Assembly: GCA_026398895.1 (NCBI GenBank)
Contig: JAPLRZ010000044.1
Coordinates: 1-64,000, forward strand
DNA length: 64,000 nucleotides
Direction: 5' to 3'
From: Methylococcales bacterium
GTDB taxonomy: Bacteria > Pseudomonadota > Gammaproteobacteria > Methylococcales > Methylomonadaceae
Part shown: positions 1 through 64,000 of the stretch, piece after piece
Layout of the letters: the number at the start of each line of letters is the position of its first letter
Position numbering within the stretch: position 1 is the stretch's first letter
The notes under the pieces: generated by a model
The model's input: the letters and a program-made list of their open reading frames with translations, nothing else
Databases searched by the model: none
What the model was told of the DNA's origin: nothing
Position numbers and translations under genes: made by a program

Positions 1-3000
1 ATCTTTTCTAAGCTGCCTGTGCGGCGGTGAACGCTAAATCCACCGTTGACATTTCATCAATTGTTTTCTAAGCTGCCTGTGCGGCGGTGAACACAACGCC
101 GCTCGATAAAGCCAAGCTGACTAATTTCTAAGCTGCCTGTGCGGCGGTGAACGTTAATCGCGTCAGCCATCCCCTTAAACACTTTTTCTAAGCTGCCTGT
201 GCGGCGGTGAACTATGAATTGCTGGATTTCAGTGCATACACCACTTTCTAAGCTGCCTGTGCGGCGGTGAACGACCTATTACGCGCCGCTTCCTCAACTT
301 CCTTTTTCTAAGCTGCCTGTGCGGCGGTGAACATAATACTATCACTATGCACTGGATAATCAACTTTCTAAGCTGCCTGTGCGGCGGTGAACATCGCACG
401 TTCAAGAAATCGGCAATATTTTTTTTTCTAAGCTGCCTGTGCGGCGGTGAACGGTTTCAAAGCATGGGGCTTGGTATGTCTAGCTTTCTAAGCTGCCTGT
501 GCGGCGGTGAACCACCGCCTACACCAACGCCGCGATAAATTCCTTTTCTAAGCTGCCTGTGCGGCGGTGAACCAATCGGCAGGTCAATCAACTTTGCACC
601 AAGTTTTCTAAGCTGCCTGTGCGGCGGTGAACGGGCGTATCAAGCGATTATGAACAGAGCGCATTTTCTAAGCTGCCTGTGCGGCGGTGAACTTCTGGTC
701 ATAAAATCAGTGTGAGCTAAAATATTTCTAAGCTGCCTGTGCGGCGGTGAACAACAAAAAAGCGTGATGTTTCAAGACCAAGGTTTTCTAAGCTGCCTGT
801 GCGGCGGTGAACTCGCAATCTGTGCGGCTGGTGTTTGGGATAAATTTCTAAGCTGCCTGTGCGGCGGTGAACTTGCAAGATAGCGAAATATGGGGCATTG
901 CCAATTTCTAAGCTGCCTGTGCGGCGGTGAACCAGACATAATCTCGTTATTTTGCATAGACAAATTTCTAAGCTGCCTGTGCGGCGGTGAACCATCCAGG
1001 GCAATCTCCGATGCTGTGGCATTCTTTCTAAGCTGCCTGTGCGGCGGTGAACTTAAGCACTTCACCAACTTTTATACTTTCAAATTTCTAAGCTGCCTGT
1101 GCGGCGGTGAACACGTTGATAACACATTGCTTGGCAAAGGTGACTTTCTAAGCTGCCTGTGCGGCGGTGAACACAAAAGTACCAGCAAAGTTACCGCTTG
1201 CGTAATTTCTAAGCTGCCTGTGCGGCGGTGAACATGACTATGACCCAAAACACAAGGCATTAGACTTTCTAAGCTGCCTGTGCGGCGGTGAACCATAAGA
1301 CTGAGAAATAACAGGGCTATCAGTCTTTCTAAGCTGCCTGTGCGGCGGTGAACTCATGACTTTAAAATAGATATGGTGACGTGATTTTCTAAGCTGCCTG
1401 TGCGGCGGTGAACCAAGCGGTACTGGCAACGTAACATGGGCGGCTTTTCTAAGCTGCCTGTGCGGCGGTGAACCCGTAAGCCTTGCCACCATCACCAACA
1501 CTCATTTTCTAAGCTGCCTGTGCGGCGGTGAACCAAAAAACCCGCACATCCTGCTGTAACAGAATTTTCTAAGCTGCCTGTGCGGCGGTGAACGATCAGG
1601 ACATTGCCCTGAATAGCGAACAAAATTTCTAAGCTGCCTGTGCGGCGGTGAACTTTAACTGATGCGTGGGAAAAGACCAAGGAAGTTTCTAAGCTGCCTG
1701 TGCGGCGGTGAACTGTGGAGTCGGTATCCCCGCATAGTTCCATGATTTCTAAGCTGCCTGTGCGGCGGTGAACCCGCACTGGTAACAGTTTGAAGTGTAT
1801 TAATTTTTCTAAGCTGCCTGTGCGGCGGTGAACCTTTTCATCGGCGGGGCTGTCTGTGTTTTGTGTTTCTAAGCTGCCTGTGCGGCGGTGAACTTGAGGA
1901 AGCGGCGCGTAACAGATCAGCACAATTTCTAAGCTGCCTGTGCGGCGGTGAACGTACAGCTTGGCTGTGAAGCCAAACTTAAACATTTCTAAGCTGCCTG
2001 TGCGGCGGTGAACAAGAGCCTATTGAATTTAACTTGTCATTGGACTTTCTAAGCTGCCTGTGCGGCGGTGAACCTGATTGTGGAATATTTATCGTTTTAG
2101 CTATTTTTCTAAGCTGCCTGTGCGGCGGTGAACTTATACGGCGATGACGCGCCTGAATACGGCACTTTCTAAGCTGCCTGTGCGGCGGTGAACTTGGTCA
2201 ACTTCTGCCCATTGCGAAAACTCAATTTCTAAGCTGCCTGTGCGGCGGTGAACAGTCATCACGATTTAACGATTCTTCGGTAAATTTTCTAAGCTGCCTG
2301 TGCGGCGGTGAACTTGGGGGCTAAAAGTCCCTTGCTGACCGATGATTTCTAAGCTGCCTGTGCGGCGGTGAACTAAGCTGTTGAGTCGTTAAAACCGCTT
2401 GCTCATTTCTAAGCTGCCTGTGCGGCGGTGAACCTTTTTAGCGTACGAATTAGGTGTGCAAGGCGTTTCTAAGCTGCCTGTGCGGCGGTGAACGTATTGC
2501 TGTTAGGGTCATAAATACCCTCGGTTTTCTAAGCTGCCTGTGCGGCGGTGAACAGTTAGTCGAGTTGTTAGAATCTATAGTTCATTTTCTAAGCTGCCTG
2601 TGCGGCGGTGAACATGCAGGCGTTATTTTAACAAGTCACATTGATTTTCTAAGCTGCCTGTGCGGCGGTGAACTCTGCAAGGCGATCCGACTAGCACTGA
2701 TTATGTTTCTAAGCTGCCTGTGCGGCGGTGAACCACATTGTCCCGCGCCTGCTGTTGCCCACGTTTTTCTAAGCTGCCTGTGCGGCGGTGAACTTATTGC
2801 CTTTGGTGCAACTGCCCCGTCTATCTTTCTAAGCTGCCTGTGCGGCGGTGAACTTAGCAGTTAAAACAGTTAGTTTCAAGTTTTTTTTCTAAGCTGCCTG
2901 TGCGGCGGTGAACGGGGCAGTCTGAACAATGCAATACACATTAATTTTCTAAGCTGCCTGTGCGGCGGTGAACCGTGTTGCGCTTCATCAAAAATTATCG

Positions 3001-3753
3001 GTACATTTCTAAGCTGCCTGTGCGGCGGTGAACATTTTAATCAACAACACTCTAGCTAAGAACTTTTTCTAAGCTGCCTGTGCGGCGGTGAACAGCAACG
3101 GGAAAAAGTCGCTGCGTTGATGAATTTTCTAAGCTGCCTGTGCGGCGGTGAACTCTTAAACACCGCTTTGATGTTGTCGGGCATCTTTCTAAGCTGCCTG
3201 TGCGGCGGTGAACGCTCTATACGGTGCATTCTTTCATTACCGTTTTTTCTAAGCTGCCTGTGCGGCGGTGAACGGCAACGTGATGAGCGGCAACGGGGGC
3301 GGATATTTCTAAGCTGCCTGTGCGGCGGTGAACAGTGGGCAGGTCGTGATGACCGCACCCCGCATTTTCTAAGCTGCCTGTGCGGCGGTGAACTGTAAGA
3401 CTGTTTATGGTGCTATCAAACAGTGTTTCTAAGCTGCCTGTGCGGCGGTGAACAGACTGTTTTTATGACGGTTTTGCGTTGGGCATTTCTAAGCTGCCTG
3501 TGCGGCGGTGAACGCTAGTAAAGCACAAAATGAATGTATTCACATTTTCTAAGCTGCCTGTGCGGCGGTGAACAACTAAAGCCGCAGCTTTAGCTGTTTT
3601 GTCATTTTCTAAGCTGCCTGTGCGGCGGTGAACGTTGCCTGATTGACTTTGTAAGTTCAGTTGTTTTTCTAAGCTGCCTGTGCGGCGGTGAACGTACTGC
3701 CACGTCAGAACCTGTCACCATTGGTTTTCTAAGCTGCCTGTGCGGCGGTGAAC
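1..3753 (-). CRISPR. Type I-F CRISPR array, leader-proximal part (63 repeats in window)
   Basis: The 28-bp repeat begins TTTCTAAGCTGCC and ends GGCGGTGAAC on the + strand. On the minus strand it reads GTTCACCGCCG...TTAGAAA, the classic type I-F (Csy) repeat. It recurs at 5, 65, ... 1145 (20 copies) and 1206, 1266, ... 3726 (43 copies). All copies look identical, so there is no sign of a degenerate terminal repeat. The 62 complete spacers are 32 bp, except 1173-1205, which is 33 bp and shifts the 60-bp register by one. The array continues past base 1, so its distal end is not seen. The cas operon and an AT-rich leader lie on the right, so transcription runs leftwards and the newest spacer is 3694-3725. 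The repeat's inner palindrome (CTGCC...GGCGG type) forms the hairpin that Cas6f cuts. Confidence 0.99.
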
Positions 3754-3884
3754 TGTGCGCTTAATCAAAAAAAATTAAGCGCAACAATAGGTTAAGCTAT
3801 TTTTACTGTTTTTACCAATGAAAAAACAGCCTAATATAACACATTGATTTTATTGTGTTTTTTTAAAGAGCAAAAAACATTGGT
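3754..3884 (-). promoter_or_regulatory. CRISPR leader with IHF consensus site
   Basis: This AT-rich, gene-free stretch lies between the first repeat and the end of cas6f, where an I-F leader should be. On the minus strand, 3837-3849 reads AATCAATGTGTTA, an exact match to the IHF consensus WATCAANNNNTTR, centred about 90 bp upstream of the first repeat. IHF bending of the leader is known to be needed for I-F and I-E spacer acquisition. A TATATT hexamer on the minus strand (3833-3838) could be the -10 of the array promoter, but no good -35 accompanies it. That promoter call is weak; the IHF match is seen directly. Confidence 0.75.
3756..3783. repeat. Inverted repeat at the leader-repeat junction
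   Basis: TGCGCTTAA (3756-3764) and TTAAGCGCA (3775-3783) are perfect 9-bp arms around a 10-nt loop that contains eight A residues. The structure begins two bases from the first CRISPR repeat. Its position suggests a leader-anchoring or Cas1-Cas2/3 docking element, but that role is inferred from position only. Confidence 0.6.
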
Positions 3885-3919
3885 CAAAAATAACAAGAAC
3901 CTTGGTAAAACAAGGGTTC
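3885..3919 (-). terminator. Candidate terminator of the cas operon
   Basis: On the minus strand, a hairpin with GAAC-CCTTG and CAAGG-TTC arms (one bulged C, TTTTAC loop) starts inside the cas6f stop codon and is followed by TTGTTATTTTTG. This is a plausible intrinsic terminator separating the cas transcript from the leader. The U-tract is interrupted, so efficiency is uncertain. Confidence 0.45.
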
Positions 3920-4532
3920 AAAAAATCGGTACGGTGCTGTATTTACTCAAACCATAGCAGCTAAAACTTTTCTCGCTTGTCTCCGCTTGTTCAAGATGAC
4001 CTATGAATAAAGGGAAACGCTCACCAGAACTGCTACTTTTGACGTAAATAAAGGGCGCGTCGGTCAATTCTTCTTCACGCGAGGCAAAATGTTTCATGGC
4101 TTCATCAATGCTGATATTGAGTCGCCGACTTCTGCGATTACTCAACTGTTCGTTGTTATTTTGCGTTTGAATCCGAAAATAACAGCCGTACTTTTTCACT
4201 GTGTCAGGCACAGCTCGAATGCGGGTTAAATGCACATAATCACTAAGCGAATCAAACCAACGCTGCGCGTTAAATTGTTCTAGCTGTTGTTGTGTGGGCG
4301 CAAACACGCGTAATTGATGCCCTAGGTGATGCCTTTTTACGTTTTGACTGGGAAAAGAAATGCCTATTTTTGATACTTTAATCAGTTTTTTATTGCCTGA
4401 ATTATCAACAACTTCCTTTTTAATTGCTTGTTCAACCAATGCTAAATGCAGTTGTTGATAGACTTTTTCCCATAGGAAAAAAAGCGGTATCTCCTCATTC
4501 GGCAGTAAAGTCATTTCAAGATAGTATTTCAT
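3918..4532 (-). CDS. cas6f: Cas6f/Csy4 pre-crRNA endoribonuclease
   Basis: This 204-residue protein cuts the pre-crRNA within each repeat and stays bound to the 3' hairpin of the crRNA in the Csy complex. The sequence aligns by eye with Pseudomonas aeruginosa Csy4. QLHLALVE places a histidine at residue 29, the position of the known catalytic His29. The arginine-rich RNA-binding helix is present (SNRRSRRLNISIDEA, about residues 131-145), and the C-terminal block CYGLSK...VPIF is typical. Its start overlaps the csy3 stop as ATGA (4529-4532), indicating translational coupling. It is the last gene of the operon and the nearest to the array. Confidence 0.97.
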   Translation of the reverse strand: MKYYLEMTLLPNEEIPLFFLWEKVYQQLHLALVEQAIKKEVVDNSGNKKLIKVSKIGISFPSQNVKRHHLGHQLRVFAPTQQQLEQFNAQRWFDSLSDYVHLTRIRAVPDTVKKYGCYFRIQTQNNNEQLSNRRSRRLNISIDEAMKHFASREEELTDAPFIYVKSSSSGERFPLFIGHLEQAETSEKSFSCYGLSKYSTVPIF

Positions 4533-5635
4533 GAAGACTTCCCGCCAAATACACCTCCGCGTATCAGATTTCCTAGTACATAGTTTTTACTCTCATCGGT
4601 TAACTGGTCATTTCTATCATTGACCCAATGAAGCATCAAGCTATATAAATCTTCATCTTTATGTCGGAAAGCGCAACCACGTTGAGTGACAGAGCCGTAG
4701 GGTTCGATAGCGATAGGGAGTTTATCCTGTACATCTATTTGAACGGTGTCTGTAGCATCCTTGCCTTTGTCATTAATGGTCTTGATTAATACTTCAGTAT
4801 CATACCAATCATCAATCGTGCGTAGGGCATTACCAATTTTTACATTGTGCATTGCAGCACACTCATTTAATTTAAACAGTTTTTTTCCCTTCTCGTTCAT
4901 GTTCATTTCTTCTGACGGGAAAATATGTTGACCATTGCCTAGTTTTACATAAGCATCCACTTTAAAAAAAACAAAGTCTTGTTCGCTGTGATTAAGCCCT
5001 GTTAGAAAATGACTGACCAGTGTTTGTAAGTTTTCATTGGTACTGTTTTCATCAAAATTTTTTAATGAATATTTATAGGGTTTAAATTCCAATGGTGTTT
5101 TTTCTTCATTAATGAAAACATGAACGGTTATATCGCCTGCACATACTCGGTTACGCCATAAAAAGCGACCGTTGGCAATATTGTAAGCATAGCGATAGGC
5201 TAAGGTTTTTAATCCCTCTCCATTATTGCCTTTAAATTGATTAACACATTCTTTAATCTTTTTTTCAAAGTCTGGTTTATTACAAGCAAATGGAATACCT
5301 AAACCACCAATAACCCTTAAAGTGAAACTGACTTTTAGGGTATCTTTGTCTTGAGGTAATACAGCATCATCATTACCAGAAGATACTGGGTTTGGCTCTG
5401 TTTTTTTAGCATCGTCTATTCCATGCGCACTTTGGGTTGAACGATTAAATCGTGGTGTTATTTTGATGGGATTCCAAAGTGGAGCTTTTTTTTCTTTTTC
5501 ATCTTTTGGACGTGTTTCTTCTCCAAAATGAACAGGAATATCAGACCAGTTACCTGAATACATTAACGCATCAGATGTTTCTAGTTTACGTTCAAATGAA
5601 AGTAAGCTGGGTAATTCTATAGTGTTTTTAGCCAT
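4529..5635 (-). CDS. csy3: Csy3/Cas7f CRISPR backbone protein
   Basis: This 368-residue Cas7-type protein forms the six-subunit backbone that coats the crRNA spacer in the I-F Csy (Cascade) complex. The N-terminus (IELPSLLSFERKLETSDALMYS) and the central and C-terminal blocks (NGRFLWRNRVCAG, PIAIEPYGSVTQRGCAFR) are characteristic Csy3 motifs. It is somewhat longer than the P. aeruginosa protein (about 342 residues). AAGGA lies 9 nt before the ATG. It sits 29 nt after csy2 and overlaps cas6f by 4 nt. Confidence 0.96.
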   Translation of the reverse strand: MAKNTIELPSLLSFERKLETSDALMYSGNWSDIPVHFGEETRPKDEKEKKAPLWNPIKITPRFNRSTQSAHGIDDAKKTEPNPVSSGNDDAVLPQDKDTLKVSFTLRVIGGLGIPFACNKPDFEKKIKECVNQFKGNNGEGLKTLAYRYAYNIANGRFLWRNRVCAGDITVHVFINEEKTPLEFKPYKYSLKNFDENSTNENLQTLVSHFLTGLNHSEQDFVFFKVDAYVKLGNGQHIFPSEEMNMNEKGKKLFKLNECAAMHNVKIGNALRTIDDWYDTEVLIKTINDKGKDATDTVQIDVQDKLPIAIEPYGSVTQRGCAFRHKDEDLYSLMLHWVNDRNDQLTDESKNYVLGNLIRGGVFGGKSS

Positions 5636-5664
5636 TGTTGATTCCTTGTGTTTAAATAGTGATA

Positions 5665-6846
5665 TTAGTATGAATAAGTATTATTGTCTTGAGGTTGTTG
5701 AATATAAGCTCCTTGTTTGCATAGATACCAGTTTTTTTCATAATGATAATGCCAAATGCAATTAGATATTTCTTCAATATCTTTTAAGCGATGCACACTT
5801 TGCCATTTACCAATACTATGAACAGATTCAACAAAAGTAACTTTAGTTACATCGTCATCTGTTTCTTTTGCCCTGATGTTTTCTACTTCGCATTTTTCAT
5901 ATTCATCTGAAATAGCTTTATAACCCACCATAATAGGTACTAAATAGCCATTTTTTGGTTTTTCAATATATTCCCAATCTGCATTGGTTTTTTCATCGGG
6001 AGAACAATAATTTTGCCATTGAGTTAATAATGCGGCATTGGTTTTATTGTTTTCTAATTGATTAAAATAATCGCTTAATTCTGTTGGAGTAATACCCACT
6101 TGATAAGGTGTTTCTAAATGTTCTTGCCATGTCTTTATTAAGTGGCTATATTGATTTTCAGTCGGATTACTTTTATTCAATTTTTTAAAATGTTTGCTGA
6201 TTAAATCCGATGTTGGACGTGCTTTTTGTTTGAGAGCAATAAAATCTAACCATACGTCTAGTAATTCTACATTTTCATTGTCTTTAGATAATGCTTGATA
6301 GTGTTCTTCCAGATAACTAGAGCTGTCTCTTAATATGAATCCTGGTATTAATTTGCCTTTAATTATTCTGAGTGCCTTGTCATCCAATATATCAATACTG
6401 TGAATATCAAGAATCGTTCCACCAGCCAATCTTTGTAAAAAACAGGATTTTTTAAGCCACATATTAAAATCTTCACTCGAATTACCACCAATATGCCCTT
6501 TATATTCTATGAGTAAAGAAACCGTCATATTCATTTTACCTTCTTCAATCACAGGCGGAGTATTTACTTTATTTTTTGATTCTTCACCATGTTGATAAGC
6601 TGGATTTCTGCTTTGGGTAAATTCATATTCACCATAGTTACTATAAGTATGCACATGATGTTCATGCGCAATGACAGCACAACCCGATAAATAAATATCG
6701 TTAAAATCATCAGTATTGGCTAATTTACGCGATAGATTGTGAGTAAAACCTAGAAAATGAGTAATAGCAGGAAACCCCCAAGTAAAGCCAGCAATTGCAT
6801 TGGCATTTTGTACTTTTATGCGGTTAATCAGAATGTATTGATTCAT
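5665..6846 (-). CDS. csy2: Csy2/Cas5f CRISPR complex subunit
   Basis: This 393-residue Cas5f-type subunit pairs with Csy1 to form the tail that holds the 5' handle of the crRNA. The N-terminus YILINRIKVQNANAIAG followed by TWGFPAITHFLGFTHNL is the family signature, and GGTILDIHSI is another conserved block. It is longer than the P. aeruginosa homologue (about 327 residues), with extra sequence in the middle and C-terminal third. The start overlaps the csy1 stop as ATGA (6843-6846). Confidence 0.93.
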   Translation of the reverse strand: MNQYILINRIKVQNANAIAGFTWGFPAITHFLGFTHNLSRKLANTDDFNDIYLSGCAVIAHEHHVHTYSNYGEYEFTQSRNPAYQHGEESKNKVNTPPVIEEGKMNMTVSLLIEYKGHIGGNSSEDFNMWLKKSCFLQRLAGGTILDIHSIDILDDKALRIIKGKLIPGFILRDSSSYLEEHYQALSKDNENVELLDVWLDFIALKQKARPTSDLISKHFKKLNKSNPTENQYSHLIKTWQEHLETPYQVGITPTELSDYFNQLENNKTNAALLTQWQNYCSPDEKTNADWEYIEKPKNGYLVPIMVGYKAISDEYEKCEVENIRAKETDDDVTKVTFVESVHSIGKWQSVHRLKDIEEISNCIWHYHYEKNWYLCKQGAYIQQPQDNNTYSY

Positions 6847-8369
6847 GCTGTTTCCTTTTGAATGTTGTATTGCATTTGGGCATCAATGGTTTCGCAATCT
6901 TCTCGAAGTGGATTTTCAAATAATGTTATCCACATACGAGTATGTTCAGCTTGTGGTGTAAATTGTTTTTCTTTACCCGCTAATTTGTTGTTTAACCAAC
7001 TGGCAAAATCTTTGCAAACTATGCCTTGCCAATCGTTAGCTTTACGTTGGTTTTGAAAGTTTTCTTCATCTCGGAATGGATCAAGAAAATACTGATGTGC
7101 TGGTTTTAATTTGATGTCTTCGTTAGCTGACCAACCCGATGGTAGTTTTTGAATACTATTTGCATAAAATAAAACTTCATCAATAATGCTGTTGACCCAG
7201 CGTTCTAAGTGAGCATATCGTTTAGGGTCTTTAATACTCAAATCAATACGTTCAAAACGAAGTAAGAAATCACGCAAATAATCAATATCTTCCTTAATGT
7301 CACTATTAGAAAAGTTGTCAAATAATGACTTTTTATAAACAGGTGGTTTTAATTGAGTTTTCCAAGTGGGGGGCTGAGTCGAAAATAAAAATAGCTTTCC
7401 GCCTCTTTTACCATTTAGCTGTGAAGCATTAATATGATTACTCTTGGTAACACTTAATTTAGCTTTTTTAATAAAGGCAACGGTAGTTATTTCAGAATAT
7501 TTGTTTTTTTCTTTTAAGCTCTTATACTTTTTTTGTTCGTCATCAGATATTTTTTCAAAAACCGCTTGAGCCAAAGATGAAGATTTAAGATGACAAAGCA
7601 AATGATATGAAGTCGGTTCAAGTGTAAATGTATTTTCTACTGGATAATAAATTTGTTTTGCCAGACTATGACTGCTTTTTTCTTTAGAAGATAGAGCTTG
7701 ATTAAAACCAGTATTCCACTGAGTAAGTTGCTCATTGTTTTCAGAAAAACTATCGAGAATTACGTTGTTTGTATCCGCAAATTTTGAGGCTAATTTTTCG
7801 CCGTTGAATTCGAGTTCAAGAAATTGAAATATAGGTGCATATTGAGCACCACTCACCGCACCATCAACTACTTTTTCTTTTAAGAATGACGTTGTTAAAT
7901 AACTATATTTTATATCGTCTATTTTATCATATAAAGAAGGGCTAGTAATACTAGAGTGTGTTAGTTTAATTACATGAGTTGCTAAACTAACACTGGACGC
8001 TTTTTTTGAGCTATTTTCCAACCATAGATTAGGATTAAATTTTTCGTTTATTTTTTTTATTTCTAAACGATAGTTGCTTATTAACTTTTTGAAATCAATA
8101 TTTTCAGGTTTGTTTTTTAGTCTTAATATTTTCAAAGACTTCTCTCTTTGGAACGCAATATCTGTTTGTTCTTTTGTTTTTTGGTTTTTTTTGGTATCAA
8201 AAAAAGACTCTAATTCTGAATCATCAAAATAATCTATTTTCGCATACTGTTCAGCTATCTTTTTGATTTCTGCTTTCAAATATGTAATTCCCTCTACTTC
8301 TTTTTTTTGTTCAAAGAAGTTTTTAATTACATCTTCCCATGATTCAAATTTTCTAATATTGATTGTCAT
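6843..8369 (-). CDS. csy1: Csy1/Cas8f large subunit of the I-F complex
   Basis: This 508-residue protein is the Cas8f-like large subunit, which in the family recognises the GG PAM and recruits Cas2/3. It is assigned from its place in the operon between cas2-3 and csy2 and from Csy1-like blocks: THVIKLTHSSITSPSLYD with SVSLATH, and KLFLFSTQPPTWKTQLKPP near the middle. It is lysine-rich and longer than the P. aeruginosa protein (about 434 residues), mainly at the N-terminus. It overlaps cas2-3 by 17 nt and csy2 by 4 nt, so all four genes are tightly coupled. Csy1 is the most diverged subunit in this family, hence slightly lower confidence. Confidence 0.92.
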   Translation of the reverse strand: MTINIRKFESWEDVIKNFFEQKKEVEGITYLKAEIKKIAEQYAKIDYFDDSELESFFDTKKNQKTKEQTDIAFQREKSLKILRLKNKPENIDFKKLISNYRLEIKKINEKFNPNLWLENSSKKASSVSLATHVIKLTHSSITSPSLYDKIDDIKYSYLTTSFLKEKVVDGAVSGAQYAPIFQFLELEFNGEKLASKFADTNNVILDSFSENNEQLTQWNTGFNQALSSKEKSSHSLAKQIYYPVENTFTLEPTSYHLLCHLKSSSLAQAVFEKISDDEQKKYKSLKEKNKYSEITTVAFIKKAKLSVTKSNHINASQLNGKRGGKLFLFSTQPPTWKTQLKPPVYKKSLFDNFSNSDIKEDIDYLRDFLLRFERIDLSIKDPKRYAHLERWVNSIIDEVLFYANSIQKLPSGWSANEDIKLKPAHQYFLDPFRDEENFQNQRKANDWQGIVCKDFASWLNNKLAGKEKQFTPQAEHTRMWITLFENPLREDCETIDAQMQYNIQKETA

Positions 8370-11300
8370 CTTTATTTCCTATTTCTTGGTATAGTCCCAA
8401 ATTTTCATGGTAGTTGTATTGTTCAATTTTATTGTCGTCATATTCAACTAATCGCACTTCACCAAAACGATGACTAATTGTTAATAAATCATCATGAAAG
8501 TCTTTTGCTAATGCTGAATAAATTTTTTCAGCATTCAAATTAAACCAGAAAAAACTATTTTTACCTAATTCAATTTCTATATTATTATTGATTGTTATAC
8601 CGACTAATTCACCAAACTTAGGTGGTGAAACATTTTCATTTTTCCATTGCCAATAAGTGTTTGAATTTTCATCTTTCAGACAAAGATAATAGGCTTCATC
8701 TTTTTTAGATTGTCTAAAGCGTTGTTGTCTTTGCACTTCTCCGCACCAGTGAGGATGATTTTTCCACCATATCTTTGCACCATCATTATTGGAAAATAGT
8801 TTAAAGTTAAGTGCCTCGTGTTCTAATTCAACTAAATTTGAATAGGTGCGCTCAGTATTTTTTTTAGGTTCAATGATTCTTTGAATTGAATTAATTTCTT
8901 CATATTGTTCTTTATTTAAAATTTCATTCAAATCGTATGAAGCAATGGGTTTTAATTGTCTTGATTCAAAACCTGGTTTTTCAAAGCAAGGTTTTTTATT
9001 TTTAAGTGCTTTATAATTTTTATTTAATAACAGAATATTTGGTGTTTCAGGTATATCTTTACGATGCCTTAGCACTCGACCTGCTAATTGAATAATAGAG
9101 CGCATGGAGCTAGGCTCAACAATTGCCCAATCATAATCATGATCTCTACCGACTTCTGCTACGGGCGATGCAATAATAACAAATATATGATTATTTTGTG
9201 GATATTTTTGTAGTTTTTCTGCTATCTCGTTATGTTGCCAAATATCGTTTATATTTTTTCGATTAAGAATTTTGTCTAATTTATTTTCTAAATAGGAACG
9301 TACTGCTAGTGGATAACGACTGTGATAAACGCAATAATGAATACAAGTATCTTCGGGCGCATCAAGTTTTAATAATGTTTTAGCTACTGTAACTAAAGGA
9401 TTAATATTTGCCATACGAACTAAACCAACAGAAATGTTTTTATTATTCTGTGTTTGGTAATGCTCTTTATGTAATTTTTCTATATGCGTATGTATCACTT
9501 TCGCTATATTGAAAATAACGGTTTCGCCTTTGTGTTGTTCAATATTGATTACGATGGCTTTTCGTTGGGGTTTGCTGTGTGTATTAATCGACTTTATACG
9601 ACTTTGAATAAACTTTTCGTGTGATGCTTTGAAAGTATTAAAATCTTTATGCTGTTCAGGCTGATGATTTTTATCAAATTCATCAAACCAAGCACAGGCA
9701 ATTTCTCCATTCCAATTATTAATATTGGCTTTAGCATATTCTGCCCAGCCCTGTTGATAAGCCTGAAAAAGAGCATAAACTAAAGCAGGTGGCATGGTGG
9801 CAGTGGATAATAAAACACGGCTTCCTGATAATCCCGTCCAATGCACTAATCGACACAATGCAGGTAAATCTTCAAGACCAAAATCATCGGGTTCATCCAA
9901 TATTAAATCTGACGTTAATAAGCGCAACATAGCTGGAATATGTTTACCGCCTTTGGTGGCTTCTGTTGCGGGCATGAGATGGTCAATAGTACACACTAAA
10001 ACGGGCGCGTGTATCAGTTTATTTAGTTGAATATTATTTTTAGTCCAACTGCTAAGGCTGTGTTCATAAGTATCTGCTGCGTAATCCACATACAAATCAG
10101 CATCTAAAAATTCTTCTTGTGATGCACTGCCTGTTTCTGTTTGTTCAGGTTGAATTGAAAATTGATTTTTTTGTTCAAATAATTGTTTAACAGCATCGCC
10201 ACCTACCGCAATCGCGAGGTCTTTGTTGCTCAGTTTCAATTCATTTCTGTAGGCTAACCCTGTTTGTAAAGTTAATGTTCTTAAACCTAATGCAACACTA
10301 AACCTAATTCTTCCTGCTGCACTGCCTAGTGCGTACATTATTTTTGCATTAGCCAGTGTTTTTCCCTTACCTGTAGAAGCCATGTTGATGCCAAAAAATC
10401 CGTGTTCAAGCGTTGTTTTTCCTATTTCTTTGGCGAGTTTTTTTGCATCATCTTGCCAACCAAAATCATCTTTATATTCTTTTTTTACATTGCCAGTTAG
10501 AGCTGAGTTTCCCTTAAGCGGTTTTAAACTTGCATTGAGTTTAGGTAAGGCTTTAGCGATTTTTTGGGCATGATGGGCAACACCGATAAGATGTTCATCA
10601 AGCTTTTGCTTAAACTGTCCTGCTTTTGCATGGCTTCTACCATAGGTATTTGCATAAACTTCATAATTTGGGTTGCGCCATTCCTCAGTTACCTCATCTA
10701 ATGAAGAGTAATAATGGTCAGCCAAAATCAAACAAAGCCGAGAGAAATGTGTTGTAAAAAGTTGATTATTTAGCCAATCAGTATCCTGTTGTTTCAAAAC
10801 CAGTGGTAATTTTGCTTTTGCTTCTGAGGATAACAAGCAAGCTTTTGAACGCCATTGCATACTTGCCACAGGCAATGATTTAAACTCCCAATTCTTTTCT
10901 ATCAGGGCTTTTTGATCTTGATCTTTGCAGTTATGGGAATTCCAAATGGCATTAAATTCATTTTTTGTAATCCATTTATCTACATATTCTAAAGTTAAAG
11001 CAGGTTTCGGCGGCTTATTTTCAAACTCTTTCCAATCTGGAAATAAAGGCAATTTATGATGTGAAAGAATTAACCAAGCAATCAATTTGGCAAATGGTGG
11101 TAACTTTTCAAGAGGATGATTGTTTTTAACCTCTCCATCTAAGCCATCTTTAAAATAGTTAGAAAACTCATTACTCTCAATCTGACTTAAAGCAATCAAC
11201 CACTGTTCATCATTTTTATCATCACCTACAAATGCTTGAAATAGTCGAAGTGATACCCATTCATGGCGGTAAGGTTCGTATCTTAAACCATGATAATTTG

Positions 11301-11712
11301 AGTTTAACTTTTGTTGAAACAGTTCATTTGCTTTGCCAAAGTCGTGAAATAAACCAGCAATGGCAGATGCGTATTTGATAATTTCTATGGTTTGCCATTG
11401 GCTATTGTCCATAAACTGGCTGATTTCGGCTTCGGTAAAGTTTACTGGCACTATTCCCTGTGCATTAAATTTACTGCGATTGCCTACTACCCATAATAAA
11501 TCACTACGGCTACGGCTGCGTATCCAATGACAAGAAACGGCGGTATTTTTAGTGGCAGTATGGCGTAATAGTTTTTTAACCGCTTGTAAACCTTCTTCGG
11601 TAATCACAGTTTGCCAAGTGCGGCTTCCGATACGGTTGGCGAAGGCATCTAATACGCGGCGCGTTCGATTAAGGGCTTTATGCTCACATTGTGAAACGAA
11701 GGTGACCATCAT
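8353..11712 (-). CDS. cas3: Cas2-Cas3 fusion: nuclease-helicase of type I-F
   Basis: This 1119-residue protein combines adaptation (Cas2) and target degradation (Cas3), as in all I-F systems. An N-terminal Cas2-like segment (about residues 1-95, starting VTFVSQCEHKALNRTRRVLD) is followed by the HD nuclease (GLFHDFGKANELF near 120; LSHHKLPLF near 215). The SF2 helicase has Walker A STGKGKT near 445, the DEAD-box equivalent LILDEPDD, motif III LSTATMPP, and motif VI QLAGRVLRHR near 885. All key motifs are intact, so the enzyme should be active. Its ATG overlaps the cas1 stop (11709-11712). Confidence 0.97.
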   Translation of the reverse strand: MMVTFVSQCEHKALNRTRRVLDAFANRIGSRTWQTVITEEGLQAVKKLLRHTATKNTAVSCHWIRSRSRSDLLWVVGNRSKFNAQGIVPVNFTEAEISQFMDNSQWQTIEIIKYASAIAGLFHDFGKANELFQQKLNSNYHGLRYEPYRHEWVSLRLFQAFVGDDKNDEQWLIALSQIESNEFSNYFKDGLDGEVKNNHPLEKLPPFAKLIAWLILSHHKLPLFPDWKEFENKPPKPALTLEYVDKWITKNEFNAIWNSHNCKDQDQKALIEKNWEFKSLPVASMQWRSKACLLSSEAKAKLPLVLKQQDTDWLNNQLFTTHFSRLCLILADHYYSSLDEVTEEWRNPNYEVYANTYGRSHAKAGQFKQKLDEHLIGVAHHAQKIAKALPKLNASLKPLKGNSALTGNVKKEYKDDFGWQDDAKKLAKEIGKTTLEHGFFGINMASTGKGKTLANAKIMYALGSAAGRIRFSVALGLRTLTLQTGLAYRNELKLSNKDLAIAVGGDAVKQLFEQKNQFSIQPEQTETGSASQEEFLDADLYVDYAADTYEHSLSSWTKNNIQLNKLIHAPVLVCTIDHLMPATEATKGGKHIPAMLRLLTSDLILDEPDDFGLEDLPALCRLVHWTGLSGSRVLLSTATMPPALVYALFQAYQQGWAEYAKANINNWNGEIACAWFDEFDKNHQPEQHKDFNTFKASHEKFIQSRIKSINTHSKPQRKAIVINIEQHKGETVIFNIAKVIHTHIEKLHKEHYQTQNNKNISVGLVRMANINPLVTVAKTLLKLDAPEDTCIHYCVYHSRYPLAVRSYLENKLDKILNRKNINDIWQHNEIAEKLQKYPQNNHIFVIIASPVAEVGRDHDYDWAIVEPSSMRSIIQLAGRVLRHRKDIPETPNILLLNKNYKALKNKKPCFEKPGFESRQLKPIASYDLNEILNKEQYEEINSIQRIIEPKKNTERTYSNLVELEHEALNFKLFSNNDGAKIWWKNHPHWCGEVQRQQRFRQSKKDEAYYLCLKDENSNTYWQWKNENVSPPKFGELVGITINNNIEIELGKNSFFWFNLNAEKIYSALAKDFHDDLLTISHRFGEVRLVEYDDNKIEQYNYHENLGLYQEIGNKDDNQY

Positions 11713-12656
11713 AGGGTATTGCCTTCTATGCTGAGGGTTTTAATCGCATCAAACATAAAATCTAGTGCTTTATGCTGGGTGAAGTTTTGTAGACATTGCT
11801 GGCGAAACTCTTGCTCTGTCGCTTGTTCTTTGGCACAAATAAATGCCCACGGCAGTATTAAGGTGTCTTTGACTAGATCAGCGACATCAAACACTAATGC
11901 ACCGCGCCGCGTTTTACCGTGCATGACGGCAAAACCATGTGGAATGCCTAATACCCATAAAGTGGTGGCGGCTAAACCATAGGCGAGGTAATTGCCGTGA
12001 TTTAAAAAGGCATTGGCATTATCAACACTGGCATGGTCTCGGACAAAATCGCCTTGTTTAGTACGATTAGCGGCGATTTTATAGAGGCTCTTCGTTAGTT
12101 GTGCTTCAACTAACAGTAATTCAGTCACATTGCTGCACGTCTCTATTTTTGCAGTAAAGCACTCTAACGCCCGCAGGGTATCAACATCATCAACTCTAAA
12201 ACCTTCATTCTGTAAGTCTCTGTCTTTTCCCCAGACTTTTTTCAGATACTCTAAACGTAAGACCTGAAATTTTTTCGCGACTTTTAGCCGTTTTTCACTT
12301 TCAAACCAAAACGACATCCAACCCTGCACATATTCTGTCGGTCGGTATTCGCTTTGCGGTGATAGCCATTCAATTTCATTAGCCATAATCAAAGGTGTAC
12401 CGCCACCGCCACTAAAACCAATTAATACACCTGCTTGAGCCAGCATTCTTACTGCGGCTTGGGTAATTGATGTGCCAGTACCCAGCAGAATAACGGTGGT
12501 ATTGGCGATGGGGATATTCCAATATTGCTTTTCTTCTTTCTCCTCAGTTAGATAAAGCACTCTGCCGTCTTTTTGCATGACACGGCATTTTTCCAAGTAA
12601 TAGATGTTGGCTCGTTTGGAATGCAGAATAGCTTTTAGATCCGTTAGTTGTTCCAT
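11709..12656 (-). CDS. cas1: Cas1 integrase (type I-F)
   Basis: This is the spacer-integration nuclease, acting with the Cas2 domain of Cas2-3. The reading frame is open up to 12725. However, the family begins with an acidic residue pair and then LKAILHSKRANIYYLE, which here follows the internal ATG at 12656, giving 315 residues. The 23 extra residues upstream do not resemble the family and overlap a hairpin. Catalytic candidates are Glu in LLVEAQLTK, His in GIPHGFAVMHG and Asp in VFDVADLVKD. It is the first gene of the cas operon and is 4-nt coupled to cas2-3. Confidence 0.95.
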   Translation of the reverse strand: MEQLTDLKAILHSKRANIYYLEKCRVMQKDGRVLYLTEEKEEKQYWNIPIANTTVILLGTGTSITQAAVRMLAQAGVLIGFSGGGGTPLIMANEIEWLSPQSEYRPTEYVQGWMSFWFESEKRLKVAKKFQVLRLEYLKKVWGKDRDLQNEGFRVDDVDTLRALECFTAKIETCSNVTELLLVEAQLTKSLYKIAANRTKQGDFVRDHASVDNANAFLNHGNYLAYGLAATTLWVLGIPHGFAVMHGKTRRGALVFDVADLVKDTLILPWAFICAKEQATEQEFRQQCLQNFTQHKALDFMFDAIKTLSIEGNTL

Positions 12657-12710
12657 TGCTAAGATTTGAGTAAGGTTTGTAATGCTGTCATGAGTGGGTA
12701 GTTTTTCGTG

Positions 12711-12751
12711 AATAAAAACCCGCATTGTAGCGGGTTTGAGTGCTAGGGCAA
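12711..12751 (-). promoter_or_regulatory. Candidate cas promoter overlapping a terminator-like hairpin
   Basis: On the minus strand, TTGCCC (12746-12751) and TACAAT (12724-12729) are separated by 16 bp, a good sigma-70-type promoter about 70 bp upstream of the cas1 ATG. The same bases form a hairpin: AAACCCGC and GCGGGTTT arms (12716-12723 and 12730-12737), with the -10 hexamer as loop, followed by TTTTTATT. The hairpin looks like an intrinsic terminator that stops transcripts arriving from upstream. Which role dominates cannot be told from sequence. Confidence 0.5.
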
Positions 12752-12764
12752 GCGCATATAAATA

Positions 12765-13009
12765 TTAGACAGAGAAAATAATATCGTCTCTAAAGGTATC
12801 ACTCAAAGGGGCTTTAAAACGCTTTCGCTTCATACTCAAGGTGGAAGGCTCTTTTTTAGCAGATTAATGGCGAGTTGACGAATGATATTAAAGTTTTCAG
12901 GGGGGGTATCCAGTGCCGAATCTTCTTTGAAGGTGACATCAAGAACCCAGTGTAAGGCGTTTTCAATGCCCCAATGAGCGCGTGCTGCGTGAAGCACAGG
13001 TGGCAACAT
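12765..13009 (-). pseudogene. ISAs1-family transposase remnant (C-terminus, frameshifted)
   Basis: On the minus strand, the frame from the ATG at 13009 reads ...AARAHWGIENALHWVLDV then TFKEDSALDTPPENF and IIRQLAINLL, the signature C-terminal part of ISAs1-type DDE transposases. At the poly-A run near 12850-12857 the frame shifts. The continuation, KEPSTLSMKRKRFKAPLSD... to the stop at 12765, is in another frame. Nothing of the N-terminal two thirds of a transposase is visible upstream. This is a dead fragment, showing past IS activity next to the CRISPR locus. Confidence 0.8.
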
Positions 13010-13110
13010 CGGTTAATCGGTATCGAAATCGGTAGAGCTGTTTATAGCGAGTCGGAGTGAGTTGTGGGTTATCGTGTGACTTACACATCAATAAAAAATG
13101 GACAATTTTG

Positions 13111-13326
13111 ATGAATAATATTGAAAACAAGATTTGGGTTAGGGCTAAATTAACGGCTAATGGACTTTCATCGAGTCATTTATTATGTGGTACAGAAAAA
13201 AAGTTATGCGTTGATAGTTTATTAAAGTAGGAAAATAGAGAAGCATCGCGTAGAGTTGAGTTTAGTATTAGAACCGATGCAGAAACAAAAATAACTGAAA
13301 TTTTAAATGCTGACACAAATAAATAA
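13111..13326 (+). pseudogene. OmpA-like outer-membrane protein remnant with in-frame stop
   Basis: A single frame from the ATG at 13111 to the TAA at 13324 is interrupted only by a TAG at 13228. It reads KIWVRAKLTANGLSSSHLLC before the stop and ENREASRRVEFSIRTDAE after it. The latter matches the conserved end of OmpA/MotB peptidoglycan-binding domains (NRRVEF-x-I-R). The N-terminal part is missing. It is most likely a broken gene tail; stop-codon readthrough is possible but unsupported. Confidence 0.6.
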
Positions 13327-13403
13327 GCCAAGTAGTTTTGATTATTTTGAGCATAGCAAAAAAAGTAACTCGACACACCAACACACCGCTTTTAAATGAC
13401 TTA

Positions 13404-15416
13404 ATGAACATCAAACACAAACCTTTCAAATTACACAGCCCATTCCAACCTGCTGGCGATCAACCTCAAGCGATTACTCAACTGATTGCGGGGCTAAATG
13501 ACGGCGAAGTTCATCAAACTTTATTGGGCGTGACGGGTTCTGGTAAAACCTTCACTATTGCCAACGTTATCAACCAAACTCAACGCCCCGCGATGATTAT
13601 GGCACCCAATAAAACGCTGGCGGCGCAGTTATACGGGGAAATGAAAGAATTTTTTCCTGAAAACAGCGTGGAATATTTTGTCTCTTATTATGACTATTAT
13701 CAACCCGAAGCCTATATTCCTGCCTCTGATACTTTCATTGACAAAGATGCGTCACTCAATGAACACATCGAACAAATGCGTTTGTCAGCCACTAAAGCAC
13801 TGCTAGAACGTAGTGATACCATCGTAGTTGCTACCGTATCAGCGATTTATGGTTTAGGCGAGCCAGAATCGTATTTTCAAATGGTATTGCATTTAGTCAA
13901 AGGTGATTTAATAAAACAACGCGACATCGTGCGCCGCTTGGCTGAAATGCAGTACACCCGCAATGACCTAGAATTACGCCGTGCCACTTATCGAGTGCGT
14001 GGTGAAGTCATCGATATATTTCCTGCCGAATCTGATGAAGAAGCCCTGCGCATCGAATTATTTGATGATGAAGTCGAACAGCTCTCGTTATTTGATCCGC
14101 TAACAGGTGAAATTCGCCGCCGTGTCGCACGCTTCACTATTTATCCAAAAAGCCATTATGTCACGCCACGCGAACAATTATTATCAGCCGTCGAAGCCAT
14201 CAAAATAGAATTAAAATCACGGCTGCATGAATTGTATGCACTCAATAAATTGGTAGAAGCGCAACGTTTAGAACAACGTACTCAGTTTGATATTGAAATG
14301 ATTTCAGAAATTGGCTATTGCTCAGGCATAGAAAATTATTCGCGCTATTTATCAGGTAGAGCGGAAGGCGAATCACCGCCCACGTTATTTGATTATTTGC
14401 CTGCCAATGCCTTGCTAATACTGGATGAAAGCCACGTTACCGTGCCGCAAATCGGCGCAATGTACAAAGGCGATAGATCACGCAAAGAAACGCTGGTTGA
14501 ATACGGCTTTCGCTTACCATCCGCGCTGGATAATCGCCCATTACGTTTTGATGAATTTGAAGCCAAATCGCCGCAACGCATTTATGTCTCTGCCACGCCC
14601 AGCAGTTACGAAAAACAACATTGTGAGGTGTTTGTTGAACAAGTGGTCAGACCGACAGGCTTACTTGACCCTGTGGTCGAAATACGCCCCGCACTCAGTC
14701 AAGTCGATGACTTATTATCGGAAATAAACCAGCGCGTTAAAATCAATCAGCGGGTGTTAGTCACTACCTTAACCAAGCGTATGGCAGAAGATTTAACGGA
14801 GTATCTAACAGAACATAATGTGAAAGTACGCTATTTACATTCGGATGTTGATACCATAGAACGAGTAGAAATTATCCGTGATTTACGTCTAGGAAAATTT
14901 GATGTCGTGGTCGGTATCAACTTACTGCGTGAAGGGCTGGACATCCCCGAAGTGTCCTTAGTTGCCATTCTCGATGCTGACAAAGAAGGCTTTTTGCGTT
15001 CTGTGGTGTCCTTAGTACAAACCATTGGACGTGCCGCCCGTCATCTCAATGGCAAAGCCATTTTATATGCCGATAAAATCACCCGTTCCATGCAGCAAGC
15101 CATAGACGAAACTGATCGCCGCCGTGAAAAACAACACGAATTTAATGTTAAACATGGGATAGAACCTGCCAGCATTGTTAAATCCATCTCCGATATATTA
15201 CAAACCTCCATTCCCAATTCTGGTTTTAATCCGACAATGACTTCAAAAATTGCCGAAGCTAAAGCCGATTATTCCAACATGAACCCCAAACAACTCAGCA
15301 AAAAACTCAAGCAATTAGAAGATGAGATGTACCAACACGCCAAAAATCTGGAATTTGAACAGGCAGCGAAACTCAGGGATGAGATAAAATTATTGCAGGA
15401 GCAGGTGTTGCTTTAA
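13404..15416 (+). CDS. uvrB: UvrABC excision repair subunit B
   Basis: This damage-verifying helicase-like subunit of nucleotide excision repair is loaded by UvrA and recruits UvrC. The start chosen is the ATG at 13404, giving 670 residues (E. coli 673), because [19 protein letters not shown] is the family's N-terminus; an upstream TTG would add 22 unrelated residues. Walker [11 protein letters not shown] is near residue 40. The beta-hairpin [12 protein letters not shown] is present, as are [19 protein letters not shown] and [11 protein letters not shown]-terminal UVR domain (about 630-670, [19 protein letters not shown]) can bind UvrC. The gene stands alone between two remnants of mobile DNA. 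Confidence 0.98.
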
Positions 15417-15450
15417 TCCAAGTATTCATTAGTCTGTTTTAAGGTTGAAA

Positions 15451-15730
15451 CCACCGCCTTTCAGGCGGTTAGCGACGACACTTTTGGGCGCGAGGTTACT
15501 TCTGCGCAACTGCTGGTGATTTGACCGAAGAGATGATTAAGAATTATCTGGCACATCATTTTGAACCTAAGGGGGATGATACAGCTAAAGCATAATAAAA
15601 TAATTTAAAGAACATGGGCAAACAAGTCATCAATAGAACAAGCCTTTTGTCTTCGGAGTGCTTTGGACTGCGCCCAACTTTAGTCGTTATATTTAACCCA
15701 CCTGCTTTAGCTGGTGGTTGTTAAGTAAAT
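15451..15730 (+). mobile_element. Decayed IS200/IS605-type element
   Basis: An imperfect element lies downstream of uvrB. A left-end hairpin ACCGCC-TTTCA-GGCGGT (15453-15469) is followed by the last 38 codons of a TnpA-like gene (15479-15595: HFWARGYFCATAGDLTEE then MIKNYLAHHFEPKGDDTAKA, stop TAA TAA). About 90 bp later a right-end hairpin-like sequence CCCACCTGCTTTAGCTGGTGG ends near 15720. Subterminal hairpins without inverted termini are typical of this superfamily. The tyrosine/HUH part of TnpA and any TnpB are missing, so it cannot move by itself. The left hairpin may also help terminate uvrB transcription. Confidence 0.6.
15479..15595 (+). pseudogene. IS200-type TnpA transposase, C-terminal fragment
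   Basis: Only the final helix region survives. GYFCATAGDLTEEMIKNYL resembles the C-terminus of IS200/IS605 Y1 transposases, where YF-x-xxx-G-x-x-x-x-x-x-IK-x-YI is common. It has no start codon and no catalytic HUH or Tyr segment. The evidence is similarity by eye only. Confidence 0.55.
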
Positions 15731-15769
15731 TGCTTATCCAGTCCTTGCGCACTAAACGTTATATCGTGG

Positions 15770-15937
15770 CTAAATCCAGACCTTACTAAGCTCTCTAGTG
15801 AACTGTCTGGATTTTGTAGTCAGCCAAATAGCAGGGTCTTCATAAACCAAGAACCCGTCACAACCGTTAACTCGATATATAGATCCGCTGGTTTTTGCCA
15901 GTTCTTCTGCGCTGTCATTTAAACGTGTCTGTAGCAT
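15770..15937 (-). CDS. Small hypothetical ORF, possibly a gene fragment
   Basis: A 55-codon frame opens with ATG at 15937 and contains ELAKTSGSIYRVNGCDGFLV and WLTTKSRQFTREL. The frame is open about 14 codons further upstream, to a TAG, without a better start. I do not recognise the family. The amino-acid composition looks protein-like, with no low complexity, and there is no obvious ribosome-binding site. It sits between an IS remnant and the fae terminator, so it may be the tail of a lost gene. Confidence 0.3.
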   Translation of the reverse strand: MLQTRLNDSAEELAKTSGSIYRVNGCDGFLVYEDPAIWLTTKSRQFTRELSKVWI

Positions 15938-15985
15938 TCTTGCTACTTTTGGCGATAAACTGTTAATAATCGCCTATGTGTAGGT

Positions 15986-16016
15986 AAAAAAATACCCCGA
16001 CTAGCGGGGTATTTTT
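15986..16016. terminator. Intrinsic terminator of the fae operon (bidirectional)
   Basis: ATACCCCG (15992-15999) and CGGGGTAT (16005-16012) form a GC-rich 8-bp stem around ACTAG. There is a run of seven A on the left (T7 on the minus strand) and T5 on the right. It lies 40 bp beyond the fae stop and should terminate leftward transcription well. It could also stop rightward readthrough from uvrB. Confidence 0.9.
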
Positions 16017-16055
16017 CAACGAAAAATAGTAAGGATGCGTGAGCATCCCCATTAC

Positions 16056-16574
16056 TTATTCTTCGTTGTTTACTGCGAACGGGTGTTTAGCTTCTTTTTT
16101 AGCTGCAACAACTTCAGCAGCAGTAGGAGAACCTGCAACAGCGCGTTTCAGAGCTTCTTTAGTTGCTGCGTAGTTGAATTTTTCAATTAACGCATCATCT
16201 TCAGCCATCCAGTGAATGAATACACCCACAGAGATGAATAAATCATCAGCTTCGTCAGCTGGAATAGTGCCGTCTTCAACACAATCAGCAACTGCCATAG
16301 CAACAGCGCGTTGTGCTGGACCAAACATTTGAACAGCTTGTTTAGAACCTTTGATAGTTACTTTGTTGAACAAAATAGTAGCAGGTTTAACTAACAAGTT
16401 AGGAGCAACAACAGCTAACAAAGTAGAGAAACCGTCTTTGTTGTTTGTTAAAGCGTTTGCGAATGCAGATTCAGCAGCTGAACCTCTTGGGCCAATGATT
16501 AAGTCAATGTGAGCAATCTCGTTGCCTTCGCCAACTAAAGATTCACCAACCATCATTTTATTGATTTTCGCCAT
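16056..16574 (-). CDS. fae: Formaldehyde-activating enzyme
   Basis: Fae condenses formaldehyde with tetrahydromethanopterin to methylene-H4MPT, the entry of toxic formaldehyde into the H4MPT oxidation pathway of methylotrophs. This 172-residue protein has the family's full length. [20 protein letters not shown] carries the conserved His of the active site, and the remainder is typical ([45 protein letters not shown]). AGGGGA lies 8 nt before the ATG, a strong site fitting a highly expressed enzyme. It is the last gene of a leftward operon with orf7- and orf5-type genes and ends in a strong terminator. Its presence is the best evidence for a methylotrophic lifestyle. Confidence 0.98.
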
Positions 16575-16611
16575 GCGTGTTTTCCCCTATAAAGAAAAAA
16601 TGAAAAATAAG

Positions 16612-17475
16612 TCAAAATTGACTCTGTAAAAACGTGTTACTTATAAAGTTTTCCAAAAATACGGTAAATACCGTTGCTACGGTCATATCTGCCGTAGTTC
16701 CTGGATTGATACGCTGAGATTTAAGCTCCTGATCAATGCTGTGCAGTAACGGCATCATCAAATCAGGATTTTCAGTGGCGGATAATTCCTTCTTGAGCTG
16801 AATCATTCGACTAGCTAACATTTCAGTGTATTGATTACCGTATTTTCTCTCGATGTGACTATCAGGATAGTGACTAAGCAAATCTGCGTAAACCGCAACT
16901 GCCGCCCAATGATGATAACCCCACTTAAGAAGTTCGCCATTATACCGTAAAACCGCAAAATCAAAAATATCTTTATAATCGGTAAGGTACTGAAGCGCGA
17001 TACGGTCTTTCGCACTGGCAAGCTTCATTGCTTCCGTTAAAGTCACTGATGCAGTGGTTTTAACATCTTGTTCTTTTGCGTCACCTAAACCAGTGGGTGC
17101 TGCCAGAGTGATAGCTTTAAATGCCCACTCGGCATCCACCACGGTGGTATTTGCCAGTACTTGGTGCAATGACTGTCTGAGTGAGATTCCAGCTGTGCAG
17201 TAGCCAACGGCTTGAATTAACGGCGCACACAATAAAATAATACCTAAGTTGGTATTACAGCCGACCGCCTCGCGGGTAGCTTTAACTGCATAAAATATTT
17301 TTTCACCCAGTGAATAATCTGGATTACAAAGTGGTTGCGCACTCACTTTGGCACTAAGGCGAAAATCATCGACTGTCATATCATGAGCGGCAGAATAAAT
17401 ACTAACATTACCTGGTTTAAACGCCTGCAATTCAATTTCACAGGCTTGTTGATAAAGGTGTTCCAGTGGGTTCAT
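16612..17475 (-). CDS. CitG-like protein of the H4MPT gene cluster (orf7 type)
   Basis: This 287-residue protein belongs to the triphosphoribosyl-dephospho-CoA synthase (CitG/MdcB) superfamily. Matching motifs are ACEIELQAFKPGNVS at the N-terminus, NTNLGIILLCAPL near residue 90, and NPGTTADMTVATVF near 260. In methylotrophs a CitG-like gene (orf7) is commonly found next to fae and is implicated in tetrahydromethanopterin biosynthesis. Here it lies 37 nt upstream of fae on the same strand. No citrate or malonate decarboxylase genes are nearby, so a role in C1 cofactor synthesis is more likely than prosthetic-group synthesis. The exact reaction is not known to me. Confidence 0.85.
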   Translation of the reverse strand: MNPLEHLYQQACEIELQAFKPGNVSIYSAAHDMTVDDFRLSAKVSAQPLCNPDYSLGEKIFYAVKATREAVGCNTNLGIILLCAPLIQAVGYCTAGISLRQSLHQVLANTTVVDAEWAFKAITLAAPTGLGDAKEQDVKTTASVTLTEAMKLASAKDRIALQYLTDYKDIFDFAVLRYNGELLKWGYHHWAAVAVYADLLSHYPDSHIERKYGNQYTEMLASRMIQLKKELSATENPDLMMPLLHSIDQELKSQRINPGTTADMTVATVFTVFLENFISNTFLQSQF

Positions 17476-17503
17476 AAAGTCACTTTTCAGGCTATTAAAA
17501 TTA

Positions 17504-17536
17504 ACGACTGCCAGTCCTTAAAGGACTGGCAGTCGT
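17504..17536. repeat. REP-like palindrome inside the fae operon
   Basis: This is a perfect palindrome with 16-bp arms around one central base, ACGACTGCCAGTCCTT mirrored by AAGGACTGGCAGTCGT. The same core recurs at 34246-34279 and inside the element at 45332-45433, so it is a dispersed repeat. It separates the orf5 and orf7 type genes and could stabilise or attenuate the operon mRNA. Confidence 0.85.
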
Positions 17537-17550
17537 GGCAAACTTAATTT

Positions 17551-18438
17551 TTATAGATAACGGCTAATTAAGTCGTCTGCCAATAATTGGGCAATATTGA
17601 CATCGCACGCACTTTCCAGCCCTTTCCACGCGGGAATGCTGTTGACTTCAATGATGCTGTAATGTCCGTCTTTATTCTGAATTATATCGACACCTGCATA
17701 ATCCATGCTCAACGCGGCAGTGGCTTTAATCGCTAACTCTGCTACCTCAGCATTTAACTCAATAGGTTCACAACTCGCGCCTTGTGCAACATTATTCAAC
17801 CACGATTTACCACGTCGGCGCATAGCAGCAACCGCCTGACCATTAATCACAAATACCCGCTTATCGGAAAATCCCGCTCCTGCACAATGCACAAAACGTT
17901 GCAAATAATACACGCCGCCACTCGCCGTTAACCATAATAAATCGGTCATTTTTTCAATGCGCCGTATGCCTTCGCCTTGTGAACCAAATAGCGGTTTGCT
18001 AATTAATAAATGTCCCTGTTTTAATTCAGCTTCGGCTATCGCTAATGCTTGTTCTCGGTCGCGTAACACCCACGTCTGAGGTGTTGGCAATCCCGCATTA
18101 TGCAGTAAAAAGCTAGTCATGCCTTTATCAACACTGCGTTCTATGGCATGACCGTCGTTATATACAGGAATATTGGAAATTTTCAGCGCGTGCAGAAAAT
18201 CCAGATACAACACCACTTCTTGCAACGAACCACCCGCCACACCGCGCACAAACACCGCATCGGGCAACGCGTGTTCAAAGCTAGGAATCATAATCGACTG
18301 CCGCCCCATTTCAATATGAAAGTGGCATTCAGTCAATGACACATACTCGCAGTCATAATCATGCTGAGCAAATGCAAGGCGTAATTGTTTGCCGTGCCAG
18401 CCTGCATCATCGGTAAATAAAGCGATACGTCCTGTCAA
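17551..18438 (-). CDS. ATP-grasp ligase of the H4MPT gene cluster (orf5 type)
   Basis: This RimK-like ATP-grasp enzyme ligates a carboxylate to an amine or thiol using ATP. The frame is open to 18594, but the start is placed at TTG 18438. GGAG lies 7 nt before it, the TTG overlaps the upstream stop (TTGA), and the protein then begins LTGRIALFTDDAGWHG, giving 295 residues. ATP-grasp motifs: LLISKPLFGSQGEGIRR (phosphate-binding loop, near 150), RVFVINGQAVAAMRRRG, and YAGVDIIQ...YSIIEVNSIPAWKG (metal-binding E and N). An ATP-grasp gene (orf5) accompanies the CitG-like gene and fae in methylotroph H4MPT clusters. Adding glutamate-like tails to the cofactor is a plausible role, but inferred. Confidence 0.85.
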   Translation of the reverse strand: MTGRIALFTDDAGWHGKQLRLAFAQHDYDCEYVSLTECHFHIEMGRQSIMIPSFEHALPDAVFVRGVAGGSLQEVVLYLDFLHALKISNIPVYNDGHAIERSVDKGMTSFLLHNAGLPTPQTWVLRDREQALAIAEAELKQGHLLISKPLFGSQGEGIRRIEKMTDLLWLTASGGVYYLQRFVHCAGAGFSDKRVFVINGQAVAAMRRRGKSWLNNVAQGASCEPIELNAEVAELAIKATAALSMDYAGVDIIQNKDGHYSIIEVNSIPAWKGLESACDVNIAQLLADDLISRYL

Positions 18439-18785
18439 AGATGAACTCCAAAACGCCGTAATAACGGCAATAACACAAGGTAAGTGGTGACAGTGGTAGT
18501 GCTTGCCAAAAACAAACTTAACCAAAAATCCACGCCTTGTTTCAGTAATAAGGGAAAAATAAGGAAAAATAATAACGACGGCAATACCAGCCAAAAAACC
18601 TGCTCTACCAGTTCGGCGATTTGTACAGTCGGTGAGCCTTCAATCTGCATCCAGATAATTGCCAGTAAAGTCGTCAGTGGCAAAGAAGCCAATAACGCCC
18701 CCACGCCGCTGTTACGTTTAGCAATCTCTGACACCGCGACAATAATTAACGCGGAGATGATGAATTTTAGGGTGTAATAAAACAT
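18435..18785 (-). CDS. DUF3147 family small membrane protein
   Basis: This 116-residue protein has about four hydrophobic helices (LKFIISALIIVAVSEIAKR; VGALLASLPLTTLLAIIWM; VFWLVLPSLLFFLIFPLLL; a last one from FWLSLFLASTTTVTTYL). The pattern matches the DUF3147 inner-membrane family, whose function is unknown. It heads the C1 operon and overlaps the ATP-grasp start by 4 nt, so the two are probably co-translated. A link to methanopterin synthesis is suggested only by this coupling. Confidence 0.75.
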   Translation of the reverse strand: MFYYTLKFIISALIIVAVSEIAKRNSGVGALLASLPLTTLLAIIWMQIEGSPTVQIAELVEQVFWLVLPSLLFFLIFPLLLKQGVDFWLSLFLASTTTVTTYLVLLPLLRRFGVHL

Positions 18786-18806
18786 CGTGTTATCAACAAA
18801 TGGTTA

Positions 18807-18938
18807 GTAGTGGGTGTGTCTGTTGTTTAGGAGTCCAAAACACGTTTTGGACGTTTTGTGCCGTCCAAGTCATGCCTTGGACTCCGAACTATAGACGATG
18901 GAATCAAATGTAGGAGAAACACAGGTTTGACCTACTAC
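18807..18938. repeat. Degenerate MITE-like element
   Basis: The ends TAGTAGTGGGTGTGTCTGTT and ACAGGTTTGACCTACTACC are diverged versions of the GGTAGTGGGTTAAA terminal repeat found elsewhere in the window. Inside, GGAGTCCAA (18830-18838) pairs with TTGGACTCC near 18877-18885. It lies in the promoter region of the C1 operon. Decayed ends make this call moderate. Confidence 0.45.
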
Positions 18939-18950
18939 CCCTTAGCTATA

Positions 18951-19081
18951 GCCAACTGTGGATAAAATGATTACAAAACCGTTCGCACTGAGCCTGTCGA
19001 AGCCTGTCATGAGCTTGTCGAATGGTGTGAATGTGGTTCGACAAGCTCACCACGAACGGTATCATTTTATTGTGCGTTAGC
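18951..19081 (+). repeat. Palindromic repeat element, copy 1 (forward)
   Basis: This is a 131-bp element whose termini are inverted (GCCAAC...ATAAAATGAT and ATCATTTTATTG...GTTAGC). The body is made of TTCGACAAGCTC/GAGCTTGTCGAA-type inverted motifs ending in CGTTCG/CGAACG. A nearly identical copy lies inverted at 19506-19660. The core CGTTCG-TGAGC-TTGTCGAA motif is a widespread bacterial intergenic repeat. The left end also creates a perfect DnaA box, TGTGGATAA (18957-18965). The stretch 18939-19227 otherwise holds no gene. Confidence 0.8.
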
Positions 19082-19227
19082 TCTAAGCCTTGTCGAAGCA
19101 CATTCGCGCCATTATACACAGCAACTTTGTGCTAAAAACTTATAACCACAAAATGAGTTGCGAAATTAGCTAAAATATTCGATACTCAAAATTCATTTCT
19201 CCTTACTCACCCATAGGATAACTCACC

Positions 19228-19497
19228 ATGAAAAAAACTATTATTTTAGGCTTAGCGGTTGCTGTGATGACCGTCACTTCATTCACTGCCTTGGCAGACA
19301 GCAAATACCCCGCCGCCGATTTTGAACCGCAGGTTATTTATCTCGATAAAAGCGTTGCTACAACCCAATCACCCACACCGACAAATAGTCCATGCCCTGC
19401 CAACACCACGGCTCAAGCTACTGCCCAGCCAGTTGCTGATGAATTTGATCCTAAGTATCCTGCGGCAAATTTCCAGCCTAAAGTGATTTATCCTTAA
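19228..19497 (+). CDS. Small secreted protein with two copies of a KYPAA-type motif
   Basis: This 89-residue protein has a clear Sec signal peptide (MKKTIILGLAVAVMTVTSF, cleavage expected after TALA), so the mature protein is about 66 residues and periplasmic or secreted. The mature part has two copies of one motif, SKYPAADFEPQVIY (about 25-38) and PKYPAANFQPKVIY (about 75-88), joined by a Thr/Pro/Ala-rich linker with one Cys. AGGA lies 9 nt before the ATG. TTGCGA-17 bp-GATACT, starting near 19161, is a possible promoter. I do not recognise the family. The gene lies between two inverted copies of the same palindromic element, with no other gene on its strand nearby. Confidence 0.8.
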   Translation: MKKTIILGLAVAVMTVTSFTALADSKYPAADFEPQVIYLDKSVATTQSPTPTNSPCPANTTAQATAQPVADEFDPKYPAANFQPKVIYP

Positions 19498-19505
19498 TCG
19501 CTATA

Positions 19506-19660
19506 GCTAACGTACAATAAAATGATGCCGTTCGTGGTGAGTCCTTCGATACCTCAGGAGAGCCTTGTCGAACCACATTCACACCATTCGACAAGCTCAT
19601 GACAGGCTTCGACAGGCTCAGTGCGAACGGTTTTGTAATCATTTTATTGACTGTTAGCTA
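19506..19660 (-). repeat. Palindromic repeat element, copy 2 (inverted)
   Basis: This is the inverse of 18951-19081, about 155 bp. Read on the minus strand it shares an uninterrupted block of about 85 bp with copy 1 (from ATAAAATGATTACAAAACCG to GTGGTTCGACAAG), then carries an extra segment of about 25 bp around CCTGAGG. Its TIRs are GCTAACGTACAATAAAATGA and TCATTTTATTGACTGTTAGC. Together the two copies bracket the small secreted-protein gene. Confidence 0.85.
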
Positions 19661-19661
19661 T

Positions 19662-19749
19662 GGTAGGGGTTCATAGATGAATCACTACAAATTAAATTGA
19701 GCATGACTGGCAGTCATTACTATCGCTATAACAGCTTTAACCCACTAGC
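19662..19749. repeat. MITE-like element A, overlapping the 3' end of the diguanylate cyclase gene
   Basis: The right terminus TAACAGCTTTAACCCACTA matches the terminal repeat of elements at 39150, 45332 and 60201. The left terminus GGTAGGGGTTCA is diverged. A short palindrome ATGACTGGCAGTCAT (19702-19716) is inside. The right end runs 24 bp into the adjacent coding sequence, so the last codons of that gene (reading ASGLKLL, stop) derive from the element. Confidence 0.7.
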
Positions 19750-22700
19750 AGAAAAATGAGAAAAACAACCTCGTCCATTATCTTTGGCTTGATAAAGCGC
19801 GGTGTCTGCATGATCCATGAGTTTTTCAGATGTGCTGCCATGTTGTGGATAAATGCTAATGCCAATACTCGCGCCAATTTGTACGCATTCAGTTTCAGAT
19901 AATTGAAACGGCACGGTTAAATCGGCTATTACTTTTAACGCCACTGTTTCAGCAGCTTCGGGGATTTTCAGGTTTTCTAACACGAGGACAAATTCATCAC
20001 CGCCTAAACGTGCCACCATATCACTAGCGCGTAAACAGCCAGTAATTCTTTGGGCAACTTGTTTGAGTAACTCATCGCCAGCGGCGTGTCCTAGCTTATC
20101 ATTCACTGCTTTGAATTTATCCAAATCCATCATGAATACCGCGAATTGGCTATTCGCCCGCTGATTAAGCGCGATTGAATATTCCAATCTGTCCAACAAT
20201 TTCCGCCGATTGGGTAGACCTGTGAGCGGGTCAAAAAAAGCTAATTGTTGAATTTCCTCTTCGGCGGCTTTACGCTCGGTAATATCGGTCAGCGTTGCGA
20301 CATAATGGGTAATCACGTCATCGTTATTTGACTTCACTACTGTAATGGTTAGCCATTCGGGATATATTTCGCCATTTTTACGCCGACTCCATAGCTCACC
20401 TTGCCACGCCCCCTTGTCCTTAATACTTTGCCAGAGTGCTACATAAAATGCTTTATCCTGTTTTCCTGATTTCAATAAACGCGGATTTTTTCCAATGACT
20501 TCAGCTTCGCTATAGCCTGTTATTTGCGTAAAAGCATGATTAACTTTAATAATTACATTATTGGCATCGGTGATTAACATACCTTCTTGTGCTTCAAATA
20601 CCGTGGCAGCAATGCGTAATTGCACCTCTGCCAGTGTACGATCAGTAATATCATGAACAATACTAAATAATAGCGGATGACCGCTATTTTCAATCGGCGT
20701 TGAATGAACTTCCACGGCGCGGATTTCACCTGAGGCTAGGCGATGACGAAAATTAAAATGGGTGAGTGTCTCTTGCAAAGCCAGTCGTTTTTCTTCAGCG
20801 ATGGTCAAAGGTGATAGGGTGTTAATGTCACTAATATTCATGCAAATTAATTGCGCAACCGTATAGCCGTAATAATCAGCCGCCGCCTTGTTAGCATCCT
20901 CAATTCGCCCAGATTGAGGTTCAATGAGCATCATCACTGAGGAGTTATGCTCAAAAAAGTGCCGAAAGCGTTGCTCACTGGCGCGTAATTTCTCCGTTGC
21001 TAGACTTTTTTCAATGGCAATGCTGACAAAATTTGCCGATTGCTCGATGAGCTGAATGTCATCATCGCTGGGTGTATGATTGCTAGGGTGATAAATAGCA
21101 AAAGTACCTAGCACTTGCGCTGAAGCTGAACGAATAGGTTGCGACCAGCACGCGCCCAAGCCAGCACGCGCTGCTAAGTCTTTATAAGGAGTCCAGTAAG
21201 GATGCGTCTGTATATCTTCAACGATGACGCGCTCATTAATAAACGCGGCTGTTCCACAAGAACCTACTCCTACGCCAATCTCAACACCATTAATGGCGTT
21301 ATTATAAAAATCAGGCAGACTAGGTGCTGCACCATTTAAAAGATGCTTGCCCTCGTTATCGAGTAATAAAATACTACACATCATCTCAGAATTGAGCTGC
21401 TCCACACCCAGAACAATAGTTTCAAAAATCCGCGCTAGTGGTTCGTTGCCTGCTAGTAGTTCCAGTGTGACATTGCGAAATTGATTGTGTTTTTCAGCTC
21501 GTTTTCGCTCTGTGATGTCGGTATGTGTACCAATCATGCGTAGGGGTTTACCCTCTTCGCTATGACTGACGATCATGCCACGCCCAAGAATCCATTTATA
21601 ACTTTCATCCTTGCAGCGCAAGCGATATTCAACGATATAAATTTTCGTCTTGCCTTGCAAATAAGCCTGCATTGTTTCTGTAACATAGGCTTTATCGTCT
21701 GGATGAATACGCGTTACCCATTCATTATTCGATGGCAGAATGTCATTTTCGCTATAGCCCAGCATCTCTTTCCAGAGTTTGGAATACAAAACTTCATTGG
21801 TTTGAATGTCCCAATCCCATACACCATCGCCTGAGCCTTCGATGGCAAATTTCCAACGAAATTCACTATCACGCAACGCTTCTTCAGCTTGTTTGCGTGC
21901 AGTAATATCGAGTTTTACCCCGACATAATGAGTTATAACACCCGATAAATCCTTTACGGGTGCAATATGTACATCTTCCCAATAAAAATGCCCATCTTTG
22001 TGGCGATTAATGAATTCTCCCTGCCAAACTTTACCGTGCGCGAGACCGTCCCATAACTGCTTATAAACTGCCTTTGGCGTTAAACCCGATTGCAGTAAGC
22101 GTGGATTTTGTCCTATTGCCTCTTCAGCACTGTAGCCTGTGACCTCGGTAAATTTAGGATTTACATAAAGCAAATCACCCTTTAAATCAGAAATCATTAT
22201 TGAAGTAGGACTTTGTTCAATCGCGACCGACAAAATACGCAAACGCTCTTCTGTGCGTTTACGCTCGGTGATTTCTTGGCTAAACGCTAACTGAACACGG
22301 TCACCATTTTCCAATTTGAGGGGAACAGCATGAGTCGCCATCCAGTGTTTTACCCCTTTCAAGTCGAAAACTTCAAATTCCATAGTGCCAGATTTTCCGT
22401 CACAGATGTCCTCATTAAACGCTTGAAAGGTGGCACGGTATTCAGGAGCGATGATTGAATAGATGGAGCTATTGCATACCTCATCCTCAGAGCCAGCTTC
22501 TATTATTGCAAGCCCTGCTGGATTCATTGATAGCAGTGTTCCGTCACGCGCTACCAATTTCACACATTCAGGAGCTGCTTCAAGAATCGCTCGCAAGTGG
22601 CGTTCTCTTTGGGAAAGTTGTTTTGTAGCCTGCTTGCGTTCAATATGATGACGATAAAAAATCAGCAACAGAATGAACAGAAACACAATAATAATGCGCG

Positions 22701-24390
22701 TGAGATATTTTATGACTAAGGGCAGTAATTGCTTTTCTTCATAAACACCAAACCATTTTTCATGCAATTTATCGTAAGTGCCATTGGCTTTGACAATTGC
22801 CAATCCTTCGTTGATTTTAGCTAATAATTCAGTATCACCTTTATGCACCGCAAAGGAAAGTTTTAGCGATAGATTAAGGTCTATCGGTAGCGTTTTAATG
22901 TTGCTGATGTTCAATTTTTCCAGCGTTTGCTTGCCTACAATATTACTCACCAGCATTGCATCATAGTGACCATCGGCTAATAACCGTAAACCCGCTTCGA
23001 CGCTATCAACCGCTAGTGTTTGTTTGTCCAAGCCTTTTTCTTGTAGGTATTCCAGTGCAAAATCACCCTCGACGACAATAAACCGCTTATTGTTGAAATC
23101 AGTTTCCGAGTGAATAGACTTTTCATCGTCACGCACAAAAATAGCCTCATTAACAATGACGTGCGGCACAGTGAAATCAGCAAACTGGCGGCGTTCATCA
23201 GAGAGTGCCAAATTAATCAGCACGTCGATTTTCTCCGCTTTAAACTCTTCTAACACGTCATGAAACGGCAACACCCGAATCGTTGAGTTTAAATGTGCCT
23301 CTGCTGCCACCGCCCTCCATAATTCCACGGTAAAACCATCAGCCGTGGCATCGGTTTTCCCTAAGGCAAAGGGCGGATAATCTTGCTCGCTACCAACAAT
23401 GAGCAGTTTATCACTATGATCAAAGGGGTTGATGAATTGAGCTAACCTTCTTTCAGACAACGGCTTAGACAATTTGAGTTGCGCATACACATCTGCGACT
23501 TTGCGCATCCTCTCTGCATTTATCTGCCCCAGAGGTATAACATCGGGCAGAATCAATTTGCGCGTAACCTCTGCTTCAAAGTGCAAATGCGCAAGACTAA
23601 GTCTACTGTGATAGCTTTTATGAATTAATTGGATTAATTCTTCAGGGTGGTCTAGTGCGTATTGCCAGCCTTTTAAGGATGCACGGCGAAATTTTTCTGC
23701 TCGCCCCTGATGTTGGGTTAATTCATGCTGACTGGTGAATAACAGATCACCATAAAAATCAATGCCATAATTTTGCGGATTGATGATATTAATGTTAACT
23801 TTTTTTTGCTGAAAATAAAAAATTGCGTCCGATAAATACCCCGACATGACATCAATTTTACCGTCAATCAAATCATCATTTCTGAAACTCTGCTTAACGG
23901 TAGTATAGTTTTTTTCGGTTAAATGCGCTTCCGTTAGCATCGCTTGCAAGACGGAATCATCCACGCCCATTGAATCAAACATAATCCGTTTGCCTGACAT
24001 TTCATAAGGGCTAATAATGCCAGAACTTTGTTTAGCAATAAAAACCAAGGGGTTATGTTGAAAAATTGCGGCTAACGCGACAATCGGTTCACCGCGTGCA
24101 TAATAAGACAGAATGCCAGAATCACCGACTCCAAAATCCTTATCACCTGAGACCACTTGTTCAATGAAATTTTTATCGAGTGAACGCTCGAAAATGGTGA
24201 CATCCAGCCCTTCTGCGGCGTAATAGCCTTGTTCTTTTGCTGCGTAATAGCCTGCAAATTGAAATTGGTGTAGCCATTTTAATTGCAAGCTTACTTTTTC
24301 TAAGGGCGGTGAGTTTTGTTGGGGCGCGGGAAAAGCAATGCTTGAGTTGAGCAAGAACAGACAAACCAGAAGATGTAGACTTGTTTTCAT
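19726..24390 (-). CDS. Diguanylate cyclase with two periplasmic-binding domains, five PAS and one GAF
   Basis: This 1554-residue membrane receptor should make cyclic di-GMP. The start is the ATG at 24390 because a signal peptide follows it directly. Domain order: NMT1/THI5-like binding domain (about 35-320, LKWLHQFQFAGYYAAKEQGY); SBP_bac_3 domain (330-560, GSEQDYPPFALG); one membrane helix (about 570-590); then PAS, PAS, PAS, GAF (about 985-1140), PAS, PAS in the cytoplasm; and a C-terminal GGDEF domain (FDPLTGLPNRRKL, LGGDEF). RASD lies exactly five residues before GGDEF, the product-binding inhibitory I-site. No EAL domain is seen. The twin sensors resemble thiamine-precursor and amino-acid binding folds; the ligands are unknown. 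The last seven residues and the stop come from an inserted repeat element. Confidence 0.93.
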   Translation of the reverse strand: MKTSLHLLVCLFLLNSSIAFPAPQQNSPPLEKVSLQLKWLHQFQFAGYYAAKEQGYYAAEGLDVTIFERSLDKNFIEQVVSGDKDFGVGDSGILSYYARGEPIVALAAIFQHNPLVFIAKQSSGIISPYEMSGKRIMFDSMGVDDSVLQAMLTEAHLTEKNYTTVKQSFRNDDLIDGKIDVMSGYLSDAIFYFQQKKVNINIINPQNYGIDFYGDLLFTSQHELTQHQGRAEKFRRASLKGWQYALDHPEELIQLIHKSYHSRLSLAHLHFEAEVTRKLILPDVIPLGQINAERMRKVADVYAQLKLSKPLSERRLAQFINPFDHSDKLLIVGSEQDYPPFALGKTDATADGFTVELWRAVAAEAHLNSTIRVLPFHDVLEEFKAEKIDVLINLALSDERRQFADFTVPHVIVNEAIFVRDDEKSIHSETDFNNKRFIVVEGDFALEYLQEKGLDKQTLAVDSVEAGLRLLADGHYDAMLVSNIVGKQTLEKLNISNIKTLPIDLNLSLKLSFAVHKGDTELLAKINEGLAIVKANGTYDKLHEKWFGVYEEKQLLPLVIKYLTRIIIVFLFILLLIFYRHHIERKQATKQLSQRERHLRAILEAAPECVKLVARDGTLLSMNPAGLAIIEAGSEDEVCNSSIYSIIAPEYRATFQAFNEDICDGKSGTMEFEVFDLKGVKHWMATHAVPLKLENGDRVQLAFSQEITERKRTEERLRILSVAIEQSPTSIMISDLKGDLLYVNPKFTEVTGYSAEEAIGQNPRLLQSGLTPKAVYKQLWDGLAHGKVWQGEFINRHKDGHFYWEDVHIAPVKDLSGVITHYVGVKLDITARKQAEEALRDSEFRWKFAIEGSGDGVWDWDIQTNEVLYSKLWKEMLGYSENDILPSNNEWVTRIHPDDKAYVTETMQAYLQGKTKIYIVEYRLRCKDESYKWILGRGMIVSHSEEGKPLRMIGTHTDITERKRAEKHNQFRNVTLELLAGNEPLARIFETIVLGVEQLNSEMMCSILLLDNEGKHLLNGAAPSLPDFYNNAINGVEIGVGVGSCGTAAFINERVIVEDIQTHPYWTPYKDLAARAGLGACWSQPIRSASAQVLGTFAIYHPSNHTPSDDDIQLIEQSANFVSIAIEKSLATEKLRASEQRFRHFFEHNSSVMMLIEPQSGRIEDANKAAADYYGYTVAQLICMNISDINTLSPLTIAEEKRLALQETLTHFNFRHRLASGEIRAVEVHSTPIENSGHPLLFSIVHDITDRTLAEVQLRIAATVFEAQEGMLITDANNVIIKVNHAFTQITGYSEAEVIGKNPRLLKSGKQDKAFYVALWQSIKDKGAWQGELWSRRKNGEIYPEWLTITVVKSNNDDVITHYVATLTDITERKAAEEEIQQLAFFDPLTGLPNRRKLLDRLEYSIALNQRANSQFAVFMMDLDKFKAVNDKLGHAAGDELLKQVAQRITGCLRASDMVARLGGDEFVLVLENLKIPEAAETVALKVIADLTVPFQLSETECVQIGASIGISIYPQHGSTSEKLMDHADTALYQAKDNGRGCFSHFSASGLKLL

Positions 24391-24439
24391 ATTCTCTGAA
24401 GGATTTATGCAATAGCTCGTCATAGGTTTATTGACTATT

Positions 24440-24578
24440 GAGACTGTGAAAGTATTGATGTGGGAGAGGCTTTAGCCTCGCAGTCGAGGCTAAAGCCTCT
24501 CCCACATTATATAAAAACAATCACTTATAAAATTCAAAAATGTTTTGTGAGTTATTTTCATAATACTTTCACAGTCTC
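24440..24578. repeat. Nested palindromic (MITE-like) element
   Basis: Outer arms GAGACTGTGAAAGTATT (24440-24456) and AATACTTTCACAGTCTC (24562-24578) are perfect inverted repeats. Inside, a 23-bp perfect palindrome arm starting ATGTGGGAGAGGCTTTAG (24458-24480) pairs with CTAAAGCCTCTCCCACAT (ending 24507) around a 4-nt loop. It fills most of the gap upstream of the diguanylate cyclase gene. No gene is seen in 24391-24700. Confidence 0.85.
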
Positions 24579-24700
24579 CATTCCTATTGCAGTAGCGCGT
24601 GGGTAAGAATGAGCCTAAAGATAAATTCTAACACATAATGCTGAGGTCATGCTTTGCCTGACTATAGCAAGCAAAGCTTACACTCAAAATTCCTAGTTTA

Positions 24701-25393
24701 CTAAGAACACTTACTCTCACCACAGTTAAGGCAGGTCATACAACCATCCATCAATACCAAGGCTTTAGTTTGGCATTTGTTGCACAACAGAGCTTTAGCA
24801 GGAAAGCTGCCTTCTTCATCCAAGGTTGAGCTATCGCTGTGTAACGCGTCAAATTCCTTGCGTTTAGCATCTAAGAATTTTTTTTGGTGTTCATCCATTT
24901 CAACAGGTTTAATCATCCCGATTTCTTTTAAATGCGCTTCAATGGCGTAACCAATTTCTGCCACTAATGAAGGCATGAATACGCCGCCTTTTTTAAAATA
25001 ACCCCCTTGTGGATCAAAGACCGCTTTTAATTCGTCCACTAAAAAACACGCATCGCCACCTTTACGAAATACCGCTGAAATAACCCGCGTCAATGCTAAT
25101 ACCCATTGAAAATGCTCCATGTTTTTAGAATTAATAAACACTTCATAAGGACGGCGTTCTTGATATTCGGTATTCGGGTTCAAAATCATATCGTTGATGG
25201 TGATATAAAGCGCGTGTTCGTATTGCGGAGTTTTAATTTTATAAGTAGACCCCATCAAAATCTCAGGACGTTCCAAGTTTTCGTGCATACTTTCTACATC
25301 GATTTTTGACACGCTAATGTCAGCAGATTCGATAGGCGTTTCATTACTAATCACTTTATAAGAGACGATTTTTTTTGCGATTTTATAAACCAT
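24701..25393 (-). CDS. nrdJb: NrdJb, small subunit of split class II ribonucleotide reductase
   Basis: This 230-residue protein matches the C-terminal part of B12-dependent ribonucleotide reductase that exists as a separate subunit (NrdJb) in Pseudomonas. Conserved blocks are GSTYKIKTPQYEHALYITIN, VFINSKNMEHFQWVLALTR, ISAVFRKGGDACFLVDELK and FDPQGGYFKKGGVFMPSLV. Four cysteines in CNKC...CMTCLNC at the end could bind zinc or carry the redox cysteines that re-reduce the active site. The catalytic partner NrdJa, usually adjacent, is absent; the next gene upstream is divergent. The partner must lie elsewhere for this to work. Confidence 0.85.
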   Translation of the reverse strand: MVYKIAKKIVSYKVISNETPIESADISVSKIDVESMHENLERPEILMGSTYKIKTPQYEHALYITINDMILNPNTEYQERRPYEVFINSKNMEHFQWVLALTRVISAVFRKGGDACFLVDELKAVFDPQGGYFKKGGVFMPSLVAEIGYAIEAHLKEIGMIKPVEMDEHQKKFLDAKRKEFDALHSDSSTLDEEGSFPAKALLCNKCQTKALVLMDGCMTCLNCGESKCS

Positions 25394-25480
25394 TTTTTAT
25401 GCCTGAATGCTGTTGTATAAAAAAGACATTTAAAATCAATGTCTTATATATTTTATTATTAAGAATGGGTAATGAAAAAC

Positions 25481-25513
25481 TAAGATTGATAGTATAATAC
25501 AATCAATGACTTA
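25481..25513. promoter_or_regulatory. Inverted repeat centred on a TATAAT box
   Basis: TAAGATTGAT and ATCAATGACTTA form imperfect inverted arms around AGTATAATAC, so a perfect -10-like TATAAT (25493-25498) sits in the centre. It lies in the 302-bp divergent gap between nrdJb and the GNAT gene. It could be a repressor-controlled promoter for either gene, but no convincing -35 is seen. A second small hairpin (AAGACATT/AATGTCTT, 25423-25445) is nearer nrdJb. No gene is seen in the gap. Confidence 0.3.
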
Positions 25514-25695
25514 GGAATGAAAGAATTTGTAACTTATTGATTATTATATTTTGTATTTTTTGAGTTTTAATGGATGCAGTTGATTGGTTAGCAGATACGC
25601 GCAGTTCGATTGCTGGCGTTTTTTGCTGCATAAACTACGAAAACAGCAGCAACTCCAGTAAAATAACACGACTTTAACTTTTTCAGTGTATTCCC

Positions 25696-26295
25696 ATGAC
25701 TAAAAATATTCGCATTGAACGCTGGAGCGGCGCGGCTCTTGAGCAATTTATTCCCGATCTTGCTCGGCTTAGAATTGAAGTCTTTCGTGATTTTCCTTAT
25801 TTATACGATGGCGATTACGATTATGAAAAAAAATATCTGCAAACTCATATTGATTGCCCTGATAGTGTCATTGTTTTAGCATTTGATGGCGATCAAGTGG
25901 TCGGGGCTTCAACGGCTATGCCTATGCGTCACGAAACTGAGGAAATGAAACGACCCTTTCTGGAACACGGCTATGATTTGAATGATGTTTTTTATTGCAG
26001 TGAATCAGTATTGAATAAAAATTATCGTGGCTTAGGCTTAGGAGTCAAGTTTTTTGAGCAACGCGAGGCTCATGCAGCTGATCTAGGTGGTTTTAAAATT
26101 ATTACTTTTTGTTGTGTAGAACGCCCTGTTAATCATCCGCGCCGTCCCGCGAATTATGTACCATTGGATGCGTTTTGGACGAAACGCGGTTATGTTAAAC
26201 ATCCTGAGCTGAAAACTAGCTACACTTGGAAAGACTTAGATGAGTGCGAAGAGACTCCTAAACCGATGACTTTCTGGTTAAAACATGAACGTTAA
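25696..26295 (+). CDS. GNAT family N-acetyltransferase
   Basis: This 199-residue GNAT protein should transfer an acetyl group from acetyl-CoA to an amine. IRIERWSGAALEQFIPDLAR opens the domain, VIVLAFDGDQVVGASTAMPM is the central strand pair, and NYRGLGLGVKFFEQREAHA (about 114-132) contains the R/Q-x-x-G-x-G/A acetyl-CoA loop. The last 11 nt overlap the nitrilase gene. In other bacteria the same two domains occur fused in one polypeptide, so the pair likely acts on one pathway. The substrate is unknown. Confidence 0.88.
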   Translation: MTKNIRIERWSGAALEQFIPDLARLRIEVFRDFPYLYDGDYDYEKKYLQTHIDCPDSVIVLAFDGDQVVGASTAMPMRHETEEMKRPFLEHGYDLNDVFYCSESVLNKNYRGLGLGVKFFEQREAHAADLGGFKIITFCCVERPVNHPRRPANYVPLDAFWTKRGYVKHPELKTSYTWKDLDECEETPKPMTFWLKHER

Positions 26296-27148
26296 AATTG
26301 CAGCGGCGCAATATAACATCAGTTTTTTGGAAACGTGGCAGGATTACCAAGATAAAATCACTGTTTGGGTCTCTGAAGCGGCACTGCAAGAAGCCAAAAT
26401 TTTAGTATTTCCTGAGTATGCCAGCATGGAACTGGCTTCTTTGTTTGAAGAAGAGGTTTATTCCTCATTAAGCAAACAACTCGATGCTATGCAAACCCTG
26501 CATGATGATTACCTCGATTTGTTTCAATCCTTGGCTAAACAATATCAATGCTATATTCAAGCAGGGACATTTCCTGTACGCACCGAATCTGGAGCGTATC
26601 GCAACCGTGCTTATTTGTTTATGCCAGACGGTCATTTTGATTATCAAGATAAGTTGATGATGACGCGTTTTGAAAATGAACAATGGCTAATTCAAGGCGG
26701 TACGGAAATAAAGTGTTTTGCCACCGAGTATGGAAAGATTGGGATTAACGTTTGTTATGACAGTGAGTTTCCATTGCTGGCAAGACAACAAATTGAGGCA
26801 GGCTGTGTGCTAATTTTAGTACCTACTTGTACTGACACTATGGCGGGTTACAATCGGGTTAAAATTGGCTGTCAGGCAAGGGCTTTAGAAAATCAATGCT
26901 ATGTGGTGCAATCTTCTCTCGTTGGCGATGCGCCGTGGTCGGAAGCAGTCGATGTCAATGTGGGTGTCTCCGCTATTTATACACCAGTTGATCGTGGTTT
27001 TCCTGACGATGGTATTCTCGCTATGGGGGCATTCAACGCTGTACAATGGGTAATTGCCGAAATTTGCTTGGATACTATCGACACTGTCAGACAGCAAGGG
27101 CAAGTGTTTAATTATCGTGATTGGTCGTTACAAACTCGTTTTCGCTAA
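26285..27148 (+). CDS. Carbon-nitrogen hydrolase (nitrilase superfamily)
   Basis: This 287-residue amidase-like enzyme of the nitrilase/omega-amidase superfamily has its catalytic triad complete: Glu in LVFPEYASM (about 47), Lys in YQDKLMMTRFE (about 119) and Cys in GINVCYDSEFP (about 158). CQARALENQCYVV is also a family block. The family hydrolyses C-N bonds of amides, ureas or carbamoyl compounds. It is translationally coupled with the preceding acetyltransferase. The substrate is not predictable. Confidence 0.92.
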   Translation: MNVKIAAAQYNISFLETWQDYQDKITVWVSEAALQEAKILVFPEYASMELASLFEEEVYSSLSKQLDAMQTLHDDYLDLFQSLAKQYQCYIQAGTFPVRTESGAYRNRAYLFMPDGHFDYQDKLMMTRFENEQWLIQGGTEIKCFATEYGKIGINVCYDSEFPLLARQQIEAGCVLILVPTCTDTMAGYNRVKIGCQARALENQCYVVQSSLVGDAPWSEAVDVNVGVSAIYTPVDRGFPDDGILAMGAFNAVQWVIAEICLDTIDTVRQQGQVFNYRDWSLQTRFR

Positions 27149-27164
27149 CAAAGCTACACAAACG

Positions 27165-27195
27165 ATGACTATGCCTGCCGATTAAGCATAGTCAT
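27165..27195. terminator. Hairpin between convergent genes
   Basis: ATGACTATGC (27165-27174) and GCATAGTCAT (27186-27195) are perfect 10-bp arms around an 11-nt loop, in the 81-bp gap between the convergent nitrilase and rpoS ends. No T-run follows on either strand. It may act only as an mRNA 3' end stabiliser or a Rho-assisted stop. Confidence 0.4.
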
Positions 27196-27229
27196 TCGTC
27201 GATAGCGTTCTTGTTCAATGCCCATTCCT

Positions 27230-28240
27230 TTAGTTAAAAATAGCTTCAAACGAATAGCCGTGTGATTTTAAAATTTCTTTTAATTGTTTTAAGCCGTCCA
27301 TTTGAATTTGTCTAACTCGCTCACGGGTCACGCCTAATTCCTGCGCAACTTGTTCTAATGTTGCATCTTCATAACCGCAAAGTCCATAACGACGGCATAT
27401 CACTTCACGTTGTTTTTCGGGCAGCTCAAACACCCAACCTGTAATATTTTGTTTAATTCCGTATTCCTGCATTCGGTCTTCATGCGACTTACTGGTTTCA
27501 TCGGAAAGTGAATCAACTAAGGGTTTATCAAAATCTTTACCGCTAGGAACATCAACAGAAGTTACCCGTTCATTCAGTTTTAGCATTTTTTCAACTTTAC
27601 TGACGGGCTTATTGAGATGCTCTGCAATATCTAAGGCACTAGGCTCATGATCTAGCGTGTTTGCTAAATAGCGTTGCGCTTTAAGATAAGTATTCATTTC
27701 CTTAACGATGTGTATCGGCAAACGAATGGTGCGTGTTTGATTCATCAGTGCGCGTTCAATAGTTTGGCGTATCCACCAAGTCGCATAGGTTGAAAATCGA
27801 AAACCTTTATCGGGATCAAATTTTTCCACCGCCCGAATTAAACCAAGATTACCTTCTTCAATTAAATCCAATAACGGCAAACCTCTGTTTAAATAACGCC
27901 TAGCAATTTTTACCACCAGTCGCAAATTGCTTTCAATCATTACTTTGCGAGCTTTTTGGTCGCCCAGCAACGCCTTCTTACCATAATGCCTTTCTTGCTC
28001 GGCTGTTAATAATTGTGATCGACACAGTTCATTGAGATAGACACGCGTTGCATCGAATTCCGCACTACTACGCAATTTAATAACAGCAACATCTTCGTTG
28101 TCATCAACATGGTTATAACTGTCACTACTCAGCTTTTCAATAATCACCGAGGCAACATCAAATTCGCCATCGAAAGATAAATCGTCATCAAGTGTCAGCA
28201 CGATGTCGTCATCCGTTGGTTCAATTAATTCTTCAATCAT
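27230..28240 (-). CDS. rpoS: RNA polymerase sigma factor RpoS
   Basis: This 336-residue sigma-70 family factor, for stationary phase and general stress, is close to E. coli RpoS in length (330). An acidic N-terminal segment (1-50) precedes region 1.2 ([20 protein letters not shown]). Region 2 includes [19 protein letters not shown] and [17 protein letters not shown], region 3 [16 protein letters not shown], and region 4.2 the helix-turn-helix [27 protein letters not shown] lies 5 nt before the ATG, a strong site. A single short acidic N-terminus and no region 1.1 of the RpoD type favour RpoS. The paralogue RpoH is excluded by the region 4 sequence. Confidence 0.93.
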
Positions 28241-28847
28241 AATTAACTCCTTAGTTAATCGCTCTTAAGTCGAAGTGGTGTAAGCTTTTAAGTATTGACT
28301 GGTTTACCATTTCTGTTACCGCAATGAGGTGATTTCAGCACCTGAATTTTTGCAATAATTTGAAAATTTCGACTTATGGTCTTTCCATCACGCACAGAGC
28401 AACTATACTTGCGTCTGAGATGTTTGTTTTTTGGTAAATAGTCCCACCCATATCGGCATCCGTACTGTTCACTGAGATGATTTTATTATGTCTGTTGCTC
28501 GCCACAAGCCAGAAATTTTTTTTTGTCTGTCAGTTAAAGCCCTATCCTTAGGATTAACTTTAACATCTTTTTATTATCAATTGAAATAATTGATTTTTTT
28601 TATTTAAGGATGTGATTTTTTACCCAAAAATAGCGGTGCTAACAGAGTGTTATACCTTGAGCTTAGTCATTGAATTATTTGAAATATAGACAAAATGATG
28701 AATTTTAGCTGCGTTGACACGATTGCCATTAAGGAGGACTTAGATGCGCAAGCAGTTGCTTTTTAGCGTACAAGAATAAATAGTGAGTTACCGCGATAAA
28801 GAAAATAGAGGATTAACGAGCTAATAAATTGATTTATAAATAGAAAA
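28241..28847. other. 607-bp intergenic region upstream of rpoS
   Basis: This AT-rich gap holds no recognisable gene. The part next to rpoS (28241-28500) probably carries its promoter and a long untranslated leader, which is common for rpoS. A structured patch at about 28528-28600 has GTTAAAG/CTTTAAC and ATCCT/AGGAT arms, then ATCAATT-GAAAT-AATTGAT followed by T8, which could terminate rightward transcripts. An AAGGAGG ribosome-binding site at 28731 precedes an 11-codon frame (see separate entry). Confidence 0.5.
28744..28779 (+). CDS. Eleven-codon mini-ORF with a strong Shine-Dalgarno sequence
   Basis: AAGGAGG (28731-28737) stands 6 nt before an ATG that opens MRKQLLFSVQE and then TAA. The ribosome site is the best in this gap, yet no longer frame follows and the next gene is on the other strand. 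It may be the 5' stub of a lost gene, a peptide, or chance. Support for a real product is weak. Confidence 0.25.
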   Translation: MRKQLLFSVQE

Positions 28848-29204
28848 CTATTTTTTCAACAACGTTTTTTTGGCTAAATTGATTTTTGCCGCCAAATAAT
28901 CAGAGCCGCCATGATCTGGATGATTTTTTTGAATAAGTTTGCGGTGAGCTTCAGTAATATCTTGTTTAGACGCGCCAACTTTTAAGCCTAATATTTCATA
29001 GGCCTCAGCTTCAGTCATTTTTCCCTTGTTATCAAAACCACCACGTTGTTGTGAGGTTTCTGATTTTTCACCTGTCAACATCATCCAAAAGCTTTGCCAT
29101 TGTGCGCTATTACTTATTTTCCGTAAAAAAGTCCGAAAACCAAAGTAAATCATGGTCATTAGCAATAAAGAGAAAAAAAACCTAATAATCAAAACGCACT
29201 CCAA
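28848..29204 (-). CDS. Membrane-anchored J-domain protein (Pam18/TIM14-like)
   Basis: This 118-residue protein has one N-terminal membrane helix ([19 protein letters not shown]) and a C-terminal J domain (about 65-118). [18 protein letters not shown] is J-domain helix I-II and [17 protein letters not shown] carries the essential HPD that stimulates Hsp70 ATPase. The truncated J domain at the extreme C-terminus after a helix is the layout of mitochondrial Pam18 and bacterial homologues. It probably tethers DnaK to the inner membrane. The gene is divergent from mobB. Confidence 0.85.
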
Positions 29205-29277
29205 GAGTCAATGAATAGTGTCAAGCACAATAATACCTTAGAATAGCCCAGCTAACGATAACCAATTAATCCATTTT

Positions 29278-29796
29278 ATGACCCTGCCCAATGCCCACGT
29301 TCCACTCCTCGGTTTTGCTGCCGCCAGTGGTACGGGAAAAACAACTTTGTTGACCCAGATTATTCCGCTATTAAAAAATCACGGCGTGCGTATTGGTTTG
29401 ATTAAACACAGCCACCATGATTTTGAAATTGACCATCAGGGCAAAGACAGTTATCAGTTGCGCAAAGCGGGAGCTAGTCCTGTTATGCTGGTATCGAATT
29501 ACCGCCGCGCCATCATTACCGAATTAACCCCACATCAAGATTCGTGTTTAGACCAACAGCTAGAGTTTTTCGATCAATCCGAACTGGATTTACTGTTGAT
29601 TGAAGGTTTTAAAACTGAAGCTATTCTAAAAATTGAATTGCACCGCCCCGTACTCAAGCAAGCGTTATTGTATCCGAATGATCCCTATATTATTGCCATA
29701 GCAACCGACAGCCCGCTAACAACGCCCGACTATCTAACCCAGCTTAATCTTAATCAAGCTGAACTTATCGCTGATTTTATTTTGACCCTCTTATGA
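29278..29796 (+). CDS. mobB: MobB, molybdopterin-guanine dinucleotide biosynthesis adaptor
   Basis: This 172-residue GTP-binding P-loop protein helps MobA attach GMP to molybdopterin. Walker A is at the start (AAASGTGKTTLLTQ), followed by RIGLIKHSHHDFEIDHQGKD with the conserved HHDFEID, and LLLIEGFKTE near 115. Its stop overlaps the moeA start by 4 nt. The operon mobB-moeA-prmC suggests molybdoenzymes such as formate dehydrogenase are made, which fits formaldehyde/formate oxidation. Confidence 0.93.
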   Translation: MTLPNAHVPLLGFAAASGTGKTTLLTQIIPLLKNHGVRIGLIKHSHHDFEIDHQGKDSYQLRKAGASPVMLVSNYRRAIITELTPHQDSCLDQQLEFFDQSELDLLLIEGFKTEAILKIELHRPVLKQALLYPNDPYIIAIATDSPLTTPDYLTQLNLNQAELIADFILTLL

Positions 29797-31034
29797 CTGA
29801 TCCTTGTAGCCTAGAAAAAAGCCCTTTGCTCACAGTAAATGACGCACTCGAACGTATTAGTGCAGCAATTCGAGCAATTACTGAGACAGAAACTGTTAAC
29901 CTAAAAAATGCCTTAGGGCGGGTATTAGCCGACACAATTTATTCACCGCTTGCCATTCCTCATGATCGCAACTCAGCAATGGATGGCTATGCGTTTGCCA
30001 GTAGCGATGCACATGAACAGCCTTTTACACTGGAATTAATTGGCATATCGTGGGCAGGTAAACCCTTTCAAGGTCAAATGCAAGCAGGGCAATGTGTGCG
30101 TATTTTCACAGGCGCGGTATTACCCGAACAAACAGATAGCGTCATTATGCAGGAGCATATTCAACTTGATGGTCAAAGCGTGCATTTTCCTGCTGATACT
30201 AAAATTCATCAAAACGTCAGAGCAGTGGGCGAAGATGTTTCACAAGGCAGCTTATTATGTGTTCAGTCCAAAAAATTAACGGCGGTGGATTTGGCGTTAT
30301 TAGCAACTGCTGGTGTGAGTGAGCTAAGGATATACCGCGCTCTTAAGATTGCTATTTTTTCCACAGGGGATGAATTAATCGCCCTAGGACAAACGTTAAC
30401 TACAGGGAAAATTTACGATAGCAACCGCTACCTGTTGACAGCATCACTAAGCGATGCTTGCTATCAAGTCACCGATTTAGGCGTGATTGCCGATAATAAA
30501 CACGCTCTTACTGACGCGTTTACCGCCGCCGCAAAAAACCACGATGTCATCATTAGCACAGGTGGCGCGTCAGTCGGTGATGCGGATTATGTCAAAGAAG
30601 TATTAACCGCCTGTGGCGATGTTAATTTTTGGAAAATTGCCATTAAACCTGGTAAACCACTCACTTTTGGCAACATTGGGGAGTGTTATTTTTTTGGTCT
30701 TCCTGGTAATCCTGTCTCTGCACAAGTAACATTTCAAAAAATAGTTTCCCCTGCGCTAAAGCAACTAACAGGGGCGGCAACTACTCGCCCGTTACAACTC
30801 ATAGCAACCTGTAGCAGTTCACTCAAAAAATCCGCAGGACGGCAAGAATTTCAGCGTGGCATATTCACACAACATGAAAACGGTGATTTTTTCGTTGCTA
30901 GCGCAGGTCAACAAAGTGCGAATATCCTCAGCGCGTTGAGTTTAGCAAATTGTTATATTGTGTTACCTAGTGAATGCCAAGGTGTAGAGGCAAATGATAA
31001 AGTGCTGATTGAACCATTTAGTACATTTTTGTAA
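29793..31034 (+). CDS. moeA: MoeA, molybdenum insertase
   Basis: This 413-residue protein (E. coli 411) inserts molybdate into adenylated molybdopterin. The N-terminal signature is RVLADTIYSPLAIPHDRNSA then MDGYAF. The MoaB-like domain has IFSTGDELIALGQ and STGGASVGDADYVKE. The end of the domain is KPGKPLTFGNIG and GLPGNPVSAQVTF. It overlaps mobB by 4 nt and prmC by 1 nt (TAATG). Confidence 0.96.
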   Translation: MTDPCSLEKSPLLTVNDALERISAAIRAITETETVNLKNALGRVLADTIYSPLAIPHDRNSAMDGYAFASSDAHEQPFTLELIGISWAGKPFQGQMQAGQCVRIFTGAVLPEQTDSVIMQEHIQLDGQSVHFPADTKIHQNVRAVGEDVSQGSLLCVQSKKLTAVDLALLATAGVSELRIYRALKIAIFSTGDELIALGQTLTTGKIYDSNRYLLTASLSDACYQVTDLGVIADNKHALTDAFTAAAKNHDVIISTGGASVGDADYVKEVLTACGDVNFWKIAIKPGKPLTFGNIGECYFFGLPGNPVSAQVTFQKIVSPALKQLTGAATTRPLQLIATCSSSLKKSAGRQEFQRGIFTQHENGDFFVASAGQQSANILSALSLANCYIVLPSECQGVEANDKVLIEPFSTFL

Positions 31035-31951
31035 TGCTAAAAACCTTCATGCCCACTATAAAAAACCTATTAGCAAACGCCGCTAACATCTTAACAAATC
31101 ATTCTGACTCCCCGTTATTAGATGCCGAGATACTACTGGGTTTTGTACTGAGTAAACCTAGAACTTATCTACGCGCATGGTGTGATAACACCCTAACAGA
31201 GCAGCAAATCAAAGCCTTTGAAGCATTGATTAAACAACGCGAACAAGGCATTCCGATTGCCTACCTCACAGGTACTCGCGAATTCTGGTCTAGGGATTTT
31301 GCTGTCACGTTCGATGTATTAATCCCCAGACCCGACACCGAATTATTGATTGAATTGAGTTTAGAATTAATTCCTAAAAATCACGCTGTGAAACTCATTG
31401 ATTTAGGCACAGGCTCAGGCATTATTGCAGTGACACTGGCGGCAGAACGTCCTAACGCTCAGGTTATCGCAGTTGATGCCAGCTTAGCGGCGTTAAACGT
31501 TGCTAAGCACAACGCCGAGCAGCATCAACTTACTAACATTGAATTTTATCAAAGCGATTGGTTTTGCAGTGTGCCAAATGAGCTGTTTGATTTAGTCATC
31601 AGCAACCCGCCTTATATTGATCCAGAGGATGAACATTTACAGCAAGGCGATGTACGCTTTGAACCCAAAAGCGCGTTAATTGCTGATAATCAAGGTTTAA
31701 GCGATATTGAAATTATCGCCGATAAAGCGCGGTACTATTTAAAACCTCAGGGACATTTATTAATCGAACATGGCTATAATCAAGCCCCACAAGTACAAGC
31801 CATTTTTAACGCACTGGCTTATGATAAAGTGCAATCCTATCGAGATTTATCGGGACAGCTCCGCGTTACCTACGGAAAAAATCATAAAAATAAAAACGCA
31901 AAAATGCACGTTAAAAAAGCCAATACGTTATGCAAGTTCATCCTAAGCTAA
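31034..31951 (+). CDS. prmC: PrmC/HemK peptide chain release factor glutamine methyltransferase
   Basis: This enzyme methylates the Gln of the GGQ motif in release factors RF1 and RF2. The 305-residue protein has the SAM site LIDLGTGSGIIAVTLAAERP (about 115), the substrate motif SNPPYIDPED (about 190), and EPKSALIADNQGL. It is some 25 residues longer than E. coli PrmC (277) because of a basic C-terminal tail (HKNKNAKMHVKKANTL). A second ATG six codons in (31049) is an equally good start. It is the last gene of the mobB operon. 31952-32142 holds no gene. Confidence 0.94.
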   Translation: MLKTFMPTIKNLLANAANILTNHSDSPLLDAEILLGFVLSKPRTYLRAWCDNTLTEQQIKAFEALIKQREQGIPIAYLTGTREFWSRDFAVTFDVLIPRPDTELLIELSLELIPKNHAVKLIDLGTGSGIIAVTLAAERPNAQVIAVDASLAALNVAKHNAEQHQLTNIEFYQSDWFCSVPNELFDLVISNPPYIDPEDEHLQQGDVRFEPKSALIADNQGLSDIEIIADKARYYLKPQGHLLIEHGYNQAPQVQAIFNALAYDKVQSYRDLSGQLRVTYGKNHKNKNAKMHVKKANTLCKFILS

Positions 31952-32142
31952 CCGCACTCAGCACAAATTAGCCCCTGAAAAGCATGAAATCGGCACGCGC
32001 AACACTCAAAAAATCGAACGCAAAAACGTAAACTTTAGAACGTGAATCAAGTCGCATTATTCTGGCTGGCTGAACGTAGCCTCGATTTTCAAATGAATAT
32101 CCTTTGATGCAATGGAATCAAAAATCATGATTTTTGACTTCG

Positions 32143-33474
32143 CTATCGCCGATTACGTCTACGCCAAACCCAAAATCCTGTGGCGAGTAGCAACACGGGT
32201 AACATAATCAAAAAGCCAAAGCTAATCACCGCGATTGCCGTATTGCTCAATTGCAAACTAGCATCTGGCGTAGTTTTAGCGGGTATATCAATAAAATTAT
32301 CATCATGAATGAGCCAATTGATAATCCGTAAACCCATATCTACATTGCCATTAACAAAGTAAGTGTTGGATAAAAAATCACCATCACCCACTACGACGAT
32401 GCGTTGTTGCGTGTCTTTATTAATATCACGCGTTAGCGCGTAAGCAAAATTTAACGGCCCTGCTTTTTCAACCCCACCCGCATCAAAGCGGATTTTTCCT
32501 GAGACTGGGCTGGTTTCTGTCCATGATTGTTTGGCACTGCTAAGCAAAGCGGTACTTTCAAATGGGCTAGTAGGCTCTACTTCCAACGCTGATACGGTAG
32601 GATAGACGGTAATGGTTTGAAAACCTTTGGTAATCGGGTGCTTGCTGTATTCACTGGCAAGCACAAAACTGGGATCATCAATACCGTACAGCTTTGATTG
32701 TCCATCGACCAACGTTCCTGCCAGTACTCGAATCCCCAAATAATCTAATAACGGTGTGAGTTGGCTATTATTGGGATCAGTCAATAATAATAAATTGCCG
32801 CCTTTATCGAGGTATTGCTTAATCAAGGTCAATTCGCCATTCATCAACGCCACAGCGGGCGCGGAAATAACCAATAAACTAGAATTATCGGGTATCGTCT
32901 GCACTGTGGCTAGATTAAGCGATTGCGCTTTGATCTTGCGCTGGTCTAGTGTTTTACCCAATGTGCCTAAGTCAAAATTGGCAATACCTGTGGCAGCCCG
33001 TTCGCCATGACCTGATAAAAACGATACCCAACGTTCATTGGCATTAACCAATTGCAATAAGGCATTAGTCAATGGCGCTTCATCAATCAAAATTAAGCGT
33101 TCCACACGTCCTTGATATTCCACAAGTATGACACCTTCTGAACCAATATTTAGCTCGCGGGTTTTTTCGGGGATGGACGCAGGATCGATAAATGTTAAAC
33201 TAATATCGGCTTTATAAACCCGATAACGGTCAATAAGTTGTTCTATTTGCCGCCTTAAGCCAATATCTTTTTTAATATAAGCCGTTATTTGCAATTTATC
33301 AGGTAAGGTAGCGATTATTTTTTGTGAAGCTTCTGATAAAGTATTACTGGCATTACCCGTAATATCGGCTTGCCAGGTAAAATGATGCGTTAAAGCAGCC
33401 AAACCACCTAATATACTTACCAAAATCAGGGTAAGTAATGAATTTTTTAAATGCGGTGATAGTTTTATTTTCAT
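32143..33474 (-). CDS. Gld-like ABC transporter auxiliary protein (GldG type)
   Basis: This 443-residue protein has N- and C-terminal membrane helices (LTLILVSILGGLAALTHHF; IAVISFGFLIMLPVLLLATG) and a large extracytoplasmic domain resembling the GldG/intraflagellar-transport fold family. Motifs seen are LSEASQKIIATLPDKLQITA, VSFLSGHGERA and YLDKGGNLLLLTDPN. It overlaps the permease by 4 nt and belongs to a three-gene exporter (ATPase, permease, auxiliary). In Flavobacterium the GldAFG exporter is tied to gliding, but homologues occur in many non-gliding bacteria with unknown substrate. Confidence 0.85.
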   Translation of the reverse strand: MKIKLSPHLKNSLLTLILVSILGGLAALTHHFTWQADITGNASNTLSEASQKIIATLPDKLQITAYIKKDIGLRRQIEQLIDRYRVYKADISLTFIDPASIPEKTRELNIGSEGVILVEYQGRVERLILIDEAPLTNALLQLVNANERWVSFLSGHGERAATGIANFDLGTLGKTLDQRKIKAQSLNLATVQTIPDNSSLLVISAPAVALMNGELTLIKQYLDKGGNLLLLTDPNNSQLTPLLDYLGIRVLAGTLVDGQSKLYGIDDPSFVLASEYSKHPITKGFQTITVYPTVSALEVEPTSPFESTALLSSAKQSWTETSPVSGKIRFDAGGVEKAGPLNFAYALTRDINKDTQQRIVVVGDGDFLSNTYFVNGNVDMGLRIINWLIHDDNFIDIPAKTTPDASLQLSNTAIAVISFGFLIMLPVLLLATGFWVWRRRNRR

Positions 33475-34229
33475 TTTTGTAAGTGTTCCTTATCCAAACG
33501 ACGAATACTGAGCATAATAAAAAAGCTAATAAATATTAGAAAATAACTAATATCCAGCGTATTAATCAGCCCGCTTTGAATATTTTGAAAATGCCGCAAA
33601 ATCGATAAATATTTAAACAATTCACTAGGCTTATCGGTTAAACCAGTAGACCAGTCCAATATCCATAACAAAAATATCGCACCAAATGCCGAAGTTGCCG
33701 CTACAGTTGGACTTTCTGCCACACAGGACATATATAATCCTATTGAACTAAATGCCCCTGTCAATAATAACAATGCTAATATATTGGCAAATACTTTGGC
33801 AAAATCCAGTGTACCGCCCATTAATAATGATAATGGCATTATCGTTATTAATAACACTATTAAGGCAGACAAGCCAAAACTACCTAGGTATTTACCGATA
33901 ATAATTTCAGTATTGGATAAGGGTGCAGACAATAACAGCGATAAGGTTTTATTACGGCGTTCTTCACAAATCAGGCGCATGGTTAATAATGGCGTAACCA
34001 ATAAAAAAATAATACCTGCAATACCAAATAAGGGTGTGACAGTTATATCAGTCAAACTAGGCGCATTATCCATCGTGGCTAATTGCGGTTGAATCATGAT
34101 AAAAGTTTCAACCTGCTTTAAAAATAAAAATGCCAAAATGAATTGCAAAATGGCTAATATCGTCCACGCCAGCGGTGATAAAAATTGGGTTTTAAACTCA
34201 CGGGCGGCTATTACTAAGATCATATTCAT
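33471..34229 (-). CDS. ABC-2 type transporter permease (GldF-like)
   Basis: This 252-residue inner-membrane protein has six predicted helices. It begins VIAAREFKTQFLSPLAWTIL, the usual ABC-2 start, and contains LRLICEERRNKTLSLLLSAP with the conserved E-R-x-x-x-T-L cytoplasmic loop, then ITEIIIGKYLG-type coupling sequence (NTEIIIGKYLGSFGLSALI). Its neighbours are the ATPase upstream and the GldG-like protein downstream. A REP palindrome lies in the gap before it. Confidence 0.88.
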   Translation of the reverse strand: MNMILVIAAREFKTQFLSPLAWTILAILQFILAFLFLKQVETFIMIQPQLATMDNAPSLTDITVTPLFGIAGIIFLLVTPLLTMRLICEERRNKTLSLLLSAPLSNTEIIIGKYLGSFGLSALIVLLITIMPLSLLMGGTLDFAKVFANILALLLLTGAFSSIGLYMSCVAESPTVAATSAFGAIFLLWILDWSTGLTDKPSELFKYLSILRHFQNIQSGLINTLDISYFLIFISFFIMLSIRRLDKEHLQK

Positions 34230-34245
34230 AAATCACCAATTAAAT

Positions 34246-34279
34246 ATGACTGCCAGTTCTTTAAAGAATTGGCAGTCAT
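34246..34279. repeat. REP-like palindrome between transporter genes
   Basis: ATGACTGCCAGTTCTTT and AAAGAATTGGCAGTCAT form 17-bp arms with one G-T type mismatch. It is the same core as at 17504-17536 and within 45332-45433. It touches the stop codon of the ATPase gene and sits between it and the permease, where it may set the relative levels of the two messages. Confidence 0.85.
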
Positions 34280-34998
34280 TACTGAGCCTGCATGAGGTCA
34301 ATAAAAATAGTTTCCAACGATTTTTCGGCAGGTAATTCGTCAATACGCGCATTTAATACGCAAGCCCCTTGCTGAATAATCATCACATCAGTACACACTT
34401 CTTGAACTTCCGACAAAATATGGGTGGAAAAAATCACGCCATGCTCTTGTCCCAACTCGCGTATCAAACGACGAATTTCTATGATTTGTAGAGGATCAAG
34501 CCCCACAGTTGGTTCATCCAGCACAATCACATCAGGATTATGGACGATTGCTTGAGCAATACCGACCCGCTGTTGAAAGCCTTTAGATAACACGCCAATC
34601 AGACGATTAGCAACTTCGCTTAAGCCACACCGCTGCTCGGCAAGTTGCACCGCCGCTGTAATGTCCGCTTTTGGCACACCATGCAGCTGAGCGCAATAAC
34701 GTAAAAACTCATCAACGCTCAACTCTTTGTAAAGCGGCGGCGTATCAGGAACATAACCTAAACTACGTTTAGCTAATTTAGGCTGGGTGAGCATATCAAA
34801 ACCGTTAATCAAAATCTCGCCACTGCTAGGCGCGAGATTACCGCACAGCATCTGCAAGGTGGTGGTTTTACCCGCACCATTCGTGCCTAAAAAACCTAAA
34901 ATTTGCCCTCTCGCTAAACTAAAACTCACCTTATTAACCGCACAGTGTTTGCCATAATAGCGAGTGAGCTGTTTCGCACTAATCAATACCGTCATCAT
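34279..34998 (-). CDS. ABC transporter ATP-binding protein (GldA-like)
   Basis: This 239-residue ATPase energises the adjacent ABC-2 permease. Walker A is GTNGAGKTTTLQM (near 37), the signature is VLSKGFQQRVGIAQAI (a variant of LSGGQ, as in ABC-2 exporters), Walker B is VIVLDEPTVGLDP, and the switch is FSTHILSEV. The start overlaps the hflD stop as ATGA (34995-34998). Confidence 0.93.
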   Translation of the reverse strand: MMTVLISAKQLTRYYGKHCAVNKVSFSLARGQILGFLGTNGAGKTTTLQMLCGNLAPSSGEILINGFDMLTQPKLAKRSLGYVPDTPPLYKELSVDEFLRYCAQLHGVPKADITAAVQLAEQRCGLSEVANRLIGVLSKGFQQRVGIAQAIVHNPDVIVLDEPTVGLDPLQIIEIRRLIRELGQEHGVIFSTHILSEVQEVCTDVMIIQQGACVLNARIDELPAEKSLETIFIDLMQAQ

Positions 34999-35621
34999 TG
35001 CACCTGTTTTAATAACTGTTGTAATTCGGTTTGCATTTTTTTACGGTAAAACAAAAACTTCCAGCGCGTACCACCACATTGCCGCCATAACAGTGCGGAG
35101 CGTATCCCTGCTAATAAACAAGCGCGTATTTTATTGGCAATATCAGTTCTCCCTAAATAATCGGGATTACCATTGACCATAATTCTAGGTTGTAGGGTGC
35201 TGAGGGTAGACTGATAAACATCAGCCAAATTGGCAAGCACATTTTCATGCAGCAAACCAAACTGTTCAGATTGCGCTTGGGCTTTCATAATGCCAATTTG
35301 AATGGTGCTGAGCATTTGCGGCTTCTTGGCTAACTGATTTTCCAGAAAAACCAAAGACGCACAATAACGCGCTTGTTGGGAATCAGTGATTTTATAGCCT
35401 GTGATTTGTTCATCCAGTTGTTTTAATCCCAGCTTTAAATTATCCAGCCCACCATAAATATCCAGCACAGAGGCGGAATCAATTTTTAAAATACTGGAAA
35501 TCATTGTTTCCAGTGCTATGGTATCCGCCTTACCTGTAGTAGCGAGTTGCTGAACTAGGGTTGCTGCTTGTGTAATACCTGCTAAGGCGATAGTTTGATT
35601 GGTGATGGTTTGAAGTTGCAT
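34995..35621 (-). CDS. hflD: HflD homologue
   Basis: This 208-residue all-helical protein matches HflD (YcfC), which in E. coli affects lambda lysogenisation by interacting with CII. IALAGITQAATLVQQLATTG near the start and VYGGLDNLKLGL-like text (DIYGGLDNLKLGLKQLDEQ) are typical, as are RTDIANKIRACLLAGIRSAL and LWRQCGGTRWKFLFYRKKM at the end. HflD is peripheral on the inner membrane. In most relatives it lies between mnmA and purB; here it heads a transporter operon instead. Confidence 0.92.
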   Translation of the reverse strand: MQLQTITNQTIALAGITQAATLVQQLATTGKADTIALETMISSILKIDSASVLDIYGGLDNLKLGLKQLDEQITGYKITDSQQARYCASLVFLENQLAKKPQMLSTIQIGIMKAQAQSEQFGLLHENVLANLADVYQSTLSTLQPRIMVNGNPDYLGRTDIANKIRACLLAGIRSALLWRQCGGTRWKFLFYRKKMQTELQQLLKQVQ

Positions 35622-35685
35622 AGAATCTCGATATGTTCAAATACTTGGGTTAAATCAATGGCTAAGTTTGGCAAGGGTATAGTTA

Positions 35686-35970
35686 TTACAATTGTTTCAT
35701 TGCTGTTTTATAAACATCATTTCTCTCTCGCTTACCAATTGCCACTATCAATATAACCACCTCTTGTTCACGCACTTCATAAACCAATCGATAACCTGCT
35801 TTACGCAATTTTATTTTGTAACAGTTTTTCATGCCGCTGAGTCTGGCACTTTCAATACACGGATTTTCTTTTAAAGTGCGTAACTTTTTAGCAAACTGTT
35901 CACGAATCGCAGGTTCAAGATCATGCCATTCTTGCAATGCTTGTTCTTTGAAACGAAGTTTAAAGCTCAT
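35686..35970 (-). CDS. RelE/ParE-superfamily toxin
   Basis: This probable ribosome-dependent mRNA interferase has 94 residues when started at the ATG at 35970 (SFKLRFKEQALQEWHDL), four codons inside the longest frame. KLRKAGYRLVYEVREQEVVI and GKRERNDVYKTA hold the conserved Arg, Tyr and Lys residues of the RelE active site. The start lies inside the antitoxin gene end (11-nt overlap), the typical antitoxin-first order. It is of the StbE/RelE branch. Confidence 0.9.
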   Translation of the reverse strand: MSFKLRFKEQALQEWHDLEPAIREQFAKKLRTLKENPCIESARLSGMKNCYKIKLRKAGYRLVYEVREQEVVILIVAIGKRERNDVYKTAMKQL

Positions 35971-36208
35971 CCCACGCCACATCTACTTCCGCTTGAGATT
36001 TTCTCGATTCAACAATAGCGGCTAATTCCATATCTTCCAGCTTATCCATTAGCGTTTCAAACGTCCGTGCTGGAATACAATAAAACGCAGGCTCATCGTG
36101 ATCCAAAATAGCGACAGGAAAACCATCTCCCGCCGCCACGATAGCCAATGGGTCATTCTTGAGTTCTAAAAGACTGGCTGCGGTTTCGCTCAGTATGGTG
36201 CTAGGCAT
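35960..36208 (-). CDS. Phd/YefM (StbD-like) antitoxin
   Basis: This 82-residue antitoxin precedes the RelE-type toxin. The N-terminal DNA-binding half has ILSETAASLLELKNDPLAIV and GFPVAILDHDEPAFYCIPA, the pattern of StbD and other Phd/YefM antitoxins. The acidic C-terminal half (LEDMELAAIVESRKSQ) would wrap the toxin. Such proteins usually repress their own promoter, here expected in 36209-36240. Confidence 0.9.
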   Translation of the reverse strand: MPSTILSETAASLLELKNDPLAIVAAGDGFPVAILDHDEPAFYCIPARTFETLMDKLEDMELAAIVESRKSQAEVDVAWDEL

Positions 36209-36236
36209 TTTATGACTCCTTGAGATGGGATTTTAA

Positions 36237-36269
36237 TGTAGGTCGGGTTAGCGATAGCGTAACCCGACA
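36237..36269 (+). repeat. Palindromic repeat, copy right of the toxin-antitoxin pair
   Basis: TCGGGTTAGCG-ATA-CGTAACCCGA-like palindrome (36243-36267), preceded by TGTAGG. An inverted copy with one changed arm base pair lies at 37317-37347, on the other side of the PLD-like gene. GGGTTAGCGATAGCGTAACCC is a common dispersed repeat of this type. Confidence 0.8.
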
Positions 36270-36334
36270 ATATTGCTACAGTGTTGTTTTGATTAATCAG
36301 TACGGGATTTTTAACACAATGGTATGAATTAGAT

Positions 36335-37270
36335 TTAGTCAGGATAATAATCTTTAATAGCTTGAATAAACTCTGATTTAACAGTGTAATTATCGTCATA
36401 GATGTTGTCCCATTCTTCATTGTTCATGGCTTGCTTCAACGCTTTTTTGAAATCTGAGTCGATAACAAATGGTGGGGGGGTTATATGTTCATTCAACTTA
36501 TAGACCTGAACGGCAATATGATATTTTCCTTTTTGTTTTATGATGTGGTCAACAAAAAGCCAGCGACCGTTGGCTCGAACAACTTCATCATTCTCGTCAG
36601 TTTTCACTTGGTAAATAAAATCTCCAACTTGAATAGTTGCTTGATTAATTTCATTATAATTTTTCCATTTTGTCTCACCAAAGTGGGTTTTAACCTCAAC
36701 ATCGATAATACCAGTATCTATTTCCCCTATACATGAAATGAGTTTCCATTGTCTGGGATGAGGCATTTGCATAGCTTCGATAAAACTAGGTACTTTATAT
36801 ACTTGCTCAAATTCTTGTTGCCGCGCCTGTCTAGCATATTCAACATCGAGTTTTGCTAACTCCGCTGTTGTTACTTCTCTATAGCGAAGAGCATCAAGCA
36901 CTTGCTTAATATCGAAATTTTCATCTTCACAATAAACACCGAATTCATGTAATCCAGCTTCTCCAAGGGCATTCTTGGATAAGTTAGCAGAGCCAACAAT
37001 TAGCCCCACTCCTTTACACCAATACGTTTTATGATGCAATCGGTCACAGAAGTAAACAGTAATACCATTTTGTATTAGGCGGCGGATTCCGTCTGGATTC
37101 GTACCGCCAGCTTTAGGCCAACAAACTACGCTTAGATTCTTAACGTCTTTAGGAAGTAAATCTACTGCGTCATATCCAACAAAACCAACAATTGCCCATT
37201 TCTCTCCATCTCCTGTGAATAGCTGAGTTAATTGTTGAGATATTTCTCTTGAGTTATAAAGATATGTCAC
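36335..37270 (-). CDS. PLD-like (HKD-type) nuclease domain protein
   Basis: This 311-residue protein has an N-terminal PLD-like domain (about 1-130). The motif RLHHKTYWCKGVGLIVGSAN gives H79-x-K81 followed by the G-S-A-N-L-S loop typical of phospholipase D nucleases. The usual Asp four residues after Lys is a Lys (K86), so the single half-site is atypical. The rest (130-311) is unrecognised; it includes VEVKTHFGETKWKNYNEI and a Lys/Asp-rich tail. PLD-type proteins of this size occur in restriction and defence loci. The gene is solitary, next to a toxin-antitoxin pair, and bracketed by inverted copies of one repeat. Confidence 0.7.
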   Translation of the reverse strand: MTYLYNSREISQQLTQLFTGDGEKWAIVGFVGYDAVDLLPKDVKNLSVVCWPKAGGTNPDGIRRLIQNGITVYFCDRLHHKTYWCKGVGLIVGSANLSKNALGEAGLHEFGVYCEDENFDIKQVLDALRYREVTTAELAKLDVEYARQARQQEFEQVYKVPSFIEAMQMPHPRQWKLISCIGEIDTGIIDVEVKTHFGETKWKNYNEINQATIQVGDFIYQVKTDENDEVVRANGRWLFVDHIIKQKGKYHIAVQVYKLNEHITPPPFVIDSDFKKALKQAMNNEEWDNIYDDNYTVKSEFIQAIKDYYPD

Positions 37271-37316
37271 GATACATTCCGCCTGATAATGAAATTTTTT
37301 AAAATTAGTGGAAATG

Positions 37317-37347
37317 TTGGGTTACGCTATCGCTAACCCAACCTACA
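37317..37347 (-). repeat. Palindromic repeat, inverted copy between glnS and the PLD-like gene
   Basis: TTGGGTTACGCTATCGCTAA followed by CCCAA, then CCTACA. This is the reverse orientation of the copy at 36237-36269. It lies 11 bp beyond the glnS stop and 47 bp upstream of the PLD-like gene start. Confidence 0.8.
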
Positions 37348-37358
37348 AAACGTAGTTG

Positions 37359-39023
37359 TTAATCCTTAACCCAACCATCTCTCAATGTCACAGTGCGATT
37401 AAATACCAGCTTACCATCGACACTATCAACAGAATCTAAACAAAAATAACCCGTGCGTTCAAACTGATAACGGTTATCCACACTGGCAGTTGCTAAACTG
37501 GCTTCAACACGGCAATCACTCAACACTTCTAATGAATCGTGATTAATAACATTCAAGAAGTTTTCTTCGTTGTCAGGTTGTGGCACAGTGAATAAGCGAC
37601 TGTATAAACGGATTTCCGCAGGTTGTGAATGCGCTTCTGAGACCCAATGAATCACACCTTTGACTTTGCGTCCTTCGGGATTTTTGCCCAGTGTTTCCGT
37701 GTCATAACTGCAACGTAATTCAATAATCTTGCCGTCTGTATTTTTAATAACTTCATCACAACGAATCACATAACTGCCGCGTAAACGGACTTCGCCGCCT
37801 TCAATCAGGCGTTTGTATTTTGGCGGTGGGATTTCGGCAAAATCATCTTGTTCAATGAGTATGACTTTAGAAAACGGTACGATGCGTTTGCCGAGTTCAT
37901 GACGTTGTGGGTGATTGCTCACTTCTAAGTTTTCTACTTTGTCATCTGGATAATTAGTAATCACCACCCGCAACGGTTGCAATACTGCCATTGCCCGCAA
38001 CGCACAGTCGTTTAAGTCTTCGCGTATGCAGTATTCCAACACGCCCATTTCTATCCACGAATTTTGTTTAGTCACACCGATGCGTTCACAAAAATCACGG
38101 ATGGCTTTGGGGGTAAAACCCGCACGACGTAATCCTGCTATGGTCGGCATTCTGGGATCATCCCAACCAGTAACGTGTTTTTCCATCACGAGTTGGTTGA
38201 GTTTGCGTTTGCTGACGATGGTGTATTCCAATTGCAAACGCGCAAATTCAATTTGTTGTGGATGACAAGCAATGTCGATATTATCCAGTACCCAATCATA
38301 AAGCGGGCGGTGGTCTTCAAATTCCAGAGTACACAAGGAATGGGTGATGCCTTCGATTGCGTCAGAAATACAGTGCGTGTAATCGTACATTGGATAAATA
38401 CACCACGCATCACCTGTGCGGTGATGATGTACACGGCGGATGCGATACAGCGCGGGATCACGCATATTAATATTGGGCGATGCCATGTCGATTTTGGCGC
38501 GTAATACATACTGACCATCAGCACAACCCCCCGCACGCATACGCGCAAATAAATCTAAATTATCTGCGATAGAACGGCTACGGTCTGGGCTTTCTTTGCC
38601 CGCTTCGGTCAATGTGCCACGATAGGCACGAATTTCTTCGGCTGATAAACTATCAATATATGCCAAGTCTTTTTCAATCAACTGTACTGCATATTGATAT
38701 AACTGTTCAAAATAATCCGAGGCATGATATAAACCCGACCATTGAAACCCTAGCCACTGCACATCACGCTCGATGGATTCCATGTATTCGATGCTTTCTT
38801 TTTCGGGATTGGTATCGTCAAAACGCAGATTACAACTGCCGTTATTTTCAATAGCCGACCCGAAATTTAAACAAATAGATTTCGCATGACCGATATGCAG
38901 ATAACCATTGGGTTCAGGCGGAAAACGGGTGGCAACTTTGCCGTTGTGTTTGTTATTTTTTAAATCATTGGCGATGATTTGGCGAATAAAGTTTGCAGGT
39001 AAGCTAGGTTCGTTGGTAGACAT
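37359..39023 (-). CDS. glnS: Glutaminyl-tRNA synthetase
   Basis: This class I synthetase charges tRNA-Gln. The start is ATG 39023 (554 residues; E. coli 554), because [15 protein letters not shown] and [20 protein letters not shown] follow directly; the open frame upstream encodes an unrelated hydrophobic stretch. The HIGH motif is near residue 40, the KMSKS equivalent is VSKRKLNQL near 265, and the C-terminal anticodon-binding beta barrels are complete ([35 protein letters not shown]). GlnRS is found in Gammaproteobacteria and few other bacterial groups. Confidence 0.97.
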
Positions 39024-39149
39024 AAGGTATGTAGTGAATGTGAGTAAAAAAACAGCTAAGCAAATGCTTGAGATTATACTCTGCACACTCATGGTTTTAA
39101 AAAATGATTCGCTAAAGCCGTAGTAATAGCTTGTCTATAAGGCTAAATG

Positions 39150-39221
39150 GGTAGTGGATTTTTTACTTTTGGGCATGACTGCCAGTCATTAATATCGCTG
39201 TAACAGGTTTAACCTACTACC
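39150..39221. repeat. MITE-like element B
   Basis: This 72-bp element has GGTAGTGG at the left and TAACAGGTTTAACCTACTACC at the right, related to the elements at 45332 and 60201. It contains ATGACTGCCAGTCAT (39174-39188). It lies in the 368-bp gap between glnS and the sensor-kinase gene, which otherwise holds only DnaA-like boxes and a palindrome. Confidence 0.7.
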
Positions 39222-39253
39222 AAAAACCGATACTAAGCGACACATAAAACAGT

Positions 39254-39274
39254 TTATCCACAGAGTTATCCATA
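39254..39274. promoter_or_regulatory. Two DnaA-box sequences upstream of the sensor-kinase gene
   Basis: TTATCCACA (39254-39262) is a perfect DnaA box. TTATCCATA (39266-39274) differs by one base. They are 12 bp apart in the same orientation, as in part of the larger cluster at 45742-45786. Regulation of the sensor-kinase operon by DnaA is possible but unproven. Confidence 0.45.
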
Positions 39275-39315
39275 AACTTTGTACAGGCATAAAATAGCGT
39301 TAGTTGTGTTACCCT

Positions 39316-39335
39316 CCAATAGCTAAAGCTATTGG
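39316..39335. repeat. Palindrome in the sensor-kinase promoter region
   Basis: CCAATAGC-TAAA-GCTATTGG is a perfect 8-bp inverted repeat 57 bp upstream of the sensor-kinase ATG, followed by GACTCC. It could be an operator or the end of a decayed repeat element. Confidence 0.45.
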
Positions 39336-39391
39336 ACTCCAGTATTCTATAAGCTCAGATTTCAAGCAATTTTCACCAAGAGGCGTTGTTT

Positions 39392-42300
39392 ATGTCCACA
39401 CTACCCAAATTACCGTCTTATATACTCAGCGAAAAACTTGGTGAAAGTTTGCAAACACTGGTTTATAAAGGCTACGCAAAAAAACAGCCTAACACGCCGT
39501 TGGTGTTGAAATTACTTAAATTATTATCCTGTTGGGACGATCAATCACAGCAGTTACGCCAGAAAATAGAACGGCTAAAAGTGCTACATGATTCGCGTGC
39601 TTGTACGCCACTGGCATTGGAAATCAGTGGTGAGATGCAATTTATTGTCCAGCCTTGGTTCGCAGGGCAGTCGTTGAATGTGTGGGCGGCGCAACAACAG
39701 ACGGTATCATTAAAGGATTTTTTTACGATTGCTTGCACACTGACGGATATTTTACAGGCTGTACATGAAGCGGGTATTACCCACGGTGGAATTAAACCGC
39801 ACAATATTTTGGTGCAGTCTGGCACACTGATTTTATGCTTAACTGATTTCATCACACCGTTGGATATTCGTGATGTCAGTCATTTTATTTATGATCCTGA
39901 ATTTGTCCGTGGCACGTTGGCGTATACGTCGCCTGAACAAACAGGGCGTATCAATTATCGAGTGGATTTTTCCACTGATTTGTATTCCTTGGGCATTGTG
40001 TTTTATGAATTACTGACAGGGCAGTTACCGTTTTTTTCCACTGATCCGCTGGAATTAATTCATTCACATTTGGCAGAAGAAGCTCCGAAAGTGCATGAAA
40101 TCAATCCCGTTATTCCTGAACAACTGAGCGATATTATCGTTAAGCTGGTGTTAAAGCAGCCTGAAAAACGTTATCAAAGTGCGGCGGGCTTGTTAGCCGA
40201 TTTATTACGTTGCCGTGATGATTACGCAGCCACAGGGATAGTGAGCAAGTTCCCCGTTGGTTTACGAGACAAAACCAAGCGCATGATTTTTATTTCCAAA
40301 ATGGTGGGGCGTTATGGCGAAGCGGAGTTAATTCAGCGTGAATATGAGAGAGTGATGTCGGGTGAATTTCGCTCAGTATTTATTTCAGGCTTGTCGGGAA
40401 TAGGCAAAACGCGGTTAATTCAGGAATTACAAAAACCCTTGGTACGCAATCGCGGTTATTTCACGTCAGGTAAATTTGATCAATATCAAAAAAATATTCC
40501 CTACAGCTCGTTGATTCAAGCCTTGCGACATTTAATGCGTACATTTTTAACAGAAAGTGATGCCCAAGTTGCAAACTGGCAACATAAAATTCTCGCCGTG
40601 GTAGGCAATGACGGCAGTGTGATTACTGATGTTGTTCATGAGCTGGAATTTATCATTGGGAAACAAGCTGAAGCTGCCCATTTGCCGCCTGTTGAAGCAC
40701 GAAATCGTTTTAATAATTTATTCGGTCGTTTTCTATCTTGTCTTGCCAATGCTGAGCATCCATTAGTCTTGTTTATTGATGATTTGCAATGGTGCGATAG
40801 TGCGACCTTTGATTTTTTACAAAACTGCTTTTTCAATCCACAAGAGCATCCTTACTTATTTTTTATGGGTGCCTATCGCCATAATGAAGTCGATACTGCC
40901 CATCCGCTGACCAAATTGATACGCAGCATTCAAGACCATGATGGCGCGTTACAAGCGATTCGTTTGGAGGCTTTGAATGCAGAGGATTGTCATGAGATGG
41001 TGGCGTATATTCTGGATTCATCATTGGAATCCACTCTTAATCTTGCGCAATTTATTACTCATTTGACCGAAGGAAATCCGTTGTTTGTTAGTGAAAGTTT
41101 AGCGTGGTTGTATAACGAAGATTTGCTTTATACCGACAGCGAACAGCACTGGCATTGGGATATGGCGAAAATTCGCAATGCCCAAATGCCGACTACCGTG
41201 GTGGAATTATTCAGCTCCAAAGTGCGTAAATTATCGCCCACCACCTTGCATATTCTTAATCACTGCGCCTGTATGGGGAATCGCTTTACCGCAGAAGAGG
41301 TGGGTTTAGTTATTGACATGGGTGTGGAGCAGTTATTTGAAAATTTAAAACAAGTGTTAAGCCTTGGAATGCTGTTAGAAAACAAAGCTGATTTGCAGTT
41401 TGTTCACGACCGCGTACAGGAAGCGGTATTGCGGCAAGTTGATGAGCGTGAACGCTTGGCGATACATTGGAGTATTGGTAATCGCCTGTTTAACGCTATA
41501 AAAATCCCTCCCTTTGAAAAACAGGGGTTAGGGGCGATTTTAGAAGCCCAAGAAAATTTATTTACTATCGCTGCCCATCTTAACAAAGGGCATCCTGAGG
41601 AGTTGGATGATGCCACGCGCTACCGTCTGGTAACGATTAATTTTCACGCAGGCAACAAAGCCTTGGATGCTTTAGCCAGTCAGGCGGCGAATGAGTTTTT
41701 TCGCAATGCACATGATTATTTGCCCGACGATTGTTGGGAGTCTGCCTATCAACTGACGTTTCGCATTTATCAGCGACTGGCAAAAACCGATTTAATGTGC
41801 GAGCGTTATGAGGAGTCGGAAACGTTGCTGAATACACTCATCGATCACACCGTCAGTGATTTTGATAAAGCCGAAGCCTTAGCGGAACAAACCACCTCTT
41901 TGTCATCATTTGGTAATTTCAATCAAGCGATTATTACCGCTAACCGTGGTTTGGCGTATTTTGATAAAGCAATTCCCAAAGACCCCGAACAAGCACAGCA
42001 ACGAATGCAAACCTTGATGGCAGAGATTGCCGCGCAAGGCGATGTGTGGCAAACCATATTAACCATGCCATTTACGGATGAACGCAAAAGCAAAATTGAA
42101 TTGGCATTTTACAGCGAGTTAATTCCTGATCTATATATGTGTGGTTTAGTGTCGCAATTGTATTTATCAGCGGCGCAATCCACACAATTATGTTTAGCAG
42201 GGGGCATGGATGAATCGGTGATTTATTCGTTTTCCATCATGGGGCTGAACTTAGGCGAGCAAGAACAGTTTGAACTGGCGTTTCGTTATGAAGATTTAGC

Positions 42301-44536
42301 CCACGATTTATGCGCTAAGTATCCCAATACCTTTGGTGCGACACGCGGCATGAATGGCATTGTTTGGTGCAATATGCACTCGCGCTCTCATCCTGCTGAT
42401 ATTGTCGAGTATTGTTTGAAAGCCATACAGTGCGGTAAAAACTGCGGCGATTTGTATAACGCGGGGCTGTCTTATGGCCCTTTGATGTGGAATTTACAGG
42501 TGCAGGGGAAAAATTTACAGCACATCGAAGAAATCGCCGAAGAGTGTTTGCTGTTTTCGCGTAAAAACCAATTATTTTTTTCGGTGGGCTTAGCAGAAGC
42601 GGTATTAGCGGGTTGGGTTGCGCCGATGAAAGCCGATTATGTGCCTGTGGCAATGGATGAAACACTCGCCCGCTGGACGGAAAACAATTATGTCGCGGCA
42701 TCGGGTAGTTATTTTGTATTGCTTGCCATTAGTCAGTATTACCGTGCTGAATACGATGCGGCGGCAGACTCGCTGAAAGCGGTAGAAAATTATTTACATG
42801 GTTTAACGGATAATGTACTGAAACGGCTGTGGTTTGTGTTTCGCATTTTAAATCAGCTACGCACCACCCCACGCGGTCAGTGGCAACAGTGTGAAGCGGA
42901 GATTATCCCACTATTAAAAAAAATTGAACAATGGGCAAGTTTGGGCGTGTTGTTAACCCCCTATTTGAGCTTTATTTACGCAGAAATTGATCATTATAAA
43001 GATAATTCAATACACCATGCGATAAAGATAAGTCGTTATTTTTCTGCGATTACACAGGCGCAAGATCAAGGCTACACGCTACTGACTGGGCATCTCTACG
43101 AATGTCTTGGCGATTTACTGACGGAATCCAAGTTAGGCAAACCTGCGATGTATTATGCTGAAGCGTGGCGTTTGTACATCCTGTGTCAGGCTGATGCTAA
43201 ACTTGCGCGTTTGCAAGCGCGTTACGATAATAAAGTGACTGCTAGTCCTAAGTCTTCAACAACTACCAACACTACCAACGGCAACGAGTTATCCACTCTA
43301 CCCAATCTCGATGTTAATTATTTGATGAAATCCGCGCTGGCTTTGTCAGCGGAAACCGATGTAGAGCAGTTGTTACAAAAAATTATGACAGTGGTATTGG
43401 AATGTTCAGGAGCGCAACACGGTTATTTATTGATTAAAGAACAGAATGAGCTGATAGTGGCGGTAGAAAATCACATTGGCAAACAACCTGTTTTAAAACC
43501 GCGCCATTACAATATGAACCAAGCGACGGATATTTGCTCGTCTATTGTGAATTATGTGTTTCGTACTCAGGAAAAACTGGTGTTGCGTGATGCCTGTACT
43601 GAAGGTGATTTTCAGCAACTACTCGACGTACAAGCTATGGGTTTACGCTCTGTATTATGCCTACCTGTGATTAAGCAAAAACAGCTAATCGGGGTGTTAT
43701 ATTTAGAAAATCGCTTGTCCGTCGGTATTTTTACCCCAGAAAAAACGGGTATGACCGAATTATTGACCTCTCATGCCGCTATTTCTTTGGAAAATGCGCG
43801 TTTGCTGGAAGAAACCCGTCGCACTTATCAACAGTTGCAAGAAAGTCGAGAACACATGATGCAAATGGAAAAATTGTCTGCCTTAGGTACGCTGGTCGGC
43901 GGTGTCGCACACGAAATTAATAATCCACTGATGGGGGTGATGAATTTTGTGGAATTTGCCCAAGAAAAAACCACCGATGTCAAAATAGCCAAGGTATTAG
44001 GGCAGGCTCTGCATGAAATTGAACGTATTAAAAATATTGTCCGCAATATGCTGATTTATGTGCGCACTAAATCAAATCCTACTGAGTCTTGCTACATTAG
44101 CGAAACTATTAATCAAACCTTGTTGTTATTGGAAGGTGAACTCAAAAAAACCAATATACGAATACAGCTTGATGTTGCTGAACAGTTGCCCGCTATACGG
44201 TTCAGTACAGATAGTTTGCAACAAGTGTTAATTAATTTATTGCTGAATGCCCGCGACGCGCTGAATGAAACGACTGAGCCGCGCATTGATATTACCGCCG
44301 TGGTTAACGGGGAATTTTTGGAGTTATCGATTTGCGACAATGGTTCTGGTATTCCAGAAGCGGTATTGACGCGTATTTTCGAGCCATTTTTTACCACTAA
44401 ACCCCCAGGTAAAGGCACAGGTTTAGGTTTATCGGTATCACACCGCCTTATCGAAGAAGCGGGAGGAAATATTAGCGTCTATAATAAATCTGGTTGTGGC
44501 TGCTGTATGACGTTACAATTCAAAAAAATCCATTAA
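39392..44536 (+). CDS. Giant sensor: Ser/Thr kinase-like, AAA ATPase, GAF and histidine kinase
   Basis: This 1714-residue protein starts at ATG 39392, with AGAGG upstream. Domains: protein-kinase fold (about 8-270); AAA_16 ATPase (about 295-600; Walker [13 protein letters not shown], Walker [13 protein letters not shown]); a long helical TPR-like segment (about 620-1290); GAF (about 1325-1475); HisKA ([20 protein letters not shown]) and HATPase_c ([26 protein letters not shown]). The kinase loop reads [10 protein letters not shown] (131-140) where active kinases have HRD; the catalytic Asp is Gly133, though K40 and D152 (of DFG) remain. The N-terminal kinase may therefore be a pseudokinase sensor. 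The His kinase motifs are intact. No transmembrane helix is seen, so it is cytoplasmic. The partner response regulator follows after 17 nt. Confidence 0.95.
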
Positions 44537-44553
44537 CACTGACCTTAAAAAAT

Positions 44554-45255
44554 ATGCTACACAACACTATATTGGTAATTGATGATGACCCCGCAGTACG
44601 CGGCGCATTCAATTTAATACTTGAAGATGCGGGTTATGAAGTGCGTGAAGCTTCGGGTGGCGCACAAGGCATTGAGATGGTAAAAGAGCAACGTCCTGAT
44701 TTGATTTTTCTCGATCTGCGTATGCCAGATATGGATGGCGTTGAGACTTTGCGGCGGTTAAAAACCATTGATGACAGTATCATTGTTTACATTGTTACCG
44801 CCTTTGCCGAAGAGTATATGGATCAACTCAAAGTGGCGCATAGCGAAGGGCTACAGTTTCAAATCGCTAGCAAGCCATTATCAGCGACACAAATTAGGCA
44901 TATTGCTAGATCTAGTATCGATGAAGCACCGATCGAAATAGCGAAAGAGCATCCGCACAAATTGATATTAACCTTATATGTTGTTTTACTGAACGATGAA
45001 TTTAAGAAATATATTGAACGACTCAGTAGCGCGTTGAATGTCAGCTACGCGCCTGAAGATTGGAAGTTAAATGTTATTGAGGTGCTATATATGCCAGAGA
45101 AAGCCTTGGCTAATAACGTATTTGCTACACCTATGCTGGTACGCGAGATACCCATACCTGTACTGCATGTGCTGGGCGATTTATCGAGAATGCCCTCTAT
45201 CATCGCAGCGATTACCTCACAATACAGTGATGGCTCTAATACCATTGTGATGTAG
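44554..45255 (+). CDS. Response regulator with C-terminal KaiB-like domain
   Basis: This 233-residue protein starts at ATG 44554, 17 nt after the sensor gene (the longer frame back to 44494 overlaps that gene and has no site). Residues 1-125 are a receiver domain: acidic pocket D10-D12, phosphoacceptor D54 in LIFLDLRMPDMDG, T82 and K107 (ASKPLS). Residues 136-233 match KaiB: LILTLYVV at the start, NVIEVLYMPEKALANNVFAT with the ATP-x-L turn, and IPVLHVLGDLS, the family hallmark G-D-L-S. KaiB is a fold-switching thioredoxin-like clock protein; the SasA sensor domain shares the fold. No kaiC is present in the window. It probably receives phosphate from the adjacent kinase and signals through the KaiB-like part. 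Confidence 0.92.
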   Translation: MLHNTILVIDDDPAVRGAFNLILEDAGYEVREASGGAQGIEMVKEQRPDLIFLDLRMPDMDGVETLRRLKTIDDSIIVYIVTAFAEEYMDQLKVAHSEGLQFQIASKPLSATQIRHIARSSIDEAPIEIAKEHPHKLILTLYVVLLNDEFKKYIERLSSALNVSYAPEDWKLNVIEVLYMPEKALANNVFATPMLVREIPIPVLHVLGDLSRMPSIIAAITSQYSDGSNTIVM

Positions 45256-45331
45256 AAAACGCTTTATAAATCGAATTCCATTCTGTCCGAAGACCTCTGA
45301 GAATCTCCAACTTATACTCGATACAATTACT

Positions 45332-45433
45332 GGTAGTGGGTTAAATCTGTTATAGCGATATTGATGACTGCCAGTCCTTTAAAGGACTGGCGGTCATATC
45401 CAAAAGTAAAAACAACAGATTTAACCCACTACC
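45332..45433. repeat. MITE-like element C with perfect 20-bp terminal inverted repeats
   Basis: GGTAGTGGGTTAAATCTGTT at the left is exactly mirrored by AACAGATTTAACCCACTACC at the right, 102 bp in all. The centre is the dispersed palindrome ATGACTGCCAGTCCTTT/AAAGGACTGGCGGTCAT (45363-45396). It has no coding capacity. It is the best-preserved member of the family seen in this window and thus a good query for finding others. Confidence 0.9.
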
Positions 45434-45477
45434 CGTTAACTCGCTGGCATTAAGTTAATAAAATATCTTTATTTATA

Positions 45478-45603
45478 AATCCCCCTCTGCCCCTCGCTTC
45501 GCTCCCCCCATTTTTCAAAGGGGGAGGTTTTGCTCCCCCCTTTCTTTGAAAAAGGGGGAAGGTTTTATTCCCCCCCTTTGAAAAAGGGGGGTTAGGGGGG
45601 ATT
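45478..45603. repeat. CCCCCT/AGGGGG inverted repeat array
   Basis: This is a run of alternating pyrimidine-rich and purine-rich blocks: AATCCCCCTCTGCCCC, then TTTTTCAAAGGGGGAGG, CTCCCCCCTTTCTTTG, AAAAAGGGGGAAGG, CCCCCCCTTTG, and AAAAAGGGGGGTTAGGGGGG. These can fold into several alternative hairpins. Similar repeats are scattered through many environmental bacterial genomes. It lies between the KaiB-regulator and phosphatase genes, and may end transcription from both sides. Confidence 0.75.
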
Positions 45604-45741
45604 CAAGCGGCAGTGTCCCGTTATAGCTATAGTCGATAAATTAGGCGGATACTGTCTGCCTACACCGACACAGTTGTGTTATTTTTAGACAATGTAACAA
45701 AACTGTAATAAAAACCGCCACTAAGCAACGATATACACCAC

Positions 45742-45786
45742 TTATCCACACAGTTATCCACAAAAATTGTGTATAACTGTGTATAA
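45742..45786. promoter_or_regulatory. Cluster of four perfect DnaA boxes
   Basis: TTATCCACA occurs at 45742-45750 and 45754-45762; TGTGTATAA, the inverse of TTATACACA, occurs at 45768-45776 and 45778-45786. All four fit the DnaA box TTATNCACA, in two converging pairs within 45 bp. The stretch just left (45610-45740) is moderately AT-rich. There is no dnaA, dnaN, gidA or rpmH nearby, so a replication origin is not claimed. A DnaA-titrating site or DnaA control of the phosphatase gene 10 bp away is possible. The inverted arrangement can also form a hairpin. Confidence 0.7.
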
Positions 45787-45796
45787 GATAGTGTAT

Positions 45797-46438
45797 TTAA
45801 GTCCCCGCACGGTCACGCAACTGTTGAGGCAGGTAATGACGGTCGCCCAATACTTCCAGCATAGGCCCATAAGTAGCAAATTTAATGACACTAATCGAAC
45901 CTGCTAACGCGTTGACGCGATCACGGTAACGACCAATATCCATGCCTAACAAACTACAAATAATGATACGAATAGTGGCTTTATGGGACACAATCAGTAT
46001 GTTGCCACCGCTACTGTATTTGGCTTCAATTTCAGCAATCACGGCAAGCGCACGGTTAGCAATCTGTACCGAGGTTTCACCGCCTGTGGGTGCATTCCAC
46101 GCAGGTTCGGTCATCCAACGAATATAGTCTTGTTCATAGTGTTGCTTGATATGGTCTAAGTCTTGACTTTCCCACTCGCCATAATTGATTTCTTTCAGCC
46201 CATCTCGAATTTGCATGGGCTTACCGATGGCATCACACAAAGGTTGGGCGGTGGCAATAGTGCGTTTCATCGGACTCACATAAACATCCGTCCAGTCAAT
46301 TTCGCTATAAGCATTGGCAAATGCCTGTGCCATTGCGTGACCTTCAGGGGTTAATTCGGCATCCAATGTGCCGCAAAACGCACCTTCTTGGCTATATGGA
46401 GTTTCTCCGTGGCGTAATAAATACAGTTTTAAACTCAT
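45797..46438 (-). CDS. Histidine phosphatase family protein
   Basis: This 213-residue protein starts at ATG 46438, where SLKLYLLRHGETPYSQEG opens the domain; the longer frame adds 23 unrelated residues. The RHG phosphohistidine motif, the second His in LIVSHKATIR (about 157), Arg in SPMKRTIATAQP, and EINYGEWESQ mark the phosphoglycerate mutase/phosphatase branch. Without a matching substrate motif it could be a sugar-phosphate phosphatase, an alpha-ribazole phosphatase or a cofactor-dependent mutase. It lies 53 nt after pgi on the same strand, so an action on sugar phosphates is plausible. Confidence 0.88.
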   Translation of the reverse strand: MSLKLYLLRHGETPYSQEGAFCGTLDAELTPEGHAMAQAFANAYSEIDWTDVYVSPMKRTIATAQPLCDAIGKPMQIRDGLKEINYGEWESQDLDHIKQHYEQDYIRWMTEPAWNAPTGGETSVQIANRALAVIAEIEAKYSSGGNILIVSHKATIRIIICSLLGMDIGRYRDRVNALAGSISVIKFATYGPMLEVLGDRHYLPQQLRDRAGT

Positions 46439-46490
46439 AAATAATCTCGTGTGTGAATAAAATACCGTAGGGATTGCCGTTACATTCTGA

Positions 46491-48074
46491 CTAAGCGTAG
46501 CAAACACTCAATTCATTCAGTTGAGTTAAATTGCCTTGTAAGGTAACGCCACGGCTGTTTGCCGCCAAATGACGGACAATTTTGTAAACTATTTCAATCT
46601 GATCGCTCGCACCTACTTTTTCTGCCAATGTTGTTAATAACAACGGCTGATTTTCTGTTTTTAACACCGCCAAAATAGTGCGTTGTAATGCCAGCAACGA
46701 GGTAGCAACTTTTTTACCCGCTTCCACACCTGGTTGATGGTAAGCGTTAATATGCACTAACGAGCCATAAAACCCCACAGCTCGTTCATACAAAGCAATT
46801 AGTGCGCCAATAGTTTGTGCATCGACTTGATTAATGGTCACGGTAATGGAATCACGCTCATTTTCATACAGTGCTTCGCGTGTACCTTGCATAAAACCAG
46901 AGAGAAAATCGCCCGTAGTGGCATCGGGTTCAACTTCGATAGACACGCCATTACGGTCTTTTAATACTTCAATAAAGGTAACGAAAAAGTTGACTACGCC
47001 TTCGCGTAACTGTTGAACATAAGCGTGTTGATCGGTCGAACCTTTATTACCGTAGACAGTAATGCCTTGATGAACGATGTTACCGTCCAAGTCTAATTCC
47101 TTGCCTAAAGATTCCATCACTAATTGCTGTAAATAGCGGGAAAATAATAATAGGCTATCTTTATAAGCCAAAATCACCATATCTTTTTCGCCTTTACCAT
47201 GCCCTGAATGATACCAAGACAAGGCTAACAAGGCGGCAGGATTACGTTTAATATCGTGAATACGCGTGGCTTCATCCATTGCTTTTGCTCCTGCTAGCAT
47301 GGCGCGGATGTCTATGCCTATCAAAGCCGCTGATAACAAACCAACCGCTGACATTTCTGAGGTACGACCACCGACCCAATCAAACATGGGGAAACTCGCA
47401 AGCCAATGTTCATGATGTTCTAGCTCGTCCATTTTGCTGCCCTGCATGGTCACAGCAACAGCATAATGAGGAAAATCTAAACCTTGTTGCTGATAGGCGT
47501 GTCTGACTTCTAACAGTCCGTTGCGGGTTTCAGGTGTGCCGCCTGATTTACTGGCGACAATAACCAAGGTATGGTCAAGACTGTCATGTAAGCGATGCAA
47601 AATTCTGTCGATGCCCGCAGGATCGGTGTTATCAATAAAATGCGTGACTAACGGAGGAAAATCAGGCGACAACGCTTCGGCAACAAATTGAGGGCCCAAT
47701 GCTGAACCGCCGATGCCGATAAAAATAATATCGGTAAATTTTGGTGCGTTCGGTGGACAAATCGCCCCGTTATGAATCTTTGCCACAAACTCTTCAATTT
47801 GCTCTACAGCGGCAATAATTTCATGTTGCAAATCGGCAGGAGCTAATTCAGGATGACGCAACCAATAATGCCCCACCATTCTATGTTCATCGGGATTAGC
47901 AATCGCACCCGCTTCTAATGCCACCATATCTTGGAATGCGCGGGTAAATTTTGGCTGCATGGTTGCCAAAAAATCATCGTCAAAGCGCATTCGACTAACG
48001 TCCAAATACAGTCCTAGACTTTCGTGAAAATACAGCCAGTCTTGGTAACGTTGCCAAAGTTCTTGATTATTCAT
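46491..48074 (-). CDS. pgi: Glucose-6-phosphate isomerase
   Basis: This enzyme interconverts glucose-6-phosphate and fructose-6-phosphate. Its 527 residues compare with about 549 in E. coli. [19 protein letters not shown] and [17 protein letters not shown] are the two sugar-phosphate binding loops; [20 protein letters not shown] and the catalytic Glu region ([20 protein letters not shown]) follow. It probably shares a transcript with the histidine phosphatase. In ribulose-monophosphate methanotrophs fructose-6-phosphate is the first hexose, so Pgi feeds glucose-6-phosphate to glycogen and the oxidative branch. Confidence 0.95.
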
Positions 48075-48280
48075 AATTCCTGTGTGTGCTAGAGTGTTTT
48101 TAAGAGGGTTAATTATTGATGCTAATTGTAGAGCAAAAATTATACCGCGTGGAAATGACAGTGGAGGAGAACCTATTGTAAATCACAATAGATAAGATGG
48201 GTGTGGCTATCGCCTAAGCTACAAAATATTTAATATAAATTAAGTAGGTCTGTAGTAGTGTAGGATGAGTAGAGCAACGC

Positions 48281-48316
48281 GAAACCCATCACATCCCTGC
48301 ATTAATTATGGGTTTC
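48281..48316. repeat. Inverted repeat between pgi and the phosphoketolase gene
   Basis: GAAACCCAT (48281-48289) and ATGGGTTTC (48308-48316) are perfect arms around 18 nt, flanked by GGATGAGTAGAGCAACGC and by CACCCATCTTAC text that recurs in diverged form near 55960-55990. It is a typical dispersed repeat remnant. The 277-bp gap 48075-48351 holds nothing else recognisable. Confidence 0.5.
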
Positions 48317-48351
48317 AGCTACCGCCTCCACCCATCTTACAAATTCCTAGC

Positions 48352-50739
48352 TTAGTAAGGCCAATACCATTGGTCGTCTTCAGGTTTGTCTATACCATGC
48401 TGGTATGCATAATTGCGGCATTCGATTTGATGATTACGCAATTTTTCTTTGACGTGCGCCCCCGCGACTTGCAGAGCAGGAATACGATCGATGGCATCAA
48501 TCGCTAAACTGAAACGGTCGGTTTCATTTTGTATCGCTAATTCCAGCGGCGTATTGATACTGCCTTTTTCTTTATAACCGCGTACATGGAAATTAGGGTG
48601 ATTATGACGACGGTAGGTCAAGCGATGAATCAACCAGGGATAACCGTGGAAGTTAAAAATCACAGGTTTATTCAGCGTAAACAAGCTATTGAAATCACGC
48701 TCGGATAGCCCATGTGGATGCTCGGAACTAGGTACTAATTTGTATAAATCGACCACGTTAATAAAGCGTATTTTTAGATTGGGGAAGTTTTCCCGCAGTA
48801 ATACCACAGCGGCTAAGGCTTCTTTGGTTGGAATATCACCTGCACTGGCAATTACTAAATCGGGTTCTACACCATCATCATTACTTGCCCAATCCCAAAT
48901 ACCTATGCCTTTGGTGCAATGCTTAACCGCCGCATCCATGTCTAAATATTGCAAATGTTTTTGTTTGTCAGACACAATCACGTTGATGTAATCGGTGCTT
49001 TGCAAACAATGATTCGCCACAGATAGCAAACAGTTAACATCAGGGGGTAAATAAATGCGCGTCACTTCTGGGCTTTTATTAACCACTAAATCCAAAAAGC
49101 CAGGATCTTGATGAGTGAAGCCGTTGTGATCTTGTCGCCAAACTGTCGAGGTAATTAACAGATTTAACGAAGACACAGGCGCACGCCAAGGCACGGCACT
49201 GGACATTGCCAACCATTTTGCGTGTTGATTAAACATCGAATCAATGACGTGAACAAAGGCTTCGTAGGTTGAGAAAAAGCCATGACGACCTGTCAATAAA
49301 TAGCCTTCTAACCAACCTTCTAAGGTATGTTCAGACAACATTTCCATGACGCGACCATCGGGCGATAATTCACCACCATCGGCATCTTCGGGCAAATAAT
49401 CGGCTAACCATGTTTTTTTACTGACTTCGTAAATATCATCCAGCTTGTTAGAGCTGTTTTCATCAGGACCAAAAACGCGAAAGTTAGTCATATTGTCGCG
49501 CATAATATCACGCAAAAATTTACCTAAAGGACGGGTATTTTCCGCACTGACTTTACCTGGTGCGGCTAATGCCAATTGGTAATCTTTAAAATCTGGCATT
49601 CGCAAGGCTTTACGCAATAAACCACCGTTAGCATGAGGATTCGCACTCATACGACGTGTGCCTTCAGGTGCTAAAGCTTTAAGTTCTGCAATCAGCTTAC
49701 CATTTGTATCAAATAATTCTTCCGCTTTATAGCTATGTAGCCATGTTTCCAACGCGCTTAAATGCTCAGGCTTGTCTTTAATACTCGATAATGGAACTTG
49801 ATGCGAACGCCAAAAACCTTCAACTTTATGACCATCAACTTCTTTAGGTCCCGTCCAACCTTTCGGGCTACGCAATACAATCATCGGCCAGCGTGGACGG
49901 CTGGCAACACCTGTACTACGCGCTTCTGCTTGAACGCGGCGAATTTCAACCACACATTGTTCCAGTACGTCTGCCATGAGCGCGTGCATAGTTTCAGGAT
50001 CGTTGCCCTCAACAAAATACGGCGTATAGCCATAACCTTTAAATAGACAACTTAATTCTTCATGAGAAATGCGTGATAACAACGTTGGGTTATTAATTTT
50101 ATAGCCATTCAAATGCAAAATCGGCAATACCGCCCCGTCACGAATCGGGTTTAAAAATTTATTTGAATGCCAAGAGGTGGCTAACGGCCCTGTTTCTGAT
50201 TCACCATCACCGACCATCACCGCCACTAATAAATCAGGATTATCGTAAGCCGCACCAAAGGCATGAGACACGCTATAACCTAACTCGCCACCTTCATGAA
50301 TTGAACCTGGAGTTTCAGGGGTACAGTGACTACCAATTCCACCTGGAAAAGAAAATTCTTTAAAAAACTGTAATAAACCCTCTTCATCTTCACTTTTGTT
50401 CGGGTAAATTTCTGAATAAGTGCTTTCTAAATACACAGGGGCAAGTACACCTGGTGCGCCATGCCCAGGCCCTGCCATAAAAATCGCATTCAAATCATAT
50501 TTTTTAATCAAACGGTTGATGTGAATATAGGCAAAGCTCAAACCTGGACTAGACCCCCAATGTCCCAGCAAACGGTTTTTAATGTGTTCTGGTTTCAGCG
50601 GCTCTTTTAATAAAGGATTATCGCGCAAGTAAATCATGCCAGCGGCTATATAATTACACGCTCGCCAATAGGCATTGATTTTTTGTAACTCATCCGCACT
50701 TAGCGGTGTTATTACCGTGCTTGTTAGATCAGTGGTCAT
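48352..50739 (-). CDS. xfp: Phosphoketolase (xylulose-5-P / fructose-6-P)
   Basis: This thiamine-diphosphate enzyme splits xylulose-5-phosphate, and often fructose-6-phosphate, with phosphate to acetyl phosphate plus a C3 or C4 sugar phosphate. The start is ATG 50739 (795 residues), with AAGGT 8 nt upstream. Family motifs: [79 protein letters not shown] and [14 protein letters not shown]. In methanotrophs this route makes acetyl phosphate from ribulose-monophosphate cycle sugars without losing carbon. No acetate kinase or phosphotransacetylase gene is in the window. Confidence 0.95.
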
Positions 50740-50890
50740 GGGAATACCTTTTAATAAGAAAGTGGATAGAATTTTAATTATCATAATAGCCGATATTCTG
50801 GCGTTTTGTAAACGCTAGCAATAACATAGTAATATTACCAAGGTATTACATACTTATTCAATGGAGCAATAATTTTTTGTCAGCATTGAG

Positions 50891-51655
50891 CTAGTTTTTA
50901 ATTCCAATACCTTTATACAATAAGTATAAACTAAACAAAGTCAGAGTAACTATAAAACCACTCATCATGATAAATGTCAGTTGAATATCAATATCACTGA
51001 CACCAATCAAACCATATCTAAAGGCATTGACCATATATAAAATAGGATTGCCCATCGAAATAGTTTGCCACACGGTGGGTAGCATTGCCACTGAGTAAAA
51101 CACCCCGCCGAGATAACTTAACGGTGTTAGCACAAAGTTAGGAATAATAGAAATATCATCAAAACTTTCTGCCAATAGGGCGTTAATAAATCCCGCTAAG
51201 GAAAATAACGTGGCGGTTAATAGTGCGGTGCTTAATGCAATGGCTATATTATGCACTGCAAAATCAGCGAATAATAACGAGATTAACGCCACCACTATCC
51301 CCACTAATAAGCCGCGAATAATTCCGCCGCTGATATAACCACTTAATATTATCCAATTAGGCACAGGTGCAACCAATAGTTCTTCAATATTACGTTGGAA
51401 TTTAGTCGAATAAAAAGACGACACTACATTGGCGTAAGAATGACTAATTACCGACATTATAATAATACCTGGAACGATATAATCCATGTAACTAGCACCA
51501 CTAATCGTACCAATACGATCACCGATTAGTTTGCCGAAAATCAAAAAATACAAGGTAGTGGTTATCGCAGGGGGTAATAAGGTTTGTGGCCAAATACGCA
51601 AAAAGCGATAAATTTCTTTAAAGACAATAGTTTTAAAAGCAATTGAATAGTTCAT
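50891..51655 (-). CDS. yadH: ABC-2 exporter permease (YadH-like)
   Basis: This 254-residue protein has six predicted helices. FKTIVFKEIYRFLRIWPQTL then PPAITTTLYFLIFG, FYSTKFQRNIEELLVAPVPN (the conserved E-E-L-L-x-x-P loop) and PLSYLGGVFYSVAMLP fit the YadH/NodJ-type branch. Its ATG overlaps the ATPase stop (51652-51655). The substrate is unknown. Confidence 0.87.
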   Translation of the reverse strand: MNYSIAFKTIVFKEIYRFLRIWPQTLLPPAITTTLYFLIFGKLIGDRIGTISGASYMDYIVPGIIIMSVISHSYANVVSSFYSTKFQRNIEELLVAPVPNWIILSGYISGGIIRGLLVGIVVALISLLFADFAVHNIAIALSTALLTATLFSLAGFINALLAESFDDISIIPNFVLTPLSYLGGVFYSVAMLPTVWQTISMGNPILYMVNAFRYGLIGVSDIDIQLTFIMMSGFIVTLTLFSLYLLYKGIGIKN

Positions 51656-52563
51656 TTAGATGCCACTAAATCCATAAATAATTGCTCTAAGCGGTTGGTT
51701 TTATTTTTCAGGCTCATGACTTGAATATTCTGGGCGGTTAATTGACTGAATAATTGATTTAGCCCTATTTCTTTGGGAATGGCGATAGCCAATACTTTAT
51801 CGGAGATTAATTCAATCTGACAACCATCAATAATGGGCGTGGTTTTCAACGGCTCGGCTAAATCCAAAATAAAATGATCGATATGTAAGCGTGACAATAA
51901 ACTTGCCATATCAGAATTTTCTACAATGCGCCCTTCATCGATAATGGCAATATTGCGACACAGACTTTCGGCTTCTTCCAAGTAATGGGTGGTTAAAATA
52001 ATGGTTGTGCCTTGTTGATTAACCTCCTGCATCATAAGCCACATCGAGCGGCGAATTTCTATATCCACGCCTGCTGTTGGCTCATCGAGAATTAATAATT
52101 TAGGCGCGTGTACCATTGCTCTTGCAATCATCACGCGGCGTTTCATACCGCCTGATAAGCGTCTGGAAACAGTATCACGCCTATCCCATAAATCCATTTG
52201 CTTAAGACAATGTTCGGTACGCTGTAACGCCAGTTTGCGGGGCATTCCGTAATAACCCGCTTGATTAAGAACAATGCCTTTTACGGTATCAAACTGATTA
52301 AAATTAACTTCCTGTGGCACAAGACCGATACAACTTTTGGCGCGTTCACGGTCGGTTTTTAAATCATGCCCAAAGATACTGACTGAGCCACTGGAGGCAG
52401 TCACTAACGAGCTGATAATACCAATGGCAGTGGACTTTCCCGCGCCATTAGGCCCTAGCAAAGCAAAGAAATCACCTTCCTCCACTTGCAAATTAATACC
52501 CTTTAATGCTTCAAAACCATTACTATAGGTTTTACGAAGATTACCAAGAGATAATGCTTTCAT
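51652..52563 (-). CDS. yadG: ABC exporter ATP-binding protein (YadG-like)
   Basis: This 303-residue ATPase (E. coli YadG 308) has Walker A GPNGAGKSTAIGI (near 37), the signature RRLSGGMKRRVMIARAM, Walker B LLILDEPTAGVDIE and the switch TTHYLEEAE. A C-terminal extension of about 80 residues is as in YadG. It is transcribed with the permease and divergently from ppx. Confidence 0.92.
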   Translation of the reverse strand: MKALSLGNLRKTYSNGFEALKGINLQVEEGDFFALLGPNGAGKSTAIGIISSLVTASSGSVSIFGHDLKTDRERAKSCIGLVPQEVNFNQFDTVKGIVLNQAGYYGMPRKLALQRTEHCLKQMDLWDRRDTVSRRLSGGMKRRVMIARAMVHAPKLLILDEPTAGVDIEIRRSMWLMMQEVNQQGTTIILTTHYLEEAESLCRNIAIIDEGRIVENSDMASLLSRLHIDHFILDLAEPLKTTPIIDGCQIELISDKVLAIAIPKEIGLNQLFSQLTAQNIQVMSLKNKTNRLEQLFMDLVASK

Positions 52564-52688
52564 GAAATTATCACTTAACGACAGCCTTTAAATAAGTTAA
52601 ATTACACACTCATCCGTAGCATTGGATGGGCTAAACTTTGGCGATTTTATCAGATATTAACTCGCTCCATACATAAAACGGATTCCTT

Positions 52689-54188
52689 GTGCCGAATAAA
52701 ACACCCGAAATTGTTGCCGCTGTTGACTTAGGTTCTAACAGCTTTCACATGATTGTTTGTAGCCTTAAAGAAGGTAAGTTACAAACTATTGATCGATTAA
52801 AAGAAACTGTTAGACTCGCGTCTGGCTTAGACCAAGATGATATGCTTGATAGTGATACCCAGCAACGAGCCTTGGCTTGTTTGGAGAAATTTGCCCAGCG
52901 CATTCGTCATTTTCCCTTGGAGAGTGTGCGTATTGTTGGCACCAATACCTTGCGAACGGCTAAAAATTCACAGCCGTTTCTAGCTAAAGCTCAGCAAATT
53001 CTCAACCATCCGATACATATTATTTCGGGTATAGAAGAAGCGCGGTTAATTTATCAAGGCGTGGCTTACAGTTTGGGTAGCCAGTCGCAGTTACGCTTAG
53101 TCATGGATATAGGCGGCGGCAGTACCGAATACATCATTGGTAGCGGTGATACCCCGAAGGAAAAAGAAAGTCTGTATATGGGCTGTGTGACGGTAAGCAA
53201 TCGTTTTTTTAAAGACGGTGTACTCTCAAAAAGTGCGTTTGCGGACGCGGTGTTATTTTCCCAGCAACAACTAGAGCCGTTTCAGAAAAAATTTCAGCGT
53301 AATAATTGGGATCAAGCCATTGGTGCATCGGGTAGCTTGCGGTCGATTTCTAAAGTATTGCAAGCTAAAAATTGGAGCAATAACGGTATCACCAAAGCAG
53401 GTTTAGAATTGCTGGTTGCTCGCATTCATCAGTGCAATCACATCAATGAGCTGAATTTGCCTGAACTCGACGAGGATCGCTTACCCGTGTTTGTTGGCGG
53501 AGTAGCGATTGTTTATGCTACCTTTAAAAGTCTGGGTATTGAGCAAATGACAGTTGCTGACGGTGCATTACGCGAAGGACTAATCCAAGATTTATTAGGG
53601 CGACTAGAAAACGACGATGTACGCGCCAGCACCGTTGAAATCCTAGCTCAACGTTATCGTACTGACAAAGACCACGCGGCGCGAATTAAACAAACTATCA
53701 GCACTATGCTGGCGCAGCTAAACAAAAAACACAGCTGGTCTTATGATGAAGATGTCGTACAGTTTTTACAATGGGCGGCTGATTTACATGAAATTGGCAT
53801 AGACATTGCCCATACCCACTATCAAAAACACAGTGCTTATCTCATTGAAAACAGCGATTTAGCGGGTTTTTCTAGGCAAGATCAATTGGTATTAGCGACA
53901 ATTGTCCGAACACATCGACGCAAATTTGCCAATGCAATTTTTGTCGATTTACCCGCACCGTGGAATAAACAAGCCGCCTGTTTAACCTTGGTTTTACGCT
54001 TAGCCATTTTGCTGCATCGTAACCGCGATGAACAAAGTTTGCCCAACTTTAAAATAACCCTGACCAAAACAAAAATTACCGTAAAATTTCCGTTCAATTG
54101 GCTAGCACAGTCTCCACTCACTCATGCCGATTTAACCCAAGAAGCAGAATATCTTAGGGTCGCTGGTTACAAACTGGAGTTTGGTTAA
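52689..54188 (+). CDS. ppx: Exopolyphosphatase
   Basis: This Ppx/GppA-family enzyme removes phosphate from polyphosphate ends; some relatives hydrolyse pppGpp. The start is GTG 52689 (499 residues; E. coli Ppx 513), with GGA 6 nt upstream. VAAVDLGSNSFHMIV is the phosphate-1 loop of the actin-like fold, SGIEEARLIYQGVAY the second loop, and MDIGGGSTEYIIG the phosphate-2 loop with the catalytic Glu in the preceding block. DLHEIGIDIAHTHYQKHSAY is the C-terminal HD-like domain found in Ppx. It likely forms an operon with the next gene, 9 nt downstream. Confidence 0.93.
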   Translation: MPNKTPEIVAAVDLGSNSFHMIVCSLKEGKLQTIDRLKETVRLASGLDQDDMLDSDTQQRALACLEKFAQRIRHFPLESVRIVGTNTLRTAKNSQPFLAKAQQILNHPIHIISGIEEARLIYQGVAYSLGSQSQLRLVMDIGGGSTEYIIGSGDTPKEKESLYMGCVTVSNRFFKDGVLSKSAFADAVLFSQQQLEPFQKKFQRNNWDQAIGASGSLRSISKVLQAKNWSNNGITKAGLELLVARIHQCNHINELNLPELDEDRLPVFVGGVAIVYATFKSLGIEQMTVADGALREGLIQDLLGRLENDDVRASTVEILAQRYRTDKDHAARIKQTISTMLAQLNKKHSWSYDEDVVQFLQWAADLHEIGIDIAHTHYQKHSAYLIENSDLAGFSRQDQLVLATIVRTHRRKFANAIFVDLPAPWNKQAACLTLVLRLAILLHRNRDEQSLPNFKITLTKTKITVKFPFNWLAQSPLTHADLTQEAEYLRVAGYKLEFG

Positions 54189-54197
54189 GCTCGTTTC

Positions 54198-55463
54198 ATG
54201 AAAATTTTATTACGCATTTTTCTGTTATTGCTGTGCGCATTGATACTGCTTTGTGTCATGCTGGTTATTTTTGGTGTCAGTGACACGCCAGAAATTGAAT
54301 TAAGTTGGTCGCTGACGCGAGATGATATTATTAGAGCCAAAAAAATTCTTCATGAAGGGGCTGAAAGCAAGCCCGATGAAATTGCTATCATTGAGTTAAG
54401 TCATGCCGACCTTAATCTTGCCGCTAATTATTTATTAAATCGCTACAGCAAAAGCGCGGTGCAAATATCGCTGAAAAAAAATAAACTAAAATTTGTGGTG
54501 ACCACCACCTTACCCGAAAATCGGCTAGGTAAATACTTAAATATCACCTTTAGATTAGGCAATGAAGAAGGTGAATCTTTGCCTACGATTACCAAATTTA
54601 AAGCAGGAAGTTTATTAATTCCTGCCAAAATAGCGGGCATTATTATCAATGCTATTATTCAGCACAGTTCGTTAAATAACTATTTCATTCTAGCAACTAG
54701 CCCGATAAGAGGCGTTAAAATTGAATCAGATAAAATAATCATTAGTTATTTTTCTAACTTAGAAACCCTAATACATACGCGCAACGTATTAACGCGTACC
54801 GATAACAGTCCCGCTCTAAAAATTTATCAACAAAAAATTGCCGACATTATCGCTCATCATGATCCTGCGTGGCGTTTGTCTCTAGCAGATTTATTAAAAC
54901 CATTGTTTGAAATCGCTTATCAACGTTCGACGCTTGACAATGCTATTGATGAAAACAGGTTAGTCATTATGTCGGTCAACGACTATGTCAATAAAAAAGA
55001 GACCAAACCGTTTTTGTCATCAGAAAAACCACCTCAAGGCAAACAATATGTAGCTTTTTTATACAAACGTAGCGATTTAGCGCAGCATTTTATTGGTTCA
55101 GCGGCATTGACCACATCGGTTGATGATGAAGTTGCCAAAGTTGTTGGCGAAGAAAAAGAATTAAGCGATGCCCAAGAGGGAGGAAGTGGCTTTAGTTTTA
55201 TCGACTTAGCTGCCGATAAAGCAGGTACACGGTTTGGTGAAATAGCGACCGCAAGCCCTGAAAGCGCACGCCAGTTACAACTTGCTATGACAAAAATAAA
55301 AGATTACACCGATTTTATGCCCAACCCTACGGATTTACCTGAAAAAATGAATGCAGCCGATTTTAAAAATCGCTATGGATCAATCAACAGTAAAGCTTAT
55401 CAGGAATTATCGAACAAAATTGATGCGCGTATTGAAAAAATACCGCTTTATAAGGTGAACTAA
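54198..55463 (+). CDS. Unknown membrane-tethered protein coupled to ppx
   Basis: This 421-residue protein has one N-terminal hydrophobic segment (LRIFLLLLCALILLCVMLVI), so most of it should be periplasmic. I do not recognise the family. The first half alternates strands and helices (IELSHADLNLAANYLLNRYS; VKIESDKIIISYFSNLETL), like a lipid-binding or scaffold fold. The second half has GGSGFSFIDLAADKAGTRFG (about 330-350) and ends with a helical, Asp/Pro-containing segment. There is no lipobox. Lying 9 nt after ppx, it may serve in polyphosphate storage or envelope work, but this rests only on position. Confidence 0.7.
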   Translation: MKILLRIFLLLLCALILLCVMLVIFGVSDTPEIELSWSLTRDDIIRAKKILHEGAESKPDEIAIIELSHADLNLAANYLLNRYSKSAVQISLKKNKLKFVVTTTLPENRLGKYLNITFRLGNEEGESLPTITKFKAGSLLIPAKIAGIIINAIIQHSSLNNYFILATSPIRGVKIESDKIIISYFSNLETLIHTRNVLTRTDNSPALKIYQQKIADIIAHHDPAWRLSLADLLKPLFEIAYQRSTLDNAIDENRLVIMSVNDYVNKKETKPFLSSEKPPQGKQYVAFLYKRSDLAQHFIGSAALTTSVDDEVAKVVGEEKELSDAQEGGSGFSFIDLAADKAGTRFGEIATASPESARQLQLAMTKIKDYTDFMPNPTDLPEKMNAADFKNRYGSINSKAYQELSNKIDARIEKIPLYKVN

Positions 55464-55553
55464 ATAACTGTTTTGCATATCCGTTTCTCATGGGTTGATA
55501 ATCCCAAACGAAAATCATGAATTAATGTGTAAACGTTCCGCAGCTCCACGCAA

Positions 55554-55769
55554 TCAAGCCGCTTCTTGTTCTAAAACAGGGCTATGATGCAATAACAATA
55601 ATTTATCGGCAGATAAGGTTTTTAAAGCGAAGGTTTGACCTTTTATATCACAAAATTCTACTTCAAAAACATCGGGTTCATAGACCTCAACAATTGTTCC
55701 GACTTGCCCTTTAACTAAGCCGCTATTAGGGATAGTTTCTAATAAGGCGACAGCATCTAATAATTTCAT
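55554..55769 (-). CDS. DUF4926 domain protein
   Basis: This 71-residue protein starts at ATG 55769, with GAGG 6 nt upstream; the frame open to 55886 runs through a repeat element and is not used. KLLDAVALLETIPNSGLVKG then QVGTIVEVYEPDVFEVEF is the DUF4926 pattern of a small beta-barrel. Such proteins often pair with a small partner gene and behave like antitoxins or immunity proteins; here no partner is adjacent. The function is unknown. Confidence 0.75.
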   Translation of the reverse strand: MKLLDAVALLETIPNSGLVKGQVGTIVEVYEPDVFEVEFCDIKGQTFALKTLSADKLLLLHHSPVLEQEAA

Positions 55770-55794
55770 TTTAACCTCACAAAATATAACAGTG

Positions 55795-55879
55795 CCATAG
55801 GATGTGCCGACGATAGGAGGCGCATCATTCGCGTCAAGTTTCTCGAACGATGCGCTTCGTACCTCAGCACATCCTATGG
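55795..55879. repeat. MITE-like element upstream of the DUF4926 gene
   Basis: The 85-bp element has perfect 13-bp ends CCATAGGATGTGC and GCACATCCTATGG, and inner arms GCGCATCATTCG / CGAACGATGCGC. It fills the promoter region of the DUF4926 gene, 26 bp from its ATG. It is unrelated in sequence to the GGTAGTGGG family. Confidence 0.85.
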
Positions 55880-56040
55880 TTAGCACACCTTATCGCGTTA
55901 ATTGAGACATAGTCATTCCTTATGGGGATTTATATTATTTTTTGGGTTGCCAAAAAGCGGCTACCTATCCTACGATTACCCATCTTACGGGTTAAAAACG
56001 AGGCGGCATATTTCAAATCCACGTCTCGTTTCACATCAAA

Positions 56041-59000
56041 TTAAAAACTATCCAGCCACTCATTATTAAAGTTGAAATACAACAATTTTGGTTCTGTATC
56101 ATTGATACCAGCAACAAAAATTAAATGTGTATCGCGCCCCCAACTGGTTGCTGCGTTGAATTGATTGCTACTCATAAAAAACCTCAAATCATTGCCTATA
56201 TTGACTGATTCAGTAGTTGTCTTGACTTCTATGAAATGAATTTTATCTTTAATTCTTAGTTCAATATCAATTCCTTTGCTTTCAACATCAGAATTATTCC
56301 AAGTAACATTTTTAGCACCGTATTTATCGGAAAGGACTTTGTAAACATATAGCTCACCTTTTCGACCTATCAAAGCATTATCTTCACTGTAATCATTACT
56401 TTTCGATAACTGAGCATGAATAGATTCATTTTCACTTGCTATAAAAGAATTTGTAAATTCTTGTTTTTCTTTGTCACTTTCATCAACCAGCTCCAATTCA
56501 GACGGAACGAAATTCAAATCAAAAATATCTAAATAAATAATATTTTTTGATTCTATATCTTTTAATAATCTTGACTGAAAGTGTTTATTTTTACAGGCGA
56601 GTTGCTTGGCAGTAATGTAGAAATCCCAGCTACATTCTCTTATTTGAAAAGTACTGTTACTCAAGAGAACGGGTAAAAAAGAAAAATAGTGAAAACCTCC
56701 TTCATCCAAATCTAACCTTTCAAATAAACGTTTTAGATTCCGAAAGGAAATATCTTGCTCATCTATTGTGTAAACATCATTCCTTTTTGATAAAAATTCA
56801 ATTGTAGAGATGATTTTTTCATGCGAAAATCCAGCCAAATCATCTCGTTTTAATTCTTCACGACTTATTATTTTTTGTCTAATTGTGGGCAACATCTCAT
56901 CCACATTTAAACCGAATTTACGATAAGTTTTTAGATAATTATTATTTTCTTCTTTTTGGAAAAATTCTGGGAGTTTTTCTTGTTCAATAGCTACATCAGA
57001 ATCCAATAGATAGCATTCCTGATTAAGGTATTTCGGAAAGAAATCAACAGCCTTAAACAAAAGAACAGCCTCAGAATAATCAGATAATTTGTTAAATAAA
57101 TCGCCTACTATTTTACAGCTACGCTCTTGGTCATCTTTCTCATTTTTCCTGTCCCAAAATAAAAATCCATTTTTAAAATCTTTTTTAAGTAAGTTTTCAT
57201 TTTTTTCTAGCGAATAAAAAACAATAAATTTCAATTTTTCTTCATCACCTATTTTGCGTTCTCCATTACGCAAATAAACATAAATTTCGCTGTATAAAGC
57301 CTCTTTGTTTTCTTCTTGAAAATTGAAAATCAGTTTTTCTAATTTATCCATATCAGAAGTTGAAAATGAACGTAATATGTTACCAACATCCACATTCTGA
57401 TGATTTTTGTATTTTCGATGATTAATTTTCTTTAACGCAATTTTTCCATATTTAAAACTCACACTATCACTTATAAGTGAATTACCTATCCTTTTTCCAT
57501 CGACATAAATTTTTGTTCTAAATTCTTTTATAAACGCATCGTCATTGTTCAAAATTAGACTAATGACTTTGTATTCGTAATCTTCCTTTTGATATTGCTC
57601 ATTAAATAAATCTAAACGAGTTAAACTATTTAAGAAATACTCCCGTAATTCTTTTTTGTCATCAACAATAAAATCAATCAGTTCTTGATGTTTCTTACTA
57701 TCAATAAGTTTCTTTTTTATCTCTTCATCGAAAGGACGTAAATCCAGAAAACTCAAAACTGTTTTCTCAAACGGTTCTGGAATAAGAGCGAGATTACCAA
57801 AATTACCAAGTACATCAAAAAAATCATGTAGTTCCAAAAAAGCCTTAAATGCTTTATTTTCTATATGTATATGCTTTGATTTAGCATCAATTATATATTT
57901 ATCGCCTTCTTGCCTAATAGCGAAATCCTTTATTTTTATTTCAGGACTCTTGAAAATATTCAAAATCACATGAACATCTTCACCACTATACTCATCGGTA
58001 AAATAGGTAGAATTTACTTCTGGTTTTTTTAAAAAACTTAATAATTTAGGATATTCTGATACATCGGCAAAGGTAAAATGAAAGCCAAATTGACTAGCAA
58101 GTATATTTTCTAATTGTGACCCAAAATAACCTTTGTAGAAAAATTTACTAGATTTGTCTATTTCATTGATACTTTTAAAATCGCCATTACTAAAGCTGAA
58201 TATCTTTTTATTTGCAATAGCTTTAATACTTTCATTTAAATTTTTAGCAGAGTTTATTTCGTTAAAAAATGTCAAATAATCATTTGATGATAATGTTTTA
58301 ATCCAATCTTCTATATCATCATCTCGCAGAGCGTCAATGATATTCCATTCTTTAATATTTAATTTATATTTAGCTTTTTGTATTATTTCTTCCTCCTCAA
58401 AATCAAAAAACTTTTTATTTTTTTTCAGCTTAACGTCCAACCTACTGCGCATTATTTTGACGTTATACGCATCACTAACAAACCCAGAATAAGCAGTTGG
58501 TATATTCTTTTTGATATAAGCTAAAAGATAATTTGTTAAATGTGTTTTTATAAAAGGAGCATTTCCTGCTGTTTCTAAATCAGACAAATACAAATTAACT
58601 AAAATTGTTCTGTAACATTCTTCGTTTTCATTTTTTACTTTCTCAAATTCTGTTATTAAATCATTGGCAATTTTATTGAGTAGTTCTGAATTTGTTTTAT
58701 CCAATTCTCTTCTGTTTAATTGAATTTCAAAGTTTTCACTATGAATCATGAAATTTAAATTATTATTTTGATTTCCCATTGGGAAATACTTGAAAAATGA
58801 AATTTTTTCTTCTTTTGGTTTTCTGAAAAAAGTTAATGCCTCCTTTATAAATTTTGGATACATGAAAATGTAATGTTCACCAGAAATTACAGCCATATTT
58901 TCGTCACAAATTACCTCCATATTATTTATAACAACTCGGTTAAGTTGCGTATTTTTTTGAATTGATTTAATAAAATTAATAGAATGCGATACACCATGTT

Positions 59001-59790
59001 TGATGGTATTTTCTTCCTCTTTTAAAAGCTCGTATTTTCCCTTACCGAGTTCTAAAAAAAATAAACTACCTTCTTTTAAATCAACCTGATTACTATTTAA
59101 AGAATTCCTAATAAAACCAATCACTCTATCTAATTCATCTTGAGAAAAAGGCGTTATTTCTTCGCAATTCACGCCTACGCCTTTTACTACGCCTTTTACC
59201 GTCTCACCGACCCCACAAGGAAAATTTGTGTACAAAATTTTAAATAGCCAATGATTGTCAATATTATCAGTTAATTCATTCTTTAAAAAATCATCGAGAT
59301 AATTGTCATCCCAAGAAAAAAGTATTGGACCGCAATATCGTTCAATTTCTTTTAATCCATTACTTTCACCGATCAATCTGTGAATTAACTTAAACCCGAC
59401 TCCAAACTTTCCAATAGTTGATGAGCTACTTTCTTTTGTACTTTGTGAAACATTTAAAATAGATTCAATACCTTTTTCTTGAAATTTCTTACCATTATTG
59501 ATGACCAAAAAATATTTTTCATCGTAGAAAATAAAAAATTCACTTGCGCTAGCATCGACAGCATTTTGTAAAAATTCATATATTGCTTGCCCATCTCCAG
59601 CTATTTGAACTGACGAATTTATAAAACCAATTTCACTTGGTTTATGAGCGTGATACAACTCAAAAAATCCTTTTTTTATTATTTCTTGATTACAATCTTT
59701 TTGATAACAACCTATAAAGTCCAAATCTCTTAATTTGTCGGTATCTTTTTTAGAATTTGCGAAATACTTTCTATAATCTTTTGCTTTCAT
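56041..59790 (-). CDS. GHKL (sacsin-type) ATPase with C-terminal DUF3883 nuclease-like domain
   Basis: This 1249-residue protein starts at ATG 59790, with AGGA 11 nt upstream; the frame open to 59868 adds residues reaching into a divergent gene. An N-terminal Hsp90-like ATPase (about 45-200) has the N-box YEFLQNAVDASA (about 70-81), the D/N-G box FLVINNGKKF and the lid STIGKFGVGFK (about 124-134), as in sacsin-like proteins. About 900 residues of Lys/Asn/Glu-rich helical sequence follow, with no motif I know. The end (about 1125-1249) is DUF3883: GRKGELYVYKVLSDKYG, then GIDIELRIKDKIHFIEVKTT, which gives the D...E-x-K of a PD-(D/E)xK nuclease. This architecture is typical of stand-alone phage-defence proteins. 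AT content and codon use look higher than the neighbours, suggesting transfer. Confidence 0.85.
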   Translation of the reverse strand: MKAKDYRKYFANSKKDTDKLRDLDFIGCYQKDCNQEIIKKGFFELYHAHKPSEIGFINSSVQIAGDGQAIYEFLQNAVDASASEFFIFYDEKYFLVINNGKKFQEKGIESILNVSQSTKESSSSTIGKFGVGFKLIHRLIGESNGLKEIERYCGPILFSWDDNYLDDFLKNELTDNIDNHWLFKILYTNFPCGVGETVKGVVKGVGVNCEEITPFSQDELDRVIGFIRNSLNSNQVDLKEGSLFFLELGKGKYELLKEEENTIKHGVSHSINFIKSIQKNTQLNRVVINNMEVICDENMAVISGEHYIFMYPKFIKEALTFFRKPKEEKISFFKYFPMGNQNNNLNFMIHSENFEIQLNRRELDKTNSELLNKIANDLITEFEKVKNENEECYRTILVNLYLSDLETAGNAPFIKTHLTNYLLAYIKKNIPTAYSGFVSDAYNVKIMRSRLDVKLKKNKKFFDFEEEEIIQKAKYKLNIKEWNIIDALRDDDIEDWIKTLSSNDYLTFFNEINSAKNLNESIKAIANKKIFSFSNGDFKSINEIDKSSKFFYKGYFGSQLENILASQFGFHFTFADVSEYPKLLSFLKKPEVNSTYFTDEYSGEDVHVILNIFKSPEIKIKDFAIRQEGDKYIIDAKSKHIHIENKAFKAFLELHDFFDVLGNFGNLALIPEPFEKTVLSFLDLRPFDEEIKKKLIDSKKHQELIDFIVDDKKELREYFLNSLTRLDLFNEQYQKEDYEYKVISLILNNDDAFIKEFRTKIYVDGKRIGNSLISDSVSFKYGKIALKKINHRKYKNHQNVDVGNILRSFSTSDMDKLEKLIFNFQEENKEALYSEIYVYLRNGERKIGDEEKLKFIVFYSLEKNENLLKKDFKNGFLFWDRKNEKDDQERSCKIVGDLFNKLSDYSEAVLLFKAVDFFPKYLNQECYLLDSDVAIEQEKLPEFFQKEENNNYLKTYRKFGLNVDEMLPTIRQKIISREELKRDDLAGFSHEKIISTIEFLSKRNDVYTIDEQDISFRNLKRLFERLDLDEGGFHYFSFLPVLLSNSTFQIRECSWDFYITAKQLACKNKHFQSRLLKDIESKNIIYLDIFDLNFVPSELELVDESDKEKQEFTNSFIASENESIHAQLSKSNDYSEDNALIGRKGELYVYKVLSDKYGAKNVTWNNSDVESKGIDIELRIKDKIHFIEVKTTTESVNIGNDLRFFMSSNQFNAATSWGRDTHLIFVAGINDTEPKLLYFNFNNEWLDSF

Positions 59791-59823
59791 AGCTATCAGT
59801 CCTGTAGATTGGAATAAGTCTGT

Positions 59824-60213
59824 TTGCGCGTAAGCGAAAACAGGCGTTTCCAACAAAATATTCTGCACAATACCACACTTTGTCAGAAATACCCGCCCTG
59901 CGCTACTGCTTGGGTTGGCTTTCGTGATAATTTGCTTTATGTAACACTCACGCTGTTTGGTGGCATAGTTGCTTATGCTGTTTCAGGAACAAATTTTCTT
60001 GCTTTGCTTATTTTGCCTTGGGTTTGTTTAATCATGGGGTGGACGTATTTGGTGAATGATGAAAAAATTTTGGCATTGGGGCAATATGTGCGCGATAAGC
60101 TTTCTAATGGATTGGCTAAGGCGTTGGGTATTGATGAAAATACCGCTGAAATGGCATGGATTTTTGGCTGGGAAACTGCGCACCGTAGTGATAAATGCAG
60201 GGTAGTGGGTTAA
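59824..60213 (+). pseudogene. Truncated membrane-protein gene, stop codon supplied by a MITE
   Basis: The conserved-looking part begins near 59920 (FRDNLLYVTLTLFGGIVAY) and continues LLILPWVCLIMGWTYLVNDE, KILALGQYVRDKLSNGLAKA and FGWETAHRSDK. It has two membrane helices and the W-T-Y-L-x-N-D-E-K pattern of a small multi-helix family of unknown function. The first 30 or so codons (from 59824) read as low-quality sequence without helix or motif. The final codons CRVVG-stop lie in a repeat element (60201-60313). Both ends thus appear lost. It overlaps, head to head, the alternative start of the GHKL gene. It may still make a shortened protein. Confidence 0.55.
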
Positions 60214-60313
60214 ACCTGTATTTCAATGACCTATCTGATTACGTCTAAGTCTTGTGTATTCTGGAGTACAAACCTAGGTTTGTATTCCGCACTTACAGAT
60301 TTAACCCACCACC
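60201..60313. repeat. MITE-like element D
   Basis: The left end GGTAGTGGGTTAAACCTGTA and right end ACAGATTTAACCCACCACC are inverted, 113 bp in all. The internal palindrome GGAGTACAAACC-TAGGTTTGTATTCC-type (60262-60288) differs from that of element C. The left end contributes the stop codon (TAA, 60211-60213) to the preceding membrane-protein gene. Confidence 0.85.
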
Positions 60314-60342
60314 GTTACACGATATTCGCCCGTTAAATAAAA

Positions 60343-60375
60343 AGACCTGTCAGGTTTTTAAAACCTGACAGGTCT
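60343..60375 (-). terminator. Palindromic repeat acting as terminator of the peroxidase gene
   Basis: AGACCTGTCAGGTTTT and AAAACCTGACAGGTCT are perfect 16-bp arms around one base. On the minus strand they are followed by TTTTATTT, giving an intrinsic-terminator shape 31 bp after the peroxidase stop. The GACCTGTCAGGTTTT motif is also a common dispersed repeat, so this may be a repeat recruited as terminator. Confidence 0.7.
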
Positions 60376-60405
60376 AAGCCGTGCGAGTGGTGTCTAATTT
60401 AGAGA

Positions 60406-61410
60406 TTAATTAGTTGTGTTACCCAGAGTAGATGGCAATGTTGGCATGGTTTGTTTGGGGAACTCGCCAGTCAAGCTGTCCAAGAAAGCCACAATATCGG
60501 CAATCTCTTCTTTTGATAAATCTTTATCTAACTGTAGTTTAGCCATAATTTTAACGGCCTCTTCTAAGGTTTGAACCGAACCATTATGGAAATAAGGCGC
60601 GGTTAAAGCGATATTGCGTAGCGTTGGTACTTTCCAAAAATGTTCATCGGCTTCATTTTTGCTGACTTCCGCTACGCCTTTATCTTTCTTGAAATGATAT
60701 TGCGCGGCAAAATAAGGATTGTCATGTATAGGAAATTTTTGGAACGCGCCTGCACCATTAAATGCCGCACCGCTATGACAGCTAGTACAACCTAATTCAG
60801 CCACTTTAGTCATACCACGCACTTGCTGTTCAGTGAGTGCAGTTTTGTCACCACCAACATACTTGTCATAAGGGCTATTAGGCGTAATTAGCGTTCTTTC
60901 ATACGCAGCAATGGCTTTAGTTGCATTGTCCTTAGACACTGAATTATCACCAAACGCACGAGCAAAGGCTTCGTTGTAACCTTTAATGGTTTTTAATCTG
61001 GCAACTACTGCATCCCAATCTTTCATACCCATTTCAATTGGATTAGTCACAGGGCCTGCGGCTTGCGCTTCTAAACTAGCGGCTCTACCATCCCAAAACT
61101 GCACTGCGTTGAATGCTGAATTCCATACTGTTGGCGCACTGCGTCCCCCTGTTTGACCATTAACACCCATTGAATTAGGTCTATTATCTTCACCACCTAA
61201 CATGGTGTTATGGCAAGACGCACAAGAAACCGTCCCTGTAGAAGACAAACGAGGATCGTGATACAACATTTTACCCAATTCAACTTTTTCTTCCGTGGTC
61301 GGATTGTCAGCAGGAGCAGGTACTGTCGTTGGCAGAGCATCCCACGCTGAAGCCACCGAAATAGAACCTACTAAGGTCAATGCTGTCACCAGCAAACGAA
61401 TTTTAAACAT
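60406..61410 (-). CDS. Dihaem cytochrome c peroxidase (MauG/CcpA family)
   Basis: This 334-residue periplasmic enzyme starts at ATG 61410, with GGAG 7 nt upstream; a TTG four codons earlier overlaps that site. A signal peptide (FKIRLLVTALTLVGSISVAS, cleavage after ASA) is followed by two c-haem motifs, CASCH (about 68) and CTSCH (about 210). Between them are GRSAPTVWNSAF, FWDGRAASLEAQAAGP and NPIEMG, the peroxidase signatures, with NEADEHFWKVPTLRNIALTA and PYFHNGSVQTLEEAV after. It should reduce hydrogen peroxide using cytochrome c. The MauG-type alternative is less likely because the peroxidase signatures are complete. Confidence 0.93.
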   Translation of the reverse strand: MFKIRLLVTALTLVGSISVASAWDALPTTVPAPADNPTTEEKVELGKMLYHDPRLSSTGTVSCASCHNTMLGGEDNRPNSMGVNGQTGGRSAPTVWNSAFNAVQFWDGRAASLEAQAAGPVTNPIEMGMKDWDAVVARLKTIKGYNEAFARAFGDNSVSKDNATKAIAAYERTLITPNSPYDKYVGGDKTALTEQQVRGMTKVAELGCTSCHSGAAFNGAGAFQKFPIHDNPYFAAQYHFKKDKGVAEVSKNEADEHFWKVPTLRNIALTAPYFHNGSVQTLEEAVKIMAKLQLDKDLSKEEIADIVAFLDSLTGEFPKQTMPTLPSTLGNTTN

Positions 61411-61694
61411 ACCATTCTCCAAATATTATTAGTTATAGCGGCGACTTTTTACAGTAAAGGATATAAGTTAAGTCACCCAAAAACTCAATACCCTGCTTGA
61501 ATCGTAAAATATAACACCCGCAGGCGATAATCAAGAAAAGAGAATGCAAATATCTTGGTATAGCGTGAAATTCAAATCTTATGAATAATAGCTCATTTTG
61601 TCAAACAAGACATTGACGACGAGAGTTAGGCGAGATTAGCATGGTACAATTCAAAAATATTTCAATGTCTTAAAATTTTTTAGAAGGAATATCT

Positions 61695-62654
61695 ATGTTT
61701 AATCAGTATTTATCAGGAATTGCAACCGTTTTTATGCTTCATAGCATTTATCCACTTGACGCTGATAAGCTGTTGCCAAATGAAAGTCTGAAAGTATCCC
61801 CCGATTATTTAGAGGCATTCATTGTTAAAGCAAAAGCAAAAGGCTACTCATTTATCAGTCTCGATACATTACATGATGCCTTATTGAATAATAAAACACT
61901 ATCCAAAGCTATCGTGCTGACTTTGGATGATGGTTATGCGGATAACTACACCCACGGCTATTCAATTTTCAAAAAACATAACGTTCCATTTGCTATTTAT
62001 ATCACTACGTCTTTTCCTGATAACACAGCGATTTTGTGGTGGTACACATTGGAAGACCTCATTATTCAAAATAATTCAATCACCTTGAGTGATGGATCGA
62101 GTTTTGAATGTAAAACACAGCAACAAAAAGTCGATACCTTTTGGGCTATTCGTGAAAAGATTATTCACTTGCCTACGGAAAATTTTATTGATTCAATACA
62201 GGCTTTGTTTGCCCACAACAGTGTTGATTGGCGATCAAAAGTCACTGAGTTAGCACTGACTTGGGCGCAAATCGAGGAAATTAGTCATGACCCTTTAGCA
62301 ACTATTGGCGCACATACTATCAATCATTTTGCATCATCTGAGCTTTCCAAAGAAGAGTTAATCAATGAAGTAATCGGCAGTAAAAATATTATTGAATCAC
62401 ACATTAATAAGCCTGTTGAACATTTCTGTTATCCTTTCGGTAGTGCCAAAGAAGTGGGTGAAAAAGAATTTGCCATCGTCAACGAGCTAGGCTTTAAAAC
62501 CTCTACAACGACGCGTATTGGAAGTATTTTTCCCGAACACAAAAATCACCTCGCCGCACTACCAAGAGTTATGTTGACTAATAGTTTTTCATTATCCAGA
62601 TTTGAATTAACTGCGATTAAACGGCTTTTTAAGGGAAGGGTAGTCGTTGCCTGA
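61695..62654 (+). CDS. Polysaccharide deacetylase family protein
   Basis: This 319-residue carbohydrate esterase family 4 (NodB-like) protein has the motifs VLTLDDGYADNYT (metal-binding Asp pair), GAHTINHFA (H-x-x-x-H metal ligands) and YPFGSAKEVG. AGAAGGAA lies 6 nt upstream of the ATG. There is no signal peptide, so it is probably cytoplasmic or acts on lipid-linked precursors at the membrane. It would remove acetyl groups from a surface sugar polymer. No glycosyltransferase genes are nearby to name the polymer. Confidence 0.9.
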   Translation: MFNQYLSGIATVFMLHSIYPLDADKLLPNESLKVSPDYLEAFIVKAKAKGYSFISLDTLHDALLNNKTLSKAIVLTLDDGYADNYTHGYSIFKKHNVPFAIYITTSFPDNTAILWWYTLEDLIIQNNSITLSDGSSFECKTQQQKVDTFWAIREKIIHLPTENFIDSIQALFAHNSVDWRSKVTELALTWAQIEEISHDPLATIGAHTINHFASSELSKEELINEVIGSKNIIESHINKPVEHFCYPFGSAKEVGEKEFAIVNELGFKTSTTTRIGSIFPEHKNHLAALPRVMLTNSFSLSRFELTAIKRLFKGRVVVA

Positions 62655-62743
62655 AAATTCGCCAGTGATATTGTGACGAGCAATCCAGAAAAGATAGTTA
62701 AGTTTATGACAATAATCGACTGCATAAGACCACTTCAATAATC

Positions 62744-64000
62744 ATGAAACTGCCTATCTTCGCTAAGCTATTCATTGCGTTACTGCTGAGTTTAGCTGTT
62801 ATGATGACTGCGATGATAGGCACAGCCGATTGGCTTTTTCGGCAAGGATTCACGGAATATTTACAACAAGTTGAAGCGAATCGCTTAGGCTTTTTAATCA
62901 GCAATTTAGAAACGGCTTATCAACAACAAGGTAGCTGGAGTTTTTTACAAAACGACGAAAGAGAATGGCATAAGTTTTTAGCAAAGCTTTCTGGTAAGGG
63001 AGAATCAACGCCTGCCGATAATCGTCCGCCGCCGCCTGATGATAATAATTTTGCCCCAGAAGAATATCCACCGCCACCTGAACACGGTAGTTTTGTACCC
63101 GCCGATCATCCGCCCTACAATTTTCCGCCGCCACCCCGTCCACCAGACGCGTTACAGTTAGGTAAACGTTTACGGCTATTAAATGCCAATCATGATTATG
63201 TTGTTGGGGCGCATTTTGAAGAAAAACCCATTCTCCGTGAACTAAAATTGGACAAAAAAGTGATTGGTTGGCTAGAAATTCAACCAAATGAAATCATGAC
63301 AGATGAACTTGCCAATACTTTTTTACAGCAACAAAAACAAGCCAAATATCTTATTAGTGGCTTAGCGTTTGTGTTGTCAATTTTCGTCGCATTATTCTTA
63401 GCACGACAATTATTACTGCCGATACGCCGTATTGCCACGGGCGTTAAAGCATTGGCAACAGGCAACTATCACACACGAATTAAAGCCAATGCTCGTGATG
63501 AACTGGGGCAGTTATCTCAACATTTTAATTCCCTCGCCCAAATTTTACAGCAAAATGAAGTGGCACGGCGGCAGTGGATAGCGGATATTTCTCATGAATT
63601 GCGCACGCCATTATCGGTGTTGCGCGGTGAACTGGAAGCCTTACAAGACGGAGTGCGCCAACCTAGCCCTGAGCGTATTCACTCTTTACACAGTGAAGTA
63701 TTATCATTGACTAAATTGGTAGAAGACTTATACGAATTGTCGCTATCTGATGCTAGTGCGATGAACTATCACAAAGAAACAGTCAACATCACCGACATTG
63801 TGCTAGAAATGCAACAACATTTTGTCGCCCGTTTTGCTAGTCGTGGTATCACACTGCGTGAAATTAGCAATCCAGACATAGAATTACCCGTGTTTGCTGA
63901 TAAGCAGCGATTGCATCAATTGTTTTCCAATTTAGCTGAAAACAGTTGCCGCTATACTGACGAAGGTGGTTTTTGTGAAATAACCTTATACAGAACCAAA
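62744..64000 (+). CDS. BaeS-like sensor histidine kinase, cut by the window edge
   Basis: 419 codons are visible and the frame is still open at 64000. The order is a membrane helix (LPIFAKLFIALLLSLAVMM), a periplasmic loop of about 140 residues with a Pro-rich Asp/Glu-Pro repeat (RPPPPDDNN, EEYPPPPEHG, NFPPPPRPPD), a second helix (YLISGLAFVLSIFVALFLA), HAMP (about 205-260), HisKA with DISHELRTPLSVLRGELEAL (His near 286), and the start of HATPase_c (QLFSNLAENSCRYTDEGG). BaeS-type kinases sense envelope stress; the Pro-rich, acidic loop is unusual and could bind metal. A response regulator gene is expected beyond the window. Confidence 0.9.
   Translation, partial: MKLPIFAKLFIALLLSLAVMMTAMIGTADWLFRQGFTEYLQQVEANRLGFLISNLETAYQQQGSWSFLQNDEREWHKFLAKLSGKGESTPADNRPPPPDDNNFAPEEYPPPPEHGSFVPADHPPYNFPPPPRPPDALQLGKRLRLLNANHDYVVGAHFEEKPILRELKLDKKVIGWLEIQPNEIMTDELANTFLQQQKQAKYLISGLAFVLSIFVALFLARQLLLPIRRIATGVKALATGNYHTRIKANARDELGQLSQHFNSLAQILQQNEVARRQWIADISHELRTPLSVLRGELEALQDGVRQPSPERIHSLHSEVLSLTKLVEDLYELSLSDASAMNYHKETVNITDIVLEMQQHFVARFASRGITLREISNPDIELPVFADKQRLHQLFSNLAENSCRYTDEGGFCEITLYRTK

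Follow-up and report, generated by a model that had tools for sequence, protein, structure and literature searches.

Among clock proteins, KaiB is the textbook example of metamorphism, and it is usually understood by way of KaiC alone. In the window analyzed here, a 64,000-nucleotide stretch of contig JAPLRZ010000044.1 from a Methylococcales bacterium close to Crenothrix sp. D3, a KaiB domain forms the C-terminal part of a response regulator (RR-KaiB). This raises the question of what a KaiB does when it is attached to a receiver and KaiC is missing. The locus is composed of the following features:

39386..44536, + strand: presumed cognate sensor kinase, 1716 aa, with STK, AAA_16, a TPR-like region, GAF, HisKA, and HATPase (Pfam)
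44554..45255, + strand: RR-KaiB, 233 aa, a response regulator with KaiB as its C-terminal domain
44554..44919, + strand: receiver domain, residues 1-122 (Pfam PF00072, 3.9e-25), with phospho-acceptor D54 and invariant residues
44950..45252, + strand: KaiB domain, residues 133-233, with the motif MPEKAL..NVFATPMLVRE.P.PVL..LGDLS
45281..45330, + strand: remnant, ~50 bp, of the 5' end of a third gene (PAS-A effector), found by tblastn and blastn and reading ENLQLILDTIT

The RR-KaiB frame begins with the ATG at 44554 and ends with the stop codon at 45253-45255, as an earlier sequence-only reading of this DNA had proposed. That reading also described the product as a response regulator fused to a KaiB-like domain, lying beside a giant kinase and with no kaiC nearby. 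Pfam and profile matches bear out the fusion, with D54 intact in the receiver, and the kinase is real, with all of the domains listed above. The absence of kaiC extends to the whole window genome, where the candidates for KaiC were set aside as RadA/RecA/DnaB-like partial matches. The operon's third gene and its remnant (45281-45330) had been missed. The Pfam match of the receiver covers residues 6-116 (3.9e-25), and D54, the acidic pocket D10/D11/D12, T82, and K107 are all present and are invariant or nearly so in an alignment of 30 relatives. The longest almost invariant stretch of RR-KaiB, P181-R197, lies inside the KaiB domain. The gene is under purifying selection, with an omega of 0.37 (0.23-0.64) against its closest relative.

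The match of the C-terminal domain to KaiB is marginal for the single window sequence and firm for the family. Residues 161-211 match the Pfam KaiB family (PF07689) at 27.5 bits, narrowly above the cut-off of 27. All 32 relatives score 29 to 43 bits with the same family, with E-values mostly of 1e-7 to 1e-10. Compared to PDB chains by phmmer, the window domain matches KaiB along its full length (7.6e-8), and a profile of 27 RR-KaiB sequences finds KaiB at 2e-12. The N-terminal domain of SasA is not among the PDB matches of this profile at E<=1. A SasA-like identity was rejected because the profile lists KaiBs and the domain is C-terminal to the receiver. RR-KaiB falls short of the clock-KaiB equivalogs, with 30.7 bits against 110 for NF006798 and 27.9 bits against 145.3 for TIGR02654; a free KaiB from a methanotroph scores 110.5 in the clock-KaiB equivalog comparison. 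In a tree with 38 other KaiBs, the RR-KaiBs form one clade with 100/100 support.

A GTDB scan identified RR-KaiB in 32 further genomes. Nearly all belong to methanotrophic Methylococcales, including Methylobacter, Methylomonas, Methylomicrobium, Methylocaldum, Crenothrix, and others. The remaining genomes are Comamonadaceae, unplaced proteobacterial MAGs, and one Thiotrichales MAG. The operon order in these 32 genomes is kinase, RR-KaiB, and third gene. The Thiotrichales MAG (L062) has a split version composed of HK, RR, KaiB, and GGDEF-EAL, where the receiver and KaiB are two adjacent genes. Though KaiB, receivers, and kaiBC-effector clusters are each known, an operon with a KaiC-less, receiver-fused KaiB is absent from the open-access papers searched, and no description of the receiver-KaiB fusion was found in that literature (subscription journals and preprints were outside the scope).

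The stop codon of the kinase is 17 bp upstream of RR-KaiB, and the linkage of the pair, which the sequence-only reading had made a condition of its proposal, is kept in relatives: a histidine kinase of the same family lies directly upstream in 31 of the 32 loci. The H-box of the adjoining kinase is likewise intact in 31 of 32. The histidine kinase part is related across loci (41-95% identity), and the input modules vary, being of the giant, CHASE3, PAS-PAS, or HAMP type. The upstream kinases of L037, L039, L059, and L060 are 342-576 aa long with CHASE3, PAS-PAS, or no recognized sensor, and that of L062 is 503 aa with HAMP; all five are without STK or AAA domains. In the window, the kinase has an open reading frame, intact key residues, and an omega of 0.11 against its closest relative. 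In the window and in every relative with a readable motif, the Ser/Thr domain of the giant kinase carries HGG for HRD and DFI for DFG, and it thus looks like a conserved pseudokinase. In L025 (508-8599), a giant kinase that is 54% identical and has the same HGG motif is divergent to a free kaiB and a PAS-HK-receiver gene. This arrangement is possibly a link between kaiBC-type and RR-KaiB-type systems.

KaiC was found in six of the 32 RR-KaiB genomes, and all six carry a separate free KaiB beside RR-KaiB. It was not found in the other 26. Since many of the genomes are MAGs or incomplete drafts, a single absence of KaiC or of the third gene may reflect a gap. KaiC-free genomes that are complete or nearly so include Methylomonas sp. 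LW13 (L055/G085) and G033 (100% complete, 4 contigs). The flanks of every RR-KaiB locus are free of kaiC. In a class-wide sample of 369 genomes, kaiC is within the same ~3-kb locus for 22 of 25 free KaiB genes. Behind the ordinary kaiC-kaiB clusters that the same bacteria carry lie effectors of the kinds seen with RR-KaiB, including PAS-A-like domains. The effector types behind proteobacterial kaiC-kaiB clusters have been described earlier (PMC3164672). In L030 (4938-5474), a 178-aa frame begins as KaiC (residues 3-121) and ends as the C-terminal portion of a KaiB, probably through an internal deletion of a kaiC-kaiB pair.

The third gene always starts with a PAS domain of ~108 residues, termed PAS-A, and ends in GGDEF-EAL or HK-receiver. 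The architectures are PAS-PAS-GGDEF-EAL or PAS-PAS-HK-receiver. PAS-A is 50-69% identical between the two kinds, but their second PAS domains and their outputs show no relationship; outputs have thus been swapped behind a constant PAS-A. In KaiB-containing genomes, 8 of 12 PAS-A profile matches outside the RR-KaiB operons are no more than 2.5 kb from kaiB. PAS-A was rejected as an exclusive marker of KaiB because 7 of the 13 strongest matches in the 369 genomes sit away from KaiB. In a mirror-tree comparison, the divergence of PAS-A is a slightly closer match to that of KaiB (partial r 0.49) than to that of the receiver (0.31), values that are confounded by shared phylogeny. In genome G379 (L151:6018-8168), a receiver of the RR-KaiB type with Gly for the phospho-Asp is followed directly by a PAS-A-GGDEF-EAL gene, and no KaiB was found in that genome.

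The window lineage has lost the effector gene by deletion and keeps a remnant of it. The start codon of the remnant is eroded and the reading then breaks off. Translated third genes of relatives match 45281-45330 by tblastn, all ending at the same point, and the remnant is 88.7% identical to L034 over 53 bp (blastn, E=3.8e-13). The L034 copy is itself truncated; it still reads MSEDIFENLQLIPDTITDGVVVSSS and ends after that. An intact third gene and PAS-A are absent from both the window genome and this nearest relative (G004/L034). The gap behind the deleted gene (45256-45796) contains G and C runs in palindromic repeats. Relaxed selection on RR-KaiB after the loss was considered, as an omega of 0.37 looked high, but a pair that bears the third gene gives 0.31 and the idea was dropped. 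Because of the deletion, RR-KaiB in this lineage would have to act on another target or be on its way out. A 1565-aa NMT1/SBP-PAS-GAF-PAS-GGDEF protein without PAS-A is encoded at 19726-24423 (- strand), and its PAS-GGDEF end shares ~50% identity with the corresponding end of the lost third gene. It is a possible substitute target.

The reading preferred here, held at a probability of about one half, is a KaiC-independent KaiB that a histidine kinase controls through D54 and that serves as a protein-binding output for a PAS-A effector. The sensor histidine kinase, which in methanotrophs is the giant STK-AAA-GAF-HK protein, would phosphorylate the receiver at D54; we infer this phosphotransfer from the operon linkage and the intact residues. 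The phosphorylated receiver would then free or reposition the attached KaiB domain. As the putative output, this domain, probably in a thioredoxin-like (fold-switched-like) state, would dock on the N-terminal PAS-A of the effector, the product of the next gene in the operon. Docking would control this effector, which is either a GGDEF-EAL enzyme for c-di-GMP or a hybrid histidine kinase. The operon resembles a proteobacterial kaiC-kaiB-effector cluster with a histidine kinase-receiver pair in the place of KaiC. The broader view, that a kinase-receiver pair replaced the KaiC oscillator as the controller of KaiB and that KaiB binds the PAS-A of c-di-GMP or kinase effectors, is put forward tentatively, at somewhat less than even odds. 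Against docking on PAS-A, the domain also occurs away from KaiB and, in G379, behind a lone receiver, and the PAS-A gene is gone from the window genome and from that of its nearest relative, although RR-KaiB persists there under purifying selection. The weakest step of the mechanism is whether KaiB or the receiver is the partner of PAS-A. CikA contacts KaiB through its pseudo-receiver. In clock output, it is KaiC-bound, fold-switched KaiB that engages CikA (PMC6378743), and a contact between receiver and KaiB has a precedent there.

The receiver could be the real output, with the phosphorylated receiver docking on the third protein or exchanging phosphate with it and KaiB serving only for dimerization or stability. 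This is conceivable but doubtful. PAS-A could have the receiver, not KaiB, as its partner, since in G379 it follows a lone receiver, and in many loci the third gene encodes a hybrid HK-receiver that may belong to a phosphorelay. However, the G379 receiver lacks the phospho-Asp, and the longest almost invariant stretch of RR-KaiB is in the KaiB domain. In addition, KaiB is kept as a separate gene in L062, PAS-A adjoins kaiB without such a receiver in kaiBC clusters, and PAS-A divergence is nearer to KaiB than to the receiver, though with the phylogenetic confounding noted above. Far less probable is the partner that the sequence-only reading had suggested, a KaiC-like or AAA protein, notably the AAA segment of the adjacent kinase, bound perhaps as feedback. 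In clocks, KaiB does bind the RecA-fold CI ring of KaiC, and the AAA_16 of the giant methanotroph kinase is intact (Walker A GLSGIGKT). AAA_16 belongs to the STAND type and differs from the RecA fold of KaiC. The five loci with short kinases (L037, L039, L059, L060, and L062) keep RR-KaiB or KaiB beside a kinase without any AAA domain, so the kinase AAA was rejected on comparative grounds as an obligatory partner. As a general partner, KaiC is excluded by its absence from 26 of the 32 genomes. All 31 RR-KaiBs have an acidic residue or Asn at position 58, where none of 37 free KaiBs has an acidic one; this indicates that the surface has diverged. Of the earlier interpretation, the linkage to the kinase and a KaiB output attached to a receiver in the absence of kaiC are supported; the binding to the kinase's AAA domain is not.

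The same reading had raised a fold switch upon phosphorylation, in which the unphosphorylated receiver would hold KaiB in its ground state and phosphorylation would release the thioredoxin-like fold. The predicted structures appear to be related to KaiB, as had been expected, and would point to KaiB rather than to one particular state. A full-length AlphaFold2 model has a good receiver and a KaiB part of low confidence with thioredoxin-like element order. The model of the isolated domain has ground-state element order (mean pLDDT 73), and its best PDB matches by Foldseek are all ground-state KaiB crystals (2qke, 1vgl, 1wwj, and 1r5p; TM about 0.6, E about 1e-4). The disagreement would suit a switch, but in the C-terminal half, which is decisive here, confidence is low in both models, and AlphaFold2 outcomes on KaiB vary with alignment depth and memorized structures (PMC10808063, PMC12288660). 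The models were set aside as evidence for switching because two weak models give two topologies. Cyanobacterial KaiB that carries the exchanges G89A/D91R is locked in its switched fold (PMC6378743). In KaiB numbering, which is that of the T. elongatus sequence (its relevant part agrees with PDB chains) and was transferred to positions 89 and 91 by a gapless alignment, the 31 RR-KaiBs have 27 Ala at 89 and 28 Thr at 91, and never Gly or Asp. The KaiB of L062 has Ala and Arg, as in the engineered mutant. Among free KaiBs, Gly89 is found in 22 of 37 and Asp91 in 19 of 37, and some that lie beside KaiC are also without them. With the Gly89/Asp91 pair missing, a permanently thioredoxin-like fold is no less likely than a switch, and the residues hint that the RR-KaiB domain may be held in it. 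The substitutions at 58, 89, and 91 argue against a fold that switches reversibly and against KaiC CI as a binding partner, and the phosphorylation-driven switch is regarded as quite improbable. It is also unlikely, if a little less so, that the pair in the window species is what remains of a decaying operon and has no current function. The third gene is deleted, its remnant is eroded, and the gene is absent elsewhere in the genome. Against decay, RR-KaiB and the kinase are open, with key residues intact and omegas of 0.37 and 0.11, and the closest relative on which these values are based has also lost most of the third gene.

Clock KaiB of the KaiABC oscillator (S. elongatus and T. elongatus) belongs to the same domain family, and the ATP.L and GDLS motifs and prolines 63, 70, and 72 are kept in RR-KaiB. 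Unlike clock KaiB, RR-KaiB is fused to a receiver, mostly occurs without KaiC, scores 30.7 vs 110 bits, lacks Gly89/Asp91, and has an acidic residue or Asn at 58. SasA likewise places a KaiB-like domain, at its N-terminus, in a two-component protein; there it is the sensor of a kinase, whereas in RR-KaiB the domain sits as the output of a regulator and its profile is that of KaiB. Legionella pneumophila KaiB (Lpp1115, PDB 4kun) and cyanobacterial KaiB-4 are non-clock or N-terminally extended KaiBs that have been seen fold-switched (PMC10808063). Their sequence similarity to RR-KaiB is weak (1.1e-6 and 1.3e-7), and no receiver fusion is reported there. KaiA3 of Synechocystis also carries a receiver on a Kai domain, but its C-terminus is KaiA-like (PMC11372060) and its partners are KaiB3-KaiC3, while RR-KaiB is mostly without KaiC. 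Proteobacterial kaiC-kaiB clusters with a downstream HK or GGDEF/EAL gene have the same kinds of effector behind kaiB (PMC3164672); the RR-KaiB operon has a histidine kinase and receiver instead of KaiC.

If true, KaiB-PAS docking would be an undescribed output mechanism of proteobacterial kai clusters, and RR-KaiB bears on how the signal leaves the many uncharacterized kaiBC clusters outside of cyanobacteria. A monophyletic, KaiC-free KaiB subfamily that is wired to a receiver and has a constant PAS neighbor offers a direct route to KaiB roles beyond KaiC binding. With natural Ala/Thr, and once Ala/Arg, at the fold-switch positions, the family is also a natural test set for KaiB metamorphism. 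Culturable methanotrophs, among them Methylomonas sp. LW13, make the family accessible to experiment. One locus, L040 (7608-9045), carries two tandem RR-KaiB genes between the kinase and the GGDEF-EAL gene, and no other fused member of the family is as divergent as the second of these.

Follow-up and report, generated by a model that had tools for sequence, protein, structure and literature searches.

The window analysed here is a 64,000-nucleotide stretch of DNA from a Methylococcales bacterium, and the feature under study is a giant gene on its reverse strand (Table 1). The gene consists of a single intact frame running from an ATG at 59790 to a stop codon at 56041–56043, and the one giant chain read in an earlier note on this DNA is therefore present without interruption. 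An in-frame GTG at 59868 would lengthen the product by 26 amino acids. The note had also described the gene as AT-rich and standing alone, and both points hold: its GC content is 0.285 (GC3 0.218) versus 0.40 (GC3 0.33–0.39) for the neighbours, and conserved genes lie on either side. These neighbours are housekeeping genes and form no defence island.

Table 1. Features of the locus, with residue numbers referring to the 1249-residue product
Feature	Coordinates	Strand	Basis
tmtA-like gene, predicted compact Tiamat protein, 1249 aa	56041..59790	-	Intact ORF; PADLOC TmtA profile PDLC03970, 550.6 bits
GHKL (sacsin/Hsp90-type) ATPase core, residues ~60-160	59311..59613	-	Pfam SACS/HATPase_c_3, NF047352, invariant residues
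Hsp90-like middle region, residues ~190-490, with R360 in LNRREL motif	58321..59223	-	Foldseek/VIA, alignments
Middle and C-terminal linker, residues ~491-1135, without ~220 residues of long TmtA	56386..58320	-	PDLC03970 stretch 826-1282; comparison with L076
PD-(D/E)xK (NOV_C/DUF3883) domain, residues 1136-1249	56044..56385	-	Pfam NOV_C, invariant residues, fold match
Accessory insert of ~4.87 kb holding tmtA	55468..60332	.	Flanks adjoin in G258, G226, G271 and G124; ends uncertain by a few bases
Small DUF4926 ORF in insert, likelier ATG start 55772	55554..55886	-	Pfam DUF4926, 78.1 bits
Dispersed repeat at 5' edge of tmtA	59794..59976	.	Copies in own and related genomes
MITE-like remnant: 20-bp inverted repeats with 73 bp between them (pair I7)	60201..60313	.	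Inverted-repeat pair

The gene is carried on an insert that is missing from four congeners, in which both flanks meet directly, and the stand-alone character claimed for it thus extends to the way it was acquired. The sequence AAATAA occurs at both 55462–55467 and 60335–60340; the two copies could stem from a short duplication of the target site or be there by chance. The small DUF4926 ORF has DNA matches of 95–96% elsewhere in three genomes (G124, G130 and G118). The dispersed repeat has copies in contig G000:C29 (92–94%), in G130, G271 and G118 (82–85%), and in others. A decayed membrane-protein gene had been suggested nearby, at 59824–60213, but this stretch overlaps the dispersed repeat and the suggestion was corrected. 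Prophage cargo was considered and rejected, as Pfam shows no phage gene among the ORFs of the insert. The tmtA-like gene is best explained as single-gene cargo, recently and horizontally acquired.

Among defence-system profiles, the product matches the PADLOC TmtA profile PDLC03970 at 2.7e-165. The match runs in order over positions 1–610 and 826–1282 of 1552, or ~69% of the profile, scored outside the PADLOC coverage rules. The remaining TmtA profiles match mainly around the ATPase, and the family name therefore rests on one PADLOC cluster. On this sequence evidence, the giant gene appears to be a compact version of Tiamat, a known single-gene phage-defence system. This replaces two statements of the earlier note, namely that no named system was known to have such an architecture and that ~900 residues in the middle are unclassified. 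The middle region is not featureless, because positions 826–1282 of the profile continue through it. Like Tiamat, the window protein is a single large chain with an N-terminal GHKL ATPase and a collinear profile match, and several of the long TmtA relatives share its PD-(D/E)xK end. It differs in length, at 1249 residues versus 1573–1783 in most other complete relatives. After residue 587 there is a gap, where window residues 587/600 align to 631/852 of the relative L076 and ~220 residues are missing. The protein falls in a compact TmtA clade (support 100/100) that lacks these residues; of its relatives, L072 is full length and L074 ends at a contig edge. The content of the insert fits a single-gene system, since only the DUF4926 ORF and a repeat-derived ORF accompany tmtA. 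TmtA has reportedly been tested experimentally (Millman 2022), and we know of no phage assay of the compact clade. The mechanism of Tiamat is given as unknown in the relevant passages of a review and a survey, PMC12926258 and PMC10482375.

The N-terminal portion carries a complete set of GHKL motifs: an N-box (E72, N76 and D79), N98-G100, and G127-K-F-G-V-G-F-K134. E72, N76, D79, N98, G100, G127, G130, G132 and K134 are invariant in all 20 aligned rows, indicating that the motifs are intact. Pfam recognises SACS at residues 67–138 (34.4 bits, cut-off 32.8) and HATPase_c_3 (27.3 bits, cut-off 25), and the NCBIfam model P_loop_sacsin (NF047352) also matches (69.5 bits, cut-off 50). A structure model of the N-terminal region (pLDDT 79, pTM 0.70) resembles sacsin SR1 (Z 11.8) and Hsp90 (E 3.3e-9) in Foldseek/VIA comparisons, with Hsp90 chains matching model residues ~32–490. 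The model thus supports a predicted sacsin/Hsp90-like clamp. R360 is invariant in the 17 rows of one alignment and the 9 rows of another, and may have a role in the Hsp90-like middle region. Despite the fold, a plain Hsp90 (HtpG) was rejected, as Pfam searched at E 1 gives no hit to HSP90.

The C-terminal domain is NOV_C, formerly named DUF3883, matched at residues 1145–1238 (36.6 bits, cut-off 22.1 in Pfam). Its nuclease signature consists of E1146, D1175 and E1188-V-K1190. In all nine aligned nuclease-type ends E1146, D1175 and K1190 are invariant, and position 1188 is always an acid (E/D). In the earlier note a GHKL ATPase shared its chain with a PD-(D/E)xK-like C-terminus, and the Pfam matches at the two ends, with signature residues conserved among relatives, bear this out. 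In a C-terminal structure model with a pTM of 0.44, model residues 575–690 show the alpha-beta-beta-beta-alpha-beta elements of the nuclease fold and match the SPARDA nuclease and Hjc in VIA, at Z 9.5 and 9.3 respectively. Foldseek alone scores the fold at only E 0.065, and a profile built from the nuclease ends gave no convincing match to a solved structure. The model lends support to a putative Hjc/SPARDA-like nuclease fold. DUF3883 is termed 'a novel REase domain' in a passage of PMC3710099.

Relatives were collected with a hand-made pattern, F-G-[IV]-G-F-K-L-[IV]-H-R, which found 21 loci in genome contigs and none in viral contigs. A peptide-based search from the single window protein found no relative in either set, probably because the chosen peptides are not conserved, and tblastn of plasmid and phage collections found no relative at E 1e-5. 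Across the order, the matches (18 of 301) cover the ATPase side only, except in the window's own genome; among the 237 genomes searched across the family, others gave no more than ATPase-side or short matches. The earlier note had proposed a neighbourhood analysis of homologues, and defence genes do lie next to some of the relatives. L067 adjoins PglX/type IIG and PDC-S11, L080 adjoins DRT RT_UG19, and L077 adjoins an SNF2 helicase with a DrmD match; the neighbours listed for most relatives, however, are ordinary genes.

The C-terminal ends of the family are variable. Among 20 ends, nine are clearly PD-(D/E)xK (five of these nine were seeds of the HMM used), three are DarT ADP-ribosyltransferases (L063, L135 and L169) and two are fused SF1 helicases (L067 and L168). 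No module was assigned to the ends of L062, L066, L069, L070 and L138, although in L062 an SF1 helicase is the next ORF; the PD-(D/E)xK match of L141 is weak (1.2e-6). The 20 comprise a set of 17, which includes the window, the second copies L138 and L141, and L063 by its second ORF, together with L135, L168 and L169. From the 21 pattern loci, the count excludes those at contig ends (L061, L071 and L074), those with broken frames (L064 and L081) and, for L077, its first copy; it includes L079 only via its second part, L135, which lies unjoined on another contig. Seven of the 17 ends are without a PD-(D/E)xK match, so the nuclease is not universal. Its replacement by DarT or an SF1 helicase is as expected of an effector slot, and this modularity fits an ATP-clamp sensor carrying exchangeable effectors. 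A likeness to DarTG toxin-antitoxin systems is found in these relatives, L169 being followed by a macro-domain (DarG-like) ORF, but DarT is absent from the window protein. A broader proposal, for which we see the case as evenly poised, is that TmtA is a modular immune platform. Its sacsin/Hsp90-type clamp would be a general infection sensor, and its effectors a PD-(D/E)xK nuclease, the thymidine ADP-ribosyltransferase DarT (with a macro-domain antidote next door in one case) or an SF1 helicase, with the window protein as the minimal nuclease-armed form.

Taken as a whole, the locus probably encodes a compact, horizontally acquired Tiamat-family defence protein in which an ATP-operated clamp is joined to a nuclease. 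The GHKL and middle domains would form the clamp, probably as a dimer, and the clamp may sense either something made by the phage or nucleic acid that the phage has altered. On closing, in an ATP-dependent step, it would then position and release the C-terminal nuclease, which could cut phage DNA, or host DNA as abortive infection. The ATP-gated nuclease suggested in the earlier note is retained as a hypothesis. Sequence and models show the domains, the conserved motifs, the profile-based family assignment, the history of the insertion and the swapped C-terminal modules of relatives; ATP gating, dimerisation, trigger, substrate and phage defence are all properties that we infer for the window protein.

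An unlikely alternative is a restriction-like, modification-sensing nuclease, whose middle region reads DNA marks and in which ATP only powers the enzyme, with no phage-protein trigger. A Macro-HsdM_N ORF beside one relative and the PglX/type IIG gene beside another are in keeping with this, as is the presumptive placement of DUF3883 among type II REase groups in part of PMC10609329. However, the insert in the window is without a methyltransferase or modification gene, and Pfam recognises no DNA-reading domain in the middle. Less probable still is a chaperone of the sacsin/Hsp90 type or a factor in protein quality control, whose PD-(D/E)xK-like end would serve only for nucleic-acid binding or have a structural role. 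Sacsin SR1 and Hsp90 are indeed the strongest N-terminal fold neighbours, and L062 and L066 end in similar sequence lacking, by eye, a recognisable acid-x-K. Against this, the catalytic residues are conserved in every aligned nuclease-type end, and the DarT and helicase swaps, patchy presence and single-gene insert suit conflict systems better than housekeeping. It is very improbable that the acquired gene is decaying and non-functional, since its 1249 codons contain no stop or frameshift and the motifs at both ends are intact, even though dispersed repeats and a MITE-like remnant surround it.

The nuclease-armed short TmtA, with clear catalytic residues at both ends, and its DarT- or helicase-ended relatives offer direct mutants and domain swaps for asking whether sensing lies in the Hsp90-like clamp and attack in the C-terminus. 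If correct, the Tiamat-type clamp and nuclease reading would also add a prokaryotic case tying sacsin-type ATPases to immunity. The plant protein NO VEIN, a nuclear developmental factor with a sacsin-like ATPase, shares the C-terminal domain family, but orthology with the window protein is unsupported beyond this domain. Another architectural parallel is VcSduA, a Shedu protein with an N-terminal GHKL domain of paraMORC3 type, which also fuses a GHKL ATPase to a C-terminal PD-(D/E)xK nuclease. As described in portions of PMC12137116, its nuclease is DUF4263 rather than NOV_C, its ATPase is not termed sacsin type, and it is apparently far shorter, with the nuclease lysine at K557. Membership of Shedu (SduA) was rejected for the window protein, as neither DUF4263 nor SduA matches at E 1 in Pfam and PADLOC. 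The VcSduA substitutions E27A and K557A abolish defence (PMC12137116, in part), which by analogy would back the proposed ATP-operated clamp and nuclease.

The protein encoded by tmtA is identified by PADLOC as TmtA, the Tiamat protein (profile PDLC03970, 2.7e-165, 550.6 bits). Profile positions 1-610 and then 826-1282 align to it, so that the middle of the chain, covered by the second segment, is classified and a named system exists. The earlier note had described this middle as unclassified and knew of no named system with this exact architecture, and its claim of novelty falls. Its structural guess of a GHKL ATPase and a PD-(D/E)xK domain in one chain stands. The sacsin N-terminal ATP-binding domain scores 69.5 bits against an NCBIfam cut-off of 50, and the C-terminal NOV_C domain was formerly named DUF3883. 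The DUF3883 domain is termed a novel REase domain in one account (PMC3710099), and a passage of another places it presumptively among the type II REase groups (PMC10609329).

Features of the window, of the window protein and of related loci
Feature	Position	Strand	Description
tmtA	window 56041-59790	(-)	single intact frame, 1249 codons plus stop
Sacsin/HATPase_c_3	residues 67-138		Pfam, above curated cut-offs
NOV_C (PF13020)	residues 1145-1238		Pfam, above curated cut-off
Dispersed repeat	window 59794-59976		begins 4 bp before tmtA start codon
Inverted-repeat element	window 55795-55879		CCATAGGATGTGC..., inside insert
AT-rich stretch	window 4001-11000		GC 0.28-0.39
L063	1353-7128	(-)	cyanobacterial TmtA, two frames
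L168	4230-13335	(-)	TmtA-SF1 helicase chain, 2339 residues
L169 ORF	4198-5532	(-)	macro domain, then truncated HsdM N-terminal domain

The AlphaFold2 model of residues 1-600 has a pLDDT of 79 and a pTM of 0.70, with residues 116-133 below 50. Foldseek matches it to Hsp90 chains (E 3.3e-9, with a TM-score of just 0.37 over the whole model), and VIA to sacsin SR1 at Z 11.8, the rmsd being 4.0 for 175 residues and 2.8 for 162. For the model of residues 560-1249 (pLDDT 75, pTM 0.44), Foldseek returned nothing below 0.001; the best match was SPARDA at 0.065, followed by Hjc, SwaI and HincII amid unrelated helical-repeat chains. For the last 116 residues, VIA gives Z 9.5 against the SPARDA nuclease subunit and Z 9.3 against Hjc resolvase, the latter with an rmsd of 2.9 over 93 residues. 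As Foldseek alone gave no match below 0.001, the nuclease call rests jointly on Pfam, the signature and this second-look fold match. The signature (E1146, D1175, an acid at 1188 and K1190) is kept in all nine aligned ends. In the ATPase, E72, N76, D79, N98, G100, G127, G130, G132 and K134 are invariant across 20 aligned rows. R360 does not vary either, both in 17 rows and in a 9-row alignment of more remote ATPase relatives. The Hsp90 arginine R380 is described as contacting the gamma phosphate (PMC12280139), and by analogy R360 may be the gamma-phosphate arginine.

The best reading of this architecture is a clamp-licensed nuclease, in which the ATPase part would form an ATP-operated clamp that, on an infection signal, would license the C-terminal nuclease. 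The defence protein VcSduA likewise combines GHKL and PD-(D/E)xK, and mutation of either centre is stated to abolish its protection (PMC12137116). Unlike the window protein it carries DUF4263; because this domain is absent from the window protein, Shedu-type family membership is ruled out and VcSduA is an analogue.

The C-terminal end varies among relatives. An HMM built from five PD-(D/E)xK ends (window, L072, L076, L073 and L078) was scored against 17 ends, and nine scored as PD-(D/E)xK: the five seeds plus L065, L080, L068 and L075 (1.6e-7 or better). The L141 end is weak, and the other seven are not of this type. By Pfam, the L067 end is an SF1 helicase (AAA_12, 79.8 bits), the gene after L062 encodes an SF1 helicase, and the second ORF of L063 carries DarT (84 bits). 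With three further ends, L135 (DarT, 83.6 bits; the second part of cyanobacterial L079), L169 (DarT, 75.4 bits, fused in one chain with the TmtA core) and L168 (SF1 helicase, 77.5 bits, in the same chain), the 20 ends comprise 9 nuclease, 3 DarT and 2 fused helicase, the remainder having no assigned module. Judged from sequence, an end swapped among DNA- or RNA-acting enzymes, once with an antidote-like neighbour, fits what an effector slot would predict, and this exchangeable effector end is the broader interest of the family. In cyanobacterial TmtA (L063, L079/L135) the two frames are adjacent or separate, the second ending in DarT. The macro domain is the antidote fold of DarG, and the L169 ORF directly after TmtA-DarT may be an unusual antidote-methyltransferase join. 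Next to the L168 chain lie a gene for a TatD-type DNase and an ORF that matches QueC below threshold.

A search with the single protein found no relative in genome contigs or viral contigs (two collections). Relatives were gathered with a degenerate pattern covering the second ATP-binding motif, and all 21 genome loci obtained encode relatives by blastp. Bacteroidota supply most of them; two come from cyanobacteria, one from Campylobacteraceae and a few from other groups. Closest to the window protein are L072, from a MAG labelled Bacteroidaceae (35.7% over 1282 columns), and L074, a Campylobacteraceae locus truncated by its contig end (44% over 843 columns). A maximum-likelihood tree built on the N-terminal ~600 residues separates these two and the window protein from the other sequences at a branch supported 100/100. 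All three lack a ~220-residue block of the long relatives, window residues 587/600 lying opposite L076 residues 631/852 (blastp). Complete single-chain pattern relatives outside this compact clade are 1573-1783 residues long, L070 being the exception at 1227. Two of these genomes carry a second copy, of 1878 residues in L138 (Aureispira) and 1652 in L141; the relatives in G1099 and G760 run to 1941 and 2339 residues (stop to stop), and the first parts of the split L063 and L079 to 1138 and 1144.

The neighbourhoods of 20 of the 21 loci supplied 81 ORFs. At a cut-off of 1e-10, the PADLOC models that these match include PglX/type IIG, PDC-S11, PDC-S45, DRT, DarT and DrmD. PglX/IIG and PDC-S11 adjoin L067, RT_UG19 adjoins L080, a Mokosh-matching helicase adjoins L062 and a DrmD-type SNF2 helicase adjoins L077. 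Among the 25 of 94 Pfam families listed, neighbours belong mostly to ordinary metabolism. The association of TmtA relatives with defence genes is suggestive. Tiamat is described as clustering in a Pseudomonas island hotspot (PMC12629846), and in passages on actinobacteria as almost always chromosomal, with its mechanism given as unknown (PMC10482375; PMC12926258).

The subfamily is rare. PDLC03970 matched 25 of 237 same-family genomes (E 0.001) and, the window's own aside, the matches listed are ATPase-side or short stretches only; at the level of the phylum 11 of 398 genomes match, and those matches are likewise ATPase-side or short. In the phylum of G722 (a Runella limosa record), 43 of 395 genomes match, four beyond E 1e-100, including the previously collected G722 and G714.

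The tmtA gene has a GC of 0.285 and a GC3 of 0.218, against a GC of 0.40 in the flanks and a GC3 of 0.33-0.39 in seven neighbouring genes. In four genomes of the same genus (G258, G226, G271 and G124), a match up to ~55467 joins directly to one from ~60333-60336, except that in G226 the right-hand match resumes at 60405 after 36 unrelated bases. These adjoining flanks are the empty site. The closest relative, G130, has its two flanks on separate contigs, with an IS1-like transposase fragment near the right one. Besides tmtA, the 4.87-kb insert holds a short DUF4926 ORF and repeat-derived sequence; a search of 30 related genomes found the repeats and the DUF4926 piece but no tmtA DNA. The inverted-repeat element has many copies in the window's own and related genomes. 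Other copies of the dispersed repeat (L165, G000:C29; L166, G130:C172) lie near the same conserved gene, presumably a serine acetyltransferase, with differing ORFs alongside; these differences between two genomes suggest repeat-linked cargo exchange. A further AT-rich stretch is present elsewhere in the window.
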